This document shows, piece after piece, positions 1 through 64,000 of a stretch of 64,000 bases of DNA (the first letter of the stretch is position 1; every line of letters begins with the position of its first letter). The stretch comes from Planctomicrobium piriforme (lineage in GTDB: Bacteria; Planctomycetota; Planctomycetia; Planctomycetales; Planctomycetaceae), in assembly GCA_945860955.1 (NCBI GenBank), contig CAMATH010000001.1, positions 1 through 64,000 of the forward strand. Direction: 5' to 3'. The notes below the pieces were generated by a model. That model worked only from the letters and a program-made list of their open reading frames with translations. It did no database searches and had not been told where the DNA came from. The position numbers and the translations under genes are program-made.

Positions 1-139
1 CGGTCGACAGTCACTCGCCGCCGCGATGAGGGCTCAGGTCGAGAGGAATCTCGTCAATAGCCGCGCGAACGGGTCGGATTGGCAATCACCGTGCGCCGCG
101 CCCCGCCAGCCTCGCACCGCGGCGAAATTTCTCGCGCGG

Positions 140-151
140 CCCCCCCCCCCC
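140..151. repeat. C12 homopolymer tract
   Basis: Twelve consecutive C residues in non-coding DNA. It is a likely site of length error or natural slippage, and nothing around it suggests a coding role. Confidence 0.85.
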
Positions 152-197
152 GCCGGCCGCGGAGTACGTGGTTCTGTTGGGCGCTTACGTTGGGCGG

Positions 198-226
198 AAG
201 CTGGGGGGGACAGAGTCCCCCAGCTT
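198..226. repeat. Hairpin repeat, copy 1 (inverted relative to copy 2)
   Basis: The left arm AAGCTGGGGG (198-207) is perfectly complementary to CCCCCAGCTT (217-226). The loop carries ACAGAGT. Read on the other strand it matches the element at 4981-5005 apart from the lengths of the G and C tracts, so this is a dispersed repeat present in opposite orientations on either side of the DUF1549/DUF1501 pair. Confidence 0.75.
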
Positions 227-467
227 TGGTGCGACAGCGTCGCAATGGTAGCCGCCCGTTCCCCACACGTGGTACAACACTCAATGGAATTTGCTCGTCC
301 CTCGATTTGCAGCCTGTTGACCATCGTTTCTGCCAGGTCGACACGTCCGATTCTTGGCAACTCGGGGATGCACCGCCCAGGTGAGCCCGATCCATGATCC
401 GCAACCGCGTCCCGTTTCGCGAATCGCCGGGTGTGTCCGGGGACATCGTGCTGAAGGAACTGCTGGC

Positions 468-3400
468 ATGACACGCCGTTTCCAACCCACTCGACCTTGG
501 ATTCGCAGCCCCGGAAGTCGCACGCGGCCCGGGTATGTCTCGGGACTGCTGTTTGCGCTGATGGTGTTGTCTGCCAGCCGGCTTCAGGCCGACGAGCCGA
601 CCGACCAGTTTCGCCAGAAGGTCGAACCAATTCTGCGGCAGCACTGTTACGCCTGTCACTCGCATTCGTCTGGCCAGATGGAAAGCGGACTTGCGCTCGA
701 CTGGAAGAGTGGTTGGGTGACAGGGGGCGACCGCGGGCCGGCGATCGTACCGGGCAAGCCCGAAGAGAGTCTGCTGATTCGTGCGATTGAGCATCGCGAT
801 CCCGATCTCAAGATGCCCGAAAAAAAGCTGGCCGCCGCGGAGATTGAAATCCTGGTGGAATGGGTTCGCAAGGGGGCCGCCGACGATCGTGTCATCCGAC
901 CCCAGGGGAAAGATGAAGAGGTCTGGTGGTCACTCAAGCCGTTAGTCTCCCCCGCGATCCCAAAGCTCAAGAACCCAATTGAAAACGCTGAACCGCATCC
1001 GATCGACGCGTTCCTGCAAGCCCGGCTGGAGCAGGCGGGGCTGCAACAAACGCCAATTGCCGAGCCTCGCGAACGGATCCGCCGGCTCTATTTCGATCTG
1101 ATCGGACTCCCTCCGACCCCCGAGGAAGTCGCCCTGTTCACAGCCGACCCCAGTCCGGAAGCGTATCTCCGCCTTGTCGACCAATTGCTCGCATCCCCCC
1201 GGTATGGCGAACGCTGGGCCCGTCACTGGTTTGACGCCATTCACTTCGCCGACTCACACGGGTACGAACACGATGTGGGTCGCGATCATGCGTGGCCGTA
1301 TCGTGACTATGTCATTCAAGCCCTGAATACCGACCGCCCTTGGGGGACGTTCATTCGCCAACAACTGGCCGTCGATTATTTTGAACCCGGGGCGAGCGAA
1401 CTGACCCCCGCCTTGGGTTTTCTGGGGGCGGGGACGTTTGACTACAGCACCTACGCGACTGGACCCGTCACGTTCGATTACCTCGATCGTGACGACATGC
1501 TGACCCAGACCATGGCGGCGTTCGTCAGTTCGACGGCCAACTGCGCCCGCTGTCATGCGCACAAGTTCGACCCGATCGCGCAGGAGGATTACTACGCGCT
1601 GCAGGCGGTTTTCGCCGGCGTTGTCAAAGGAGACATTCCTTACGACGCCGACCTGAAGATCGCGACCGACCGCCGACGCCTCAATGCGCTGCTCGCCGCG
1701 GCTAAGAAGGGGGACGCCGCCGTCTTGCAGTCCGAGGAGAGTCAGCGACTGGTAGCCGATTGGCTCAGTCAGCGCGGTCCCGGCGCGACCTGGAAGCCGG
1801 CCGAGCTGCAGTCCTACGTTTCCACCAATGGGGCCACCCTGGCGGTCGAGGGGGAGGGAGTGATTGTCGCGGGGGGGACCGCGCCGGACACGGATACATA
1901 TGTTGTGACGGTGAAGAGTTCGTTGCCGCGAGTGACCGCGGTTCGGCTGGAATTGCTGCCACACGATTCGTTGCCCATGAAAGGGCCAGGGCGTTGTCAC
2001 AACGGAAACCTCCATCTGTCGGAAGTTGTGCTGACACTGTTCACGCCAGGTGAAAAGGCCGGCAAACCGGTCCCGATCGCCCGCGCCACGGCGGACTTCA
2101 ACCAGGAGGGTTGGGACGTGACCCGGGCGCTGGATGGAGATCTCAAAACCGCCTGGGGCATTCATCCCGCCGTCGGTCAACCGCACCAGGCGGTCTTCGA
2201 ATTGACCCAGCCGCTGGAACTGGTCGCGGGAGCTTCGCTCACCATCACGCTGAAGCAACTGCATGGCAGCGCGCACCTCATTGGGGCGTTTCGTCTTACC
2301 CTCACCGATGGCCCTCCCTCGCAGGTGATCGCTCTGCCGACGGATGTCGAACAGGCGCTCGGTACCGAAGCGTCCCAGCGGACAGACGCCCAAAAGCTGG
2401 TGATCGCCGGCCATGTGACGCGGTTGGCGGCCGAAGCCGAGCTGGCGCGTCTTCCCGCGCAGGGGGTGGTTTACGCGGCGGGGCCTGACGTGGCCATTCC
2501 CATGGGGAGCGGGAAGTCGCAACCAGCTCGCATCGCCAGTCCCAAGGTGGTGCATCTGTTGCAGCGGGGGGACATCAACAAGCCGAAAGAGGAGATTCCC
2601 CCTGGGGCGCTCTCGGCCCTGACGCATCTTCCGGGGCGGTTTTCCAGCATCCCTCCACAGAACGAAGCCGCCCGGCGCGCGGCGCTCGCCGACTGGATCG
2701 CCCACCCGAACAATGTGCTGACGTGGCGGAGCGTTGTGAATCGAGTCTGGCATTACCACTTCGGTCGAGGTTTGTGTGACACACCCAGTGATTTCGGCCG
2801 AATGGGCGGCGTCCCGTCGCATCCCGAGTTGATTGATTGGCTGGCAGTCTGGTTTCGTGATTCCGCGGGGGGTTCACTCAAGCAGTTGCACCGACTGATC
2901 GTCACCAGCCGCGCCTATCAGCAGTCGTCGCGGAACAACGCGGACGCGGCCCGGGTCGACGCCGACAATCGGTTGTTGTGGCGACAGAACCGACTGAGGC
3001 TGGACGCCGACGCTTATCGTGATTTTGTACTCGCGGCCTCAGGGCGGCTGGATCTCTCGATGGGTGGCCCCGCGATCCAGCATTTTCATACCTCGCCCGG
3101 AGCGCAACTGACTCCCAAGCTCGACTACGCGGTCTATGACTGGGCTTCGCCCGGGTCGGGCCGGCGCAGCATTTATCGCTATGTGTGGCGGGGGATTCCC
3201 GATCCGCTCTTTTCGGCTCTCGACTTTCCCGACCTGGGTCTCCTGACGCCGACGCGTAGCTATTCGATCTCACCGCTGCAATCGCTCGCGTTGTACAATA
3301 ACAACTTTGTGCTGTTTCACAGCCAGGCGATGGCGCAGTCGATCAGCGAGACGTCTGGGGAGAGCGAGCGGCAGATTGCCGAGCTGATTGGAAGGGCGTA

Positions 3401-3518
3401 TCAGCGGGCACCATCTGAGGTGGAGCAAGCGCGGCTGCGTTCGTTTGTCCAACAGCATGGTCTGGCGGCGCTCTGCCGGGTGGTGCTGAATTCGAGTGAA
3501 TTTCTGTTCGTCCCCTGA
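468..3518 (+). CDS. Secreted PSCyt1/DUF1549/DUF1553 protein
   Basis: This is a planctomycete-type secreted protein of 1016 residues. The ATG at 468 is chosen because AAGGAA lies 9-10 bases upstream and because it gives an N-terminus with basic residues followed by a hydrophobic segment (about residues 24-40) ending before ADEP, a likely signal peptide; the frame stays open upstream to 354. Residues about 48-115 form a PSCyt1 cytochrome-like domain with the haem motif CYACH at 60-64. A DUF1549 domain follows, containing the conserved second CxxCH (CARCH, 359-363) and the RYGERWARHW block. The C-terminal third is DUF1553 (WRSVVNRVWHYHFG, then SHPELIDWLA). The family is abundant in planctomycetes, is usually paired with DUF1501 as here (18 bp downstream), and has no established reaction. 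Roles in extracellular polymer degradation or periplasmic redox are often proposed but are inference. Confidence 0.93.
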   Translation: MTRRFQPTRPWIRSPGSRTRPGYVSGLLFALMVLSASRLQADEPTDQFRQKVEPILRQHCYACHSHSSGQMESGLALDWKSGWVTGGDRGPAIVPGKPEESLLIRAIEHRDPDLKMPEKKLAAAEIEILVEWVRKGAADDRVIRPQGKDEEVWWSLKPLVSPAIPKLKNPIENAEPHPIDAFLQARLEQAGLQQTPIAEPRERIRRLYFDLIGLPPTPEEVALFTADPSPEAYLRLVDQLLASPRYGERWARHWFDAIHFADSHGYEHDVGRDHAWPYRDYVIQALNTDRPWGTFIRQQLAVDYFEPGASELTPALGFLGAGTFDYSTYATGPVTFDYLDRDDMLTQTMAAFVSSTANCARCHAHKFDPIAQEDYYALQAVFAGVVKGDIPYDADLKIATDRRRLNALLAAAKKGDAAVLQSEESQRLVADWLSQRGPGATWKPAELQSYVSTNGATLAVEGEGVIVAGGTAPDTDTYVVTVKSSLPRVTAVRLELLPHDSLPMKGPGRCHNGNLHLSEVVLTLFTPGEKAGKPVPIARATADFNQEGWDVTRALDGDLKTAWGIHPAVGQPHQAVFELTQPLELVAGASLTITLKQLHGSAHLIGAFRLTLTDGPPSQVIALPTDVEQALGTEASQRTDAQKLVIAGHVTRLAAEAELARLPAQGVVYAAGPDVAIPMGSGKSQPARIASPKVVHLLQRGDINKPKEEIPPGALSALTHLPGRFSSIPPQNEAARRAALADWIAHPNNVLTWRSVVNRVWHYHFGRGLCDTPSDFGRMGGVPSHPELIDWLAVWFRDSAGGSLKQLHRLIVTSRAYQQSSRNNADAARVDADNRLLWRQNRLRLDADAYRDFVLAASGRLDLSMGGPAIQHFHTSPGAQLTPKLDYAVYDWASPGSGRRSIYRYVWRGIPDPLFSALDFPDLGLLTPTRSYSISPLQSLALYNNNFVLFHSQAMAQSISETSGESERQIAELIGRAYQRAPSEVEQARLRSFVQQHGLAALCRVVLNSSEFLFVP

Positions 3519-3536
3519 CCCTTCCGGAGAAGAGTG

Positions 3537-4970
3537 GTGAAGACCGAGATCTCAACCCGCCGGCAGCTTTTGCTGCGAAGTGGTGGTGGATTCGCCTGCC
3601 TCGCGCTCAGTCAGCTTTTGGGACGGGACTCCACGGCGGTCGGCGCGGAAGCCGGCCAGAACTTCAAGGACTTTCCCGTCCAGCATCATCCTCCCAAGGT
3701 GAAGCGGATCATCCAACTGTTCATGACGGGCGGGGCCAGCCCGATGGACACGTTCGATTACAAACCCGAACTCGAGCGGCTGCACGGCCAGATGCTGGGT
3801 CCGAAAGAGAAGCCCGAGGGGTTCACCGCACCCGCCGGCGCGATCATGAAAAGCCCGTTCTCATTCGCGCGGCACGGCGAGTCGGGCCGGTGGGTGAGCA
3901 GCGTCTTTCCCGAGCAGGCGAAGCTGGTCGACGAGATGGCGTTCCTGATGGCGATGACCACCAAGACGAACGTGCATGGACCCGGCACCTACATGATGAA
4001 CAGCGGGTTTCTGCTCCCCGGGTTTCCGTGTATGGGTGCCTGGATTTCGTATGCGCTGGGCAACCTGACCGATGATCTGCCGACGTTTGTGGTGCTGCCC
4101 GATTCCCGCGGTCTCCCGTACAACCAGAAGGGTTGCTTCAGCCCCGGCTTTCTCCCGCCGGTGCATGAGGGGATAGTGATCGACGCGACGGCGAAACCCG
4201 CTGTCCCGGATCTGTTTCCCAACGACCGCTTCACCTTCGCCAGTCGCGGTGCCGACCAGGAGGGACTCGATCTCCTGCGGCAGATCAATCAGAAATACGC
4301 CGACGGGCATCCTGGCGATGATCGGCTGGAGGCGCGAATCGCCAGTTACGAACTGGCGGCCAAGATGCAGCTTTCCGCGCCACAGGCGTTTGACCTGTCT
4401 CAGGAATCGTCGTCGGTGCATTCCAGTTATGGACTGGATCAGCCGGCGACGGAGGATTTCGGTCGGCGGTGTCTTCTCGCCCGGCGACTGGTTGAACGGG
4501 GCGTTCGATTCGTTCAGGTGTGGAGCGGTCCGCAGGGGGCGGTCAACAACTGGGACAACCACGGCAACATCGAAAAAGATCTGCCACCCATGGCGCTCAG
4601 TGTCGACCGCCCCATCGCCGCCCTGCTGCGCGATCTGAAATCGCGCGGCCTCGACCAGGACACGCTGATCATCTGGTCGACGGAATTCGGTCGCACACCC
4701 TTCGCCCAGGGGAGCCTGGGACGCGACCACAACGGAGGATCGTTTGTGACGTGGCTGTGGGGGGCCGGCATTGAGCCGGGAGTCGCCCATGGTCAAAGCG
4801 ACGACTGGGGGTATCAGGCGGTCGAGAACAAGACGTGGTGCTACGACCTGCACGCCACGGTGCTGCACCTGCTGGGGATTGACCACACGCGACTCTCGAT
4901 GCGACAGAACGGCATCGATCGCCGACTGACCGACGTGCATGGGCATGTGGTTCAGGATATTTTGGCGTGA
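3537..4970 (+). CDS. DUF1501 family protein, Tat-type N-terminus
   Basis: This 477-residue protein of the DUF1501 family (alkaline-phosphatase/sulfatase-like fold by family knowledge) is the usual partner of DUF1549/DUF1553 proteins. Two adjacent GTG codons (3534 and 3537) are possible starts; the second is better spaced (7 bases) from GGAGA at 3525-3529. The N-terminus STRRQLLLRSGG resembles a twin-arginine signal. Family landmarks are visible: QLFMTGGASPMDTFD near residue 65, NNWDNHGN in the middle, and the C-terminal TEFGRTP...GRDHN block. It lies 18 bp after the DUF1549 gene on the same strand, so the two are probably co-transcribed. The substrate is unknown. Confidence 0.92.
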   Translation: MKTEISTRRQLLLRSGGGFACLALSQLLGRDSTAVGAEAGQNFKDFPVQHHPPKVKRIIQLFMTGGASPMDTFDYKPELERLHGQMLGPKEKPEGFTAPAGAIMKSPFSFARHGESGRWVSSVFPEQAKLVDEMAFLMAMTTKTNVHGPGTYMMNSGFLLPGFPCMGAWISYALGNLTDDLPTFVVLPDSRGLPYNQKGCFSPGFLPPVHEGIVIDATAKPAVPDLFPNDRFTFASRGADQEGLDLLRQINQKYADGHPGDDRLEARIASYELAAKMQLSAPQAFDLSQESSSVHSSYGLDQPATEDFGRRCLLARRLVERGVRFVQVWSGPQGAVNNWDNHGNIEKDLPPMALSVDRPIAALLRDLKSRGLDQDTLIIWSTEFGRTPFAQGSLGRDHNGGSFVTWLWGAGIEPGVAHGQSDDWGYQAVENKTWCYDLHATVLHLLGIDHTRLSMRQNGIDRRLTDVHGHVVQDILA

Positions 4971-4980
4971 TAACGGACGA

Positions 4981-5005
4981 AGCTGGGGGGACTCTGTCCC
5001 CCCAG
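4981..5005. repeat. Hairpin repeat, copy 2
   Basis: CTGGGGGG (4983-4990) pairs perfectly with CCCCCCAG (4998-5005) around the loop ACTCTGT. It begins 11 bp after the DUF1501 stop codon and may act as a terminator, although no T-run follows immediately. It is the inverted counterpart of the element at 198-226. Confidence 0.75.
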
Positions 5006-5093
5006 ACCCCCGTGGGATTTTCTTAGGCATTGGTCCGATGTCCAACAATTTCCCTGTCAAAATCAACTTGTTCCCTTGGCAACGCAGCGCGTG

Positions 5094-5828
5094 ATGAATT
5101 CCGCCGAAATCCGACAGAAACTGAACGCACTCGCCTCGCCCGAGGTGGCGGCTTCGTCTGCCCGGTTCTTCAAAACCGGCCCGGGCCAATACGGCGAAGG
5201 GGACACGTTTGTCGGCATCCGCGTCCCGGCACTTCGCACGCTGGCCCGCGAGTACCGAGACTTGCCGCTGCCTGAAATCGAAGTCCTGCTACGTTCCCCG
5301 ATCCATGAAGAACGCCTGCTCGCGCTGTTGATTCTCGTGTTGAGCGTCGGCAAGTGCGATGCGGTCCATCGCAAGGTGGTTTACGACTTTTATCTCGGCA
5401 ATTCCCGACACGTCAACAACTGGGATCTCGTCGATACGTCGGCACCCGCGATTGTCGGAGGGTACTTGAGGGACAGATTCCGCGAGCCGCTGGTCGAACT
5501 GGCAAAATCGGCCAGTCTCTGGGAACGCCGAATCGCGATTGTCGCCACGCAACATCTCATCCGTCTCGACCAGTTCGACGACACGCTGGCGCTGAGTCGG
5601 CTGCTGCTGAGTGACAAGGAAGATCTGATCCACAAAGCCACAGGCTGGATGCTGCGGGAGGTCGGGGACCGGGATGAAGCGCTGCTGGAGGCGTTTCTCC
5701 ACGAACACGCGCCGGCAATGCCCCGCACGATGCTCCGCTACGCGATCGAAAAATTCGAACCCGACAAACGCCGGATCTATCTGGTTTCGAGCGTTCCAAA
5801 AAGCGGTGGGAAACCGCAGAGGCGGTAA
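5094..5828 (+). CDS. DNA alkylation repair protein, AlkD-like
   Basis: This 244-residue protein belongs to the AlkD/DNA alkylation repair family, helical HEAT-like DNA glycosylases that remove N3- and N7-alkylated purines. The sequence shows the conserved N-terminal FKTGPGQYGEGDTFVGIRVP segment (about residues 30-50), LREVGDRDE, and the late region MPRTMLRYAIEKF. The ATG at 5094 is preferred over an in-frame TTG at 5076, because neither has a strong ribosome binding site and the ATG fits the usual family N-terminus. Length matches the family. It stands alone, with a hairpin repeat upstream and a convergent gene downstream. Confidence 0.9.
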   Translation: MNSAEIRQKLNALASPEVAASSARFFKTGPGQYGEGDTFVGIRVPALRTLAREYRDLPLPEIEVLLRSPIHEERLLALLILVLSVGKCDAVHRKVVYDFYLGNSRHVNNWDLVDTSAPAIVGGYLRDRFREPLVELAKSASLWERRIAIVATQHLIRLDQFDDTLALSRLLLSDKEDLIHKATGWMLREVGDRDEALLEAFLHEHAPAMPRTMLRYAIEKFEPDKRRIYLVSSVPKSGGKPQRR

Positions 5829-5869
5829 CGGAGATTGGATTGTCTCCGTATCGCCGGCAGACTGTCGTC

Positions 5870-7633
5870 CTATCGGTTGATCCCCGGCAGCAGAATGCGC
5901 GACGCCCGTAATTTGGAGTGATGCACCGTTTCGGTCGACACCGCAGTCCGCGCTCCAAACGGCCCCTCGGCGGTGTTTGTGTTGCGGTCAAACAGCGGGA
6001 AATACGCGCCGCTGATGTCCACCCGCAACCGATGCCCCTCGGCCAATCGCGCCGCCACAGGCCCCAGATCGATCGTTAGCTTGTAGACCGTTCCCGGCTT
6101 TAAGGGCTGAGGAGTCGATTCAGAATCGCGAAAGCTTCCTCGTTGAATTCCGACCGCCAGGTTGTACGCGAATCCATCCGGCCGCACGTCGACGAGTTTC
6201 ACCACCCAGTCGGCGTCCGGCGTGTCGGCCTCGACGTACAGTTCCGCCTGAGCGTCCCCCGCGAATGTGAGCGGCTTGTCCAAGGGTTCGCTGGTGTAAA
6301 CGAGTACGTCGTTGCGATCTTCGATCGGGCGCTGGTCAACGGGTGCCCAAGTCGCGGCGTTCAACGGACGCTTCTCGGTGGGCGGACAGGCGGGAGTTGG
6401 TTTCGCGGGATCGGCCTGAAACGAGTCGACAGGCTCGTCAGCCACCGGAGCGGTCCGTGACAGCACGCCATCGCCAGCACGGGTATTCGCTTTCCCCTTC
6501 GAATGCAGGAAGAACGGTGTTTGAACAACTCCTTCGGGGGGCCACGACTGCGACTCCTTCCAGACGTTCTCCCCCATCGAAAAGTACCGCACGGGGACGA
6601 GAGGTCGGCTGGTCACCGCGGGATCTTGCTTCAGAAACCGGTCGAACCACAACAGGTTCTCACCTGCGGCGTCCCAGACGGCGTTGGGTCCAAAGTCGAC
6701 TTCTCCAACTTGGGCGGCTCCGATGGTTCCATGATCCCACGGGCCTAGAATCAACTGTTGTTGTTCACGCACTCGGGGATTTCGCGCCTGGTTTCGCATA
6801 CGGACGAAATTGCCCACCGATTCCCGGGAGAAGAAGTCGTAGTATCCCACCACGTGCTGGATCGGGAGGTCGAGCCGGGTGATACGCTCGGTCATATCGA
6901 GCCGATTCCAGTAACCGTTCGGTGTGGGGTGCGTCAACATTCCCGAGAGCCAGGGAATGGGCCAGCCGATCGCGCGATCAAAATCGCTCAAGGGAAGATG
7001 CAGCAGTGTCGCATCCCAGTCGGTGGGGGGCATCACTGACTCAGGCTTGGGGGAATTTCCCGACGCCCAGCGAGTGATCAACGAGAGACGAACCGAGCCC
7101 CCCAGGTACAGATTGCGATAGAAACTGCTGAAGGTGGCGGTCGGGGTGATGGTGACCAGCCCGGGGGGTTGCTCCACCGCCGCCTGCCACTGGGTTGCCC
7201 CCACATACGAACTCCCCCACATGCCAATCTTTCCGTCGCACCAGGGTTGCCTGCTGATCCACTCGACGGCGTCAAACCCGTCCTGGCCTTCATTATCGTA
7301 GGGGATGAATGTTCCTTCGGATTGAAACTTGCCCCGACAATCCTGCACGAGGGTGATATAGCCTGCCCTGGCGAACCGCTCGGCGACCGGTTTCGTCCGT
7401 TCTTTGTTATACGGCGAGCGCATCAACAGCACTGGCCCCCGCTCGATTCCGGAACGTCGATACACATCAGTCGCCAGCCGAACGCCGTCGCGCATCTCCA
7501 CCTTCACCGTCTCCAGCGAAACGGGGAGAACGTCGGCCGCCCCGACGATCGCGACGGGTGTGAAGCAGGCAGACAGCGCGATCAGGCAGGGGAACAGCAA
7601 CCTGCGAACTGGAGAGAATGAGCGATGCAGCAT
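5870..7633 (-). CDS. CocE/NonD family hydrolase (X-Pro dipeptidyl-peptidase S15 type), secreted
   Basis: This 587-residue alpha/beta hydrolase carries a C-terminal jelly-roll domain, as in X-Pro dipeptidyl peptidases and cocaine esterase. The ATG at 7633 gives a signal-peptide-like N-terminus (RRLLFPCLIALSACF). The open frame extends to 7915, but that part has no family match and overlaps the divergent gene. The catalytic triad is readable: nucleophile Ser142 in WGSSYVG, Asp266 in VVGYYDFF, His301 in GPWDHG. Family members hydrolyse acyl-prolyl peptides, glutaryl-7-ACA or esters; the substrate cannot be told here. It is divergent from the THUMP methyltransferase gene and convergent with the alkD-like gene. 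Confidence 0.9.
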   Translation of the reverse strand: MLHRSFSPVRRLLFPCLIALSACFTPVAIVGAADVLPVSLETVKVEMRDGVRLATDVYRRSGIERGPVLLMRSPYNKERTKPVAERFARAGYITLVQDCRGKFQSEGTFIPYDNEGQDGFDAVEWISRQPWCDGKIGMWGSSYVGATQWQAAVEQPPGLVTITPTATFSSFYRNLYLGGSVRLSLITRWASGNSPKPESVMPPTDWDATLLHLPLSDFDRAIGWPIPWLSGMLTHPTPNGYWNRLDMTERITRLDLPIQHVVGYYDFFSRESVGNFVRMRNQARNPRVREQQQLILGPWDHGTIGAAQVGEVDFGPNAVWDAAGENLLWFDRFLKQDPAVTSRPLVPVRYFSMGENVWKESQSWPPEGVVQTPFFLHSKGKANTRAGDGVLSRTAPVADEPVDSFQADPAKPTPACPPTEKRPLNAATWAPVDQRPIEDRNDVLVYTSEPLDKPLTFAGDAQAELYVEADTPDADWVVKLVDVRPDGFAYNLAVGIQRGSFRDSESTPQPLKPGTVYKLTIDLGPVAARLAEGHRLRVDISGAYFPLFDRNTNTAEGPFGARTAVSTETVHHSKLRASRILLPGINR

Positions 7634-7828
7634 GACGGTACCTGTACGGAGCGGCGATACGCGGTGTCGGGGAAGTCTAACGTGCAGGGGATTTGTGAGG
7701 AAGATTCGTGTCGGGGAGACCGGGGTGTTATCGCGCCAGCCCTTTACCATCTGTCCCGGGGCGATTAAAGTCGACGGATTACCCATTCTCAGGCCGACCG
7801 GCCTGAAAGTCTTGCGTTGGAACTGCGT

Positions 7829-9541
7829 GTGGATCGTTATTTCGCCGTCGTGGCTCGGGGTGTTGAACCATTGGCGGTCAAGGAGCTCGAAGCGCTGGGC
7901 GCGACCGAGATTCAACCTGTCCCGGGCGGGGTCCGATTCAGTGGACCCCGCGAGGTGTTGTACCGCGCCCTGCTGACGCTGCGGACCGCCACCCGCGTTC
8001 TCAAGCCCCTGAGGGAGTTCGCCGCCACGACTCCCGACATGGTCTATTCGCAGGTTCGACGGATTGTCTGGGAGGCGTATCTCAATCCGACGCGGACACT
8101 GTCTGTCTCGGCGACGGCGGAGAAGCCGCCGATTCCCGGGGGACGACCCAACAAATCGGGGCCACCCAGCCGGGGATTTTCGCGTGGAGGTCCGAGAGAC
8201 GGGGCCCGTCCTCCCCGGGATCCCTCAGAGCCACCACCTCCTCCCTTGGGGGGAACCAAGTGGCTCTACAACACGATGTTCGCGGCGTTGAAAATCAAAG
8301 ACGCGATCTGCGACCGATTGAAGAACGAACAGGGAGCCCGGCCCGACGTCGACAAAGAGAATCCCGACGTCGTCATTCAGGCGCATTTCGCCGCTGGCCG
8401 TTGCACGCTCAGTCTCGACGCCACCGGCCCCAGCCTGCACGAACGCGGCTACCGCGCCGAGCGCGGTTCCGGGGGAGCCGCCCCGCTGAAAGAAACTCTG
8501 GCGGCGGCGATTCTGCAGGTGACGGAATGGAACGGGCTGGTTCCGCTGTATGACCCCATGTGCGGCTCGGGAACGCTGGTGATCGAGGCGGCCCGCATGG
8601 CGCTGCACATGCCGACCGGTGGTGCGCGACCGTTTTTCGCCTGCGAAAAGTGGCCAGACTTCGACGGCACGATCTGGGCTCAAATCACCACCGATTTGCG
8701 TTCGAAGCAGCTTCGCAAGCTGCCCGCCCCGATTTTTGGCAGTGACGGTTCGGAATCTCAGTTGACCGCCGCCGGCGACAACGCGTTTCGCGCCCGGGTC
8801 GATCAATCGGGCTTGAGCTTCATTCTGCGCGACATCGAGGAGGCGATCCCCCCCACCGACGAACCAGGGATCCTGGTGACGAACCCGCCCTATGGTGTCC
8901 GCCTGGGAGATGAAGAACATCTCTGCCGATTCTACTCGCGGATGGGGGAACTGTTCCGCGACCGGTTCAAAGGCTGGATCGTGTACGTGATGTCGGGGAA
9001 TCCCACATTGTCGCGTGCGTTGGAAATGACCCCCGACGCCGAACACAAACTGTGGAATGGTCCGATCCCGTGCCGACTGCTGAGATTCAATCTCACCAAG
9101 GAGGTGATCGTCGTTCCGGTGTACCGGAAGCCCGTGTGGGAACCGACACCCGAGCCCGAACCGGTATCAACGCCTCCCGACGATGTCCTGTCTGATGAGA
9201 CGGACGAGACGACCGAGATCGAAACCACCTCGGCGGTCCCTGAACCGGTCGTTGTGCCTGAGGAACAGCAAGTGACTGAGACGGTGCCGGCGATTCCAAC
9301 ACCGGACAGCGGCGTTCAGGAAGTGCCTGTGGGAGACGACTCAGCAATTGAGGCCGAACCCATTGTGGAACCACTGGTCTCTGAACCAACCGTCGCTGAA
9401 ACGCCTGTCGCTGAACCACCGTTAGCGGTACCATCGGCCGCCGAGGCCGTTGCGACGCCGCCGAGTCCCGCAGTCGCCGACGAGAATTCCGAGGCTGCCG
9501 CGATCCTGGAATACTACGAGCGACTCCTGGGGAATTCTTAG
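7829..9541 (+). CDS. THUMP-domain class I RNA methyltransferase (RlmL/UPF0020 type) with low-complexity insertions
   Basis: This is a 570-residue 23S-rRNA-type N2-guanine methyltransferase homologue. Family members begin at the YFAVVARG block, so the GTG at 7829 is chosen; a TTG at 7817 is equally open. The order is THUMP (residues 1-160), then a Rossmann SAM-methyltransferase with DPMCGSGT from 242 and the catalytic NPPY at 352-355. Two parts are unusual. Residues about 98-143 are a Gly/Pro/Arg-rich insertion (RGG-like, with a PPPPP run) interrupting the THUMP region. The last ~130 residues are an acidic Pro/Val/Glu/Thr-rich tail ending in the short helix AILEYYERLL. The core motifs are intact, so activity is likely. 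It stands alone on this strand. Confidence 0.88.
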   Translation: MDRYFAVVARGVEPLAVKELEALGATEIQPVPGGVRFSGPREVLYRALLTLRTATRVLKPLREFAATTPDMVYSQVRRIVWEAYLNPTRTLSVSATAEKPPIPGGRPNKSGPPSRGFSRGGPRDGARPPRDPSEPPPPPLGGTKWLYNTMFAALKIKDAICDRLKNEQGARPDVDKENPDVVIQAHFAAGRCTLSLDATGPSLHERGYRAERGSGGAAPLKETLAAAILQVTEWNGLVPLYDPMCGSGTLVIEAARMALHMPTGGARPFFACEKWPDFDGTIWAQITTDLRSKQLRKLPAPIFGSDGSESQLTAAGDNAFRARVDQSGLSFILRDIEEAIPPTDEPGILVTNPPYGVRLGDEEHLCRFYSRMGELFRDRFKGWIVYVMSGNPTLSRALEMTPDAEHKLWNGPIPCRLLRFNLTKEVIVVPVYRKPVWEPTPEPEPVSTPPDDVLSDETDETTEIETTSAVPEPVVVPEEQQVTETVPAIPTPDSGVQEVPVGDDSAIEAEPIVEPLVSEPTVAETPVAEPPLAVPSAAEAVATPPSPAVADENSEAAAILEYYERLLGNS

Positions 9542-9549
9542 AGAAAGTC

Positions 9550-9569
9550 GCGTGGTTCAAAATCCACGC
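9550..9569. terminator. Hairpin between convergent genes
   Basis: GCGTGG (9550-9555) pairs with CCACGC (9564-9569) around an 8-base loop, 8 bp after the methyltransferase stop and before the end of the convergent Rieske gene. No long T-run follows, so a terminator role is only plausible. Confidence 0.35.
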
Positions 9570-9599
9570 TACGGCCGCGTGCCGCCCGTTCCTCGCAGG

Positions 9600-9908
9600 T
9601 CACGAGACTTCCAACAGAATGTCATCCCCCTGAACCCGGACAGCATGGCAACCCGCGTTGATGTTGGCGTTGACGCAGTTGCGGCCCGTTTTGAGGTCAT
9701 ACTGCCAGCCATGCCAAGGGCAGGCGACCACTCCGCCAACGACCTTTCCTTGTGCGAGCGGTCCGCCGGCGTGCGGGCAGATTCCATCCAGCGCGTGGAA
9801 CTCGCCATCCACATTGAAGATCGCCACCACGCGATTCCCGGCGACGACTTCCTGGCTTGTTCCCGGGGGAATCTCGGCGACAGAGGCAACGCGAACGAAT
9901 TCGGACAT
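9600..9908 (-). CDS. Stand-alone Rieske 2Fe-2S protein
   Basis: This is a 102-residue Rieske ferredoxin of the NirD/biphenyl-dioxygenase-ferredoxin type. The 2Fe-2S ligands are C44/H46 (CPHAGG) and C63/H66 (CPWHGW), the standard two-box pattern. The ATG at 9908 fits the family length; the upstream extension of the frame (to 10052) is arginine-rich and unlikely to be coding. No oxygenase or reductase is adjacent, so the redox partner is unknown. It is one of two such proteins in the window (see 29804-30133). Confidence 0.92.
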   Translation of the reverse strand: MSEFVRVASVAEIPPGTSQEVVAGNRVVAIFNVDGEFHALDGICPHAGGPLAQGKVVGGVVACPWHGWQYDLKTGRNCVNANINAGCHAVRVQGDDILLEVS

Positions 9909-10112
9909 TTTGGTTTTGGGGGATCCAACGGAAGTCGATCGGGCGGACGAGAACACCGCCATCCTACCAATCAATGTGACTGATCTGGAGCGTGAGAGCG
10001 AAGTTTCGAATCGCGCTTTGAATGCCGGTCGACGGAAAACGTTTGGGCTCAAGAGCGCGACTCCTGGTTACAGGCCAGTGAGTCGAACGGAGATTATCGA
10101 CGAATTGACAAA

Positions 10113-10130
10113 GGGGGCTTACGCCGCCCC
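10113..10130 (-). terminator. Stop-codon-overlapping hairpin at the 3' end of the PAP2 gene
   Basis: On the minus strand GGGGC and GCCCC form a 5-bp stem around a 7-base loop (GGCGTAA) that contains the TAA stop codon at 10119-10121. The same geometry occurs at the end of thyX (12600-12616). On the minus strand a short pyrimidine run follows. Confidence 0.45.
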
Positions 10131-10865
10131 GCTCGCCTGCGGAGGGCCGAGAAGTTCGACGTAGCGTCGGCGCTGCAACTGGCGGGCCGCGACCCACAGG
10201 GCGAGTGACCAGACAATTCCCCCCGTCCAGCCCGCGAGAACATCCGTCGGGTAATGGACCCCCAGTGCGACTCGGCTGACTCCGACCAGAACCGCCACGG
10301 TCAGTGCGCTTCCCAAGATATACACCTTGCGACGGCGGGTCGGGACAAGTCGCGCGATGATCGTTCCCAACGTCAGAAAGACCACGGTCGCCCCCTGAGC
10401 GTGGCCGCTGGGGAAACTGTGATTCTCGACCCGCATCAACTGGGGAACAACCAACGGCCGGGGACGGGCGTAGCCGATCTTCATGCCCCAGATCAGAATC
10501 CCCGCGCCGACCGCCGAGATCAACAAGAACGCGGCGGTGTGCGGCTTGCCGCTGACGAGCAGATACCCCACCGCGATCGTCGTCGCAATTCCCAGAATGA
10601 ACGGACTGCCGAGCGCGGTGACGTCGCGGACGACTTCCTCCATCCAAGGGGGGCCACGTAATACAGCGGGATTGTCGGGTTGTCGCCAGGAACGCAGCAC
10701 CCAGGCATCGAACGAATCGGAATCGCCAACCTGCATCAGGTCGGCGATTTCGACAAAGCACCACGCGCCGATCAACACGACCGCGCTGGCGATCAACATC
10801 GCAAGGTCGACACCGTGCAGTCGAGCGCGAATTCGCGCCAGCCACTCCGCGAGGGAGTTTGGCAT
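10119..10865 (-). CDS. PAP2-family membrane phosphatase
   Basis: This 248-residue integral membrane protein is a type 2 phosphatidic acid phosphatase. The tripartite active site is complete: K-x6-RP in KIGYARPRP, PSGH in SFPSGHAQG, and SR-x5-H-x3-D in SRVALGVHYPTD. Several hydrophobic spans surround these motifs. Family members dephosphorylate phosphatidate, undecaprenyl pyrophosphate or related lipid phosphates; the exact substrate is not evident. The ATG at 10865 shares one base with the stop codon of the upstream DUF1501 gene (TGATG), so translation is probably coupled. That pairing suggests the two act in one envelope process, which is inference. Confidence 0.93.
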   Translation of the reverse strand: MPNSLAEWLARIRARLHGVDLAMLIASAVVLIGAWCFVEIADLMQVGDSDSFDAWVLRSWRQPDNPAVLRGPPWMEEVVRDVTALGSPFILGIATTIAVGYLLVSGKPHTAAFLLISAVGAGILIWGMKIGYARPRPLVVPQLMRVENHSFPSGHAQGATVVFLTLGTIIARLVPTRRRKVYILGSALTVAVLVGVSRVALGVHYPTDVLAGWTGGIVWSLALWVAARQLQRRRYVELLGPPQASGAA

Positions 10866-12442
10866 CAAACGAGACCGCCGATCGGTTGACCCAGCAACAG
10901 GCGATACGGTCGACCCGCCGCGTCGTGAAACTCGGCGTTCGAGTCGACTCCCAACTGATGCAGGATCGTGGCGGCGAGATCCTGTGGGGTGAACGCCTCG
11001 GAGACCGGGACGCCCCCCTGGGGATCCGTCTGACCAATCACCTGTCCAGGACGAATCCCGCCCCCCGCGAAGAAACAGGGGAAGACATCCCCCCAGTGAT
11101 GCCGGCCATCGGTGAAGACCTCGCCGCTGGCGTTTTTTCCGCCCGCCGCGATCGGGGAAATTCTCGGTGTGCGGCCCATCTCGCCACACATGACCACCAG
11201 CGTCTCGTCGAGCAGACCACGCTCCTCGAGGTCATCGAGAAACCCGCTCAGGCAGCGGTCAATTGAAGGGAGTAGTTTTCCTTTGAGATCCCGAAACGCG
11301 TTTTGATGGGTGTCCCATCCCCGCAAGTTGATCTGCACCATCCGCACTCCCGCTTCGACCAGCCGACGGGCCGTGAGGAAACCCTGTCCCCATTCTTCCC
11401 GCCCATACCGGTCCCGGACCGCGTCCGTTTCCTGGGACAGGTCAAAGGGATTCGCGGCTCCTGGCTGGCTCGCCACCAGCAGCCGCAATGCCTGCTGGCG
11501 GTACGTGTCCCAACGATCGAACAACCCGTTCGAACCCGCAGTATCGACGTCACGCCGAACCGAATCGAGTTGCGACAAGAGCGCGAAGCGATCGTCGAGC
11601 TGGGGGATTCCGACTCCCCCGGTCGCCAGCGCAGGGAGATGAAACGACGCATCCCGGCAACTGGTGTTGTTCCACCACGCGTTTGGCCCCGGACCCGCAG
11701 CACGTCTGGGATCGTTGGGATCATCATGACTAAAGCAGTTGGGGCAAGAGCCGGCGGCATCGGGAGATTTACACACCGGAGCCAGATCGACACCCCAGCG
11801 GTCATACGGCGCTCCGAGCAATCCCGAACCACGCCCGGGATATTTCATCAGGTTTTCGCGGGGAATTTCGACCATCGCCGGCCAGCCGACGGTCGCGTCG
11901 ACTGGGGCGGCGAATGCCACTTGGGACCCGATCGACGGCCACTCGATCCGCCCGGGACGGGGGTTGGTGATTGTGGCGTTGGTGTCACCCGGGGGGAGTT
12001 CTGTCGAACCGCTCAGCAGCAGGTAGTGGCAACTGCTGTGTTCGTTGCGGAACTGCCGATCCGCGGTGTGATGCATCGTGCGCACGATCGAAAACCGGTC
12101 GGCACGAGCCGCCAGTCGCGGCAGATATTCGCAGAAATTCACCCCGGGCAAGCGGGTTTGCGTGACCGAGTACTCCCCCCGGATTCCCTCGGGTGCGGCC
12201 GGCTTGGGATCAAACGTCTCGTGCTGAGACGGACCTCCGGACTGAAAGATGAACACGACAGATTTCGCCCGAGCACGCGACGCCGTCTGCGCCTCGGCCC
12301 GCAGTCGCAGCAGATCGGGCATGCCGGCTCCGACGAGACCTAAGCCTCCCAACTGCAATAGCGCCCGGCGATCGAATGCGGGATGCTCACCGGGCTGGCA
12401 GCCGAGCGGTCGAGATCGCGACTTGGTGTGCGCGCTGGGCAT
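10865..12442 (-). CDS. DUF1501 family protein, Tat-type N-terminus
   Basis: This 525-residue DUF1501 protein has a basic N-terminus with DRRALLQLGGLGL, a likely twin-arginine-like export signal. Family blocks are present: FIFQSGGPSQHETFDPKP, the central NLRGWDTHQN segment, and the C-terminal CGEMGRTP...HHWGDVFPCF region. The ATG at 12442 is chosen over a TTG at 12481. Unlike the gene at 3537 it has no DUF1549 partner nearby; instead its stop overlaps the start of a PAP2 phosphatase. A perfect 9-bp inverted repeat lies 32-51 bp upstream of the start. Confidence 0.9.
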   Translation of the reverse strand: MPSAHTKSRSRPLGCQPGEHPAFDRRALLQLGGLGLVGAGMPDLLRLRAEAQTASRARAKSVVFIFQSGGPSQHETFDPKPAAPEGIRGEYSVTQTRLPGVNFCEYLPRLAARADRFSIVRTMHHTADRQFRNEHSSCHYLLLSGSTELPPGDTNATITNPRPGRIEWPSIGSQVAFAAPVDATVGWPAMVEIPRENLMKYPGRGSGLLGAPYDRWGVDLAPVCKSPDAAGSCPNCFSHDDPNDPRRAAGPGPNAWWNNTSCRDASFHLPALATGGVGIPQLDDRFALLSQLDSVRRDVDTAGSNGLFDRWDTYRQQALRLLVASQPGAANPFDLSQETDAVRDRYGREEWGQGFLTARRLVEAGVRMVQINLRGWDTHQNAFRDLKGKLLPSIDRCLSGFLDDLEERGLLDETLVVMCGEMGRTPRISPIAAGGKNASGEVFTDGRHHWGDVFPCFFAGGGIRPGQVIGQTDPQGGVPVSEAFTPQDLAATILHQLGVDSNAEFHDAAGRPYRLLLGQPIGGLV

Positions 12443-12473
12443 GGCTTGGCCGACAAGGTGGGGGCGAGGCAAC

Positions 12474-12493
12474 TGTGTCAACGAGTTGACACA
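12474..12493. promoter_or_regulatory. Perfect 9-bp inverted repeat upstream of the DUF1501 gene
   Basis: TGTGTCAAC (12474-12482) and GTTGACACA (12485-12493) are separated by two bases. It lies in the short region between the DUF1501 start and the thyX terminator and contains a TTGACA-like hexamer on both strands. The form suits a dimeric repressor operator. No regulator is encoded beside it. Confidence 0.45.
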
Positions 12494-12599
12494 CAGACCG
12501 CCAGCGTACCGCCGATCGAAGGAGGCATCAAGCGGAGTTGATGATGCGGCAAGGAAGAAACGCCCGCGCCAATAGAAACCAAGGGGCGAACGACGACAG

Positions 12600-12616
12600 G
12601 GGGCTTACGACGCCCC
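12600..12616 (-). terminator. Stop-codon-overlapping hairpin at the 3' end of thyX
   Basis: On the minus strand GGGGC and GCCCC pair around a 7-base loop that carries the thyX TAA codon. An outer 8-bp stem (GGCGAACG 12585-12592 with CGTTCGCC 12616-12623) can enclose or compete with it. It resembles the PAP2 3' end at 10113-10130 in sequence and geometry. Confidence 0.45.
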
Positions 12617-13531
12617 GTTCGCCAGGGGGGCGAGGAGGCCCAGACGCTCGAGTTTGGAGCGACATTCGTCCCGTTCGCGGCTGCGAGCGAGAGCCAACCA
12701 GCTTGGATCCTGCGATTCGAGAAAATCGACTTCGGTCCAGGTGGTGGCGTCGACCGGCCGTGGTCGGGCCACGAGGCGCTGCATCACGCCAACGTCGAGT
12801 GCCGAGAGATTCATCGACCGCATCCGATAATCGCCAAACGCCTCCCAGACGACGGGAAACAGCTTGGCGACGATCTGTTCGCCGATGGTCTGCGCGTAGG
12901 CCCTGATCTCCTGCTGTGCGTGTTCATCACACCGGAGCGAGAGGAAATGCAGCAGGTTGTGGAGGTCGATCTTCCAATACGCCTCGGTATAAGTGCACAA
13001 GGGAAGATCTTTACGCGCCTGCTCGCGCGCCACACCCGCTTCAAGCCGATCGAGGTAAAGCTTCCGCGCCTGCACGTGGAAGTGATGTTCGTCGGCGGAG
13101 AGCTGTTCCCCGATTTCCGGGGGTAGTTCGCCGCTGCTCCCCTGACGGTTTTGCGTCGCCTGCGTTCGCCATTCGCCCGGAACGGTCGACTGCATCGAAT
13201 CAATCGCCACGGAATAGCGCGTACTGTACTCGTTGACCGAGGCGGTCCGGTGCCGAATCCATTGGCGCCAGCAGTCCATGGGCACGCGCACCAGGAACTT
13301 CAACTCCGCCATTTCGAACGGAGTGGTGTGCCTGTGCCGGAGGAGATAACGGATCAGCGTGCGGTCGTCGGAAGTCTTGCGAGTTCCTTCGCCATAGCTG
13401 ACGCGGGCCGCCTGCACGACGGCCGCGTCGTCTCCCATACAATCGACCAGGCAGACGAACCCGTCATTGAGGACGGAGAACTTCTTCCAGCGCAGATGGT
13501 CGATCTCGGCGGAGTTGCTGGTCAGGCTCAA
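12605..13531 (-). CDS. thyX: FAD-dependent thymidylate synthase ThyX
   Basis: This 308-residue flavin-dependent thymidylate synthase makes dTMP from dUMP using methylene-tetrahydrofolate, FAD and NAD(P)H. The diagnostic ThyX motif RHRxxSxNExSxRYS is complete at residues 93-107. The FAD/dUMP-contacting region RHRHTTPFEMAELKF is at 65-79. The start appears to be TTG at 13531, 9 bp after the rplU stop; no in-frame ATG lies before the conserved VLNDGFVCLVD segment. Placement directly after rplU suggests co-transcription with the rng-rplU block. The protein is at the long end for the family because of extra C-terminal residues. Confidence 0.95.
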   Translation of the reverse strand: MSLTSNSAEIDHLRWKKFSVLNDGFVCLVDCMGDDAAVVQAARVSYGEGTRKTSDDRTLIRYLLRHRHTTPFEMAELKFLVRVPMDCWRQWIRHRTASVNEYSTRYSVAIDSMQSTVPGEWRTQATQNRQGSSGELPPEIGEQLSADEHHFHVQARKLYLDRLEAGVAREQARKDLPLCTYTEAYWKIDLHNLLHFLSLRCDEHAQQEIRAYAQTIGEQIVAKLFPVVWEAFGDYRMRSMNLSALDVGVMQRLVARPRPVDATTWTEVDFLESQDPSWLALARSRERDECRSKLERLGLLAPLANGAS

Positions 13532-13540
13532 GATCGTGCT

Positions 13541-13960
13541 TTAGACCGCGGCGGTTGCGTCGGCGGCGGGGGCTTCGGAAGCGGGAGCTTCCGGCGCGGG
13601 GGCCGCGGGAGGAGCGACCGGCGCAAGAACCTTTTCGAACCCGGGGACTTCAATCGCCATCACGCGAACCAGCGTGTGCCGTTGAATGTGCCCGTTGTGG
13701 CGGATGTGTCCCTTACGACGGCGGAACTTGCCGATTTCGAGCTTACGGGCACGGACCTCGTCGTCCACGACCGTCGCTTCGACGACAGCGCCGGAGATCA
13801 GGGGCTGGCCGATCGTGGCGGTGGCTTCGGTGCCGGCGGCGAGAATGCGTTCGAAACGGAGCGCGTCCCCGTCGCGCAGTTCGGCGCGGTAGTCGATATG
13901 AACCTTGTCTCCAGCCTGCACTCGGTACTGCCGGCCGCCGTCTTCAATGATCGCGAACAT
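13541..13960 (-). CDS. rplU: 50S ribosomal protein L21
   Basis: This is a 139-residue L21 with the standard core (MFAIIEDGGRQYRVQAGDKV at the N-terminus, KRRKGH-type RRRKGHIRHNGH near residue 83) plus an Ala/Pro/Glu-rich C-terminal tail of about 35 residues that most L21 proteins lack. The ATG at 13960 has AGGGAG about 6 bases upstream; the frame upstream to 14011 is not family-like. L21 binds 23S rRNA in the large subunit. In many bacteria rpmA (L27) follows immediately; here thyX follows after 9 bp and no L27 gene is seen in the window. Confidence 0.96.
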   Translation of the reverse strand: MFAIIEDGGRQYRVQAGDKVHIDYRAELRDGDALRFERILAAGTEATATIGQPLISGAVVEATVVDDEVRARKLEIGKFRRRKGHIRHNGHIQRHTLVRVMAIEVPGFEKVLAPVAPPAAPAPEAPASEAPAADATAAV

Positions 13961-14150
13961 CACAACTCCCTCACTCTTTCCACCCTGGCGACCTGGGCTT
14001 ACGCCCGCCAATGGTCGGGAAAGAGGCCGGTGAATCCCGGACAGAACACATCAGGCCAACCCGGTCGCCGGCTTGAACGATTCAAGCCTCGGCAAGCCTG
14101 CGGACCGCTAAAGGACCGCAGGGGTGGCGGAAACCCGCAAGTATACTCGA
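13961..14150 (-). promoter_or_regulatory. Structured spacer/leader between rng and rplU
   Basis: On the minus strand three hairpins precede rplU: 14122-14097 (7-bp stem, CCTGCGG/CCGCAGG), 14087-14071 (7-bp stem GCTTGAA/TTCAAGC with a 3-base loop), and 14007-13996 (GGGC-GTAA-GCCC, a GNRA-type tetraloop). They could terminate rng, protect an mRNA end, or serve as an L21 autoregulatory leader. Nothing here resembles a known leader that I recognise. Confidence 0.45.
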
Positions 14151-15743
14151 CTAGCGCCCCGTTTTCGAGGGTTCCGACAGTGGAAACTTCTGTTCAGTTC
14201 CCGTCGCGTCGTAACACTTCATCACCAGGTGTTCCGGACCCGTATCGGTCCGCGAAACCACATGAATGGAACAATTGTTCTCTTCTTCGAACCGAATCAG
14301 ATCCCGACGCTTCCGATTGTTCAGGAACGTCGCCACCCGCTCGTTCACTTCCACCGTGATCCGGGACACCTGCTCGCGGTGTGCCGAACTGAGCAGCAGT
14401 CGCACCACTTCGATCGCCATACTCTCGGCGGTCTTCACCAGACCGGTTCCGTGACAGCAGGGGCAATCTTCGTAAATGCTCCGCCGCAACGACGGACGAA
14501 TTCGCTGCCGGGTCATTTCGATCAGCCCAAACGGACTGATCCTCAGCACCTTTGTACGGGCCCGATCGCGTCGGATGCCATCCCGCAGGGCGCGTTCAAC
14601 CCCCTTGCGGTGCTTTTCATCGCGCATGTCGATGAAGTCGTTGACGATCACCCCGCCCAGATCGCGGAGGCGAATCTGCCGGCAGATTTCCTGGGCCGCC
14701 TTGAGATTCACTTTGTACGCCGACTCTTCCGCGTCGTCGTCGGCGCGGAAGTTCCCGCTGTTGACGTCGATCGCGACCAGCGCTTCGGTCTGGTCAATGA
14801 CCAGCGAGCCACCCCCTTCGAGGGGAACCCGCCGCAGTTGAATGCGGGCGATTTCGTCTTCGATTTTATAGTGGTGGAACAACGGCTCTTTGCCATCGTA
14901 CAACCGAATCCGGTCGGCATGCCGGGGCAGCACCACCTTGAGGAAATCGCGAGCCCGTTCGTACGCTTCGGGTGCGTCAATCCAGACCGTTTCGATTTCC
15001 TTGTTGTAAATGTCGCGAATCGTCCGGATAACGACGTCGCTTTCCTCGTAGATCCCTCCAGGTGCCTTGGTCTGCTGGATCTTCTGGACGATTTCCTTCC
15101 AGAGCCGCAGCAAGTAGTGCAAGTCGCGCTGCAGATCTTTCTGCGATCGCTCGATGCCGGCGGTCCGGATGATGAACCCGAGTCCCTTGGGGGGCTTGAG
15201 CTGTTCGAGGGCCTGGCGGAGCTGCCGGCGGATGCCATCGTCGGTGATCTTGCGGCTGACGCCCACCCGACCCAGCCCGGGCATCAAAACCAGGTATCGA
15301 CCCGGAATACTGATATAGGTCGACAGGGTCGGCCCTTTGGTGCCGATCCCCTCTTTGATCACCTGGACGAGAACTTCGCTTCCCCGACGGAAGATCTCCT
15401 GAATGGGGGGCTTGTTGCGGACCGAGCGTTCGTTGAATCGCTTCTTGGGACCGCGGCGTTCTTCGCCTTCGTCGTCACCGTCGGCGTTGGGGATTCCCAG
15501 GTGTTTGTAGTATTGGAACTCGACGTCGCTGACGTGGAGGAAACCATTGCGGCCCACACCAAAGTCGACGAACGCAGCCTGGATGCTGGGTTCGATATTG
15601 ACGATGCGGCCTTTGTAGATGTTCCCGACGTAGTTTTCGAGACTGTTGCGCTCGATGTAGAGTTCTTCAAGAACTCCATCTTCGATGATGGCAATCCGGC
15701 TCTCTTCGGGCTGGAGAGCATTGACGAGCATTTCCTTCTTCAT
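14151..15743 (-). CDS. rng: Ribonuclease G/E family endoribonuclease
   Basis: This 530-residue RNase E/G-type endonuclease processes rRNA and decays mRNA by single-strand cleavage. It has an N-terminal S1 domain (GNIYKGRIVNIEPSIQAAFVDFGVGRNGFLH), the metal-binding aspartates in VAIDVNSG and VNDFIDM of the DNase-I-like domain, and the zinc-link cysteines in CPCC (427-430). It ends soon after the small domain, so it is RNase G-sized and lacks the long RNase E scaffold tail. The ATG at 15743 (MKKEMLVNA) is chosen over 15776. The order rng then rplU matches many bacteria. Confidence 0.95.
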   Translation of the reverse strand: MKKEMLVNALQPEESRIAIIEDGVLEELYIERNSLENYVGNIYKGRIVNIEPSIQAAFVDFGVGRNGFLHVSDVEFQYYKHLGIPNADGDDEGEERRGPKKRFNERSVRNKPPIQEIFRRGSEVLVQVIKEGIGTKGPTLSTYISIPGRYLVLMPGLGRVGVSRKITDDGIRRQLRQALEQLKPPKGLGFIIRTAGIERSQKDLQRDLHYLLRLWKEIVQKIQQTKAPGGIYEESDVVIRTIRDIYNKEIETVWIDAPEAYERARDFLKVVLPRHADRIRLYDGKEPLFHHYKIEDEIARIQLRRVPLEGGGSLVIDQTEALVAIDVNSGNFRADDDAEESAYKVNLKAAQEICRQIRLRDLGGVIVNDFIDMRDEKHRKGVERALRDGIRRDRARTKVLRISPFGLIEMTRQRIRPSLRRSIYEDCPCCHGTGLVKTAESMAIEVVRLLLSSAHREQVSRITVEVNERVATFLNNRKRRDLIRFEEENNCSIHVVSRTDTGPEHLVMKCYDATGTEQKFPLSEPSKTGR

Positions 15744-16057
15744 TAAACGCCCTTCGTCGGCAATGACGATCGGCACCCGGACTGTTCACGAGAGGCCCGC
15801 CGCCCATGGACGGCCGAACAGTCTCCCCGAGGGGAGTGTTGCGAGCCAGACCGTTGGGCCTGTCCAGACCATCCCCGCGGCGCCCCGCGCGCGTGGTATG
15901 GACTGACTGCGGATTGTGTGTTGTGGAACAGTGACCGGGCACTTCTGTGTAAGACCGATGGATTCGGTTGGTTGCGGGAAACGCTGCCGTTACGCCCCCC
16001 GCGGGGTTGGAAACAACCGCCCGCTGACATTCCCTCGGAATCTCAACGCGCGACAGA
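15744..16057. other. Intergenic region upstream of rng and downstream of ptsI
   Basis: This 314-bp region contains no convincing gene. It must hold the rng promoter (minus strand) and the 3' end of the pts transcript. A CCCCGCGGGG palindrome lies near 15986-15996, but it lacks a loop and a T-run, so I do not call a terminator. Confidence 0.5.
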
Positions 16058-17806
16058 CTAATCCACAAGTTCCGGCGAGAACTTTGACAGCTCTCCCCGA
16101 AGGTAGCTTTCCAGATCGCGGGCGACGTCAAACATCTCCGACCGCGAGGCGATCTCTTTCGCCTGGCCGATCGTCATGCTGCGAATCGCCTGCTTCACTT
16201 CGAGAATGGCGTTTGGTGAAACGCTTAATTCCCGCAGTCCCATCCCCACCAGCAACGCGGTGAAAAGGGGGTCGGAACTCATTTGTCCGCAAACCGACAC
16301 CGACACGTTCTGACGGGCGGCGGCAGACACAACAAGCCGAATCAGTCGGCAAACCGACGGGTCGGCGGAGGAATATAGGTGGGACACGGCGGGATTCGCC
16401 CTGTCAACTGCTAATGTATACTGAATCAGGTCGTTCGTTCCAATGGAGAAAAAATCGACCTCGCGCGAGAATTCCTCGGCCAGTATCGCCGCCGAGGGGA
16501 CTTCGACCATCATTCCGACCTTCAGCCGGGGGTTGTGTTCGATCCCTTCCTCCTGCAAATCCTCGCCCACATCAGCCAGTATCCACTTCGCCTGCCGCAG
16601 CTCCAACAGCGTTGAAACCAGCGGAAACATCACCCGCACATCCCCAACGGCAGCAGCCCGCAAAATCGCCCGCAACTGCTTTTTGAACATCGGCAGGTTC
16701 TGCAACGTCAGCCGCAGGCTGCGCAGGCCCAGCGTCGGATTGGGCGATGCCTCAATTACCTGCTGCATCGACTGCGGAAACTTCTCGGCACCCAAATCCA
16801 GTGTACGAATCACCACAGGACACCCGGGGAAATTCCTCAAGACCCGGGTGTAGGCCTCGTAATGCTGCTCTTCGGTCGGCTCCAAACCTCCTTCGAGGTA
16901 CAGGAATTCGGTCCGATACAAGCCAATCCCCGCTGCCCCGCACTGCACGCAATGTTCGACTTCGCTTGGAAATTCGATGTTGCCGAACAACTTGACCTCG
17001 ACCCCGTCCCGCGTCTCAGCCTTGAGCGGACCCAGCGATTTCAACCGGATCGCCGTACTGCTCTGCCGAAATTGGGCGACCTTGTACCGCTGCAACGTGT
17101 CTTCATCGGGGTCAATGATCACTAGGCCGTCGTGGCCATCGATGATGATCGTGTCGCCGCCCGAAACATCCGACAGGAATGACCCGACCCCCACCACAGC
17201 GGGAAGTCCCAGCGCCCCGGCCAGAATCGCGGTGTGGCTGCTCTTTCCGCCGACTTCCGTTGAAAAACCGAGTACGAACTGCTTGTCGAGATTCGCCGTC
17301 TCGCTGGGAGTGAGATTGTGCGCGAGCACAATCACCGGCGACGTGAGCTGCGTCAGCTCTTCGCGACGCTCGCCCAGTAGGTGCCTCAGGATCCGTTTTT
17401 CGAGGTCGAACAGGTCGTTGGCCCGCTCGGCGAAGTATCGATCACCCAAGCCTTGAAGGGTGCGGGCATGTTGCCTCAGCACTTTGCTCGACGCGTATTC
17501 CGGAGTGTAGAAGTTCTCGCGGATCAGCAGTTCGATTTCGCCCGAGAGCTTGGGATCCTGAGCGAGCTGCCGATGGGCGGCGAAAATCGCTCCATATTGT
17601 TTTCCCAGCCGGGCCGAGGCGAGTTCTTCGTGGAGGCCGATCTCTTTAACGGAAGCGGCGAGCGCTCCGTGGAAACGGTGGATTTCGCTTTCGACAATAT
17701 CAACCGCGACCAGCTTCTGCGGGATCCGGAATCCCTCAGAACCAAACACCAGCGCCGGGCCAATCGCCACGCCGGGGGAAACTGCGATACCTCGGCGAAT
17801 TTCCAT
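16058..17806 (-). CDS. ptsI: PTS enzyme I (phosphoenolpyruvate-protein phosphotransferase)
   Basis: This 582-residue enzyme I transfers phosphate from phosphoenolpyruvate to HPr. The phospho-accepting histidine is H191 in GGKSSHTAI. The PEP-binding TIM-barrel signatures follow: GLYRTEFLYL, then RTLDLGAEKFP, and the late DFFSIGTNDLIQYTLAVDR, and CGQMSSDPLF contains the catalytic cysteine. Length equals the family norm. It starts 3 bp after the ptsH stop, so it is the last gene of hpf-ptsN-ptsH-ptsI. No sugar-specific EIIBC is present in the window, consistent with a regulatory rather than transport PTS. Confidence 0.96.
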   Translation of the reverse strand: MEIRRGIAVSPGVAIGPALVFGSEGFRIPQKLVAVDIVESEIHRFHGALAASVKEIGLHEELASARLGKQYGAIFAAHRQLAQDPKLSGEIELLIRENFYTPEYASSKVLRQHARTLQGLGDRYFAERANDLFDLEKRILRHLLGERREELTQLTSPVIVLAHNLTPSETANLDKQFVLGFSTEVGGKSSHTAILAGALGLPAVVGVGSFLSDVSGGDTIIIDGHDGLVIIDPDEDTLQRYKVAQFRQSSTAIRLKSLGPLKAETRDGVEVKLFGNIEFPSEVEHCVQCGAAGIGLYRTEFLYLEGGLEPTEEQHYEAYTRVLRNFPGCPVVIRTLDLGAEKFPQSMQQVIEASPNPTLGLRSLRLTLQNLPMFKKQLRAILRAAAVGDVRVMFPLVSTLLELRQAKWILADVGEDLQEEGIEHNPRLKVGMMVEVPSAAILAEEFSREVDFFSIGTNDLIQYTLAVDRANPAVSHLYSSADPSVCRLIRLVVSAAARQNVSVSVCGQMSSDPLFTALLVGMGLRELSVSPNAILEVKQAIRSMTIGQAKEIASRSEMFDVARDLESYLRGELSKFSPELVD

Positions 17807-17809
17807 CGG

Positions 17810-18121
17810 CTAATCGACCAAAACCCGGTCGGCGGAGACGCCGTCGATGACAAAGTTCCGGTCAAACAGCGCTCCAATCGCATCCAGGGCCGCCTGGGCG
17901 TCGTCACCGGTCGCTTCGAGGCGCAGGCGGGTGCCGTGCTCGGCGGCCAGAGTCATCAAATCGAGCATGCTCTTGCCGTCGACGACACGGTCGCCTTTGT
18001 GAATCGCCAGTTTCGCGCGGAACCCCTGCGCCGTCTGCACGATCTGCACCGAAGGAGAGAGGTGCAGCCCGTTTTTCAGCTCGACAACCACATCTTTGGA
18101 ATAGGTCTGCTTTTCGTTCAT
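17810..18121 (-). CDS. ptsH: HPr family phosphocarrier
   Basis: This 103-residue HPr accepts phosphate from enzyme I. The active-site histidine is retained (H20 in NGLHLSPS), and a KSMLDL segment places Ser51 at the regulatory serine position. The canonical Arg two residues after the histidine (GLHARPA) is Ser22 here, a departure at a residue that stabilises phosphohistidine in known HPr proteins. It has a short extra C-terminus. The gene lies 9 bp after ptsN and 3 bp before ptsI. Confidence 0.93.
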   Translation of the reverse strand: MNEKQTYSKDVVVELKNGLHLSPSVQIVQTAQGFRAKLAIHKGDRVVDGKSMLDLMTLAAEHGTRLRLEATGDDAQAALDAIGALFDRNFVIDGVSADRVLVD

Positions 18122-18130
18122 GGCAAACCA

Positions 18131-18601
18131 CTAGAGCTGGTTGTTATCCGCTTCCTCCAGCAAATCGATCACCGCCTGGGCCGAGACCGCCTGTTGCAGA
18201 AAGTTGCAGAAATTGTCGTTCCGCAAGTGCCGCGAGATGTTCTCCAGCGCGCGCAAGTGGTCGCCCGGACGTTCCGGCGGGGAAACCAAAAGGAACAGAA
18301 TGTGAACGTCTTCACCATCCAGACTGGCGAATTCGACCCCGGTCCGCGAGATGGCGACAGTCGCCACCAGCCGATCGACCGACGGGTGCTTCGTGTGCGG
18401 AACCGCCACACCACGACCGATCCCGGTCGATCCGAGCTCTTCGCGCTTCAGGATCGCGCTAATGATGCTCTCTTGGTCGGCACCGGGAATCCCCCCGTGC
18501 TGACACAGGCTCTCCACCATGGCGCGAATAGCCTGCTCTTTCGTTTCCAGCTTCAAATCGGTGAGAATCGATTCGCGAACCACAAACTCAGACAACTTCA
18601 T
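18131..18601 (-). CDS. ptsN: PTS EIIA (PtsN-type) protein
   Basis: This 156-residue EIIA-2/EIIA-Ntr domain protein has its phospho-accepting histidine at H69 in [10 protein letters not shown]. The surrounding order ([14 protein letters not shown], then [16 protein letters not shown] and [12 protein letters not shown]) is typical. The ATG at 18601 gives the usual MKLSEFV start; the frame upstream to 18634 overlaps hpf and is not needed. In other bacteria this protein signals nitrogen/potassium status by its phosphorylation state. It follows hpf by 29 bp. Confidence 0.94.
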
Positions 18602-18630
18602 GACTACGGAACTCCTCGGATGCAGGTCGC

Positions 18631-18957
18631 TCACTCGCCAGCCAATTCGTTTAACGGACGATCCCGGCGATGGTCCTGGATCTTCTCTTTGTACTTCTTG
18701 ATCTGCTGCTCCATCTTGTGCAGCGCGATGTCGAACGTCGGAATTACCAACTCCCCCACGTCGAACGCCACAAAATTGTGCTTGTGTTCGGCGTCGACCA
18801 GAATTTCCACCCGAACCCGGTCTTTTTCATGGGAGACCGTCACGCTGATCGCCGTCACCCGTTCGAAGTACGTCAGCAGTTTTTCCGATTTCCGGGTAAT
18901 GTGTTCCTGCTGACCGTTGTCCAAATGTCCGTGCTTGCACGAGATCGCCACCTGCAC
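18631..18957 (-). CDS. hpf: Short ribosome hibernation-promoting factor (HPF/YfiA family)
   Basis: This 108-residue sigma-54 modulation/ribosomal protein S30EA family protein binds the 30S decoding region to inactivate ribosomes in stasis. The beta-alpha-beta core is visible ([31 protein letters not shown], then [15 protein letters not shown] and [18 protein letters not shown]). It is the short form, without a dimerisation domain. It starts with GTG at 18957. The hpf-ptsN order is known from proteobacteria, where rpoN precedes it; no rpoN is seen here. Confidence 0.93.
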
Positions 18958-19253
18958 GTCGCCAAACTCCTCTATCGCCTTGACCGGCGCTATGGGTTCA
19001 TGATTCCACTTGTCGCTGACCCCGCCAGAGTGACCGGAATCACTTCCGACAACCCCGCGTGGGAACGGGCGCTCCCCGTTTGGAACAAGTGTAGTTCAAC
19101 GTCCAACCCAATGCCAGCCACCGGTTTTTTGGAGCGACACGTTCGCGCACCCGCTGTGATTTTTCCGGTGAGGCCGGCGCATGTGACCCCTCCGCCCACG
19201 TCCGTTACAATCCTGTCTCCGCAAACTTCCGCGTTCCCTCCGCGACTCCTCCC
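18958..19253. promoter_or_regulatory. Divergent promoter region, hpf / aminotransferase
   Basis: This 296-bp region between divergent genes should contain both promoters. On the plus strand TTACAAT near 19204-19210 is a reasonable -10 for the aminotransferase gene, but no good -35 is spaced from it. No other gene is seen. Confidence 0.35.
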
Positions 19254-20549
19254 ATGCCCAATTACGAAAAATCCCGCGAACTGTACGAACGTGCCTGCCG
19301 AGTCCTTGCGGGTGGGGTCGCCAGCGAGTTTCGCAAATTCTCGGCACCACACCCCTTGTTCTACGTCTCTGGCTCGGGGAGCCGGCTGACCGATGTCGAT
19401 GGTAACGTCTACCTCGATTTCACCCTCAGCCAGGGACCGCTCGTGTTGGGGCATTCTCACCCTGAGGTTCTTTCCGCTGTCCAGCAGGCGAGTGCGGCGG
19501 GCCAACTCTACGCCGGCCAGCATCTGCAGGAACTTGAACTCGCGGAGAGTCTTCAGAGGCTGATTCCTTGTGCCGAGCTGTTGCGGTTTAGCCTCTCGGG
19601 TTCCGAAGCCGACCACGCCGTCCTGCGTCTCGCCCGCGCCGTGACGGGACGCAACCGGTTCCTCCGCTTCGAAGGACATTACCACGGTTGGTTCGACAAC
19701 GTGGCGGTGGGTGTCGGTGGAACACTCGCCGACCTGGGCCCGCGTGACAACCCAACCCCGGTTCGCTGGTCACAAGGACTCCCCGCGCAGATCGAACACG
19801 AGTCGCTGGTCCTCCCCTGGAACGACCTCGAACTGGTCGAGCAGGCATTCGCCCGACACGGAAACGAACTTGCCGCCGTCATCACTGAACCGGTAATGTG
19901 CAACAATGGCTGCATCCCCCCCGAGCCGGGCTTCCTGCGCGGGCTCCGTGACATTTGTGACCGTCACGGAACCGTCCTGATTTTTGACGAGGTGATCACC
20001 GGATTCCGGACCGGATTGGGAGGGGCTCAAACGCTGTTTGGCGTCACTCCTGACCTGGCGGTGTTTGGCAAGGCAATGGCGAGCGGCTATCCGATCAGCG
20101 TCCTTACGGGGAAGAAGAAGTTCATGCAGCCGATCGCTGAGGGTAAGGTGATTCACGCCGGGACGATGAATTCCGGCAACCCCAGCATCGCGGCGGCGCT
20201 GGCGACTCTGCGTGTACTCGAGCGCGATCAGATCCCCGAATCGCTCAAGGCGAAAGGGGAATTGTTGATGGCGGGACTCGCCGACGTGTCTCAGCGGGCG
20301 GGACATCCGTTGCGGATCCAGGGGCTGGGACCAATGTTCCACGCCGGCTTCACAAAGCTGCCCGCGGTACGCGACTACCGCGACACGCTCGCTTACGACA
20401 AGCCGGCGTATGCCAAATTTGTCGTCGGAATGCAGGATCGCGGTATCCGTCTGATTGGTCGCGGCTTGTGGTACGTCTCGGCGGCGCACTCTGCCGACGA
20501 CATCGACCAGGCGATCGCGACAGCTTACGACGTGTTGAAGGCGATGTGA
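19254..20549 (+). CDS. Class III aminotransferase (glutamate-1-semialdehyde aminomutase-like)
   Basis: This 431-residue PLP enzyme belongs to aminotransferase class III, in the branch that includes HemL. The cofactor-binding aspartate is in LIFDEVITGFR (D245) and the Schiff-base lysine is K273 in FGKAMASGYP. The N-terminus (PGG-like RVLAGGVASEFRKF) is HemL-like, but the lysine context lacks the GGG(L/F)P form of true HemL, so I do not assign hemL. It may be an aminomutase or transaminase of an unknown amino compound. It is a single gene, divergent from hpf. Confidence 0.88.
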   Translation: MPNYEKSRELYERACRVLAGGVASEFRKFSAPHPLFYVSGSGSRLTDVDGNVYLDFTLSQGPLVLGHSHPEVLSAVQQASAAGQLYAGQHLQELELAESLQRLIPCAELLRFSLSGSEADHAVLRLARAVTGRNRFLRFEGHYHGWFDNVAVGVGGTLADLGPRDNPTPVRWSQGLPAQIEHESLVLPWNDLELVEQAFARHGNELAAVITEPVMCNNGCIPPEPGFLRGLRDICDRHGTVLIFDEVITGFRTGLGGAQTLFGVTPDLAVFGKAMASGYPISVLTGKKKFMQPIAEGKVIHAGTMNSGNPSIAAALATLRVLERDQIPESLKAKGELLMAGLADVSQRAGHPLRIQGLGPMFHAGFTKLPAVRDYRDTLAYDKPAYAKFVVGMQDRGIRLIGRGLWYVSAAHSADDIDQAIATAYDVLKAM

Positions 20550-20571
20550 ACCGGGGACTGTGTGAAGCTAC

Positions 20572-20597
20572 GATTCGAATCGCAAGCTGTCTACAAT
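20572..20597 (+). promoter_or_regulatory. Palindrome and -10-like element before uvrB
   Basis: GATTCGAATC (20572-20581) is a perfect 10-bp palindrome followed by TACAAT at 20592-20597, about 90 bp before uvrB. No E. coli-type LexA box is visible, so SOS control of uvrB cannot be claimed from this sequence. Confidence 0.3.
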
Positions 20598-20685
20598 TCG
20601 CGCTTGCCCCCAGCCTGGATCCAGTGCAAACCGTCGACTGCGCCGGCCCCAGTCCCCGCGCTGCCTCTCTGGATCCCCGCTTCAC

Positions 20686-22761
<2,076 letters not shown>

Positions 22762-23088
22762 GGCCACACGGATTCGGGTGCCCGCCGATGGTTTCTCGCG
22801 ATCAGCCGAAGGTGACTTGACGGAATGAAGTGGCTAGTTGAGTGTGCTGGGAAACGTCCGTTGGGGGGCGAGCGGGGTTGCGCAGATCGGCTTGAATCGG
22901 ATCCTTCTCCCCGCTTTCGGGGAGAAGGTGGCCGACAGGCCGGTTGAGGGGCAAACGGCGTGGTGTGCAAGTGGAGCCGAGGGTGAGCGCGTGTCAATGA
23001 AAAGTTGCAGGCCCCGTGATACACTGCCGGACCGTGTTCCCTTTGCGATGGATTCCCGCGAAATCTCCTGTGATGAGGATGCCTGCTG
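22762..23088. other. Intergenic region with hairpin repeat
   Basis: This 327-bp region follows uvrB and has no supportable gene. Its central part (22903-22928) is a repeat-type hairpin, and the promoter of the downstream methyltransferase presumably lies in its second half. Confidence 0.5.
22903..22928. repeat. Palindromic repeat element (hairpin)
   Basis: CCTTCTCCCCG (22903-22913) pairs perfectly with CGGGGAGAAGG (22918-22928) around a 4-base loop, followed by GTGGCCGACAGGCCGG. This pattern is typical of dispersed palindromic repeats in high-GC genomes. Only one copy was noticed in this window. Confidence 0.6.
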
Positions 23089-24087
23089 GTGCCCCGAGAG
23101 TTCAATCAGATTGTTCAAGGCGACTGTGTCGCCTCCCTCGCGCAGCTCCCCGAAAGCTCCGTCGACCTCGTCTTCGCCGATCCGCCCTTCAATATCGGCT
23201 ACGACTACGATGTCTACAAGGATCGAAAGAAGCCGAACGAATACCTCGCCTGGTCACGCCAGTGGATTAAAGGGGTCCGTAGGGCGCTCAAACCGACCGG
23301 AACGTTCTGGCTGGCGATTGGTGATGAGTACGCCGCCGAGTTGAAAGTTCTCTCGCAGGAGATCGGTTTCACCTGCCGCAGTTGGGTTGTGTGGTACTAC
23401 ACCTTTGGCGTGAACTGCAAATACAAATTCAGTCGCTCACACGCGCACTTGTTCCATTTCGTGGTCGATCCCACAAATTGCACGTTCAATACCGAGGCGA
23501 TTCGGGTTCCCTCCGCGCGGCAGCTCGTGTACGCCGACAATCGCGCCAATCCAGTCGGACGACTTCCCGATGACACCTGGATTTTGCGGCCGCAAGATTG
23601 TGTCGACGGGTTTCAGGCGGAGGAAGACACCTGGTACTTTCCGCGCGTCGCAGGGACGTTCAAGGAGCGGGCTGGCTTTCATGGCTGCCAGATGCCCGAG
23701 CAGTTGTTGGGCCGGATCATTCGAAGTTGTTCGAACGCGGGAGAGCTGGTCCTCGATCCGTTTTCCGGCAGCGCCACGACGCTGGTCGTCGCCAAGAAAC
23801 TGGAGCGGAATTATCTGGGGTTTGAACTGTCTGAGGATTATGTGAAGCGGGGAACCGAGCGCCTGCAAAAAGTGCAACCAGGTGACCGCCTGGAAGGCGC
23901 GCCAGAGCCTTTGGTCAGCGCCCCCAACACCGCGAACGGCAAATCGCTGGCCTCCAAAGTGCGGAAGAAAAAGGTTGTCGCCAATCCCGACCAAACCGAA
24001 GAGAACGCCACGCCGGCCAGTCAACGTGCCGGAAAGAAAGGGAGTGGAAAGTCTCGTTCCGAGTCGCAACAGAATCTGTTTGAATGA
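23089..24087 (+). CDS. Orphan DNA methyltransferase (beta-class, N6-A or N4-C)
   Basis: This 332-residue site-specific DNA methyltransferase has the catalytic motif DPPF at 31-34 before the SAM-binding motif DPFSGS at 223-228, the beta-class order. The target-recognition region lies between them. The C-terminal ~80 residues are Lys/Ser-rich and appear disordered. It starts with GTG at 23089, 9-15 bases after GATGAGGAT. No restriction endonuclease or second modification subunit is adjacent, so it may act in regulation or protection rather than in a restriction system. The target sequence cannot be read from the protein. Confidence 0.9.
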
Positions 24088-24225
24088 ATTCCCGCCGACG
24101 GCACGCCGCACCAGTCGTTTCCTGCGATCCGGTGTTGTCGCTAGCTCACCGCGAATTTGCCTTCTTGAAACCCAATTGCGACAATCTGCCGACGATCCAA
24201 CTCTCACTCCATTCCACCGGCGAAC

Positions 24226-25233
24226 ATGTCCTCAACACCCTCCAGTTCATTTCGCGGTGTCGCCCGCTCATGTGATCGTGACTTTTACGAGCGGGAACTG
24301 GCGACGTTCATTCCCCCCCGCGTCTTCGACGCCCATTGCCATCTGTGGTTCGAAGACGAAGTGCCGTTCCGAATTCCGGGCTACTCGGGCGATGTGGGTG
24401 CCAACGAATACCTGCGGCTCGTGGACGAGCTGCATCCCGGGCGTGAGATGGGAGCGTTGTTCCTCAGTTACGCGATTCCCACCAAGCCCGCCGGGCGTGA
24501 TCGCACCAATGAAATGACCGGGCGCGAGACCGCCAAGAATCCCCGATTTCGTGGTGAGTTCTTCATCCGTCCCGACGATGATCCGGAGTGGGTCCGTCAG
24601 GAAGTCCATCGGCTGAAGCTGCATGGGCTGAAATGCTACCACACGTTTTCCGCCAGCAAACCGACGTGGGAGTCTTCCATCCCCGAGTTTCTACCCGAGC
24701 GACTTGTGCAGCTCGCGCATCAAGAGGGGTGGGTGATCACGCTGCACATGGTGAAGTCGCGGGCGGTCGCCGACCGCGAGAATTACGAGTGCATCCGCCG
24801 TTATTGCGAACAGTATCCCAACATGAAGCTGATTCTCGCGCACTCGGCCCGCGGATTTCAGCCCGCGCACAATCTGGAAGGGTTGCCCCACCTGAAGGGA
24901 CTCGACAATCTCTACTTCGACACCAGTGCCAATTGCGAACCGATCGCGCATCAGGCGATTATCCGCATTCTGGGGCACGACAAGCTGATGTACGGCAGCG
25001 ACCTGCCAATCAGCCACATGCGGGGCCGCTCGCTCTCGGCCGCCGACTCGTTCCTCTGGCTGTATGAAGAGACGCCAGTCTGGGGAGAGAAGCACTCGAA
25101 GATTGATCCGGTCCTCATCGGGCTGGAACATTTGCGTTCGGTCAAATGGGCCTGCTGGTCGGAGCGATTGACTGACAGCCAGATTGAAGACATTTTCTGG
25201 AACAACGCCGCAAAACTGTTGAATGTCCATTGA
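24226..25233 (+). CDS. Amidohydrolase family protein (TIM-barrel, PF04909-like)
   Basis: This 335-residue metal-dependent hydrolase has the metal-binding HxH at 37-39 in VFDAHCHLW. Later signatures are LILAHSARGF (histidine on a core strand), FDTSANCEP, and LMYGSDLPISHMRGRS with the catalytic-site aspartate. Family members hydrolyse or decarboxylate small ring or acid substrates; the substrate here is unknown. It is the first gene of a likely unit with the Gfo/Idh gene that starts 25 bp downstream. Confidence 0.88.
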   Translation: MSSTPSSSFRGVARSCDRDFYERELATFIPPRVFDAHCHLWFEDEVPFRIPGYSGDVGANEYLRLVDELHPGREMGALFLSYAIPTKPAGRDRTNEMTGRETAKNPRFRGEFFIRPDDDPEWVRQEVHRLKLHGLKCYHTFSASKPTWESSIPEFLPERLVQLAHQEGWVITLHMVKSRAVADRENYECIRRYCEQYPNMKLILAHSARGFQPAHNLEGLPHLKGLDNLYFDTSANCEPIAHQAIIRILGHDKLMYGSDLPISHMRGRSLSAADSFLWLYEETPVWGEKHSKIDPVLIGLEHLRSVKWACWSERLTDSQIEDIFWNNAAKLLNVH

Positions 25234-25258
25234 ACCGCTTGATCGCTGGAGAACTCCC

Positions 25259-26560
25259 ATGACACAATCCGCCAACACCACCCGTCGCGATTTCCTGCGC
25301 GCGGGAGCCGTGGCGACGGCGTCGATGGCGACTTACATCCCCGCTCGGGCACTGGGGCTGGAAGGAAACACCGCCCCCAGTGAAAAAATCTCGCTGGGAG
25401 TGATCGGCATCGGGCCGCGTTGCACTTATGACTTGAAGGCGATGCTGCCGTTCCCCGATATCCAGTGCGTGGCGATCGCCGACGTGCAGGCGAAACGTCG
25501 CGACGCGGGGAAGCTGCTCGTCGACGAACACTACGGCAACCGCGACTGCAAGCTGTATCGCGATTTCCGCGAGTTGCTCGACCGCAAAGATATTGATGCG
25601 GTCCTGATCGCGACGGGTGATCGCTGGCACGCGGCCGCTTCGATCGCGGCGGCGAAAGCGGGGAAGGACGTCTACAGCGAAAAACCGTGCGGCATCACGA
25701 TCGCCGCCTGTCAGGAACTCGCAGAGACGATGCACCGCGAGAACCGGGTGTTTCAAGCCGGGACACAGCGGCGCAGCGTCCCCAATTTTCAAAAAGCGGT
25801 GGAATGGGCGCAGAGCGGCAAGCTCGGAAAACTCCACACGATGCACGCCTCGGTCTATATTCCGACGCTCGACAACAGTTGGCTTCCGGCTCAACCGACC
25901 CCGTCGCGCGATCTTGTCGACTGGAATCTCTGGCTCGGGCCAGCGGCCTGGCGGCCGTTCAATCAGCAATATGTGGATGGCAAATGGCGAGGCCAGTGGG
26001 ACTTTGACTCCGGTGCCCGGCTACTCGACTGGGGGGCGCATACGGTCGATCTCTGCCAGTGGGCCAACCAGGCCGACGATACGCTGCCGATCGAATACGA
26101 ACCGACCGAAAAGAACATAGTCTGTCGGTATGTGAACGGCGTGAAGTTGATCATCGACTTTCTTCCCACACCGTTTGGCGACCGCGCCCCGCACTATGTG
26201 ACGCGGCTGGGAACGTGTCCCGTCCGGTTCATTGGCGACGAAGGATCGGTCGAGACCGGGGACGAAGGGGAGATCGTCGCGCAGCCCGACTCGCTGCAAA
26301 AACAGGTGACCGACGACTTGAAACGGGTGCGGGGCCTCGACGTCTCGGCTCATGCCCGGAACTTTTTCGACTGTGTTCGATCCCGGAAGGCAACGACCGC
26401 AAATCCCGACGTGATGCGACGCTCGCACATCGCCTGTCACGCGGCGGCGATCGCCTGGATTCTGAAACGCAAGCTGACGATCGATCCGGTGAAGGAAGAG
26501 TTCGTCGGAGATGCGGAGGCGAACCGGCTAAGCAGCCGTGCTTCACGCGACTGGGTTTAG
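25259..26560 (+). CDS. Tat-exported Gfo/Idh/MocA family oxidoreductase
   Basis: This 433-residue NAD(P)-dependent oxidoreductase-like protein carries a twin-arginine signal (TTRRDFLRAG, near residues 7-16). The Rossmann start GVIGIGPRC follows at about residue 47, then the catalytic-lysine motif EKPCG. The C-terminal half matches the family's alpha/beta substrate domain (LDWGAHTVDLCQWAN). The ATG at 25259 has GGAGAA about 8 bases upstream. Exported members are common in planctomycetes and are linked to sugar metabolism, but the substrate is unknown. It lies between an amidohydrolase and a DUF6807 gene on the same strand. Confidence 0.92.
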   Translation: MTQSANTTRRDFLRAGAVATASMATYIPARALGLEGNTAPSEKISLGVIGIGPRCTYDLKAMLPFPDIQCVAIADVQAKRRDAGKLLVDEHYGNRDCKLYRDFRELLDRKDIDAVLIATGDRWHAAASIAAAKAGKDVYSEKPCGITIAACQELAETMHRENRVFQAGTQRRSVPNFQKAVEWAQSGKLGKLHTMHASVYIPTLDNSWLPAQPTPSRDLVDWNLWLGPAAWRPFNQQYVDGKWRGQWDFDSGARLLDWGAHTVDLCQWANQADDTLPIEYEPTEKNIVCRYVNGVKLIIDFLPTPFGDRAPHYVTRLGTCPVRFIGDEGSVETGDEGEIVAQPDSLQKQVTDDLKRVRGLDVSAHARNFFDCVRSRKATTANPDVMRRSHIACHAAAIAWILKRKLTIDPVKEEFVGDAEANRLSSRASRDWV

Positions 26561-26596
26561 ACATCATGTTTGAACGAACGAGCTGATGATTGTTGC

Positions 26597-26625
26597 TTGT
26601 TCGCGATGGCCGGCTGTTGCATAAT
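26597..26625 (+). promoter_or_regulatory. Putative sigma-70-type promoter for the DUF6807 gene
   Basis: TTGTTC (26597-26602), a 17-bp spacer and CATAAT (26620-26625) lie about 55 bp before the start codon. CGAGGAT precedes the ATG. The match is reasonable for a housekeeping promoter. Confidence 0.4.
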
Positions 26626-26678
26626 CCGCACTTGATCTGTTCTGAGAGTTTCTCATTCGCCGACTTCGAGGATGCGCT

Positions 26679-27584
26679 ATGATCGCCCGTCTGATGACCG
26701 CTTTGCTGATGATCGCCGGCTTGGCGTCCGTAGCTTCGGCGGAACCTGTGGTGAAACTGACCAAGTCAGCCGACGCGGTGGCGGTCACCATTGACGGTGC
26801 GGAGTTCACCACGTTGCGGACGGCGAAATCGCAGCCCAAACCGTACTTTTTCCCCGTGCGCGCCGCGGATGGAATCAGTGTCGTGCGACCGCTGGAAAAG
26901 CCCGAAGATCACCCGCACCACAAGGGAGCATGGTGTTCCATCGACGAAGTGAATGAGATCAAGTTCTGGGCCGAGAAGGGGAAAATCGAAAACGTCAGCG
27001 TGGAGCTGATAGTTCCGGAAGGGAACCCGGCCCGCATGAAGATTGTGAACCACTGGCTGGGGAACGATGGCAAGCCGCTGCTGATCGAAACGGTGCAGGC
27101 GGCGTTCTTCGTGAACCGGGTACTGGTCTACGATCTGGAGTTTCAGGCGGCTGGCCAAAAGGTGACATTTGGTGACACGAAAGAGGGGATGTTTGGCATC
27201 CGCGTCGCCGACACACTGCGCGGGAAACAGGGGGGGCAGATCAGTAACGCCGAGGGGAAGAAGGGGGAGAAGGAGTGCTGGGGCCAGCCTTCAAAGTGGG
27301 TCGACTATGTGGGAACGGTCGAAGGACAAACCAAGGGAGTCACGCTGTTTGACCACCCCAAGAACTTTCGCCCGTCGCGATTTCATGTCCGCGACTATGG
27401 ATTGTTCACCCTCAGTCCGTTTGGTCAGAACGCCTACACCAACGGACAACTTCCATCCGACCCGTTTGTCCTCGACGCGGGGAAATCGGTTCGCCTGCGG
27501 TATGGCCTGTACGTTCATGATGGTGACACCGCGGCGGGCAAGGTCGGTGCCGCTTATGAACAGTTTCTGAAGGCGATCGAGTAA
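26679..27584 (+). CDS. DUF6807 (PmoA-like) secreted protein
   Basis: This 301-residue protein has a clear signal peptide (MIARLMTALL..ASVASA, cleavage near residue 21). The family hallmark EDHPHHKGAW with clustered histidines (H78, H80, H81) is present, as is DHPKNFRPSRFHVRDYGLF near the C-terminus. DUF6807 proteins are common and multi-copy in planctomycetes, often beside Gfo/Idh proteins as here; the function is undetermined. The clustered histidines could bind metal or line an active site, which is inference. Confidence 0.9.
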   Translation: MIARLMTALLMIAGLASVASAEPVVKLTKSADAVAVTIDGAEFTTLRTAKSQPKPYFFPVRAADGISVVRPLEKPEDHPHHKGAWCSIDEVNEIKFWAEKGKIENVSVELIVPEGNPARMKIVNHWLGNDGKPLLIETVQAAFFVNRVLVYDLEFQAAGQKVTFGDTKEGMFGIRVADTLRGKQGGQISNAEGKKGEKECWGQPSKWVDYVGTVEGQTKGVTLFDHPKNFRPSRFHVRDYGLFTLSPFGQNAYTNGQLPSDPFVLDAGKSVRLRYGLYVHDGDTAAGKVGAAYEQFLKAIE

Positions 27585-27623
27585 GCGACGCCGAGGCCTC
27601 GCTTTATCCGACGACAGCAAACG

Positions 27624-27683
27624 CTAAGCCGCGCCTGTCACACAGAGGTGATTGGATCCCGCTCTGTGACCGGCGCGGCTTAG
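27624..27683. terminator. Long hairpin between convergent genes (possible repeat element)
   Basis: CTAAGCCGCGCC (27624-27635) pairs perfectly with GGCGCGGCTTAG (27672-27683), and an inner CACAGAG/CTCTGTG pairing extends it with a two-base bulge. It separates the DUF6807 gene from the convergent dehydrogenase and could end both transcripts. The lack of a T-run and the elaborate form also fit a dispersed palindromic repeat. Confidence 0.55.
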
Positions 27684-27714
27684 TTCGCCTGCGATCTCAA
27701 ACCTCCGCCGCGAA

Positions 27715-28827
27715 TCACCCCTCGGCGACGTCGACATACACCTTGAGCGCCTGCTTGTCTTCTACGAGCAATCGCATCATTTCCTTGTAGTTCTCGATCC
27801 CCTTCACCGGGGTCGTGAGAATCCGCTCGATCACGCCGGGATACGTGACTTCTCCCAGAGCCAGGTCGGCAATCCCCTGTTCAAAGTGGCGGCGGTTCGC
27901 ATTCACCGAGCCGAGCAACAGCTTGTTGCCGAGAACCCAGTTCAGGTTCAAGTTGTCGGCGGGAACCTGCACAGTCCGTTGTCCCCCGGTGATGCTGGTC
28001 CAGACTTCAACGCCGTTGTGGCCCAAAACTTCCATCGCCGCGAAAGCGATCGCGCTGGAACCAGTCGCCTCAACGACCAGATCGGGACGCCCGACTTCCG
28101 CCGCCACGTCTTTCAGCGACTTCTGGTTCGTGCTGACGTAATGCGCCCCAATTCCGCTGACGATCTCTGACTTGAGATTCGGAGCCTCGCCCCGGGCGAA
28201 GGTGTAAACCTCCAGGCCCCGCAGTCGCAGAATGAGGGTGGTCAGCAACCCGATCTGTCCGGCACCGGTCACGAACGCCAGCTTGGGATCCCAGACCTGC
28301 AAGCGGCGTTGCGCTTCATAAGCCTGCTGAACCGCTTTCGCGGCGCAGCTCATCGGCTCGGCGAGCACGTGCAGGTGCTTCAGTCCGATCGGCATGCGGA
28401 CCACGAACTCGGCGTCGTCGACGTAGTATTCCGTCAGAAACCCGTGCAGCAGGTTGATGCCGCGCTCGTAGTAGATTTCTTCACTGGTGATATCGGACCG
28501 ACCGATCATGTCGAAGATGGAACCGCCCGGCCGACGCACGGTGCAGGTGACATAGTCGCCCGGCTTGACGTGCTTGACCGCGGAACCGACTTCCTCGACG
28601 ATCCCAAACGATTCGTGCCCCAGCACCAGAAAGTTGTACCCGGGAGGGGCGTTCCCGTAGAGGGCGTCGTTGATTTCGCGGTCGGTCGCGTCGACACCAA
28701 CCTTGAGAACGCGAACGAGCACGCCGCGACCGTTGGGGATCTGATTGACGTTGGGTTTCGCAAGCTCGGCGAGGTGAACGCTGTTGGGTTGACCGGGACG
28801 GACGGCGATGGCTTTCATCATGTGCAT
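27715..28827 (-). CDS. Glucose dehydrogenase-like zinc alcohol dehydrogenase
   Basis: This 370-residue medium-chain dehydrogenase/reductase resembles archaeal-type glucose 1-dehydrogenases. Evidence is the [10 protein letters not shown] motif, the zinc-site GHESFG (H71, E72), a Rossmann GAGQIGLL, and a C-terminal GDH-type domain ([21 protein letters not shown]). The usual catalytic-zinc Cys is an Asp (D46 in GVDATDRE), as in some haloarchaeal glucose dehydrogenases. Start codons at 28827, 28821 and 28818 are all possible; length is near the family norm. An HpcH/HpaI aldolase gene lies upstream on the same strand. Confidence 0.88.
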
Positions 28828-28896
28828 GGAGCGTGGCCCAGAGAGTTTGACGCGGGAGATTGACGCGGGAGATGATTCGGGAATGTGGGAAATCGT

Positions 28897-29691
28897 TTAG
28901 TAGCGGGCGAGGTCGGCGGCTTTTTTCAATTGCAGTCCGGACACGATGCGCTGCGATTCGGCGGTCATGAAGCGGAGTTCGCTGCCAATCGCCAGGAATC
29001 GCCACCCCTCGGCGACCCGGCGATTCACATCATCGATCGACTGCACGTGCAGGCCGACCGGTGTGCCAGTCTTTTTTCCCGCCGCCAGGACGCGCTGGAG
29101 CATCGCTTCGAGTTGAGCCGGCGAGGGATCGATGCCATCGGGACCGCGCATCTGAAACGTCAGATCGTTCGGACCGACGAAAATCGCGTCGACCCCCGGG
29201 AGCGAATAAATCGCCTCGGCGTTATCGACCCCTTCGGGTGATTCGGTTTGCAGGATGACAAGAATCTCGTCGTTCGCATGTTTGTAATAGTCACCCGCGG
29301 AGGCGTCGAAATTCAACGCGTGCAGGCCGCCACCGACCGAACGGTCTCCCAGCGGGGGATACTTGGCGGCGGCGATCGCGAGTTGCGCCTCTTCGACGGT
29401 ATTGACCATGGGAACGACAATTCCCATCGCGCCGGCGTCGAGAACGCGTTTGATGTTCTCGTGGGTGCCGCGAGGGACGCGGGCGATTGGCACGCAACCC
29501 GCCTCGGCGATCGCCCCGAACAACATCGCGGCCTGGGCGATGTCGATCGGGGAATGTTCCATATCGACCGTGAGCCACGGGAAACCGACCCGCGCCATGA
29601 CTCGGGTGGCGTACAGGCTTCCCAATGAGAGCCAGGTGCCAATTTGCGGCTGCCCGGCCTTCAGAGCGGCCTTCACAGGATTGCGTTTCAT
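28897..29691 (-). CDS. HpcH/HpaI family aldolase
   Basis: This 264-residue class II aldolase cleaves keto-deoxy acids such as 2-keto-3-deoxy sugar acids to pyruvate and an aldehyde. The metal-binding glutamate is in ILQTESPEG, and the aspartate follows in [16 protein letters not shown]. The N-terminal [10 protein letters not shown] segment is also typical. It lies 69 bp upstream of the glucose-dehydrogenase-like gene, so the pair may act in one sugar-oxidation route, although no dehydratase is adjacent. The natural substrate cannot be decided from sequence. Confidence 0.9.
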
Positions 29692-29803
29692 CGAGAATTG
29701 CGAACCAGGGTCCGCCGAGTGTACAAGGGGTGGGCCAGATCGTCACGAAGGGTGGTCTGGCGAGAGTCCCGCAAGGTATTCAGACGACAGGGAAACCGCA
29801 AGC

Positions 29804-30133
29804 ATGGCTGAGTTTCAGACCGTCGCCCGCGTGGGTGACATTCCTGAGGGGGAGGGACGCGCCTATGAACTGGGTGGCCGAATGGTGGCGGTCTTCCTGG
29901 TCAAGGGAGCGTATTCCGCGATCCTCGACGCATGCCCGCACATGGGGGCGTCTCTCGCCAGCGGGTTCGTCGAAGACGGGGGCGTGTACTGTCCCTGGCA
30001 TGCCTGGCGGTTTTGCGTCCATTCGGGAACGTGGCTCGACAACCCCAAATCATCCTTGCGGCAACCGACGTACAACGTCCGGGTGGTGGACGATCAAATC
30101 CAGGTGGAACTGCCGGCGGAAACGGCAGTTTAG
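29804..30133 (+). CDS. Stand-alone Rieske 2Fe-2S protein
   Basis: This 109-residue Rieske protein has ligands C44/H46 (CPHMGA) and C63/H66 (CPWHAW), the same spacing as the protein at 9600-9908, to which it is a clear paralogue. The ATG at 29804 gives the usual MAEFQTVARVGDIPEG start. It is divergent from the aldolase gene and has no visible oxygenase partner. Confidence 0.92.
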   Translation: MAEFQTVARVGDIPEGEGRAYELGGRMVAVFLVKGAYSAILDACPHMGASLASGFVEDGGVYCPWHAWRFCVHSGTWLDNPKSSLRQPTYNVRVVDDQIQVELPAETAV

Positions 30134-30210
30134 GCAGCCGGGGGAGCTTATACTCCCTGCGGCCCGGCATGAGACGTCTGCTTGAATACCGGCTTTTCGG
30201 CCGCGTCAGG

Positions 30211-32532
30211 TCATTTTTTCGGCTTCAGGTGCTTTTCCAGAAATGGCAACGTCGGCTGCAGGTTGATCTCGTGGCCCCCCTCGACATAGACGATCTCGGT
30301 GCGGTCGGCGATTCCGAGCTGCAGGTATCGGCGCTTGACCCGCGCGTATTCATACGCGACCCATTCGTCGATCGATACGCCGTCGCGGTGGCCGCGCTCC
30401 ACCAAAAATGGGCGCGGGGCAATCAAGCCTGCGATTTCGGCGTAATTGAATGTGTCGGCGATGTCGAATTCGGTGTGATCGTGTTCGTTGGTGAACTGAA
30501 AACTGAACCGGTGTTCGAGACTGGTGTGCTTCCAGACCTGTTCATTGAAGTCGCCCGAACAGATGGACAACGCGTACCCCGGAATCGCCGCCGGCAGGAG
30601 CATCGCCGACTTGCCTCCATACGAAAGGCCGTAAAAGCCGATGCGTTCCGAATCCACAAACGGCAATCCCCCCAACCATCCCAGAAATCGTTCGTGCATT
30701 CGCACCATCGGGGCGAAAAACGTGTAGCCCAACGGCGTCGCCTTGCGCTGCAATTGCCGATATTTCTCTTCGCCCAGGTAGAGATTCTGCGGTGCGAACA
30801 CAACAAACCCGCGCTCGGCGAGTCGGGCACCAAAGCCGTGGTAATACTGTGTGTCCTTCTCCGGATCGCAAACATCCTGCGGCCGCCCCGCCCGGCCATG
30901 TTGCGTCACGACCACCGGCCGCCGTTCGCCTGTGGGAATGTCATTTGGAACCAGCAGAATTCCATACGAAATCACCTCGGACCAGACATCCAGCACCACT
31001 TCGTACCCAGTGAATTTCTGGGTGCGGTAGATTTCACGTGTTCGCGGATTCATCGGCACATCGGGGGCCGGCGCTTCTCCAATGATCTCGCGTCGCAATG
31101 TCGCGCGATACGCCGCCGTGGTCTCGCGCCAGCGATCAAGCGACGACGTGTCGGCCTGCTCCCAATAGGTCACACGACGCACGGGTGAAAGTCGGGCGGT
31201 TCGCTGCGTGAATTCGGTAAGCTGTTCGAACTGTCGCCGCTGCCTCACTGCCGGGTCAAAAAGTCGTGACCCGGTGTTCCGAAGGTCGACCAGGGGAACG
31301 GGGGCGAATTGCAGAGTGAGGTTCGCGCGGGCGGGCTTGGGCAGGAAATTGGCAAGGGCCTCAACGGTCGCCGCCGGTCCGGCGTCGCTCTTGACCCAAT
31401 GGAGGTTTCGCTCGGTCGAACGGGAGGGATCGGTCGCTTCGGTCATTTCGGTTCGACTGGCGATCAATCGGTTCGCCTTTTCCACCTCCCGTGAGACGTC
31501 GTCCACCGCGGGTGTGATCAGTCGGCCGGTCGCGGATTGATTCCCTGGTCGGGGACCACGCGGTTCCTTCAGTTCCGGTGATCGGCACGATTCAACGACG
31601 ATCGACTTCGCGTTGGAGAGCGCAGCCAATTCCGCGGCACCGAAATCGCGCAACAGGCCCCACACGTTGCGTTCAATCGGTTGTTGCCATTGATCCTCCA
31701 TGGGAGCGAACGCGCCCGAAACCAGCAGACGCTCGATCCGCCGGTCGACCGCCGCCGCATAGAGCGCCACCAATCCCCCCTCGCCATAGCCGGCGACCCC
31801 CAGGGGATTTGTCCCACCGCGTGGTTCACGCTGCAGCAGATCGCAGGCGGCCAGGACCTTTTGGACTTCGTATCCCAAAATGTGGCGACCCACGTAATAG
31901 GACTGCCGACAGATCCACTCGCGGTGCGACTGGTTGGTCATCGCCACCCGGGGATTACCCGACCAGTCGTTTCTGCGATCGATTAATACGGGGACGACGA
32001 CCCGGCATCCGGTCTCGGCGAGTCGTCGTGCCCAGGCCCCGCCGGCGGGTGCGTCAGGTGTCAGGCCGGCGATCTCTTCCGGAGTTTGGTCTGCGTCCGG
32101 AATCGCCACGACATTGGCCAGCACATCGCCAGGGGGTTCGAGCAAGAGGCCTTCCCCATCCACCCCATCAAAAACACTCCAACGAATCGCGAACACCGAC
32201 AGTTTGGGAGTCTGGGCGACGAGGGCCGGAATGGACCGCGTGGCGACCAGTTCAAACTCCTGGGGGGCCACACGCTGATCTTTCATTCCCAGAGCGTGTC
32301 GCAGCCGGTCCCGAAGCGCCTTTCGCCCTTCTTTGGATCGCAACCGATCCTGAGGTCGGGCGTCGGCCAGCCTCGCGGTTTCTTTCAGCAGCCAGCGATC
32401 GACCTGATCGACGACCTCGATCGACAGATCGCCGGTCAGGTCGAGAGGTTCCGTCCCTGGCAGCGGATCGGCACCAGCGGTGTGGCAGAAGAGCGTGATC
32501 GGTACCAGGAGCGCGATGGTGGTGAGGCGCAT
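30211..32532 (-). CDS. Secreted two-domain alpha/beta hydrolase
   Basis: This 773-residue protein has a signal peptide (MRLTTIALLVPITLFCHTAGA). It contains two alpha/beta-hydrolase-like regions. In the first the nucleophile motif reads GYGEG (G250 where Ser is expected), so this half seems inactive. In the second, FYGLSYGG carries Ser637 and VERGHRDGV near the end carries a candidate His, so this half may be active as an esterase or acetyl-xylan-esterase-like enzyme. The ATG at 32532 is chosen for the signal peptide; the open frame extends to 32721. Its substrate is not evident, and no sugar-binding module is visible. Confidence 0.85.
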   Translation of the reverse strand: MRLTTIALLVPITLFCHTAGADPLPGTEPLDLTGDLSIEVVDQVDRWLLKETARLADARPQDRLRSKEGRKALRDRLRHALGMKDQRVAPQEFELVATRSIPALVAQTPKLSVFAIRWSVFDGVDGEGLLLEPPGDVLANVVAIPDADQTPEEIAGLTPDAPAGGAWARRLAETGCRVVVPVLIDRRNDWSGNPRVAMTNQSHREWICRQSYYVGRHILGYEVQKVLAACDLLQREPRGGTNPLGVAGYGEGGLVALYAAAVDRRIERLLVSGAFAPMEDQWQQPIERNVWGLLRDFGAAELAALSNAKSIVVESCRSPELKEPRGPRPGNQSATGRLITPAVDDVSREVEKANRLIASRTEMTEATDPSRSTERNLHWVKSDAGPAATVEALANFLPKPARANLTLQFAPVPLVDLRNTGSRLFDPAVRQRRQFEQLTEFTQRTARLSPVRRVTYWEQADTSSLDRWRETTAAYRATLRREIIGEAPAPDVPMNPRTREIYRTQKFTGYEVVLDVWSEVISYGILLVPNDIPTGERRPVVVTQHGRAGRPQDVCDPEKDTQYYHGFGARLAERGFVVFAPQNLYLGEEKYRQLQRKATPLGYTFFAPMVRMHERFLGWLGGLPFVDSERIGFYGLSYGGKSAMLLPAAIPGYALSICSGDFNEQVWKHTSLEHRFSFQFTNEHDHTEFDIADTFNYAEIAGLIAPRPFLVERGHRDGVSIDEWVAYEYARVKRRYLQLGIADRTEIVYVEGGHEINLQPTLPFLEKHLKPKK

Positions 32533-32951
32533 GTCAGCGAGTCGCGTGGAGAGGGTCGAGTTGAAGCGAGAGGTTGAGTGGCTGAGACGTTGGGGGGATG
32601 TCTGGGAAGGGTTGACCTGGTGTTGGGCGGATTTTCTTTGGCTTGGCTGACCCTCACGGTGAACATACCAGAACGGACTGGCCGGATGCAGACACGCTGG
32701 CGATGTAGTCGCAACATCCACCAGAGACTCGACAAACGCACAGAAAACTCAGCCCGGCCTCAGGAATCGACTTTCCCGGGGAATTCGGGAAAAATCGCTC
32801 AAGAACTGCTGTTGTCGGAAATGGGAACTCGTTGTAGCATCCCGCCGCTTTCGAAGCTGTTGGTCCGCTCCCCCGCACCCGACCGATGCGTGTTTCGAGG
32901 CAGCGTCCATCGGGATGATGGTCGCCGACCCAGTACAAGGAGGTTCCCGCG
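32533..32951. other. Divergent intergenic region
   Basis: This 419-bp region between divergent genes has no gene I can support; the open frames inside lack any domain. It ends with a strong ribosome binding site (AAGGAGGT) for the gene at 32952 and contains a 6-bp hairpin TTCCCG...CGGGAA near 32776-32794. Confidence 0.5.
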
Positions 32952-33740
32952 ATGTCCTCAGCCGCCACCGGCTCACTTGGGGCGCTGCTCATGATTGCGC
33001 CCCTCGCCGCGATTCCCGTGTTCGCGATTGTGGGGATGCCCCGCTTCAGTTCGATGGTCGCCGCCCCGGGCGAAGAGGAAGAGGTGCTTGACCTCGGCGC
33101 GAGCGCCGAAGAGGAAACCCCTGCGCCGCGCAAGGCTCGAGGCAAGAATCCCGACGATCTGTTCGCGCCGTTCGAGTCGGAGAAGTCGTCGCGCGGAACG
33201 GGTCGAGGCAATTCGCGAACTCGCGCCCGTCTGGGGGAGCAGCGAACCGCTCCGGACGAAAACGAAGACGCGGACGACGTTCCCTCGGTGTACGGCGACA
33301 AATCTCGTGACGCCCGCAGTCCCCGTCGCAACTCGGGATCGAAAGCGCAGTTTCAACCCGGATTGGTCCATCCCGAGTCAGGCAGCCGACTGGCGGGCGG
33401 CGCGGCCACCGGTGGCAACGACCGACGAACTCCGCGCGACTCTGGCGGCGATGACCGGGCCAGCCCGCGAGACAAACGTTCGGGGGATCTGCCGGTCGGA
33501 AGCGGAGAGGACGCCGCCCGTTGGCTGGCTGCCAAAGAGCGGATCCAGGACCTCGAAATCAGTTGGCATCAACTCAGTCCCGAAGAAGATCGTGACGGTC
33601 GGCTGATGTTTGTGTTCACCTGTTTTGTCACGACCCCTGGCGAACCGTCACACCGCTACGCGGCGAGCGGCCCCACGCCATTGGACGCGGTCGAAGCGAC
33701 GTTGAAACGGGTCGCCGATTTTCGGCAGTCGGCTCCCTAG
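32952..33740 (+). CDS. Membrane-anchored protein with long disordered region, unknown
   Basis: This 262-residue protein has one N-terminal hydrophobic segment (about residues 8-30). A long charged, low-complexity region follows (about 36-185, rich in Arg, Glu, Asp, Gly and Ser). The C-terminal ~70 residues look folded (LEISWHQLSPEE, FVFTCFVTTPG, then ATLKRVADF). The ATG follows a near-perfect AAGGAGGT at about 10 bp, one of the strongest ribosome binding sites in the window. I do not recognise a family. The scpB gene follows 58 bp downstream. Confidence 0.8.
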   Translation: MSSAATGSLGALLMIAPLAAIPVFAIVGMPRFSSMVAAPGEEEEVLDLGASAEEETPAPRKARGKNPDDLFAPFESEKSSRGTGRGNSRTRARLGEQRTAPDENEDADDVPSVYGDKSRDARSPRRNSGSKAQFQPGLVHPESGSRLAGGAATGGNDRRTPRDSGGDDRASPRDKRSGDLPVGSGEDAARWLAAKERIQDLEISWHQLSPEEDRDGRLMFVFTCFVTTPGEPSHRYAASGPTPLDAVEATLKRVADFRQSAP

Positions 33741-33798
33741 CGGAGATTTTGTTGAACGCGATCCGGGTCGGCTGAAATTCTCTTTCGCGAAGTTCCCG

Positions 33799-34515
33799 AT
33801 GTTTTCGTCTCGCACATGGAATGCTCGTGGTGGCAACTGGCCGTCAACTGGCGGAGACGAAGCCGGCTGGAATTGGAGCTGGCGGAACCGACAGGATTCC
33901 GGTACCGCGCCGGCATTGATTCCCGCATCGATCGTTTTAGGGGTGCGCACGGCCAAGATGGCCCGGGTCGAGGCGGTCCTGCTGGTGGCGGGAACGGCCA
34001 TTCCACCCCGCCGGCTCGCACAACTCGCCACACTCGCCGACGCGACGGAAGCCCGCACGATTGTCGGCAAACTGAACGCCGTCTACGAGCAATGGTCAAC
34101 GCCCTTTCGTGTTGAGCGAGTCGCTGCGGGATATCGCCTCTTCACGTTGCCTCAATATGCGCTTTGGCTGGGAAAGCTGCATCATCGCGAGGCCGACCTG
34201 AAATTGACCCCCCCCGCACTGGAAACCCTGACGGTGATCGCCTATCGACAGCCGATCACACGGGCCGATGTGGAAGCGATTCGCGGTGTGCAGTGTTCCG
34301 AGATGATCAAACAGTTGATGGAACGGAACCTGGTGCGGATCGGTGGCACCGACGATTCGCTGGGGCGTCCCTTTCTGTTTGTCACGACTCCCCAGTTCCT
34401 GGAGACATTTGGGCTGCGCGATCTCGACGATCTCCCGCTGGGATTCCGACTGCGAAACCCGGGGAGTGGGGAAGCCATGCCTCAAAACGATTCGGAGGGG
34501 AGTGGAGCCGCGTAG
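33799..34515 (+). CDS. scpB: Segregation and condensation protein ScpB
   Basis: This 238-residue ScpB is the winged-helix partner of ScpA in the SMC condensin complex. The conserved core runs from ARVEAVLLVAG (about residue 55) through AGYRLFTLPQYALW, PPALETLTVIAYRQPITRADVE, and LGRPFLFVTTPQFLE. The first ~53 residues are a Trp/Arg-rich extension of unknown role, and an ATG at 33958 just before ARVEAVL is an alternative start. No scpA or smc is in the window. It probably lies in one unit with the preceding membrane protein. Confidence 0.9.
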   Translation: MFSSRTWNARGGNWPSTGGDEAGWNWSWRNRQDSGTAPALIPASIVLGVRTAKMARVEAVLLVAGTAIPPRRLAQLATLADATEARTIVGKLNAVYEQWSTPFRVERVAAGYRLFTLPQYALWLGKLHHREADLKLTPPALETLTVIAYRQPITRADVEAIRGVQCSEMIKQLMERNLVRIGGTDDSLGRPFLFVTTPQFLETFGLRDLDDLPLGFRLRNPGSGEAMPQNDSEGSGAA

Positions 34516-34558
34516 GGGCTTGGGCTGACGTTCCGTTTGTACCGGTCCAGGATCAATA

Positions 34559-35995
34559 CTATTCCTCTTCCGGAGTCTGGTGCATCAGCGAGCGCCACAC
34601 GTCAATCGCCCAGTCGTGGTCCGATTCCGACAGCATCAACACGGTGGTGATCGCTGCCTGACCGTCGACAGCACAACGTCCCGTGAGCTGCCAATGGGGT
34701 GTTTCTGCATCTTCTTCAAACGTGAGGTTGGCCCCACCGACGATCCGATCGTGTTTGCCGAACGGAATCTCCATTCGTTCGTCTTCCGCAAGGCCATTCA
34801 GGAGTTCGACGGCCGGCACGGTATCGCCATCCTGGGTTTCGAGCGACAGAGAGCTGACCCAAACCTGACGCTCGTCGTCAACGGCGCCCCAATTCCCCTC
34901 TTCGTCGTAGGTCTCTTGAAGCGAGCCGGGGATCACAATCGACCAGCCCCCCGCGATCGACGTTCGCAAATTGCCGCGACGGTAGCCGATGCGTTCGCCT
35001 CCCGGTTTGACCGAGGCGAACTCGCGAATCGTGGCACGCAGCCGCTCGTCGACATCCAGTCCCGCCGCCTCCTCCGACTCTTCCTCTCCCTCCTCTTCGA
35101 GATCGTCTTCCTCGGCCTGCTCGAGCAGAGTCAAAATCTCGTTCCACTCGTGCCACGGATAGGAGAGTGTCGGATCGAGTTCGTAGGCCCGTTCGAGATC
35201 GTTGTGGACAGCGTGCAGCAACTCCACATCATCTTCGTCGAGCGGTTTGCGCCACGAGACAGCATCCCACATTCGGCACAATGCGCGATTGCGGAGCAAC
35301 AAGGCCCCCTGCCCATCCTCCCACCACGGGAAGACGTCGGTTCCCTTCGAGGGATCCGCGATCACAGTCTCCAGCCATTCGGCACTGCGCGGACCAAGAA
35401 TGGTCAGCATCGGGCCATAGTCCAGGAATTGCGGACTGGCCGGCATGTTCAACCCCAGGCCATCGTAGCCCTGTTTCATATAGTCGCGCAGCATGCCGCT
35501 CGCTGACTTCAGCCAGTTGAGCATTTCGTAGTCGACTCGCGCCGAATCACCATAGAAGAAAAACCCGGTGTCGTCGCCAGGATTTCCCTCTTCGTCAAAC
35601 TGCTTCCATTCGACTTCAAACTCGCGCCCCAGTTCTTGCAGCAGGCCGCAAAGCCAACGGTGGTAGCCCGGCCCTAGAATCGTGGTTTTGGTGCTGAGCC
35701 GGAGGGTTCCTCCAGGCCCCGCTTCTACGAACAACGGTTCGGTCGAGGGGAACAACAAGACGTTGCCCACGATCGCGCGACATTCGTCTTCGTCGTCGTC
35801 GCAATTTTCGCCGTCGTGATCGTGGCTGTGATCATGATCATGGTCATGGTCGTGCCCGCAGTTCGGGCCGTGCGCCCCTTCGAAAATATCCGCCGCGTTC
35901 AACGACAACCAGTCGCACAGTTCCTGGCAGAATTCCTCGGCCGCGCAGTCACCCCGACTTTTTGAAACGCCAGTCAGATCGAGCCCAAGTCCCAT
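34559..35995 (-). CDS. Acidic protein with His-Asp repeat, unknown
   Basis: This 478-residue, strongly acidic protein has no signal peptide. Near the N-terminus a His-Asp repeat (alternating H and D, residues 48-61) is flanked by Cys46, Cys65 and Cys72, a plausible metal-binding segment. Acidic runs (residues about 285-305) separate two otherwise folded parts. I recognise no family. The ATG at 35995 is clear. It lies upstream of, and convergent with, scpB. Metal storage, a metallochaperone or a metal-dependent regulator are possible, but none is shown. Confidence 0.8.
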   Translation of the reverse strand: MGLGLDLTGVSKSRGDCAAEEFCQELCDWLSLNAADIFEGAHGPNCGHDHDHDHDHSHDHDGENCDDDEDECRAIVGNVLLFPSTEPLFVEAGPGGTLRLSTKTTILGPGYHRWLCGLLQELGREFEVEWKQFDEEGNPGDDTGFFFYGDSARVDYEMLNWLKSASGMLRDYMKQGYDGLGLNMPASPQFLDYGPMLTILGPRSAEWLETVIADPSKGTDVFPWWEDGQGALLLRNRALCRMWDAVSWRKPLDEDDVELLHAVHNDLERAYELDPTLSYPWHEWNEILTLLEQAEEDDLEEEGEEESEEAAGLDVDERLRATIREFASVKPGGERIGYRRGNLRTSIAGGWSIVIPGSLQETYDEEGNWGAVDDERQVWVSSLSLETQDGDTVPAVELLNGLAEDERMEIPFGKHDRIVGGANLTFEEDAETPHWQLTGRCAVDGQAAITTVLMLSESDHDWAIDVWRSLMHQTPEEE

Positions 35996-36096
35996 GAAAT
36001 CGTCACCTTCAAGACAAGAAACAAGCTGGCCGGATTTCGGCCATGTGGTAAAGAGCAGGAACCGCGACCCGGTTCCGGAGGAGTTTGCAGCAGGGG

Positions 36097-37284
36097 CTAC
36101 TTCGAATCGGACCAGCGTTCGAAAACCAGCGGGTATTCGGCTTTCGGATCATTGACCCGCAGCGCGATCCGTCCGTCGAGAACGTCGGTGAGGAGATCGC
36201 CGCACACCTCGGCACGCCAGCCCTGTGTCAGCCGAGGAGGATCGCCGGTCTGGTCTCCAAACACATGCCAGCGGACCAGATGCCTCAAGTCGGCGGTGGT
36301 GCCAACCAGCCCCAGTGCGATTTCTTCCTGAGCGCACCGATTCGCGAGCGCCATATTGAGCAGTTGGGCGAGAAGCTGCTCGTCGTGGTCCTTGTCGGTC
36401 TTGCGAATCGAAGGCAACTGATCGTCTTTCAGCGACAGTGCCTTTTGAATCGCACCAATCATGGCCGGGGCCAATTTGCGATAGTCCGAACGGTTCATGT
36501 CGCGGGTCGCGAGCAGGTCGGGGACGTCGCTGGGCTGCCGTCGGGCGAGTTCGATGATCAGGTCGTCGCGCAAGACTCTGCGAAAGGGCTTGTCGGTGGC
36601 CGACGCCTCACGCTCGCGCCACAAGTAGACTTCGCGGGCGACCGCCAGCTCCCTGCGGGACAGTGAAACGATCCCCGGGAGCTTGCGCCAGTTTTCGCGA
36701 AACGGCTCCTGTTCAAGGTCGGCGACGTAACGGTCAATTTCAGTTTGCGCCCAGGTCAGCCGACCGCGAGCAGTCAGCGTCTGCGTCTGCCGCTCATACA
36801 CGGCGATCAAATGCTGCACGTCTTCGAGGGCGTAGTCAATCTGCCGGTCGGTCAACGGCCGACGACGCCAGTCGGTGCGGGTCTCTTTGCCGTGAACGGG
36901 AATCTTGAGGACACGCGCCACCAGCGAAGAGTAGCTCAGCGGAAAGCCGCGGCTTTCCATCCCCTCGGCGATTTGCACATCGAACAGGCGTCGGGGGATC
37001 GCATGGGCGTTTTGCAGGCAGAAACGAATTTCTTCGCGTCCGCCATGAACCACAGTCAGAATCTCCCCGCTCGCCATCAATCGCCACCAGGACGACAGAT
37101 CTTCGACCGCGAGCGGATCGACCAGAACCGCCCGGTCTGTCGTCGCGAATTGCAGCAGGCAAAGCTGTGGCCGAAACGTGAATTCCGAAAGGAACTCTGT
37201 ATCAAACGCGACGATGCCGGCCGTGCGAAGGTGTTCGCACAGAGACTCAAACTCGGCTTGGTCTGTGATCAAATGTTGCGGCAT
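36097..37284 (-). CDS. rnd: Ribonuclease D family 3'-5' exonuclease
   Basis: This 395-residue RNase D-type enzyme trims tRNA and other structured RNA 3' ends. The DEDD exonuclease domain shows DTEF (D28, E30) and LFDVQIAEGM, then LSYSSLVARVLKIPVHGKETRTDW and DVQHLIAVY. An HRDC domain follows (LARRQPSDVPDLLATRDM). The ATG at 37284 gives the usual MPQHLITDQAEFESL start; the frame to 37368 is not family-like. It is the gene upstream of the His-Asp repeat protein on the same strand. Confidence 0.92.
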   Translation of the reverse strand: MPQHLITDQAEFESLCEHLRTAGIVAFDTEFLSEFTFRPQLCLLQFATTDRAVLVDPLAVEDLSSWWRLMASGEILTVVHGGREEIRFCLQNAHAIPRRLFDVQIAEGMESRGFPLSYSSLVARVLKIPVHGKETRTDWRRRPLTDRQIDYALEDVQHLIAVYERQTQTLTARGRLTWAQTEIDRYVADLEQEPFRENWRKLPGIVSLSRRELAVAREVYLWREREASATDKPFRRVLRDDLIIELARRQPSDVPDLLATRDMNRSDYRKLAPAMIGAIQKALSLKDDQLPSIRKTDKDHDEQLLAQLLNMALANRCAQEEIALGLVGTTADLRHLVRWHVFGDQTGDPPRLTQGWRAEVCGDLLTDVLDGRIALRVNDPKAEYPLVFERWSDSK

Positions 37285-37453
37285 GGAGTGGATGTTCGTC
37301 GATTCCGGTCTGAACGGCAAGTATCCCGCCCTTCTGAAAGTGCGATGGACCGCCCCGTCGGCCGCCAACCGCCCCCGTCATGGTTGGCGGCCTGACTTGG
37401 GTTTATGATTGGCGCTGTCCAGTTCCAATCAACCAGGAAAGCACAGAAAACCG

Positions 37454-38644
37454 ATGGAAACGCCGGAGTCACCCGAAACACGCGCGGCACGCGGCGGTTG
37501 GTACCGCGAATTCGCCACCCGACCCAGCACGCCAGCGATCTTCCAGACGACGGCGTTCGACGTCGATGGTTTGGAACAGCTTGATGCGATCACGACGGGC
37601 CGCGAAGCGGGGTATATCTACACCCGCGATGGAAATCCGAATCACGAAGCGCTGGCGTCCGACGTCGCCGCCCTGGAAGGGGCCGCCCAGGGGGCGGTCT
37701 TTTCCAGCGGAATGGGAGCGATGACCGCGACGCTCTTGGCGCTGCTGAAATCGGGTGACCACGTCGTCGCCGCCCGAGTTCTGTACGGCCGAACAGCGCA
37801 GATGCTGAATCACCTGCGAGCCTCGTTTGGGATTGAGGTCACCTATGTGGATGGCAACGACCCGACCGCGTTTGGCAGAGTGGTGACGCCGCGGACTCAA
37901 TTGGCGATCGTCGAAACGATTTCCAATCCCTTGATGGAAGTCGCGGACCTTCCTGCGATTTCCGCCGGCCTGGGACAGGTTCCCCTACTGGTCGACAGCA
38001 CGTTCGCGACTCCCTGCCTGGTGAAGCCGATGCAGCATGGTGCGAAATTGGTGTTCCACAGCGGTTCGAAATACCTGAACGGGCATGGCGATGTCATGCT
38101 GGGGGTAATTGTCGGCGATACGGGACTCGTGCGCAAGATTCGCGGAATCGGAGCGTTGTATGGCGTCAACAGCAATCCGTTTGAAAGCTGGCTGGGCTCG
38201 CGCGGGTTGCGGACGCTCCCCTTGCGAATGACCCAGGTCTGCCGGACGGCTGACGCCCTCGCCCGTTTCTTGACCAGGCACCCCAGCGTCCTCAGGGTGT
38301 ACTACCCGGGGTTAGAGTCACACCCCAGCCATGCGACCGCATTAAAAATGATGCCCGCCGGTTTTGGGGGAATGCTGGCCTTTGACCTGCGGGGCGGACA
38401 GCCCGCAGTCGCCCGCCTGTTCCGCGCGCTGGGGGAGACCATCCCCTTCTCCCCAACCCTGGCCGACACCCGGACGACCGTATCTTACCCCGCGGGAACC
38501 TCGCACAAGTTTCTGTCGGCAGAAGAGCGGGCGACCTGTGGAATCACCGATGGACTGGTCCGTTTGTCGATCGGACTGGAGGATGAGCCGACATTGAGGC
38601 GTGAGTTGGGCGCGGCACTCGACTCACTGGGGACTAACGAATGA
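37454..38644 (+). CDS. Trans-sulfuration enzyme family PLP protein (Cys/Met metabolism)
   Basis: This 396-residue PLP enzyme belongs to the cystathionine gamma-synthase/methionine gamma-lyase/O-acetylhomoserine sulfhydrylase family. The lysine binding PLP is K206 in HSGSKYLNGHGD, and YTRDGNPNHEALASDVAALEG near residue 57 is the family N-terminal signature. The ATG at 37454 fits the family start. The member type (synthase, lyase or sulfhydrylase) cannot be decided without a tree. It is convergent with a paralogue at 38925. Confidence 0.92.
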   Translation: METPESPETRAARGGWYREFATRPSTPAIFQTTAFDVDGLEQLDAITTGREAGYIYTRDGNPNHEALASDVAALEGAAQGAVFSSGMGAMTATLLALLKSGDHVVAARVLYGRTAQMLNHLRASFGIEVTYVDGNDPTAFGRVVTPRTQLAIVETISNPLMEVADLPAISAGLGQVPLLVDSTFATPCLVKPMQHGAKLVFHSGSKYLNGHGDVMLGVIVGDTGLVRKIRGIGALYGVNSNPFESWLGSRGLRTLPLRMTQVCRTADALARFLTRHPSVLRVYYPGLESHPSHATALKMMPAGFGGMLAFDLRGGQPAVARLFRALGETIPFSPTLADTRTTVSYPAGTSHKFLSAEERATCGITDGLVRLSIGLEDEPTLRRELGAALDSLGTNE

Positions 38645-38850
38645 GATTCCGCAGGGGGGCAAAACAGACGATTCGCGTCCCCAGACCCCATCCGCTCACG
38701 GCGGATGGGGCCGCCGCCAACACCAGCCGCAATCCGACCTTCGCAAGCCCCATTCCGGCTCGGGTGCAATGTCGCGTTTTCGGCCGCGCGGAGTATGAAT
38801 GTTCTTCGCGAAATCCCCTTGTTGCTGTCGCATCGTTACGGGAGTTTCAA

Positions 38851-38883
38851 CAAAAATGCCCCGGGAATTTCCCGGGGCATTTT
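38851..38883. terminator. Bidirectional intrinsic terminator
   Basis: AAAAATGCCCCGGGA (38851-38865) and TCCCGGGGCATTTTT (38869-38883) form a perfect 15-bp stem with a 3-base loop, with T-runs on both strands. It sits between the convergent PLP genes (37454-38644 and 38925-40070) and should terminate both. Confidence 0.9.
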
Positions 38884-38924
38884 TCATGGAATCGTGGTCT
38901 GAGACCCGAACTGTCTGCGTCGTC

Positions 38925-40070
38925 CTACTTCGACGCCTGATCCAACGCCCCCAGCAGGTCAGCGATCAAATCCTCCTGGTGTTCAATTCCGACCGAAACC
39001 CGCAGCGTCTTGTCGGTGATACCAGCCCCGCGGCGGGCCTCGGCGGTCATCGACGCGTGGCTCATTGTCTCCGGGTGTTCGATCAGTGATTCCACCCCGC
39101 CGAGTGATTCCGCCATTGAATAGAGCTTCGCGGCGAGCATGACCTTCTCGGCTTGCGCTCCACCTCCCTTGACGTCGAAACTCAGCATTCCGCCAAAACC
39201 GGTCATCTGGCGTTTCGCCAGCGCGTGATGGGGATGGTCGGTCAGTCCGGGATAGTAGACCTTTTCGACCGCAGGATGCTGTCGCAGCGCCGTCGCGACC
39301 GCGAGCGCATTCCGTTGATGCACTTCCATCCGCGGCCCCAGCGTTTTGACACCGCGCAACACCAGCCACGCGTCAAACGGCGAACAGGCGAGTCCCAAGG
39401 CATTGACGATATAGCCAATCCGTTCGGCGTGCGGCTGATGCCGGGTGATGATCGCCCCGCCGACGACGTCGGAATGTCCGTTCAGATATTTCGTCGTCGA
39501 GTGCAGAACAATATCGACCCCCTGCTGGAACGGCCGCTGAAAGTAGGGGGACATGAACGTATTGTCTGCGATGGTGATCGCGCCGGCACCGCGGGCGACA
39601 TCGGCGATCGCCTGCATATCGACCAGATTGAGCAGAGGGTTGCTGGGGGTTTCAATCCAGACACACTTCGTCTGCGGGGTGATCGCCTTGCGGACGTTTT
39701 CGACGTCCTGCATGTTCACGAAGGTGAATTTCAGGCCGAAATCGGTGAATGGCGAAACGAACAGCCGATAGGTTCCGCCGTAGATGTCGTGGCCGGCGAT
39801 GATGTGATCACCCGGCTTGAAGAGATGCATGCAGGCGTTGATCGCCGACATTCCGGTGCAGGTCGCGCGGCAGTCAATTCCCCCTTCGAGCGAAGCCAGA
39901 CTCTCTTCGAGAGCGCGCCGGGTGGGATTACCGCTGCGGGTGTAGTCGTAGCCTTTGGTCTTTCCGAGCGACTCGAACCGAAAGGTCGACGTGGGGTAAA
40001 TGGGGGTGATGCAACTGTTGAAAGTGTCGTCCTTGTCGACGCCGACGTGGACGCACCGGGTTTCAAATCG
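38925..40070 (-). CDS. Cystathionine gamma-synthase-like PLP protein, start unresolved
   Basis: Homology in this frame begins at RFETRCVHVGV near 40070 and runs through YDYTRSGNPTRRALEES to the PLP-lysine motif HSTTKYLNGHSDVVGG and the end at 38925, about 380 residues of trans-sulfuration family. A shorter ATG at 39851 would remove the conserved N-terminus. Between 40070 and the upstream in-frame stop (40161-40163) there is no ATG, GTG or TTG. A G10 tract (40102-40111) lies in this gap, and shifting the frame there joins the gene to a frame with a candidate TTG near 40157. So the start is either non-canonical or hidden by a one-base length difference in the tract. The function is probably intact. 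Confidence 0.78.
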   Translation of the reverse strand, partial: RFETRCVHVGVDKDDTFNSCITPIYPTSTFRFESLGKTKGYDYTRSGNPTRRALEESLASLEGGIDCRATCTGMSAINACMHLFKPGDHIIAGHDIYGGTYRLFVSPFTDFGLKFTFVNMQDVENVRKAITPQTKCVWIETPSNPLLNLVDMQAIADVARGAGAITIADNTFMSPYFQRPFQQGVDIVLHSTTKYLNGHSDVVGGAIITRHQPHAERIGYIVNALGLACSPFDAWLVLRGVKTLGPRMEVHQRNALAVATALRQHPAVEKVYYPGLTDHPHHALAKRQMTGFGGMLSFDVKGGGAQAEKVMLAAKLYSMAESLGGVESLIEHPETMSHASMTAEARRGAGITDKTLRVSVGIEHQEDLIADLLGALDQASK

Positions 40071-40101
40071 CTGCTGCGAGTAATCGTGGGACCTTGCGCG
40101 C

Positions 40102-40111
40102 GGGGGGGGGG
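40102..40111. repeat. G10 homopolymer tract at the 5' end of a PLP gene
   Basis: Ten consecutive G residues (C on the coding strand) just upstream of the first conserved codons of the cystathionine gamma-synthase-like gene, exactly where the reading frame lacks a start codon. Confidence 0.85.
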
Positions 40112-40259
40112 AAAGAGTTCGGAATTCAGGCGGTCGTTGTATTGTGCCCGGGCCAAAGTATCAGGAGCCGCGCGCGCCGTCCACGCTTGGACACCTGTGC
40201 GGGTAACGGAGTTCGCGCGGATGCGGAAAACAGCCAGAACTGAGGCCCGGTTCGGGAAC

Positions 40260-41363
40260 TCACAACAGCGAGAGCGGGTGCTTCTCTCGCGATTCCAGCG
40301 GCAATGCCACCGGCTTCCCCTGGCGGTGCGATTCAAACACCCCCAGAATCATCTCGACGGTTTGCCGGCCTTCGTAGACGTTACACAGCGGTTCCCGATG
40401 CTCCTGGATCGCGGCGAGCAGGTCGCGCACCGCGATGACGTTTCCTTGGGCATTGCCCCCGGGAAGCGTCTCCAGCTTATCGACCCCTTGTGAGGTGACG
40501 CGTTTCCAGGAACTGTTCGCTCGTCCCGGTGCCCAACCTGGATCGGCGAGAAAACCGACAGTCGGGAGATAGCCGGAGGGATAGTCGATCACTCCTTTGG
40601 AGCCATAGATCTGGATCGCAAACCGGGAAGGATTGCCCCCCATCCCCTTTTTCGAGGCGAAATAGCCGGTCACCCCCTGGTCAAAAGCGTACTGGGCCTG
40701 GACATAGTCCCCCGCAAGCGGCCCCAAACCCTCCTTCCCATCGACCACGTCTCCTTTGGTCGCTTTGCGTCCTCCCTGCCAGACCGAGGCGAAACAGCTT
40801 CGCGGTTCCCCGACGAACGTCTGCATCAGGTTGAGCATGTGGCTCCCCAAAACCCACAGATCTTCCGCTCCGCCTCGGACGTCTTCTTTTCCCCGAGCCC
40901 GGATTTCCAGAATTGTCCCCAACAGATCGTCGGCAATCATTTTTTTGACGACAGGGATAATCGGGCAATACCGGGTCTGGTGGGCGATCGCGACTCGGGC
41001 GTGTGTCGCTTCGCACGCTTTCACCAGGGAATCCGCCTCAGCCAGTGTCCGACAGAACGGCTTTTCCATGTACACATGGATTCCGCGTTCGACGCAATGC
41101 AGCAACATCGCGTGGTGTTGGTCGATCCAACGGGGACCCAGGGCGACAATCGTCGGTCGCTCCTTTTCAATCATGTGGCGGTAGTCGGCATATCCCTGAT
41201 CGACGCCCAGTCGCTTCATCGCCGCTTCACGGCCCGCTGGATTGTCGTCGGCGACCGCGACAACCGTCGTCTCGGGAACTTCCTTCCAGACGGTGTCAAT
41301 TCCGTGGCCGTAATCTCCCCGGCCGGTACTGCCGATCACGCAGACACGAATCTTTTCCGACAT
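40260..41363 (-). CDS. Gfo/Idh/MocA family oxidoreductase (cytoplasmic)
   Basis: This 367-residue NAD(P)-binding oxidoreductase starts directly with MSEKIRVCVIGSTGRGDYG (Rossmann motif) and has EKPFCRT as the catalytic-lysine motif. No export signal is present, unlike the protein at 25259. The ATG at 41363 is chosen; the longer frame (to 41756) has no homology and overlaps the upstream region of the divergent importer gene. Substrate unknown; sugar or inositol-type oxidation is typical for the family. The PLP gene at 38925-40070 lies downstream on the same strand. Confidence 0.92.
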   Translation of the reverse strand: MSEKIRVCVIGSTGRGDYGHGIDTVWKEVPETTVVAVADDNPAGREAAMKRLGVDQGYADYRHMIEKERPTIVALGPRWIDQHHAMLLHCVERGIHVYMEKPFCRTLAEADSLVKACEATHARVAIAHQTRYCPIIPVVKKMIADDLLGTILEIRARGKEDVRGGAEDLWVLGSHMLNLMQTFVGEPRSCFASVWQGGRKATKGDVVDGKEGLGPLAGDYVQAQYAFDQGVTGYFASKKGMGGNPSRFAIQIYGSKGVIDYPSGYLPTVGFLADPGWAPGRANSSWKRVTSQGVDKLETLPGGNAQGNVIAVRDLLAAIQEHREPLCNVYEGRQTVEMILGVFESHRQGKPVALPLESREKHPLSLL

Positions 41364-41497
41364 GCCATCCCTTCCGCTCGTGTGAGGATTCCCGCAGATT
41401 CCGGTATCATCACCCCCAGAGCGGAAAATGTCCAACCGGGGGAGTGCTTGCCCACCGGGTTGGCGTCTGCCAGAATCCCAGCACGCAATCCTTAGGT

Positions 41498-41517
41498 CCC
41501 CGCGAATTCGCGTGGGG
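41498..41517. promoter_or_regulatory. Palindrome upstream of the ABC importer genes
   Basis: CGCGAATTCGCG (41501-41512) is a perfect 12-bp palindrome flanked by CCC and GGGG, lying 38 bp before the lipoprotein start. It could form a leader hairpin or serve as an operator; it also contains a restriction-site-like core and may be chance. Confidence 0.3.
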
Positions 41518-41550
41518 TGCCCCGACCTGTTGTTTTCGGAAGAGCGAGAG

Positions 41551-43581
41551 ATGCCACACGGAATTCGCTGTCTGGTCTGGTGTTGGGCCGTTGTCGCCTG
41601 CGCGGTCTTCGCCGGTTGTTCCGATCCCGATCGCGCACCGACTGCGGGGGATGGGGCTGGTGGTACTGGCACAACCGGTACGTCCAAGGGGACCGGGTCG
41701 GCCGCATCGGCCGATGGAAAGGGAGTTGATTCCGGCAGCAAACCCAATGGGGACAAGGCCGGTTCCGCCGAGGAGTCCGGAGCGGACCTCTCGGCAGCGG
41801 AAGAGAAATTTGTCGTCCCGTCACGTGAAGACGTCGAGGCACGCGCGAATTGGTTCGATCAACCAGTCGCCAATCTGCTGGATCGCCGCAAGGAGCAAGA
41901 GAAGGGAACCCCCCCTGAGGCATCCGCGGCCCTGGCGCTTCGTAACAACACACGTCAGACCAATGAACAGATTGTGGCGACACTGGGACGGGTTGCGCAA
42001 TCCGACGACGACGTTGACTACAACGCGACGTTGAATAAACACATCAAGGCCGACGCCCGGAGTACGAATCCCCTCCTGCAGAGTTCCGTGTATGAAGTCG
42101 ACGTTCAGGGACTGATCGGCCTCTTGCCGTTCACGTTCGACCGCGATTTGAATCGGGTGGGCGATGCCGATGTGATCGTCTCGTGGCAGACGAGTTCCGA
42201 CCGGATGATGGACAAAGTGGTGTTGCGCGATGATCTGGTCTGGTCTGATGGGCACCCGGTGACCGCGCACGATCTAGAGTTCGCGTTTCAGACAGTGATG
42301 AACCCGAAAATCAAGGTGCCCGCGATCAAAACTTCTCTCGGTCGGTTGCACGCGGTCAAAGCGTATGACGACTGGACTGTGGTCTTTTTCCATAAGGAAG
42401 CGCTGGCGACAAATCCCTGGAATATCAGCGTTCCGTTTTTTCCCAAGCACATCTATGAAAAGACGCTGGCCGAGGATCCGACGATGGAAGAGAGCGAAGC
42501 CCACGTCGAACTGGAAAAGAATCCCGTTGTGTGTGGCCCCTACCGCCTGGTGGACCGGCAATTGGGAAGCCAATATCTGTTCGAACGGCGTGAAGACTGG
42601 TTCATGCACAAGGGAAAACAGGTTCGCAACAAGCCGTATTTCAAGCAAGTTCGAATCCGGGTCATCAGCGACCTGAATACCGCCTTGCTGGCGGTGAAAA
42701 AAGGGGAAATCGATGAGATGGAATTGTCGGCCGAGCAATGGGTCACCCAGACGGGCGACGATGACTTTTACGATTTGAACACCAAGGCGTCCGGGGTGGA
42801 ATGGACGACATACCTGTTCACCTGGAATACGAAGACGCCGTACTTCAGCGATGTCCGCGTTCGCAAGGCGATGGGTCTGGCGTTCAATCACAAGGAGCTG
42901 CACGAAACACTGAATTACGGTCTGTTCGACGCCGGCAACGGAGTCTTTCATCCCGCTTCGTGGATGGCCCCCAAGCCCGGTCCCGCGCCCTATCAGCAGG
43001 ATCTCGACATGGCGGAGAAATTGCTCGACGAGGCGGGCTGGGTCGACAGTGATGGCGACGGAATTCGCGATAAGAAAATCGACGGGAAGCTGGTGAAGTT
43101 TGAGTTCAACATCATCTGCACCGCGGTCGCGGAACGTATCCAGCTTTGTACGCTGCTGAAAAACTGTCTCGAACAGATTGGCGTCGTCTGTAACGTCAGT
43201 CCGCTGGATTTCGCGGTCTTGCAGGAACGAACGATTGATCACAACTTCCACGCCGCGTTTGGGGGCTGGGGGGCGGGGGCCGACCCCGACCTGTCGTTCA
43301 ATGTCTACGGGACCGATGAAGGTCGGAACTACGGGTCGTATTCCAATCTGGAGGTCGACAAGCTGTTCATGGAAGCGCGGCATGAATTTGATCGTGCCAA
43401 ACGGGCGAAACTCTACGCCCGCGTTCACGAGTTGATCTACGCCGACCAGCCGGCGACCTACCTCTTTTACAAAAACTCGTTTTACGCTTTCAGCAAGAAG
43501 TTACGGGGCTACCAGTTCAGTCCCCGAGGCCCCTATCACTACGGTCCTGGCGTGTTGAGCCTGTACAAGGTGCGGAATTGA
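41551..43581 (+). CDS. ABC importer substrate-binding lipoprotein (peptide type, SBP_bac_5)
   Basis: This 676-residue solute-binding protein has a lipoprotein signal with lipobox VFAGC (lipidated Cys23). A Gly/Ser/Thr-rich linker (about 28-65) follows, then a family SBP_bac_5 fold (DLVWSDGHPVTAHDLEFAFQTVM, then VRKAMGLAFNHKELHETL). It is longer than the usual ~540 residues because of the linker and an N-terminal helical segment. It starts at ATG 41551, with AGCGAGAG upstream. Two permease genes follow on the same strand, so it delivers a substrate, probably peptides or a peptide-like solute, to them. Confidence 0.93.
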   Translation: MPHGIRCLVWCWAVVACAVFAGCSDPDRAPTAGDGAGGTGTTGTSKGTGSAASADGKGVDSGSKPNGDKAGSAEESGADLSAAEEKFVVPSREDVEARANWFDQPVANLLDRRKEQEKGTPPEASAALALRNNTRQTNEQIVATLGRVAQSDDDVDYNATLNKHIKADARSTNPLLQSSVYEVDVQGLIGLLPFTFDRDLNRVGDADVIVSWQTSSDRMMDKVVLRDDLVWSDGHPVTAHDLEFAFQTVMNPKIKVPAIKTSLGRLHAVKAYDDWTVVFFHKEALATNPWNISVPFFPKHIYEKTLAEDPTMEESEAHVELEKNPVVCGPYRLVDRQLGSQYLFERREDWFMHKGKQVRNKPYFKQVRIRVISDLNTALLAVKKGEIDEMELSAEQWVTQTGDDDFYDLNTKASGVEWTTYLFTWNTKTPYFSDVRVRKAMGLAFNHKELHETLNYGLFDAGNGVFHPASWMAPKPGPAPYQQDLDMAEKLLDEAGWVDSDGDGIRDKKIDGKLVKFEFNIICTAVAERIQLCTLLKNCLEQIGVVCNVSPLDFAVLQERTIDHNFHAAFGGWGAGADPDLSFNVYGTDEGRNYGSYSNLEVDKLFMEARHEFDRAKRAKLYARVHELIYADQPATYLFYKNSFYAFSKKLRGYQFSPRGPYHYGPGVLSLYKVRN

Positions 43582-43615
43582 GCGACCGCTCCACTGGCAG
43601 GAAAACGCTTCCCTC

Positions 43616-44596
43616 ATGTTGAACTACCTACTTCGCCGAGTGCTGATCGGCTCTGTCACGCTCCTTTCGATCACCTTTCTGGTGTTCGGGTTGATCCGGA
43701 ACATGCCTGGGGACCCTGCCCAGATCGCCAGTGCCGAAGCGTCCCTCGATCAGGCGATTGACCCGGCCGACTACGAACGGATGAGAAAGGACTACGGTCT
43801 CGACAAACCGTGGTACGAGGCGTATTTCGTCTGGCTGGGGAATCTGTTGAAGGGGGATTTGGGGAGATCGTTCGGAAAAAAAGAACCTGTCAGCCGGCTC
43901 ATCTCCCAACGGATCGGCCCCACTCTGATGCTCTCGGTCACTTCGCTGTTCTGCACCTATTTGCTGTCGATCCCGTTGGGACTTTACTGTTCCTCGCGGG
44001 CCGGCAAACCCGACGAACGCGTGATCAGCACCTCACTCTATATGCTCTATTCCCTTCCCGCGTTTGTCGCCGCCCTGCTGCTGCTGTACTTCTTTTCGTT
44101 CAAGCTCCAATGGTTGCCGCTCTTCGGAATGACGAGTGATAACCACAAAACCCTTTCGGCGTGGGGTAAGTTCAAGGACATCACTTGGCATGCGTTCTTG
44201 CCGATTGTCTGCTACACCTACGGCACGCTCGCCTACTACACACGATTTGTGAGAGCCAACATGCAGGAAGTGATCCGCCAGGATTACATCCGCACGGCGC
44301 GGGCCAAAGGGGCGGGTCCGATGCGGGTTCTCATTCGACACGCGTTTCGCAACACGTTGATTCCGCTGGTGACGATGATTGGTCTGTCGTTACCGTACCT
44401 GCTCTCGGGTTCCATCATTCTGGAGCAGGTATTTTCGTGGCCCGGAATGGGGCGGATGTATTTTGAATCGATCCTCTCCCGCGATTACCCGATGATCATG
44501 GGGTTGACGCTGCTGTTTTCGATCGTCGCGCTCGCCGGGCAGTTGCTCGCCGACGTGTTGTACGCCACCGTCGATCCGCGTGTTTCCTATTCCTGA
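43616..44596 (+). CDS. ABC importer permease, OppB type
   Basis: This 326-residue inner-membrane permease has the OppB start (MLNYLLRRVLIGSVTLLSITFLVFGL) and the EAA-type loop DYIRTARAKGAGPMRVLIRHAFRN that contacts the ATPase. About six membrane spans are visible. It lies 34 bp after the binding-protein gene and 21 bp before the OppC-type gene. Confidence 0.95.
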   Translation: MLNYLLRRVLIGSVTLLSITFLVFGLIRNMPGDPAQIASAEASLDQAIDPADYERMRKDYGLDKPWYEAYFVWLGNLLKGDLGRSFGKKEPVSRLISQRIGPTLMLSVTSLFCTYLLSIPLGLYCSSRAGKPDERVISTSLYMLYSLPAFVAALLLLYFFSFKLQWLPLFGMTSDNHKTLSAWGKFKDITWHAFLPIVCYTYGTLAYYTRFVRANMQEVIRQDYIRTARAKGAGPMRVLIRHAFRNTLIPLVTMIGLSLPYLLSGSIILEQVFSWPGMGRMYFESILSRDYPMIMGLTLLFSIVALAGQLLADVLYATVDPRVSYS

Positions 44597-44617
44597 AACT
44601 CTTCGCTCCGAGAACGC

Positions 44618-45751
44618 ATGAGTTCCGCCGTCGAACACTCCACGCCCGGCCACCCCGTCAACCCTTCGGGCTTTCCTGGCCCGATTGAGCGCAGCCCGGG
44701 CTTCTGGCGGCAGGCGTGGCAACAGTACCGGCGGAAAAAACTGGCGATGGCGGCGCTCCTGCTGGTCGCCTGGCTGGGGGTGGTCGCGATCCTCGCGCCG
44801 GCGATTGCCGGAACCCGGCCGGTGGTCTGCAAGTACAAAGGGGAGATCTATTTTCCCGCGCTGTACTACTTCAATCCCGACTGGGAACCGGTGATCTTCT
44901 CGAACGACAAATTCCGCCAGCGGTATCCGAAGAATCTCAAGGAAAAGGATCCCGAGAGCTGGGCGATCTGGCCGCTGGTGTTTCAAGACCCCTATCGCAG
45001 GATCGAAAACAATGAGTGGGACGGGCAGAAGGGGAATCCGACTGGAGCGAACGGCGTTCCCAGCCTCCGAAATCTGATGGGAACGCGACAGGACGGCGTC
45101 GATGTGTTCGCGCAGATGGTGCATGGGACCACGATCTCGCTACTGGTCGGTTTCGTCTCCATGGGGATCGCGTCGCTGATTGGCATCACGCTGGGGGCGA
45201 TTGCCGGTTATGTGGGCGGCTGGGCCGACATGCTGCTCAGTCGGGTTCTGGAAGTCGTCTTGTGCATCCCCCCGCTGGCGCTGATTCTGGCTGTGCAGTC
45301 GATTCTGGAGAAACCCACCATCTGGCACATGATGATGATGATTGGCTGTACGGGCTGGACGACGATCGCTCGGCTGACCCGGGCGGAATTCCTGAAACTG
45401 CGGGACGCCGACTTTGTTCTCGCCGCCCGCGCGATGGGTTTGGGCTGGCCGCGCATCGTCTTTCGGCACATTCTGCCCAACGCGTTGACACCCGTGCTGG
45501 TGCCAATCACTTTTGGCATCGCGTCGGCCATTCTGACGGAGAGCAGCCTGAGTTATCTGGGGTTTGGCGTCCGTCCGCCAACCCCCAGTTGGGGGGCGCT
45601 CCTCAATTTGTCGAGAAGCAGTAATGGGGCGATGTGGTGGCTGATCGCCTTTCCCGGATCGGCGATTTTCCTCGCGGTACTCAGTTACAACCTGATCGGC
45701 GAAGGATTGCAGGAGGCGATCGATCCTCGGTTGCGGGATGCGGGAAAGTAG
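44618..45751 (+). CDS. ABC importer permease, OppC type
   Basis: This 377-residue permease has a long soluble N-terminal loop region (about residues 60-160) between span one and the core, in the OppC/DppC manner. The coupling-loop signature DFVLAARAMGLGWPRIVFRHILPN is complete, and the C-terminus ends with the usual LRDAGK. It completes the membrane part of the importer. No OppD or OppF ATPase gene follows within the window, so the ATPases must be encoded elsewhere. Confidence 0.95.
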   Translation: MSSAVEHSTPGHPVNPSGFPGPIERSPGFWRQAWQQYRRKKLAMAALLLVAWLGVVAILAPAIAGTRPVVCKYKGEIYFPALYYFNPDWEPVIFSNDKFRQRYPKNLKEKDPESWAIWPLVFQDPYRRIENNEWDGQKGNPTGANGVPSLRNLMGTRQDGVDVFAQMVHGTTISLLVGFVSMGIASLIGITLGAIAGYVGGWADMLLSRVLEVVLCIPPLALILAVQSILEKPTIWHMMMMIGCTGWTTIARLTRAEFLKLRDADFVLAARAMGLGWPRIVFRHILPNALTPVLVPITFGIASAILTESSLSYLGFGVRPPTPSWGALLNLSRSSNGAMWWLIAFPGSAIFLAVLSYNLIGEGLQEAIDPRLRDAGK

Positions 45752-45790
45752 TGTCGCGCGACCCGGTTGCGTTTGGCATTCGGCCATGTC

Positions 45791-45814
45791 GCGACGACGC
45801 TCCTGCGGCGTCGC
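45791..45814. terminator. Hairpin after the importer genes
   Basis: GCGACGACGC (45791-45800) pairs with GCGGCGTCGC (45805-45814), one mismatch, around TCCT, 40 bp after the OppC-type stop codon. It is a plausible factor-independent or end-stabilising hairpin, although no T-run follows. Confidence 0.4.
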
Positions 45815-45997
45815 GCTTGACGCCGACAGGCGGCGGCCAGGTCGGTAAACGTCACCCGTCGTTCGACTTCAGCGCCGCGCGACCAGCGTTTCCGATACGG
45901 CGGTTCAATCTGTCTCCACTCAACTCTGCCGTCGAGCGTCAAGACCGCGGCGTCGTAGGAACGCGGTCCGCCACATTGTCGCGATCGATTGTGAACG

Positions 45998-47008
45998 TCA
46001 TTCGGAATTCCCTGTCCGACGATCAAGCCGCATGGAGATTCCGGCATCGACGGCGCACCGTGCGGCGGCTGCCCAGGCGCGAGCCCGCAGCGCTTCGTTC
46101 AGTGTCGCGATGGGAATCAATCCTCCCACAACCCGCCGGGCGAAATGATCGAGCAAGACGTCGAATGCCTCGCGCTCAGTCGCCAGAGATTCATCGCGTT
46201 CGTCGGCTTCGAAGCTCCAGATGACATGTTCGGCATCATGGAGGAGTACCCGACCACGTTGGCATTCGACCGTCGCGACGAACGCCGGCGGACTCCCCTC
46301 GGGAGCATTCGGTGATGTGCCATCCCCGGCGGGTGACCGAATCCCAATACGAGCCGTCGGCGGACGGCTGCGATCGGCGAAGGGAGCGAATTGCACGTCG
46401 ACCTGGAATCGGCCGGACTGTGTTGAACCCACCACTGGGGAAATCTGGCTCGGAACCGCCCCCGAGACAGAGTGACACCAGTCGAACGCCGCCGCCAAAG
46501 TGTCCGACAGAAACCGGGACCAGACAGTTCCCGCTCCTGCGCCCGGTTGTGCTGAAATCTCAAGTTGGAAATGTGCTGGTTTCCCCAGTTTTGTCGCCAT
46601 CAATTCCCGAAGCCGGGCGGTCGCAGGGGTATAACGATGAACCAGGTCGGGGGTGATCATCGTCCCGAGATCGTCGGCCAGGTGCGCCAGGTGATCGAAC
46701 GATGACTGGCTGGTCCGAACGGGGTCGACCAGCAAAACCGGTTTTCGCGCCCGGCAGGCGAATTCGACGGGAGCAATGGAAAACCAGGCGGAATCGAGAA
46801 CGACCACCGCCTGGACCGTTGGACGGGAGACCAGGTCGCTGACCGAGTGGGCGAGTTCGCACTCGAATTCGTCGCAAACCGCGGCCGCCCGGCTGCCGAC
46901 GGGTGTGAACAGCGCGCGGACCGCCACCCGCCCCCCCTGGCGAAGAATCGCCGGGCGGTAGCGCGAGTCCCATTCGGGCCCCAAGCCAATCAAACCGATG
47001 TCGAGCAT
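45998..47008 (-). CDS. Degenerate Gfo/Idh/MocA-like protein
   Basis: This 336-residue protein starts with MLDIGLIGLGPEWDSRYRPAI, a Rossmann start like Gfo/Idh/MocA proteins, and keeps the general layout. At the position of the catalytic EKP motif it reads RKPVLLVDP, so the usual catalytic arrangement is altered. It may bind NAD(P) or a sugar as a regulator or have changed chemistry. The ATG at 47008 is chosen; the frame extends to 47440 but that part overlaps the divergent pseudokinase promoter. It is convergent with the importer genes. Confidence 0.75.
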   Translation of the reverse strand: MLDIGLIGLGPEWDSRYRPAILRQGGRVAVRALFTPVGSRAAAVCDEFECELAHSVSDLVSRPTVQAVVVLDSAWFSIAPVEFACRARKPVLLVDPVRTSQSSFDHLAHLADDLGTMITPDLVHRYTPATARLRELMATKLGKPAHFQLEISAQPGAGAGTVWSRFLSDTLAAAFDWCHSVSGAVPSQISPVVGSTQSGRFQVDVQFAPFADRSRPPTARIGIRSPAGDGTSPNAPEGSPPAFVATVECQRGRVLLHDAEHVIWSFEADERDESLATEREAFDVLLDHFARRVVGGLIPIATLNEALRARAWAAAARCAVDAGISMRLDRRTGNSE

Positions 47009-47319
47009 TCGAACGAGAGGAACGTGCGAAATGAGTCGGCGAAATGATGGTGGCGAACGCCTGAAGACGCCGAAAATTCCGTCTCCCAGGGAACGCTCAC
47101 GGCCGCTCTGTGGCTCCGCTCCGACGAACTCCCCGGGACAAGCCGGACAGTCGACCCGAAAGCCAGGCCGACATTCGGGCATCATAGCGGCGAATCGCAA
47201 GTGGGGGAATGAGTCGCGCGCCCTTGCGGGTTGCCCACCGATGCGTAATACAATGTCGGGTTGTTTCCGAAGGCGGTCGCTTTCGGCTGACTTTTTCAGA
47301 CGGTTCCCCCGCGTACGCC
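47009..47319. promoter_or_regulatory. Divergent intergenic region before the pseudokinase gene
   Basis: This 311-bp region holds no gene. It includes a probable plus-strand promoter, TTGCGG (47224-47229), a 16-bp spacer and TAATAC (47246-47251). The next start codon (47320) follows at a short leader. Confidence 0.4.
47224..47251 (+). promoter_or_regulatory. Putative promoter of the pseudokinase operon
   Basis: TTGCGG at 47224-47229 and TAATAC at 47246-47251 are separated by 16 bp, upstream of the ATG at 47320. This is the best sigma-70-type match in the region, judged by eye. Confidence 0.4.
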
Positions 47320-49455
47320 ATGGCTCTACCCGCAACCGAGATTCCCCCGCAAACGGGTGCCAACTTGCCCCCGTCCTCGCCGCCAGCCGTGCCGGGATAT
47401 TCCATCGCGGGAGTTTCCGGACTCGGGTCTGCGGGGCCATTCTATGACGCCCGTCGTGAGAACGGGGAGCCAGTCCGTCTGTACTGGATGACCGGGCTGG
47501 CCGCCTCCCAACGAGACCTCACCAACTTAGCCCGGGACGCCGCGACGCTCGCCAAACTGAACAACTTCAATTTGTGCCCCGTCCTGGACGCCGGATCGGT
47601 GGCGGGAACCGTTTTCCAGGTACTTGCGGCAGGATCATCGGAGACGTTGGCGGACAAAATTACGGGATGGCCCTTCGAACCACGCCAGGCGGCGGAAATC
47701 GGGCTGGCTGTCTGCATGGGATTGCGAGGCCCACACGACAAGGGGGTGGCACACTGCGATATCCATCCCCGGAATATCGATTGGGGGACTGACGGTGCCG
47801 TGAGGCTGTGCCGATACGCGCTCGCTCCCGTCCCGGTACCAGAAAACGACCCGAGTCGGCTTCCGACCGTCGCCTACTGGGCTCCCGAACGCCTGGTCGC
47901 CAATACGGCCCACAGCGATCTGTCGCTTGATGTCTACGCGATCGGCGTGATGCTGTATCAACTCCTGACGGGGCGGGTTCCATTCGTCGGGGGAACGTAT
48001 ACCGATTTGGGTCGGCAGATTCTGAAACACGAACTGCTGCGCCCGACTCAGCTCAACGCCCAAATCCCCAAGCCGCTCGAGCGTATCGTTCTGAACTGCC
48101 TCGCCCGCGATCCCCACCAGCGGTACGAGTCGGCTCAGTTATTGGGTGACGATCTCAAGCGGTTTTTGAACGGCGAACTGGTCCATGCGCGGGGACCGGG
48201 TTTGACCCGCCGGGTGTTCAAGGCGATTGTGCGGCGTCCGATCCAGCTCCTGACTCCCCTGGTGCTGCTGATCGCGAGTCTGGTGTGGGGCTCGAACGGC
48301 TGGCGGCGCTGGGAAGAGTTGGACCCCAAATACCAGGAACTGTCGCACAAGAAATTGGTTGCCGACATGCGGGCCAAGATCAACGAAGAGACCCTGGGCG
48401 AAGCGCTCACTTCGCAATACCAGTTGTTGGAGTTTCTCTCCGACGAAGACTTCGCGCACTATTCGGAACTCGACCCGTTGCGTAAACGCGTTCTCAGTGA
48501 CTTGGCCGAATTCAATTCGGCACTGCAGAATCGCGTCGGGGAATTCGATCGTGAGGATCCCAATCTCGGTCGTTCCAAACTGGTCACCGCGACCATGCAC
48601 CGGATCACCGGAGATTCGTCCGCAGCGCTGGCGGATTACTACAGCGCCCTGCGAGCGCTGCAATTCAAGCGTCAGCCACTCGAAACTAAAGAGGGGACAT
48701 CCAGCGGAGGGGGCAAGATCAACGAGCTGTTGACGTGGGTGAATCGTGGCGAAGGACTGCTACATCTCCCTTCGGAACGGCCGATGAACTCCATCGCCTG
48801 TTTCGAAGCGGCGATGAGTGAGTTTCAACTCGTCGAGAAGGCCGGGGGAGCGTCACCGCGGAACGAATGGGAAAAGGCCCGCGTCCTCAGTGAACGGTCC
48901 GTGGCGAAACGTCTGGTGGGCCAGAACAGCGGAGCCCGGGAAGACGCGAACCTCGCACTGGAAACGCTGAATGCGATAACGGCGGACAAACTCGATCTCT
49001 CGGCGGTTGAGGATTTGCGGTCCCGGATGTTGTTTCGACGTGGACAAATCCGGAGAGCGCTCAGTGAGTTCGAACCTGCGATCGCTGACTTTGAGGCCGC
49101 GCTCCAGCAGTTGGAATCGATTGGCCAGCGGCCGGAAAACGACATCGATCTTCGACCGAGAATCGTCGAAACCCGTGCGGAAATCGGCAAGACGCTGCTC
49201 GACGCGGGCCAGGTCGACAGCGGTCGCGCGAAACTGGAACAGGTGGCGTTGGAATGGCGGGGACTGACCGAGCGTTATCCACGGGCGTGGCGCTTCCACG
49301 AAAAGATCGCGGAGGTCTACGAGCGGTTGGGGCAAACCGAATTGGCCGATGCGGCTCGTGCGAAGGCGAAAGAACACAAACCGTTACCCAAGGTGTCGGA
49401 TGGTTCCGCCTCTGGGCATTCGGGAGCGGGTAGTTTTCCAGGAGCGCACCCATGA
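47320..49455 (+). CDS. Predicted pseudokinase-transmembrane-helical repeat protein
   Basis: This 711-residue protein begins with a serine/threonine-kinase-like domain (about 25-285). The activation end (YWAPER, 187-192), DVYAIGVMLYQLLTG (204-218) and the catalytic-loop Asp and Asn (HCDIHPRN, 145-152) are recognisable. The ATP-anchoring lysine is missing (VRLYWM, 52-57) and the metal-binding DFG is RYA (165-167), so phosphotransfer is unlikely. A single membrane span follows (about 308-324), then ~390 residues of helical TPR-like repeats that lie on the other side of the membrane if the kinase-like part is cytoplasmic. Its stop overlaps the start of the next gene (ATGA), so translation is coupled. 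It starts at ATG 47320. Confidence 0.82.
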   Translation: MALPATEIPPQTGANLPPSSPPAVPGYSIAGVSGLGSAGPFYDARRENGEPVRLYWMTGLAASQRDLTNLARDAATLAKLNNFNLCPVLDAGSVAGTVFQVLAAGSSETLADKITGWPFEPRQAAEIGLAVCMGLRGPHDKGVAHCDIHPRNIDWGTDGAVRLCRYALAPVPVPENDPSRLPTVAYWAPERLVANTAHSDLSLDVYAIGVMLYQLLTGRVPFVGGTYTDLGRQILKHELLRPTQLNAQIPKPLERIVLNCLARDPHQRYESAQLLGDDLKRFLNGELVHARGPGLTRRVFKAIVRRPIQLLTPLVLLIASLVWGSNGWRRWEELDPKYQELSHKKLVADMRAKINEETLGEALTSQYQLLEFLSDEDFAHYSELDPLRKRVLSDLAEFNSALQNRVGEFDREDPNLGRSKLVTATMHRITGDSSAALADYYSALRALQFKRQPLETKEGTSSGGGKINELLTWVNRGEGLLHLPSERPMNSIACFEAAMSEFQLVEKAGGASPRNEWEKARVLSERSVAKRLVGQNSGAREDANLALETLNAITADKLDLSAVEDLRSRMLFRRGQIRRALSEFEPAIADFEAALQQLESIGQRPENDIDLRPRIVETRAEIGKTLLDAGQVDSGRAKLEQVALEWRGLTERYPRAWRFHEKIAEVYERLGQTELADAARAKAKEHKPLPKVSDGSASGHSGAGSFPGAHP

Positions 49456-50372
49456 GCGAAAATTCGCAAGCGACCCCTGACCGTTCCGGCTTCGCTGAGG
49501 AATATCCGTTTGAGTCTCGTTACTTCAACCTGGATGGCCGCCGGTATCACTACATTGACGAAGGGGCCGGAGAGGTGTTGTTGTGCGTGCATGGCAACCC
49601 CACCTGGAGCTTCGCCTGGCGGAATGTGGTAAAGGATTTGTCGCGGGATCATCGGGTGATCGCGGTCGATCACATCGGATGTGGCTTTTCCGACAAGCCC
49701 CAGGATTACCCCTATCGCCTGGAAAATCATATCGACAATTTGTGTCGGTTCGTCACCGGGCTGGACCTGCGGCGGATCACACTGCTTGCGCATGATTGGG
49801 GCGGTGCGATTGGGATGGGGGCGGCGGGTCGGCTGCCGGAGAGGTTCTCGCGACTGGTGTTGTTCAACACCGGGGCGTTTCGCTCGCGGCACCTGCCTTG
49901 GCGGATCGCGGTTTGTCGCTGGCCTGTAGTGGGACCGTTGGGAGTACGGGGGTTCAACCTGTTCGCGCGGGCGGCCCTGTCGATGGCTGTGGAGCGGCCA
50001 GAGCGGATGACGGCGGCGGTCCGCCGGGGGCTGCTGGCTCCCTACGGTTCGTGGCATGACCGGGTGGCGATCCAGCGGTTCGTCGAAGACATCCCCATGT
50101 CGGCCAAGCACCCCAGTTACACGACACTGCTTCAGGTCGAGAATGGCCTGGTGGCGTTGACACAGAAGCCGCTGCTGTTGATTTGGGGCGAGCGGGACTG
50201 GTGTTTCACCCCCGCGTTTCGCGAAGAGTTCCAGCGGCGGTTTCCGGCTGCCGAGGCGTTTCGGCTGGAAGATGCCGGCCATTACGTTTTCGAAGATGCG
50301 ATCGAACAGATCATTCCCCGCTTACGCGGTTTTCTAGCGGCCCATCCGCTCGCCCCCATGGAATCCACCTGA
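49452..50372 (+). CDS. Alpha/beta hydrolase with aspartate nucleophile (haloalkane dehalogenase-like)
   Basis: This 306-residue alpha/beta hydrolase has its nucleophile Asp115 in AHDWGG, an acid at Asp249 (GERDW) and base His277 (DAGHYVF). The oxyanion/halide motif HGNPTWSF (48-54) is of the subfamily III dehalogenase/OleB kind, in which beta-lactone decarboxylation in hydrocarbon synthesis is one known reaction. No OleA, OleC or OleD gene is adjacent, so dehalogenase or other lyase activity remains possible. The ATG overlaps the pseudokinase stop codon by four bases, which couples the two genes. Confidence 0.88.
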   Translation: MSENSQATPDRSGFAEEYPFESRYFNLDGRRYHYIDEGAGEVLLCVHGNPTWSFAWRNVVKDLSRDHRVIAVDHIGCGFSDKPQDYPYRLENHIDNLCRFVTGLDLRRITLLAHDWGGAIGMGAAGRLPERFSRLVLFNTGAFRSRHLPWRIAVCRWPVVGPLGVRGFNLFARAALSMAVERPERMTAAVRRGLLAPYGSWHDRVAIQRFVEDIPMSAKHPSYTTLLQVENGLVALTQKPLLLIWGERDWCFTPAFREEFQRRFPAAEAFRLEDAGHYVFEDAIEQIIPRLRGFLAAHPLAPMEST

Positions 50373-50524
50373 CCCAGCGGCATTCCCCGGCAGCCGGCTG
50401 GGGCGGATTTTGTAACCCGTGAGTCGTCGAATTCGAGTCCGCAAGCCGTGTGCTGTCGCCTTGCGTCCACGCAACCACTAAAATAACCCGTTGGACTCCA
50501 CGACGTCGTAATTCACAGGAAGCA

Positions 50525-53500
50525 ATGGACTCTCAGGAAACACTCTCTCACTTCGCGGCGGGAACCGAGGAAGATGCCGCGCTCCGAGAGATGCTGGGTT
50601 ACGTGAACTTCTCCAGCGGGATGCCCGATGCGAAGTTTCAAAAGCACCTCAATCGGTTCGCAGGCTGGCTGACCCCCGGCCCGGCTGGTTGTGCGCTCCC
50701 CGCCCTGATGACCGCCCGGTTGCGCGGACTGTCGGCGGAGCGGGGAGCGTTCGCCGACGTTTCCCAGGCGCTCGCCGCCACCCAGATCGTCTTTGATCGC
50801 CTGATTCCAGCCTACAGGGCCCATCATGCCGATCTTCTGGCGCACATTGGCGAAGCGTGGTATTACCAGCCTTTCTTCATCGCCCGGCTGTTTGAGGCGG
50901 TCTTGGCGCAAGGGGGGCCGTGGAATGAAACCGACCGCATCGTCAATGGTGCCCTGGCGCAATTGAACGACTACCTGGGACATCGACCGGTCGCGGTTCT
51001 GGAGAACCGTCGCCGGATGCAGCCGTATTCCCACGAACGATTCCGTCCGGTACCCCTGTACCTGCGTGGCGTGGGAGTGTCGGCGGGACCGTATTGCGAG
51101 CTGATCACCCGGGCATTCGAAATCCTCCGGACGATTCCTGCGGATATTCTCGCGTCGTCGTATTTCGATCTCAATCTGCTGGATGAGCTGGCACTGGACC
51201 TGCGGGCGTACGACAACTCGCACCCGGTGTACCGTCGAACGAATTACACGTTTGGCGAGTGGGATCCGCACTGCATGGACGTTTCGGGGCGGTATCGCCG
51301 ATTCGTCGTCCGTTCGATCATTCTCGATTCTCTGATCGACTGGATGAAACAGGCCGAGGAGGTCCCAAAGGACGAACAGGTCAGCGAGGCGGCGGCGGTC
51401 TTGGCGGGGACGATGCTGATGGCCTCGTCGATCAGTGGAGCAGGACCAGACACCCACGATTCGAGCATTAGCCTGACTTCGCTGCTTCCCCGTGTCGCCC
51501 GGCAACGCGACGCCTTTTACCAGTTGCTGCTGCAGTTGATGACGGGCAAACACGCCGAGAGGTTGCGCCGCGAGGCTCAGGCGGTCCAACAGCCGTTCGG
51601 GAAGATTCGGCAGCATTTGAATCTTTTCCTGGCGAATTATGGGTGTCAGCAGTTGCAGCGGTCGCATCTGGCGTGGCTGTTCGCGCGCATGGGCTACGCC
51701 GACGCGGCGCGAAAACAGGCGCGGATCATCCCGGCGGCCTCGACGCGTTTTGAAACCGAGATTCAACTGCAACTGACCCAGGCGGTGTTGAACGTCGATC
51801 AGGGGCAAGTCGCCGACGCCGCCGTTTCGCTGCAATCCGCCGAGGAATTGCTGCATCGGGGCATTGAGTGCGGGGCACTGGTCGACCCGTGGAATATCCT
51901 GGGGTTTCAGGGACAGTTTCCGCTCTTTTCCGCGCGGGAAGATTCGGTCCCCGACCCGCGGATTGACCGCTTACTGTCGGTGATGGACCAGGTGTTCAAT
52001 GTCTTCAGTCGCGTGCAATGCGAGGCGGCAGCCCAAGGGCAGCGTGAACTGGTCGAATCGCTCCAGAAGCGGTTCGGCACGCTGGCGGAATTCTGGGATC
52101 AGTTCGCGTCGACCGCGGTCGCCGACTTGCAGCCGGTGAACGGGGCGGTCTCCTACGACTCGGCGAAGCGGGTGGGTACCGTGTTGCTCGCCTGGCGGGA
52201 AGCGGGCGAGGCGGCGGGGGATCTGGGATTCTGGAAGACACATCTCGAAGAACTCGATTCGCCCCGTGCATACGCGACAGTCATCGATTTGCTGTTGCGG
52301 AAACGCGATGTCGTCGCGTCAATGAACCTGCTGATTCAATGGCTCAGCCAGAGTGAAACCGTCCCGTTGGAGGCGGGGGTTTGCGCTTTTTGGCCACTGC
52401 TGGAAAGCTGGGTTCAACTGGTGGCGGGCGAAACGTCGGCCAGCGACCCAACGCCGCTCGACTCGATGGCCTGGGACCGATTGCGGGTGTTCTTCGATCG
52501 CGTCGACGTGAACGCGGGGGAATGGGGACAGGCACCGCAAATCCTGGGTGACGCGGGAACACCGCTGAAACTCGCCGGCGGACTTCCTCCGTCGGAAAAA
52601 GGGCTGGAACCACCGGGTGCCGACCCGTTTGACCCGTTCGATCTTCCGGATGAACCCCCCGAGGACGATCCGCTGTTTGAAGCCGCGTATGAAAACGTCG
52701 TGTTCCGAGACAGCGCGAACGATGGTCATACAGGCGATACGCTGGACGACTCCACGCCGCACAGCGACACCGATCTCGATTTGCTTTCCGGGCCGCTCGA
52801 ACAACGGTTGCGGTTTCTGGTCGCGCTCTCGGCAGGCTGGAGCATCGCCGCCGATCGGGGGCTTTCCTTGAGATCTCCGGACCTGGAAAAACGCCGCGAG
52901 GTCGTCCTCACCTGGGAGGAACGGAATGAAGAGGTGACCCGCGGCCTGGTGCGGCTGCTCGAGCGTTTGAACGAGTGGCAGCCACAGGAGCCGGGGGGCG
53001 ACCCCGATTCGCTGGGGGAATACGACCGCGAACTGCACCTGAAATACAGCGTTCTCAACAATGCGCTGTCGATTGTGGTTGGCTTGCAGGAAACCGGGCG
53101 GAAATTGCGCACGCTGACACGGGCGGGGGGAACGGTCGCGCCGGCTCCCGGTGCCGCCGCCACGGGGATCGAAGAACGGGTTCAAAAGCTCCTGTTCGCG
53201 ATCGAACGCCGCGAGGTCGAGACGGTCCGCAAGCTGTTGCCCGCGACCTTGAAGCAGCTCATTCGGTTGCCTTTGTTGTACGTTCCGCTCGACCGCGGGG
53301 GACGGGTGCGTGACATTCTCGCCGCCCGCAATCTGCAAGGGCTGCTGCGACTGCTGTTGCGCAAACTGCCGCAGTTGGGACTGTTCCGCGAAGCGTGGCA
53401 CGTTCTCAAGACCGCTTACCAAATGGAGCGGAACAACCCCCCGTCGGGGATGTCGATCACCGAATTTGACCGGCTGCTGGAGACCGCCGTCCAAAGCACA

Positions 53501-54526
53501 CTGGAAGTCGCGCTCGCGGCATCGGCCCTGTGGGCTCCCGGTGACGCCACCGACAAGAAGATCATCGAACTCTACGAGCTTCTCACCGAGATGTTTCTGC
53601 GGCTGTGGCTCAAGCACAGCGGGACAATGCGGTTGAGTACGATTGAGTCACTGAACGAGCGGCAGTTGTGGCGCGAGGTCAAGGCGTTTGTCAAGAATTA
53701 CGGGGCCGACCTGTTTCATCCCCGCATGCTCAGTATCGGAAACCTGCGGGGCATCGTGCAGCGGGGGGCCGAAGCGTATCTCGACTATCTCGAGCAAAAC
53801 GCCGATCCGTTGCATCCGATCAAACTGCTGAGCGACATTGATTACGCTCTGTCACGCGAACAGGCTGCGGAGACGCTCGAACTGATTCTGCGCTCGGTCG
53901 TGGAAAAGTTCGACCGGTTCCTCGAATACAATTCGACGACCACACATTCCGATTACGGCGAGCAACTGCACTGCCTGCTCGACTTCGAGCGACTGGAATC
54001 GGACTACGACCGGCAAGACTGGAACCTCGCTCCGTTGCAACTCGCGCATGACGTTCTCGCCCGGGCCGGTCGGGTCGAAATCGCCATGGCGTGGCAGAAA
54101 AACCTGGAACGCAAGACCGCTTCCATGGCGAAGAATTATCTGCAAAAACTCAAACGCCTGGAAAAGACCTACGGAATGCGGCTTCCCAGCGTCACCGATC
54201 GGCTGGGCGAACGCTTCACCAAGCCGCTGGTACTCGACTCAATTCTGGCACTCGTTCGGCCGGCGATGAAGGAAGTTCGGGATGGAAAGCCAACCGTCAG
54301 CTTTGTGAAACTCGAGGAACTCGCCGAGCAATATCTGTCGACTACGTCCGGGTCGGCGATGGATGTGCAGCCCTGGATGCAGCGTCTGGGAGAGGAGGTC
54401 CAGGCGGTGGAGGCGGACCTCAACGTTCCTGTGCCGCACGAATCGGACCCGGCCGCCGTTCCGCTCGTCCCGATTTCCTACGCCTCGATTCGGCAGCAGA
54501 TCGACGTGTGGGATACGCCGTTGTAA
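50525..54526 (+). CDS. Large soluble protein of unknown family
   Basis: This 1333-residue protein has no signal peptide or membrane span and is rich in Leu, Arg, Ala and Glu. Its helical pattern looks like an alpha-solenoid or coiled-coil-rich scaffold. An acidic, less ordered stretch lies about residues 705-755. No domain that I recognise is visible. The ATG at 50525 has AGGAAG about 7 bases upstream, which supports the start. It lies 152 bp after the hydrolase gene in the same orientation and may share the transcript with the pseudokinase pair. Its size and lack of known domains make it the largest unexplained protein in the window. Confidence 0.88.
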   Translation: MDSQETLSHFAAGTEEDAALREMLGYVNFSSGMPDAKFQKHLNRFAGWLTPGPAGCALPALMTARLRGLSAERGAFADVSQALAATQIVFDRLIPAYRAHHADLLAHIGEAWYYQPFFIARLFEAVLAQGGPWNETDRIVNGALAQLNDYLGHRPVAVLENRRRMQPYSHERFRPVPLYLRGVGVSAGPYCELITRAFEILRTIPADILASSYFDLNLLDELALDLRAYDNSHPVYRRTNYTFGEWDPHCMDVSGRYRRFVVRSIILDSLIDWMKQAEEVPKDEQVSEAAAVLAGTMLMASSISGAGPDTHDSSISLTSLLPRVARQRDAFYQLLLQLMTGKHAERLRREAQAVQQPFGKIRQHLNLFLANYGCQQLQRSHLAWLFARMGYADAARKQARIIPAASTRFETEIQLQLTQAVLNVDQGQVADAAVSLQSAEELLHRGIECGALVDPWNILGFQGQFPLFSAREDSVPDPRIDRLLSVMDQVFNVFSRVQCEAAAQGQRELVESLQKRFGTLAEFWDQFASTAVADLQPVNGAVSYDSAKRVGTVLLAWREAGEAAGDLGFWKTHLEELDSPRAYATVIDLLLRKRDVVASMNLLIQWLSQSETVPLEAGVCAFWPLLESWVQLVAGETSASDPTPLDSMAWDRLRVFFDRVDVNAGEWGQAPQILGDAGTPLKLAGGLPPSEKGLEPPGADPFDPFDLPDEPPEDDPLFEAAYENVVFRDSANDGHTGDTLDDSTPHSDTDLDLLSGPLEQRLRFLVALSAGWSIAADRGLSLRSPDLEKRREVVLTWEERNEEVTRGLVRLLERLNEWQPQEPGGDPDSLGEYDRELHLKYSVLNNALSIVVGLQETGRKLRTLTRAGGTVAPAPGAAATGIEERVQKLLFAIERREVETVRKLLPATLKQLIRLPLLYVPLDRGGRVRDILAARNLQGLLRLLLRKLPQLGLFREAWHVLKTAYQMERNNPPSGMSITEFDRLLETAVQSTLEVALAASALWAPGDATDKKIIELYELLTEMFLRLWLKHSGTMRLSTIESLNERQLWREVKAFVKNYGADLFHPRMLSIGNLRGIVQRGAEAYLDYLEQNADPLHPIKLLSDIDYALSREQAAETLELILRSVVEKFDRFLEYNSTTTHSDYGEQLHCLLDFERLESDYDRQDWNLAPLQLAHDVLARAGRVEIAMAWQKNLERKTASMAKNYLQKLKRLEKTYGMRLPSVTDRLGERFTKPLVLDSILALVRPAMKEVRDGKPTVSFVKLEELAEQYLSTTSGSAMDVQPWMQRLGEEVQAVEADLNVPVPHESDPAAVPLVPISYASIRQQIDVWDTPL

Positions 54527-54538
54527 ATCGGGTTCGTC

Positions 54539-54566
54539 TTGACAGTTTTGGTGGATGGAGTTATCC
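54539..54566 (+). promoter_or_regulatory. Putative promoter with inverted repeat before the O-antigen-ligase-like gene
   Basis: TTGACA (54539-54544), a 16-bp spacer and TTATCC (54561-54566) lie about 70 bp before the start. GGTGGAT (54550-54556) and ATCCACC (54563-54569) form a 7-bp inverted repeat overlapping the -10, which could be an operator or a hairpin. Confidence 0.45.
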
Positions 54567-54636
54567 ACCTTGCCCCGGACATCTCGTTTCTTGTTGAAAC
54601 AAGGCGTCTCCTGGGACGGGAAACCCTGTTGAGAGC

Positions 54637-55953
54637 ATGATGAACGCCGCGGCTACGACACAGTCGGAATTCACGACGATTGGCCAATTCGCTGCCGACG
54701 CGACAGTTTTGGACGAAGTACGTCCCTTGGGTAGCCGGTCGGTGCCACTCTCCACCGTCACGCGCTGGCTGGCTGTTGGTGTGGGCTTCAGCATCCCGGT
54801 TTCGACCTCATTTTCTGAGATCATGGTGGGGTTGTTCGTTCTGAGTTGCCTCATCACAGATCGCCCCACCTGGCGGTGGATGGCTCAGGCGGGAGGAGGG
54901 GCCGTCACGTTGTCGATGGGACTCTTCGCGTTGCTGACTGTCGGGATTGTCTGGTCAACCGCAGACCTTTCTGATGGATTCCGCTGTCTGCTGAAATACC
55001 GTGAGTTCCTTTACCTTCCCTTGATGGCGCGGGTTTTTACGGACCGACGCTTTCGGGAACCCGCGATGTGGTCGTTTTTGGCGGGCTGCGCGGCAATTCT
55101 GGGACTGAGCTACCTCGAATGGTGTACGCCCCTCGATCTGGGGATCACTCGGGAGGAATTCCCCGGTGACCATGTCATCTCAAAAGATCGAATCGTCCAC
55201 AACCTGCTGATGTCGCTCTTCGCGTATTTCTGTGCGCTGGAGTTCCTACGGACTCCTGGACGGATCCGTTGGCTGTTCCTTGCGCTGATCGGTGTCGCCG
55301 CCTTCAATATTGTATTCCTGGTCCAGGGGAGAACCGGGTATTTGACTCTGTCGGCATTGTTGACCTTGCTCTTTGCGAACCTGTTTGGCAAACGCGGACT
55401 GATCGCGGCGGCCCTGGTCTTGCTGTTGGGTGCGTCCGTCGCGTACGAAACGTCACAGGTGGTGCGAACCCGTTTTGACCTGACATGGAATCAATTCAAG
55501 AACCAGTTTGGTGCCGAGCGAAAACACTCGGATGACCCCCGACTTGAATTCTACGTGACGACGATGACGCTATTGAGAAACCATCCCTGGATGGGAACTG
55601 GGACCGGCAGTTTTGAACGAGAGTACGCCGAGGTCATCCGCGGTACGGATGTGAGTCCGGTTTCCGAACCACACAACGAGTATTTGCTTCTCTCGGTGCA
55701 ACTTGGACTGGTCGGTGGATTTGCGTTCCTGACACTGCTGGGAACCCAATGGTACTCTGGTCGGCGAATTCCCGACTGGGAACGACAGGTTCTGCAGGGA
55801 ACGGTCCTGTGCATTGGAATTGGCTCGCTATTCAATTCACTCCTGCTCAGCGTAACTGGCGGTCTGATCTGGAGTTATTTCACTGGCCTGGCCTGCGGCG
55901 CGTGGGGTGAGAGGAACCCAAATGTCGTTTCGGAAATCCCTCGCCCGTCGTGA
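54637..55953 (+). CDS. O-antigen ligase/polymerase-like membrane protein
   Basis: This 438-residue polytopic membrane protein has about ten to twelve hydrophobic spans. In the O-antigen ligase (WaaL/Wzy_C) family the most conserved parts are the segment QGRTGYLTL and the late loop EPHNEYLLLSVQLG, both visible here (about residues 231 and 345). Such proteins join or polymerise polysaccharide on the outer face of the inner membrane. The exact reaction (ligase or polymerase) cannot be told. No glycan-synthesis cluster is adjacent, except the glycosyltransferase-like gene at 61022-63568. Confidence 0.88.
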   Translation: MMNAAATTQSEFTTIGQFAADATVLDEVRPLGSRSVPLSTVTRWLAVGVGFSIPVSTSFSEIMVGLFVLSCLITDRPTWRWMAQAGGGAVTLSMGLFALLTVGIVWSTADLSDGFRCLLKYREFLYLPLMARVFTDRRFREPAMWSFLAGCAAILGLSYLEWCTPLDLGITREEFPGDHVISKDRIVHNLLMSLFAYFCALEFLRTPGRIRWLFLALIGVAAFNIVFLVQGRTGYLTLSALLTLLFANLFGKRGLIAAALVLLLGASVAYETSQVVRTRFDLTWNQFKNQFGAERKHSDDPRLEFYVTTMTLLRNHPWMGTGTGSFEREYAEVIRGTDVSPVSEPHNEYLLLSVQLGLVGGFAFLTLLGTQWYSGRRIPDWERQVLQGTVLCIGIGSLFNSLLLSVTGGLIWSYFTGLACGAWGERNPNVVSEIPRPS

Positions 55954-56048
55954 TTGTTTGGTTCCTGGGCGTTGAAGTCGTTCTTGTTGGTTGGCGCGGT
56001 CCCGGCTAAGAATTTCAACGGACCAAACACAAAATCGAAGCACGACGA

Positions 56049-56792
56049 CTACGGGCGAGATTCCCGAGACTTGTCCCCCGCGAATTCGATCTCGCACCCT
56101 TTCGCGAGGGTCTCGCGGGTCTTCGGACTATCCCCGTCCAGCAGTGCCTGCACCGCTTCGATGACAAACCGTTCCTTGACCCGGTCGGCTTTCACGTTGT
56201 CATCGAAGGCCCCCATGTACGCGATCTTCCGCTCTGCATTGAGGATAAAGAACTGCGGTGTCACCGTCGCCCCGTATTCACGGCCGGTAAACTGCGATTC
56301 ATCCTGCAAGTAGGGCCAGGTGTACCCCTTCTCTTTCGCGCGGACCGCCATCCGGTCGAGTCCCTCGGCAGGATTGCGACTGACGCTGATCGCCACCAGT
56401 TCGACGTCTTTTCCCGCCACGCTCTTCGCGAACTCCCGCAAACGCGGCTCGTAGACATGCGTCGTCGGGCAGAGGTTGCGAATGAACATCACCACCACGA
56501 CCTTCGCCTCGCGATGATCTTTGAGGCTATGACGCTGACCGTCCGTTCCCAACAGGCCGTCGAATTCTGGAGCCTGATCCCCCACTGCAAGTACGCGATT
56601 GAACTTCGATCGCGGTTTCTCGTCAGCGAATGAACCAGCCTGTCGTAAAATCGGATCTGAGGCCAGGCAGCCAAGGATCGCCAGACCCGCCGTCAACCAG
56701 AACACGTGACGACGATGCGCGCTCTGGTGGTGGTGAGAACCACCTTCCTCCAGCGACTCGTGTCGTCGCGTCGAGTCAAAACCGCTGCACAT
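56049..56792 (-). CDS. Membrane-anchored redoxin (peroxiredoxin/thioredoxin-like)
   Basis: This 247-residue protein has an N-terminal His-rich segment, then a hydrophobic anchor (about 29-45), and a redoxin (AhpC/TSA-like) domain from residue 65 (VGDQAPEF). At the active-site position it reads NLCPTTHVYEPRL: one cysteine (C108) with Thr in place of a resolving cysteine, so disulfide exchange must use a partner or another residue. The ATG at 56792 is supported by GGAGGA upstream. Its function is probably thiol-dependent reduction outside the cytoplasm; this is inferred. Confidence 0.85.
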   Translation of the reverse strand: MCSGFDSTRRHESLEEGGSHHHQSAHRRHVFWLTAGLAILGCLASDPILRQAGSFADEKPRSKFNRVLAVGDQAPEFDGLLGTDGQRHSLKDHREAKVVVVMFIRNLCPTTHVYEPRLREFAKSVAGKDVELVAISVSRNPAEGLDRMAVRAKEKGYTWPYLQDESQFTGREYGATVTPQFFILNAERKIAYMGAFDDNVKADRVKERFVIEAVQALLDGDSPKTRETLAKGCEIEFAGDKSRESRP

Positions 56793-56932
56793 GGAATCCT
56801 CCGGGTCGGGTCGTCAAATTGCGTGAACAATGTGATTCGACCGAATCCCGGCAGGCCCCGCAAGCTCTCGCCGACCAGCCGGTCGACGGATGGCCGGACG
56901 ATCGGCGAGAGCCAGGTTGTTGTCGAGGTGGA

Positions 56933-57730
56933 TTACGCCGCCTTCGACAGCTTCAGGATGACCGGTTCCTTCTGAGCGACGATCGCGGTCAGGAACTGTT
57001 CGAAGACCTGCATGTCGAGTGCCGACGCGGTCTCGTTCTCGGGATGCCACTGGACCCCCAAGGCGAACCAGTTGGGATCGGTCGATTCAATCGCTTCGAC
57101 AACGCCATCGGGAGCGGTCGCCGACACCATGAAGCCCTTGGCGACGGTGTTCACCGCCTGGTGGTGGCCGCTGTTGACGCGGATTTCGCCCGGTCCGTAG
57201 ATCTTGTCGACCCGGGTTTCCGGAACGATGTTGAGGATGTGACGCAGCGTGCTTTCCACCGGGTCATGGTGGTGCAGAGCTTTGGGACACTCTTCGGGAA
57301 TGTGCTGGTAGATGGTTCCGCCGCAGATGACGTTGAGCAACTGCATGCCACCACCAATCGCCAGAATGGGCATCCGCATTTCCACCGCCATACGACAGAG
57401 CCGGCGGTCGAAGTCTTCGCGGCGGGAAGCCATCGGGCGGGTGTGCGGATGCTTGTCCATTCCCAGACGCACGGGATCGAGGTCTTGTGCGCAACCGGAG
57501 AGGACCACGCCGTCGAGCATCTGGAGGAATTGCTTGAGGTCGGCGTCGTCGGCGAGCGGGGGGACCAGCACGGGAATCGGGTTGATGAAGTCGACGTCGC
57601 GGGGACCGGTCTTCAACCGGGTCGCCGACACCGAATCGTAGTAACCGGCATTGAACCAACTGAGCGCGATCGCATCCTTGCGCGCGGGTCGAAAATCACC
57701 GTTGATGCCGATCAGGGGTTTCGTGGCCAT
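56933..57730 (-). CDS. Class I amidotransferase-family protein with Cys-to-Gly nucleophile (peptidase C26-like)
   Basis: This 265-residue protein matches gamma-glutamyl-gamma-aminobutyrate hydrolase and related class I glutamine amidotransferases. VNSGHHQAV and the catalytic His/Glu pair (VQWHPE, H229 and E231) are kept. At the nucleophile elbow the expected Cys is Gly: AIGGGMQLLNV, G126, codon GGT where TGT would give Cys. It is therefore probably not a standard hydrolase. The ATG at 57730 has GAAGGA upstream. A long non-coding leader lies before it. Confidence 0.88.
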   Translation of the reverse strand: MATKPLIGINGDFRPARKDAIALSWFNAGYYDSVSATRLKTGPRDVDFINPIPVLVPPLADDADLKQFLQMLDGVVLSGCAQDLDPVRLGMDKHPHTRPMASRREDFDRRLCRMAVEMRMPILAIGGGMQLLNVICGGTIYQHIPEECPKALHHHDPVESTLRHILNIVPETRVDKIYGPGEIRVNSGHHQAVNTVAKGFMVSATAPDGVVEAIESTDPNWFALGVQWHPENETASALDMQVFEQFLTAIVAQKEPVILKLSKAA

Positions 57731-58322
57731 TAGCAGTCCTTCGCAACGTGTCACGGGGAAACGGTATGAACTCTCGTTCCATGCGCGAAGCCGACGACCA
57801 CGTCGACTGTGTGCGAAGCGAAACCCGGTTGCATCTCGTTCGATTCCTGAAAGGAACGAACGCTGGATGAACAACCAGAAACAGCCCGAAAGCGTTAGAA
57901 AGATGCCCAGAGCCGGCGGACTGTGGCGAAACTCGCCCCACCAATCCCCTCGGCCTGAAAGACGCCCGGCCAACGCGACACGCTACGGGTTTCCCCGCGA
58001 GAGATGGTCTCTCTCTGGTCGCAGATTGTTGGCTTGACGCGGTTCATCCTTGAACACTCCCGAACCAATTCCCTCGGCTCGCATGGCACGGTGAACAACT
58101 CACCCGCCTCACGGAACATCTCCGTCGCTGGCGAAGAATTCTCTCATTCGCGTCGCGACGAGTGGGATGATAAGCAACCCGCTCCGACGAAGTCAAAACA
58201 AAACCTGATTTTGTGGAAAAATTGTCTCAAGTCACCCTTCAGGCACAACCGGTAGTATCTGACTTCGGGTCCTGGAGGGGGCAACACACGAATCTCTCTT
58301 GACGCATCCCAGTCCTTTCGGA
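57731..58322. other. Long intergenic/leader region of the amidotransferase-family gene
   Basis: This 592-bp region has no supported gene; the frames inside have no homology. A sigma-70-like promoter on the minus strand at 58196-58167 would give a leader of about 430 bases before the gene at 57730. No known riboswitch or small RNA is recognised in it. Confidence 0.5.
58167..58196 (-). promoter_or_regulatory. Putative minus-strand promoter, TTGACT-18-TATCAT
   Basis: On the minus strand TTGACT (58196-58191) and TATCAT (58172-58167) are 18 bp apart. It is the best match in the 592-bp gap and points at the amidotransferase-family gene. Confidence 0.4.
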
Positions 58323-58820
58323 TTAAGCCACCGAAACGCCGACCGGGGCACCGAAGAGTTCCAACATCATGGCATGTCGATACTCAAAAATCTTTGTCAG
58401 ATCAGGCTTTACGAACAGGCGATGAACGATCGCCCCCCCCAGAACGCGGTAGTGAATGTCGTCAAGGCAAACGGTTCCTCCGTCCCGTTCTTCGAACCGG
58501 TGTTCATGGTGCCACAGGCGATACGGCCCGTGAACCTGCCGATCGACAAACCGATAGGGAGGTTCCCACGCGCTGATTTCACTCCGCCACCGCAAGGAAA
58601 TTCCATGCAGCCGCAGTGAATAGTCAATCAGCAGCCCTTTCTGCATGACGATTGGCGATGGGGTTTCGATCTGGAAATGCAGCAGTTTTGGCGTGAGAAT
58701 CTCCAGATTGTGAGCGGTCGAAAAGAACTCGAACACCTCCCCCAGCGGACGCGGCAACCAGACCCGTGACTGCAATCGGTACGATTTCTGTTCCAGGTCG
58801 AAGGAAAACACGGGGCGCAT
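58323..58820 (-). CDS. SRPBCC family (START/Bet v1-like) protein
   Basis: This 165-residue protein has the SRPBCC/polyketide cyclase-like fold: LPRPLGEVFEFFSTAHNLEILTP near the N-terminus and a run of beta-strands through RFEERDGGTVCLDDIHYRVLGG. Similar planctomycete proteins bind small hydrophobic ligands or act in lipid or pigment handling. The ATG at 58820 gives the usual length; the upstream frame to 59045 is unlike the family. No neighbours suggest a pathway. Confidence 0.86.
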   Translation of the reverse strand: MRPVFSFDLEQKSYRLQSRVWLPRPLGEVFEFFSTAHNLEILTPKLLHFQIETPSPIVMQKGLLIDYSLRLHGISLRWRSEISAWEPPYRFVDRQVHGPYRLWHHEHRFEERDGGTVCLDDIHYRVLGGAIVHRLFVKPDLTKIFEYRHAMMLELFGAPVGVSVA

Positions 58821-59292
58821 GGCGCACTCCAGAATGGGCGGTGAAACGGACCGCCAGATTCTAGGAGCGGCTGGGAGAGAAACCGCATTCGAACGCGCCC
58901 GGTTAATCTCTGTGCGGCCGAAAACGAGAAGTTTGCTGAATAGGATGGGTCTCCGACCCGGCCGCCCAAAACGGCGGCTTGTGTTTCCCCTTGGTCGCCG
59001 CCACAGGACGTGCCAGAGACCCGTCCTGCGGCGACCCGTGGCCACTGTCTCAATTCAGGTCGCGTGGGGCATCAAACGACAGACCCCAAGCCGGATCGGG
59101 CCTGGGGGCGAATGTCTCATGAATCCCCGGTAAATCGCGTCGATATGACGGATGACGGTTGCGGTCGTCATTTTTCGGTTGGTCGCTCCCCGCCGGCCCG
59201 TTATCATATCGGTGCCGGCTGATTGATGTGTTCCCCCCTGGGAGCTTCGGTCCGCGCTGTAGGTTGCGATTGTCGTGAACGAAAGGGGAGTG

Positions 59293-60711
59293 ATGCACAG
59301 CTTGGCTGTCGACGCGGGATCTACTTTCAACAGGCGGACGTTCCTGGTCGCCTCTGCCGCGCCGTTGTCTGCGCTGGCATCGGGGCGACCGCTCGCCGCC
59401 GAGACGTCGCCGACTTCGGGCCGGGCCAAATCGACCATTCTTTTCTTCCTGAGTGGCGGCGCTTCGCACATCGACATGTGGGATTTGAAACCGCATGCGC
59501 CCGCGGAATACCGGGGACCGTTCCAGCCGATCGCGACCACCGCTCCAGGAGTGGTGTTGTGTGAACACCTGCCGCTTCTCGCCCGTCAGACGCATCATCT
59601 GGCGCTGGTCAACAGTGTGCGGGGTTCCGTCAGCACCAATGATCATCACGCCGGCTATTACTACAACCTGACGGGGCACGCGCCCGACCCGACATTCCTG
59701 TCGCTGGGAAACAACCGGACGCCGTATCCCGACGACTGGCCCTCGATTGGTGCCGTCGTCGGTGCGAAGCGACCAAAGCATTCGCAGCTTCCCAATTTCC
59801 TCACGCTGCCGCAGAAGGAAGGGGCACCCGCGTACACGCGCCCGGGCCAGTTCGCCGCCCGGCTGGGCCTGGAGTTCGACCCGCTCTATATCGAAGGAGA
59901 CTCCAAAGCTCCCTTGAGATTCCAGGTTCCATCGCTGGTGCTGCAAGAGGGGACATCGCCCGCCCGGCTGAAGGATCGCCGGGCTTTGCTGGGGGCGTTT
60001 GACGATGTCCGCAGAGATTTTGACTCGCTGGCCCCCTCGCATGGGTGGAATTCACAACAGCAGCGAGCGCTGTCGTTGCTGCTGTCGTCGGGAACAACGG
60101 CGGCGTTTGATGTCGCCAGTGAGCCGACCGAGATTCGGCAACGCTATGGCGAGACCGTCAACGGAATGAGCCTGCTGGCGGCCCGGAGACTGGTCGAAGC
60201 GGGGGTGCCGTTCATAACCGCCTTCTGGCGCGGCGATCCCGACGGGCTGAACAAAAAGTGCGCCAGCGGGGGAGGCTGGGACACGCACGGCAACAATTTC
60301 AACTGTTTGAAGGAAGACCTGTTGCCAGAGTTTGACCGCTGTTTTTCGGCACTGATAGAAGATCTCGCCAACCGATCGCTGCTGGATGAGACCCTGGTCT
60401 TCATCACCAGTGAGATGGGACGCAAACCCAAAATCGGCGACCCGCGAAGTGGTGGCGTCACGGGGGCGGGCCGCGATCACTGGACGCATTGCCTGACTGA
60501 CGTGTTGGCGGGTGGGGGGGTGCGCGGGGGGCAAGTCTATGGCTCCAGTGATCGTTTCGCCGAGTATCCGGCCAACAAACCGGTGACCCCCGGCGACGTG
60601 GCTAAGACCGTGTTCCACGCGATGGGAATCGATGATCTGCAGGCGTTTGACAATCAGAACCGCCCGTACGACCTGCTCGCCGACGGGACAGCGCTGACGG
60701 AGCTGTTCTGA
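59293..60711 (+). CDS. DUF1501 family protein
   Basis: This 472-residue DUF1501 protein has an N-terminus with NRRTFLVASAAPLSALAS, a Tat-like signal followed by a hydrophobic stretch. The family blocks FFLSGGASHIDMWDLKP, the central GGGWDTHGNNFN, and the C-terminal TSEMGRKPK...GRDHW are complete. The ATG at 59293 is preferred for its AAAGGGGAG ribosome binding site; a GTG at 59275 is in the same frame. No DUF1549 gene is beside it, so it is the second DUF1501 protein here without the usual partner. Confidence 0.92.
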   Translation: MHSLAVDAGSTFNRRTFLVASAAPLSALASGRPLAAETSPTSGRAKSTILFFLSGGASHIDMWDLKPHAPAEYRGPFQPIATTAPGVVLCEHLPLLARQTHHLALVNSVRGSVSTNDHHAGYYYNLTGHAPDPTFLSLGNNRTPYPDDWPSIGAVVGAKRPKHSQLPNFLTLPQKEGAPAYTRPGQFAARLGLEFDPLYIEGDSKAPLRFQVPSLVLQEGTSPARLKDRRALLGAFDDVRRDFDSLAPSHGWNSQQQRALSLLLSSGTTAAFDVASEPTEIRQRYGETVNGMSLLAARRLVEAGVPFITAFWRGDPDGLNKKCASGGGWDTHGNNFNCLKEDLLPEFDRCFSALIEDLANRSLLDETLVFITSEMGRKPKIGDPRSGGVTGAGRDHWTHCLTDVLAGGGVRGGQVYGSSDRFAEYPANKPVTPGDVAKTVFHAMGIDDLQAFDNQNRPYDLLADGTALTELF

Positions 60712-61021
60712 ACCGGTGCAATCGCACTGCCGACAGCGAGCCGACCGGCGTCAGCCGTCGGGTTTTTCGCGGGGATGTCGCGGGCGCGTTGTGATCGATT
60801 TCGCAGCTTCACACGACGGGAGCCGCCTGGGCGGCTTGTAATCTTTGGGTGGCCCGTCACATCGCTCAGCCACGGCAATGGCGTTCATGGATGAGCAAAG
60901 CCGAGTCGGAAACCGAACTCAAAGTCTTGCGGCACTGTATTCAGCGCGGACTCCCTTTGGTGGTTACTCACCTCCGGCTTTTACCGGCGCTTTCCCAGAC
61001 CCCTTGTTTCTTACCCTCGCG
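60712..61021. other. Intergenic region before the convergent glycosyltransferase-like gene
   Basis: This 310-bp region lies between convergent genes. I see no gene and no strong terminator hairpin; the open frames inside have no recognisable domain. Confidence 0.45.
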
Positions 61022-63568
61022 TCACCGAGTCCGCAGTACCGGAAACACCTCAAACGTCTTGAGAACCTCTTTACCCGCAAGCCGGGTCACCGGTTCATTT
61101 CCCCAGCTTCGTACGACTTCCAGCTTCCCCGCGTCGAGTTCGTCGAGAGGCAACCCCGCACCGGGAATACTCCAAGGGGGGCCTAGAACTCCCAGTTCGC
61201 GCAACTGCTCAAATCGACTCGGGGAAACGAACTGGGTGTACCCGTAGTTGCCGGGGGATCGGTACCGCAAGATCTCCAGCCAGTTGACGTAGATGTGCGT
61301 GATCCCCTCGGCTGCCAGTTGGTTTTGAATGCTCTTCCAGTCGCGAAACGGCCTGTTTGTGGATTCGCCCGTCCAGTCGGGATCTCCGAGCCAATCTTCA
61401 AACAGCGACTGGTCAAACACGGTGTTGTACGCGACGGGAAACCGCGATTCGAACATCTCGGCGTCCCCCACAGACAACACTTTGGAACCCTCGGGAAGGG
61501 TTTCATTCAGATGCACCAGTTCGGGCGCGGTCAATCGGGCGACAAATCGCGACGCATCCGAGAAGCTGCTGAGAAAACTATTGTTTCCTCCCAGCGGGCT
61601 GACGGAGAATGTCAGGTTGTAGAACAACAGCAACGCGGCCAATCCGACCAGCCCCACCCGCAACAACGTGCCCCCCCCAACTCGTCCCCCTTCGTTCGAA
61701 TCTTGGCGGATGGCGAGTCGCGTCCAGAAGACACTCCCCCCCGCACCGGCCAGCAGTGCGACGATTGGCAGCATGGGAACCCAGAATCGGTCGAGCCGAT
61801 GCGTCAGCGCCCAGCACGACACGAACAGCCAGCCAACATACAACCAGAGACGCAACGCCGCCGGTCGCGATTCCCGGAAGAACAGCGTCAGCGGGGCGAG
61901 GCTGAATAGGAACGGGCTTTGCCAGTCGTTCTTGGCAGCGATCTCCAGCAGCAGGGCGACGACACTGCCCGCGGAAAAGTCGCTGGAGCTGTGCGCTTTC
62001 CGCCACCGCGCGTTGAGGTCGGCGCTCCAGTCGGCACCACCGAAAATCGTCCATCCGAGCGGATAGACCGGGTTGCCTGTTTCAACCAGATTCTTGAGCA
62101 GCCACGGTCCGACGGCCAGCGTGACCCCGGCGAGAAAGATCACGGCACCACGCCAGCGTCGCCAGACACCGGTCGGACCAGGATTTCCCCCCGGACCCGG
62201 CTCCTCTCGCCGCGAGCCAAGAGTCCACATTGTTGCGACAAACAAAGGCGCGACTGAGGAAACCAAGCCGGGATATTTGCACGACATCGCCCCCCCGGCG
62301 AACAAGCCGGTCAAGAGGGGGCCGCTCCAGTCCAGCCGTTCGTCGAGTTTCCCTGTGGCGACTGATTGTGTGTTGGAATCCAGGCTCGTAGGTTCGGCTG
62401 GCGTGTCCCCCATTTCGCGACGCCCTTGATACCAGAGGACGTATCCCAACAGTGCCGCTGTCACATAAAAACACAATCCCCCTTCCGCGTACGCGATGGC
62501 GCTGATGCGATAGGCCCAGGGGGCCGAGAGCCAGACAATCGCCGCCAGACCACCGGCGAGGGGATTGAATAAGCGTCGGCCGAGCGCGAACAGGGCGGCG
62601 GCGGTCAACGGGATGAAGCACGCAAGGACGCACTTACCCACAACCGCGCCGCGGTACCAGTCCCCTCGGACGGTCATTGAGAACAGCGTCAGCATCTCCG
62701 TCGCAAATGGAAAACTGGTGTAGACGTTGTGCGGCAGAAAGCCGATCCGTCCCGCTTGCAGATATTCCTTTGGTCCCTGAAAATGGTACTCATTGACGTC
62801 GAAATCACTCGAGGGAAGCAACGCCCCCAACAGCATGATGAACAGGAATGGGGTGACCGTGGCCGCGAACAGCCAGCACCGTCGCAGACCCGAAGCGTCG
62901 CGATGTAATGGGTGGCCCCAAAAATTCCCTCCAGTTTTCGATTGCCGCGGCAGAAATGCCCGGACGACCACGTTGAGCAGCATCCCCAAGGCGATCACTG
63001 CCCACCCGACGCGCTGGTCCACGATTCCCGCCAAACCGAGCGCGAGAGTTGACAGCGAGAGTCCGATCAGCCCCAGTCCGATCCCCAGCACCTCCGACTC
63101 AACCAGACCACAGGGACGGACACCACGGATTGACGCGAGAATCAACCGACCCCAGCCCGCGGCCGCGCCGAGGATGAGGAAGGCGTACCCGACGAAATCG
63201 ACCCGGTCGGCGAGATGGGACCACGCGACAGAGGCTCCGCTTCCTGCTTCGCCGCGGGGAGTCTCGGAAAATGGTCCCGCAATCAGTTCGGGGGAGACCA
63301 TCAACACTTCAATGCGGTCGATCGAGCGGTTGTTCGAGAGTTCCGCCCGGAAAAAAAAGACGAGGAACCCCACGATCCACAGGAGCGCGACGGCGGTGGC
63401 CCCTGGGGAACTCGGGGCGATTGCCGCCTGGTGACTACTTTGTTGCGATTGAATTCGCAGCGCTGGCTTTTGAGGATCTTGCGTCGATTGCGGCCCAGAC
63501 ACGCTGGTTACTCCATGAAGACTCGGTTGAATGATCGAATCGACGAGCTTGATTCCGACTTCAATCAT
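61022..63568 (-). CDS. Large multi-span glycosyltransferase-like membrane protein (GT39/ArnT type)
   Basis: This 848-residue membrane protein has about a dozen hydrophobic segments starting near residue 60 (ATAVALLWIVGFLVFFF). A hydrophilic loop after the first spans carries DFDVNEYHFQGPKEYL, where Asp and Glu residues resemble the catalytic loop of GT-C glycosyltransferases that use lipid-linked sugars. The C-terminal ~170 residues are a soluble domain. The start at ATG 63568 is chosen over a TTG at 63601. The exact donor and acceptor are unknown. The O-antigen-ligase-like gene at 54637 is a possible partner in the same glycan process. Confidence 0.85.
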   Translation of the reverse strand: MIEVGIKLVDSIIQPSLHGVTSVSGPQSTQDPQKPALRIQSQQSSHQAAIAPSSPGATAVALLWIVGFLVFFFRAELSNNRSIDRIEVLMVSPELIAGPFSETPRGEAGSGASVAWSHLADRVDFVGYAFLILGAAAGWGRLILASIRGVRPCGLVESEVLGIGLGLIGLSLSTLALGLAGIVDQRVGWAVIALGMLLNVVVRAFLPRQSKTGGNFWGHPLHRDASGLRRCWLFAATVTPFLFIMLLGALLPSSDFDVNEYHFQGPKEYLQAGRIGFLPHNVYTSFPFATEMLTLFSMTVRGDWYRGAVVGKCVLACFIPLTAAALFALGRRLFNPLAGGLAAIVWLSAPWAYRISAIAYAEGGLCFYVTAALLGYVLWYQGRREMGDTPAEPTSLDSNTQSVATGKLDERLDWSGPLLTGLFAGGAMSCKYPGLVSSVAPLFVATMWTLGSRREEPGPGGNPGPTGVWRRWRGAVIFLAGVTLAVGPWLLKNLVETGNPVYPLGWTIFGGADWSADLNARWRKAHSSSDFSAGSVVALLLEIAAKNDWQSPFLFSLAPLTLFFRESRPAALRLWLYVGWLFVSCWALTHRLDRFWVPMLPIVALLAGAGGSVFWTRLAIRQDSNEGGRVGGGTLLRVGLVGLAALLLFYNLTFSVSPLGGNNSFLSSFSDASRFVARLTAPELVHLNETLPEGSKVLSVGDAEMFESRFPVAYNTVFDQSLFEDWLGDPDWTGESTNRPFRDWKSIQNQLAAEGITHIYVNWLEILRYRSPGNYGYTQFVSPSRFEQLRELGVLGPPWSIPGAGLPLDELDAGKLEVVRSWGNEPVTRLAGKEVLKTFEVFPVLRTR

Positions 63569-64000
63569 GGCGTTTTTCAGGCGTTGGTCAACAGCCGTCA
63601 AACTTGTTCGACAGAGCGAAGATCTGATTCACCATCCGGACGTGGGGGCTGTCGATTGAGGCGATCCGGTCGCGTGTTTGCCACAACCGGAGCGACGCCG
63701 CGGAGCGTCGTCGCTACTAAGCCGACAGCCCCCGTGCCGGATGGGGTCTTCAGGCGCTAAGAACCTGTCCAAAATTATACTCCTCGCGGTCCGCTTTGAG
63801 ACACTTTGATGGAGCCGCGCCCGTGGGGAAGCGAGAGTTCGATACCGCTTCGTCACGGGCGCACCTCCCCGAAATTGTCTCATTTCCGGCCGTACGAGGT
63901 ATAAACGTGTTGCCGAAGCGGCAGCGCCCCAGGGTCGTTCGCATGGCCCAGGGTCGCGTTTTTTCGCATCGGGCGCACATCGGGGCAGGCACTCAGAGAG
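63569..64000. other. Right-edge region with palindromic element, no supported gene
   Basis: No gene is supported in this 432-bp stretch; the two short minus-strand frames (63629-63883 and 63750-63992) lack domains and overlap each other. It contains the large inverted repeat at 63632-63744 and runs to the window end. Confidence 0.5.
63632..63744. repeat. Inverted-repeat element with nested hairpin
   Basis: GGGGGCTGTCG (63644-63654) and CGACAGCCCCC (63723-63733) are perfect inverted repeats. The outer flanks CCATCCGG (63632-63639) and CCGGATGG (63737-63744) also pair, giving arms of about 22 bp with a few mismatches. A nested hairpin, CGACGC (63693-63698) with GCGTCG (63705-63710), sits in the middle. 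This resembles a small non-coding repeat or MITE-like element. Confidence 0.6.

Follow-up and report, generated by a model that had tools for sequence, protein, structure and literature searches.

A putative membrane pseudokinase gene paired with a haloalkane dehalogenase-like gene in one planctomycete genus

Described kinase receptors and the layout of KIN

Planctomycete kinases with a cytoplasmic Pkinase domain and a periplasmic TPR region have been described (PMC11032199, accessible portion), and degraded kinase folds that recruit partners are exemplified by EssB/YukC and MviN in the accessible portion of a review of bacterial pseudokinases (PMC12599244). The word "planctomycet" is absent from that review, and a literature search judged by titles and the openings of abstracts returned nothing on planctomycete pseudokinases. 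The window analyzed here is a stretch of 64,000 nucleotides from Planctomicrobium piriforme in which three forward-strand genes, here called KIN, HLD, and BIG, follow one another; an earlier note on this DNA had joined all three into one system. We propose instead that KIN and HLD constitute a genus-restricted two-gene operon, that the core gene downstream, BIG, is unrelated to it, and that KIN is perhaps a noncatalytic scaffold, a reading based on sequence comparison to which we assign a probability of about 0.45.

KIN (47320 to 49455, forward strand) encodes a pseudokinase domain, a membrane span, and a TPR-like helical part. Its open frame extends from 47209 to 49455, and residues are numbered from 47209 throughout; the ATG at 47320 (Met38 of the longer frame), the start chosen in the earlier note, is the likelier one, since the alignments with two full-length homologues begin at residues 33 and 38. 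The domain at about residues 62 to 325 (47392 to 48183) gives a Pfam Pkinase match of E 1.1e-22 and 81.1 bits against a cutoff of 31.7 and has PknB-type relatives, as expected of a protein kinase fold. A single hydrophobic stretch, residues 344 to 362 (48238 to 48294; hydropathy of 1.67 over 19 residues), is predicted to cross the membrane. The retained kinase fold and the one membrane span of the earlier note are thus upheld, the span as a prediction; the "helical repeats" that it placed in the C-terminal part (48319 to 49452) have TPR-like matches, but all of these fall below the cutoff (TPR_1, E 5.3e-4 and 20.1 bits against 27.8 for Pfam), so that repeats there are plausible and unproven. 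The order of parts is that of the planctomycete kinase-span-TPR receptors in the accessible portion of PMC11032199, from which KIN differs in lacking the lysine of VAIK and the aspartate of DFG and in its subthreshold TPR signal. The TPR-like part would lie outside the membrane and the kinase fold inside. Of 101 genomes of the family, 3 were found to contain strong relatives of the C-terminal part, and each of these belongs to this genus.

Catalytic positions of the kinase-like domain

When KIN was aligned by a hidden Markov model trained on 27 canonical kinases from this genome, tyrosine (Tyr92, codon 47482 to 47484) occupied the position of the VAIK lysine, aspartate (Asp184, codon 47758 to 47760, in an H-C-D motif) and asparagine those of HRD...N, and arginine and alanine those of the DFG aspartate and glycine; a separate alignment with PknB likewise placed DFG over R-Y-A (residues 202 to 204, codons 47812 to 47820). 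At the same five positions the same-genus homologues read R-D-N-R-A (genome G286) and gap-D-Q-R-A (G334), so that the VAIK lysine and DFG aspartate are absent from all three proteins, the HRD aspartate is kept in all three, and the asparagine is kept in two. Among the 88 other kinase-domain loci of the genome, a census that left aside four short Pkinase segments, all five residues were present in 83 and the DFG aspartate was missing from none. The agreement of the alignments, the likeness of the homologues, and the absence of any DFG loss at the other 88 loci exclude misaligned motifs, an artifact that the earlier note had itself named as refuting its claim that lysine and DFG are gone, and that claim stands. 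With two of the three defining residues (VAIK lysine, HRD aspartate, and DFG aspartate) lost and the HRD aspartate kept, KIN falls within the definition of a pseudokinase, and its classification as a clade-conserved pseudokinase with a retained fold is supported at the sequence level.

Because the residues for anchoring ATP and metal are both lost, KIN most likely acts without phosphotransfer and is probably noncatalytic. We consider it improbable that KIN retains ATP binding or phosphate transfer of some unusual kind: the retained HRD aspartate in all three proteins, with the asparagine in two, makes residual activity possible, and DLHK and DYD kinases also lack the lysine, with ATP binding that is modeled only (PMC12599244, accessible portion), whereas both anchoring positions are lost in KIN and the lysine is replaced differently in each protein (Tyr, Arg, gap), so that no conserved substitute is visible. 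Compared by their descriptions in the same portion of that review, EssB/YukC, MviN, DYD, and DLHK resemble KIN in that their ATP and metal motifs have decayed; a membrane location, predicted for KIN, is shared by EssB, MviN, and DYD, and DLHK keeps the HRD aspartate, as KIN does. KIN nevertheless fits neither of the last two groups as described there, since DLHK kinases have no span and KIN has a predicted one at residues 344 to 362, and DYD pseudokinases carry Arg with a DYD motif where the KIN group has R-Y-A or R-F-A. PADLOC kinase models (PD-T4-6, mad6, MkoA, PglW, and the like) matched KIN and none matched HLD or BIG; assignment to a defense system was rejected.

The hydrolase HLD and its pairing with KIN

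HLD (49452 to 50372, forward strand) encodes an alpha/beta hydrolase like the haloalkane dehalogenases of subfamily III. Its best solved relative is DhmeA, whose Asn63, Asp129, Trp130, Asp258, and His286 align with Asn49, Asp115, Trp116, Asp249, and His277 of HLD, and the complete pentad recurs in 25 of 26 aligned HLD sequences, the remaining one being truncated where its contig stops. The intact pentad bears out the description of HLD in the earlier note as an Asp-nucleophile, haloalkane dehalogenase-like hydrolase. The subfamily is characterized by this pentad (Asp, His, and Asp with Asn and Trp), by large oligomers, and by low dehalogenase activity, and it is in the pentad that HLD would conform. 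All five residues are shared with DhmeA, DrbA of Rhodopirellula baltica, and OleB, in comparison with which (PMC10503415, accessible portion) HLD is distinguished by a gene located beside that of a pseudokinase. OleB decarboxylates beta-lactones within the oleABCD pathway; in the window, HLD is flanked by KIN and BIG.

The stop codon of KIN overlaps the start of HLD in an ATGA at 49452 to 49455, as had been reported. With relatives' gene models taken as our own simple choice of open frames, the junction is a 4-nucleotide overlap here, a 17-nucleotide overlap in G286, and a 5-nucleotide gap in G334, and a divergent GFO/IDH gene is kept on the other side of the pair in all three genomes. KIN adjoins HLD in three of the four genomes of the genus, HLD directly following in all three in which KIN was found; the assembly of the fourth contains neither gene, and many relatives are represented by fragmented metagenome-assembled genomes. 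The overlap or near-overlap in three genomes corroborates the tight gene coupling that the earlier note had read from one. Outside the genus, KIN was beside HLD at none of 23 HLD loci, two of which (L128 and L141) extend for under 1 kb on the upstream side of HLD. Across most of the family HLD is widespread and unaccompanied by KIN, and a bioF-like gene takes the upstream place at 10 of the 23 loci, as judged by the same open-frame choice, so the neighbors of HLD evidently change; a literature search judged by title returned nothing linking bioF with haloalkane dehalogenases.

Identity to the two same-genus homologues is 35 and 32% for KIN and 69 and 66% for HLD, and this fast divergence of KIN beside a slowly diverging HLD gives no indication that the two proteins share a tight interface. 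It is accordingly quite possible, short of likely, that the two genes share a transcript and nothing more, KIN being a degenerating or independent receptor upstream of the hydrolase; the variable context of HLD across the family and the restriction of the fast-diverging KIN to one genus are in keeping with this. Against it, three genomes retain both the overlapping or nearly overlapping junction and the divergent GFO/IDH gene despite only about a third identity in KIN, and the KIN frame is open in all three with the same motif positions lost. We therefore prefer, tentatively, the two-gene operon with KIN as a possible scaffold. KIN would have derived from ordinary planctomycete kinase-span-TPR receptors; its TPR-like part, outside the membrane, would bind or sense something, and its kinase fold, inside, would hold a partner, so that KIN might serve as a noncatalytic membrane scaffold for the HLD enzyme. 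A signaling or scaffold role for KIN is conjectural in this sense, and an interaction of KIN with HLD, taken alone, appears somewhat less likely than not. The locus offers an uncomplicated setting, of two genes only, for testing the function of bacterial pseudokinases: in a genome with about 90 loci for kinase domains, a clade-conserved pseudokinase is coupled to an enzyme from a subfamily whose role is debated.

The core gene BIG and its neighbors

BIG (50525 to 54526, forward strand) encodes, from the ATG at 50525, a mostly helical core protein of 1333 residues that we judge to lie outside the KIN-HLD pair. A terminator-like hairpin lies between HLD and BIG (50384 to 50407, forward strand), such hairpins being no commoner here than in shuffled sequence, and searches for RNA families and tRNAs found none in the window. 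The view that KIN, HLD, and BIG form one signaling or scaffold system, as the earlier note proposed, draws on the fact that in this genome they share a strand with short gaps between them, and linkage is possible in G316, where the contig ends inside BIG (a fragment 98% identical); it is contradicted by linkage in the relatives examined and is very improbable. BIG is a near-universal family core gene (99 of 101 genomes, against 3 with strong relatives of the KIN C-terminal part), it was next to KIN or HLD at 0 of 15 loci and, in a further count, at 0 of 67 usable loci, it is apart from both in same-genus G286 and G334, in 16 genomes 157 kb or more separate it from HLD, and it has other recurrent neighbors. 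The link of KIN and HLD to BIG is not conserved.

The absence of a recognized domain in BIG, also claimed earlier, was confirmed in profile searches of the window protein against Pfam and NCBIfam. Nine families gave weak sequence matches, each to only 1 of 16 members, and were rejected, and no solved relative was found by sequence at better than E 0.46. AlphaFold models of the two halves are mostly helical (mean pLDDT, 91.4 and 85.6); Foldseek found no match in the PDB for either half at E <= 0.001, and the best VIA Z scores, 9.4 and 10.3, lie within the chance range of helical models. The PDB matches were helical repeats of many kinds, none convincing as an identity, and a fold search of this outcome is no evidence for a new fold.

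BIG lies within 10 kb of a MotA/TolQ/ExbB-like gene and two genes for single-span proteins, often divergent from it, in 24 or more of 93 genomes, a lower bound because the distance pairs were gathered by eye. The Gimesia metagenome-assembled genomes L184 and L186 are examples in which BIG and these three genes are neighbors. Some genomes occur twice among the loci surveyed for recurrent neighbors of BIG, and the co-occurrence with the three membrane genes is confounded by descent. PF01618 was detected in two scanned neighbors (E 1e-12 and 5.6e-12), in line with their MotA/TolQ/ExbB assignment. The motor clusters reported in the PVC group comprise a TPR gene, a tolQ-like gene, two unlike tolR-like genes, and a vWA gene (PMC12204202, accessible portion), and they share with the BIG loci a MotA/TolQ/ExbB-like gene, a helical protein, and a pair of dissimilar proteins with one span each, whereas a crude motif scan of nine BIG loci found no vWA gene nearby. 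Apart from this possibly related cluster, a search by titles and the openings of abstracts found no literature on BIG with its neighbors. It is possible, somewhat short of an even chance, that BIG works in the cytosol as the helical component of an ion-driven envelope machine, so far undescribed, in the Planctomycetia. Its partners would be a MotA/TolQ/ExbB-like channel bearing a long C-terminal tail and a pair of dissimilar TolR-like proteins with a single span each, one of which has an invariant Asp where its span begins; a local rearrangement would have put BIG beside KIN and HLD. With BIG, a bacterial class has a large core protein that no family model covers and that may be part of a machine driven by protons. 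In this genome, the three membrane genes lie together on another contig (G000:C10, about 49,950 to 54,997).

Kinase motifs and predicted membrane topology of KIN

The draft planctomycete genome comprises 8.4 Mb in 282 contigs and is 98.9% complete, and its contig C1 begins with the window. KIN, the kinase-like protein with a predicted membrane span and a weakly TPR-like C-terminal part, is encoded there on the forward strand (47209/47320-49455; residues numbered from 47209). Its Pkinase match lies well above the cut-off and its TPR matches only below; PknB-type kinases are its best solved relatives, with the R-Y-A of KIN aligned under the PknB DFG motif. The loss of the VAIK lysine and the DFG motif claimed in the earlier note was borne out when five kinase positions were read with an HMM built from 27 canonical kinases of this genome: KIN displayed Y-D-N-R-A and two same-genus homologues R-D-N-R-A and gap-D-Q-R-A, all three carrying R-A at the D and G of DFG, and the HRD aspartate was the sole position standing in every copy. 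Among the genome's other kinase-domain loci, 88 were read in the same way (four short segments left out); 83 showed K-D-N-D-G and the remainder RRNDG, KDNDS, KDNDH, -DNDG and --NDG; the DFG aspartate was present in all 88. This reading indicates that KIN is, to judge from its residues, a conserved pseudokinase. Motif misalignment in KIN was ruled out by the same comparison. Locus L253 (contig C50, 44227-45006), the bearer of R-R-N-D-G, may represent either a misalignment or another pseudokinase.

The hydrophobic stretch of KIN (residues 344-362) is preceded by an Arg-rich stretch and, because of the positive-inside rule, the kinase fold is predicted to lie in the cytoplasm. The order of parts is ordinary for planctomycetes, as described in PMC11032199; what is new is the gene partner and that both motifs have been lost in this clade.

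The pairing of KIN with HLD

Full-length relatives of KIN were found only in G286 and G334 (35 and 34% identity), two of the other three genomes of the genus. Searched alone, the C-terminal part has strong relatives only within the genus, in 3 of the 101 family genomes, and three weak ones besides (E values of 7e-6 to 1e-3). In all three KIN-bearing genomes the gene is directly followed by HLD (49452-50372, forward strand), encoding a haloalkane-dehalogenase-like hydrolase, with a divergent GFO/IDH gene on the other side. The overlap of the KIN stop with the HLD start, from which translational coupling had been proposed, is 4 nt here and recurs as a 17-nt overlap in G286 and as a near-overlap, a 5-nt gap, in G334. 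Neither gene was found in the assembly of G316, the fourth genome of the genus, whose copy of the 1333-residue protein BIG (98% protein identity) is cut to a fragment by a contig end, so an assembly gap could account for their absence. On contig C66 of G316 (L124), DNA 92.5% identical to window positions 53257-54522 within BIG ceases to match at the end of that gene, and the downstream DNA and genes thus differ from those of the window.

Relatives of HLD are present at E values of 0.001 or less in 100 of the 101 family genomes; the best match falls below 1e-60 in 96, with 41-72% identity, this genome aside. No adjacent KIN relative was detected at 23 HLD loci outside the genus, two of which hold less than 1 kb upstream, and an ordinary kinase match lay about 6 kb away in one. 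The best-supported interpretation is that KIN and HLD form a genus-level operon in which KIN is a non-catalytic receptor or scaffold. The membrane pseudokinase would act without catalysis, and its partner would most likely be the co-encoded hydrolase; EssB/YukC and MviN, which recruit partners via degraded kinase folds according to PMC12599244, offer precedents for such recruitment. Because KIN diverges fast and HLD occurs widely without it, it is nearly as likely that the two share a transcript and nothing more.

HLD scores under the cut-offs of haloalkane dehalogenase models. Its best solved relative is 8ooh (E value of 1.3e-41), which, to judge by residue numbers, is DhmeA, whose pentad is given in PMC10503415 as Asn63, Asp129, Trp130, Asp258 and His286; Asn49, Asp115, Trp116, Asp249 and His277 of HLD align under these residues, and all five are present in 25 of 26 aligned HLD sequences, the 26th being cut. 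The same paper places DrbA of Rhodopirellula baltica and OleB in the DhmeA subfamily. At 10 of the 23 loci outside the genus (L143-L147, L151, L152, L154, L155 and L157), the gene directly upstream of HLD belongs to one cluster, with a 4-nt overlap in four; the one member scanned (L154) is bioF-like, just under the model cut-off, and a link between an HLD-III enzyme and an alpha-oxoamine synthase is possible. The bioF-like gene of this genome lies on a different contig from HLD. Some 6.5 kb downstream of HLD lies a peptidase C26 gene on the opposite strand (56933-57973), and a relative with 59% identity stands just after HLD in G265 (L150, 11109-11927).

BIG and its channel-like neighbors

The proposal that BIG (50525-54526, forward strand) belongs with KIN and HLD in one system did not hold, and BIG is separate from that pair. 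Among the 15 first relatives, and at 67 additional loci whose upstream DNA exceeds 1.5 kb, neither HLD nor KIN directly precedes BIG; in G286 and G334 other genes occupy the 2-4 kb before it, and the nearest HLD-BIG distance in 16 genomes with both on one large contig is 157 kb. A search of the genome collection found BIG in 493 stretches; 80 were retained, and 4 of the 80 have a weak KIN- or HLD-like match several kilobases away. Of the 101 family genomes, 99 carry the gene, among them all 82 good ones, as do 16 of 246 in a sample of the phylum. A terminator-like hairpin separates HLD from BIG, such hairpins being no commoner here than in shuffled sequence (9 versus 7.1 ± 2.6). AlphaFold models of the two halves of BIG are confident and mostly helical, and PDB comparison returned helical repeats of many kinds. 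BIG is followed by an O-antigen-ligase-like (Wzy_C) gene (54637-55953), no similar gene being seen at the searched loci of relatives. At 44-45% identity, like Planctomycetaceae, BIG is also contained in L182 and L189, two MAG records that bear the name Candidatus Kuenenia stuttgartiensis and are probably mistitled.

BIG with its channel neighbors is a more surprising lead than KIN-HLD. In a count of 95 loci, which included some genomes twice and set aside an antisense frame inside BIG, its commonest neighbors were genes for proteins of about 480, 700 and 390 residues (26, 28 and 26 loci, respectively). The first is a MotA/TolQ/ExbB protein (PF01618; E values of 1e-12 and 5.6e-12 in the two scanned) and is weakly ZorA-like; the others each have one N-terminal hydrophobic stretch and gave no match above the cut-off in the model scan, and in five sequences of the third an invariant aspartate heads that stretch. 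Of the 96 loci that include 1.5 kb or more upstream of BIG, 30 have members of this trio there, divergent from BIG; one more has them downstream on the BIG strand. Queries with the third protein gave matches below 1e-40 in 15 of 16 BIG-bearing genomes of the phylum sample, none in G105, and only weak matches (7e-7 to 8e-4) in nine genomes lacking BIG. Among the family genomes, 95 of 101 have the third protein and 93 have both, the two genes lying within 10 kb of each other in at least 24 of the 93. Descent partly explains this co-occurrence but hardly the repeated adjacency. A motor cluster of PVC bacteria presented in PMC12204202, which comprises a TPR gene, a tolQ-like gene, a pair of dissimilar tolR-like genes and a vWA gene, may be related to BIG and the trio. 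Besides window positions 50525-54526, L017, L018, L170 and L360 are tied to this recurrent neighborhood; in this genome the trio lies together on contig C10 (L360), away from BIG.
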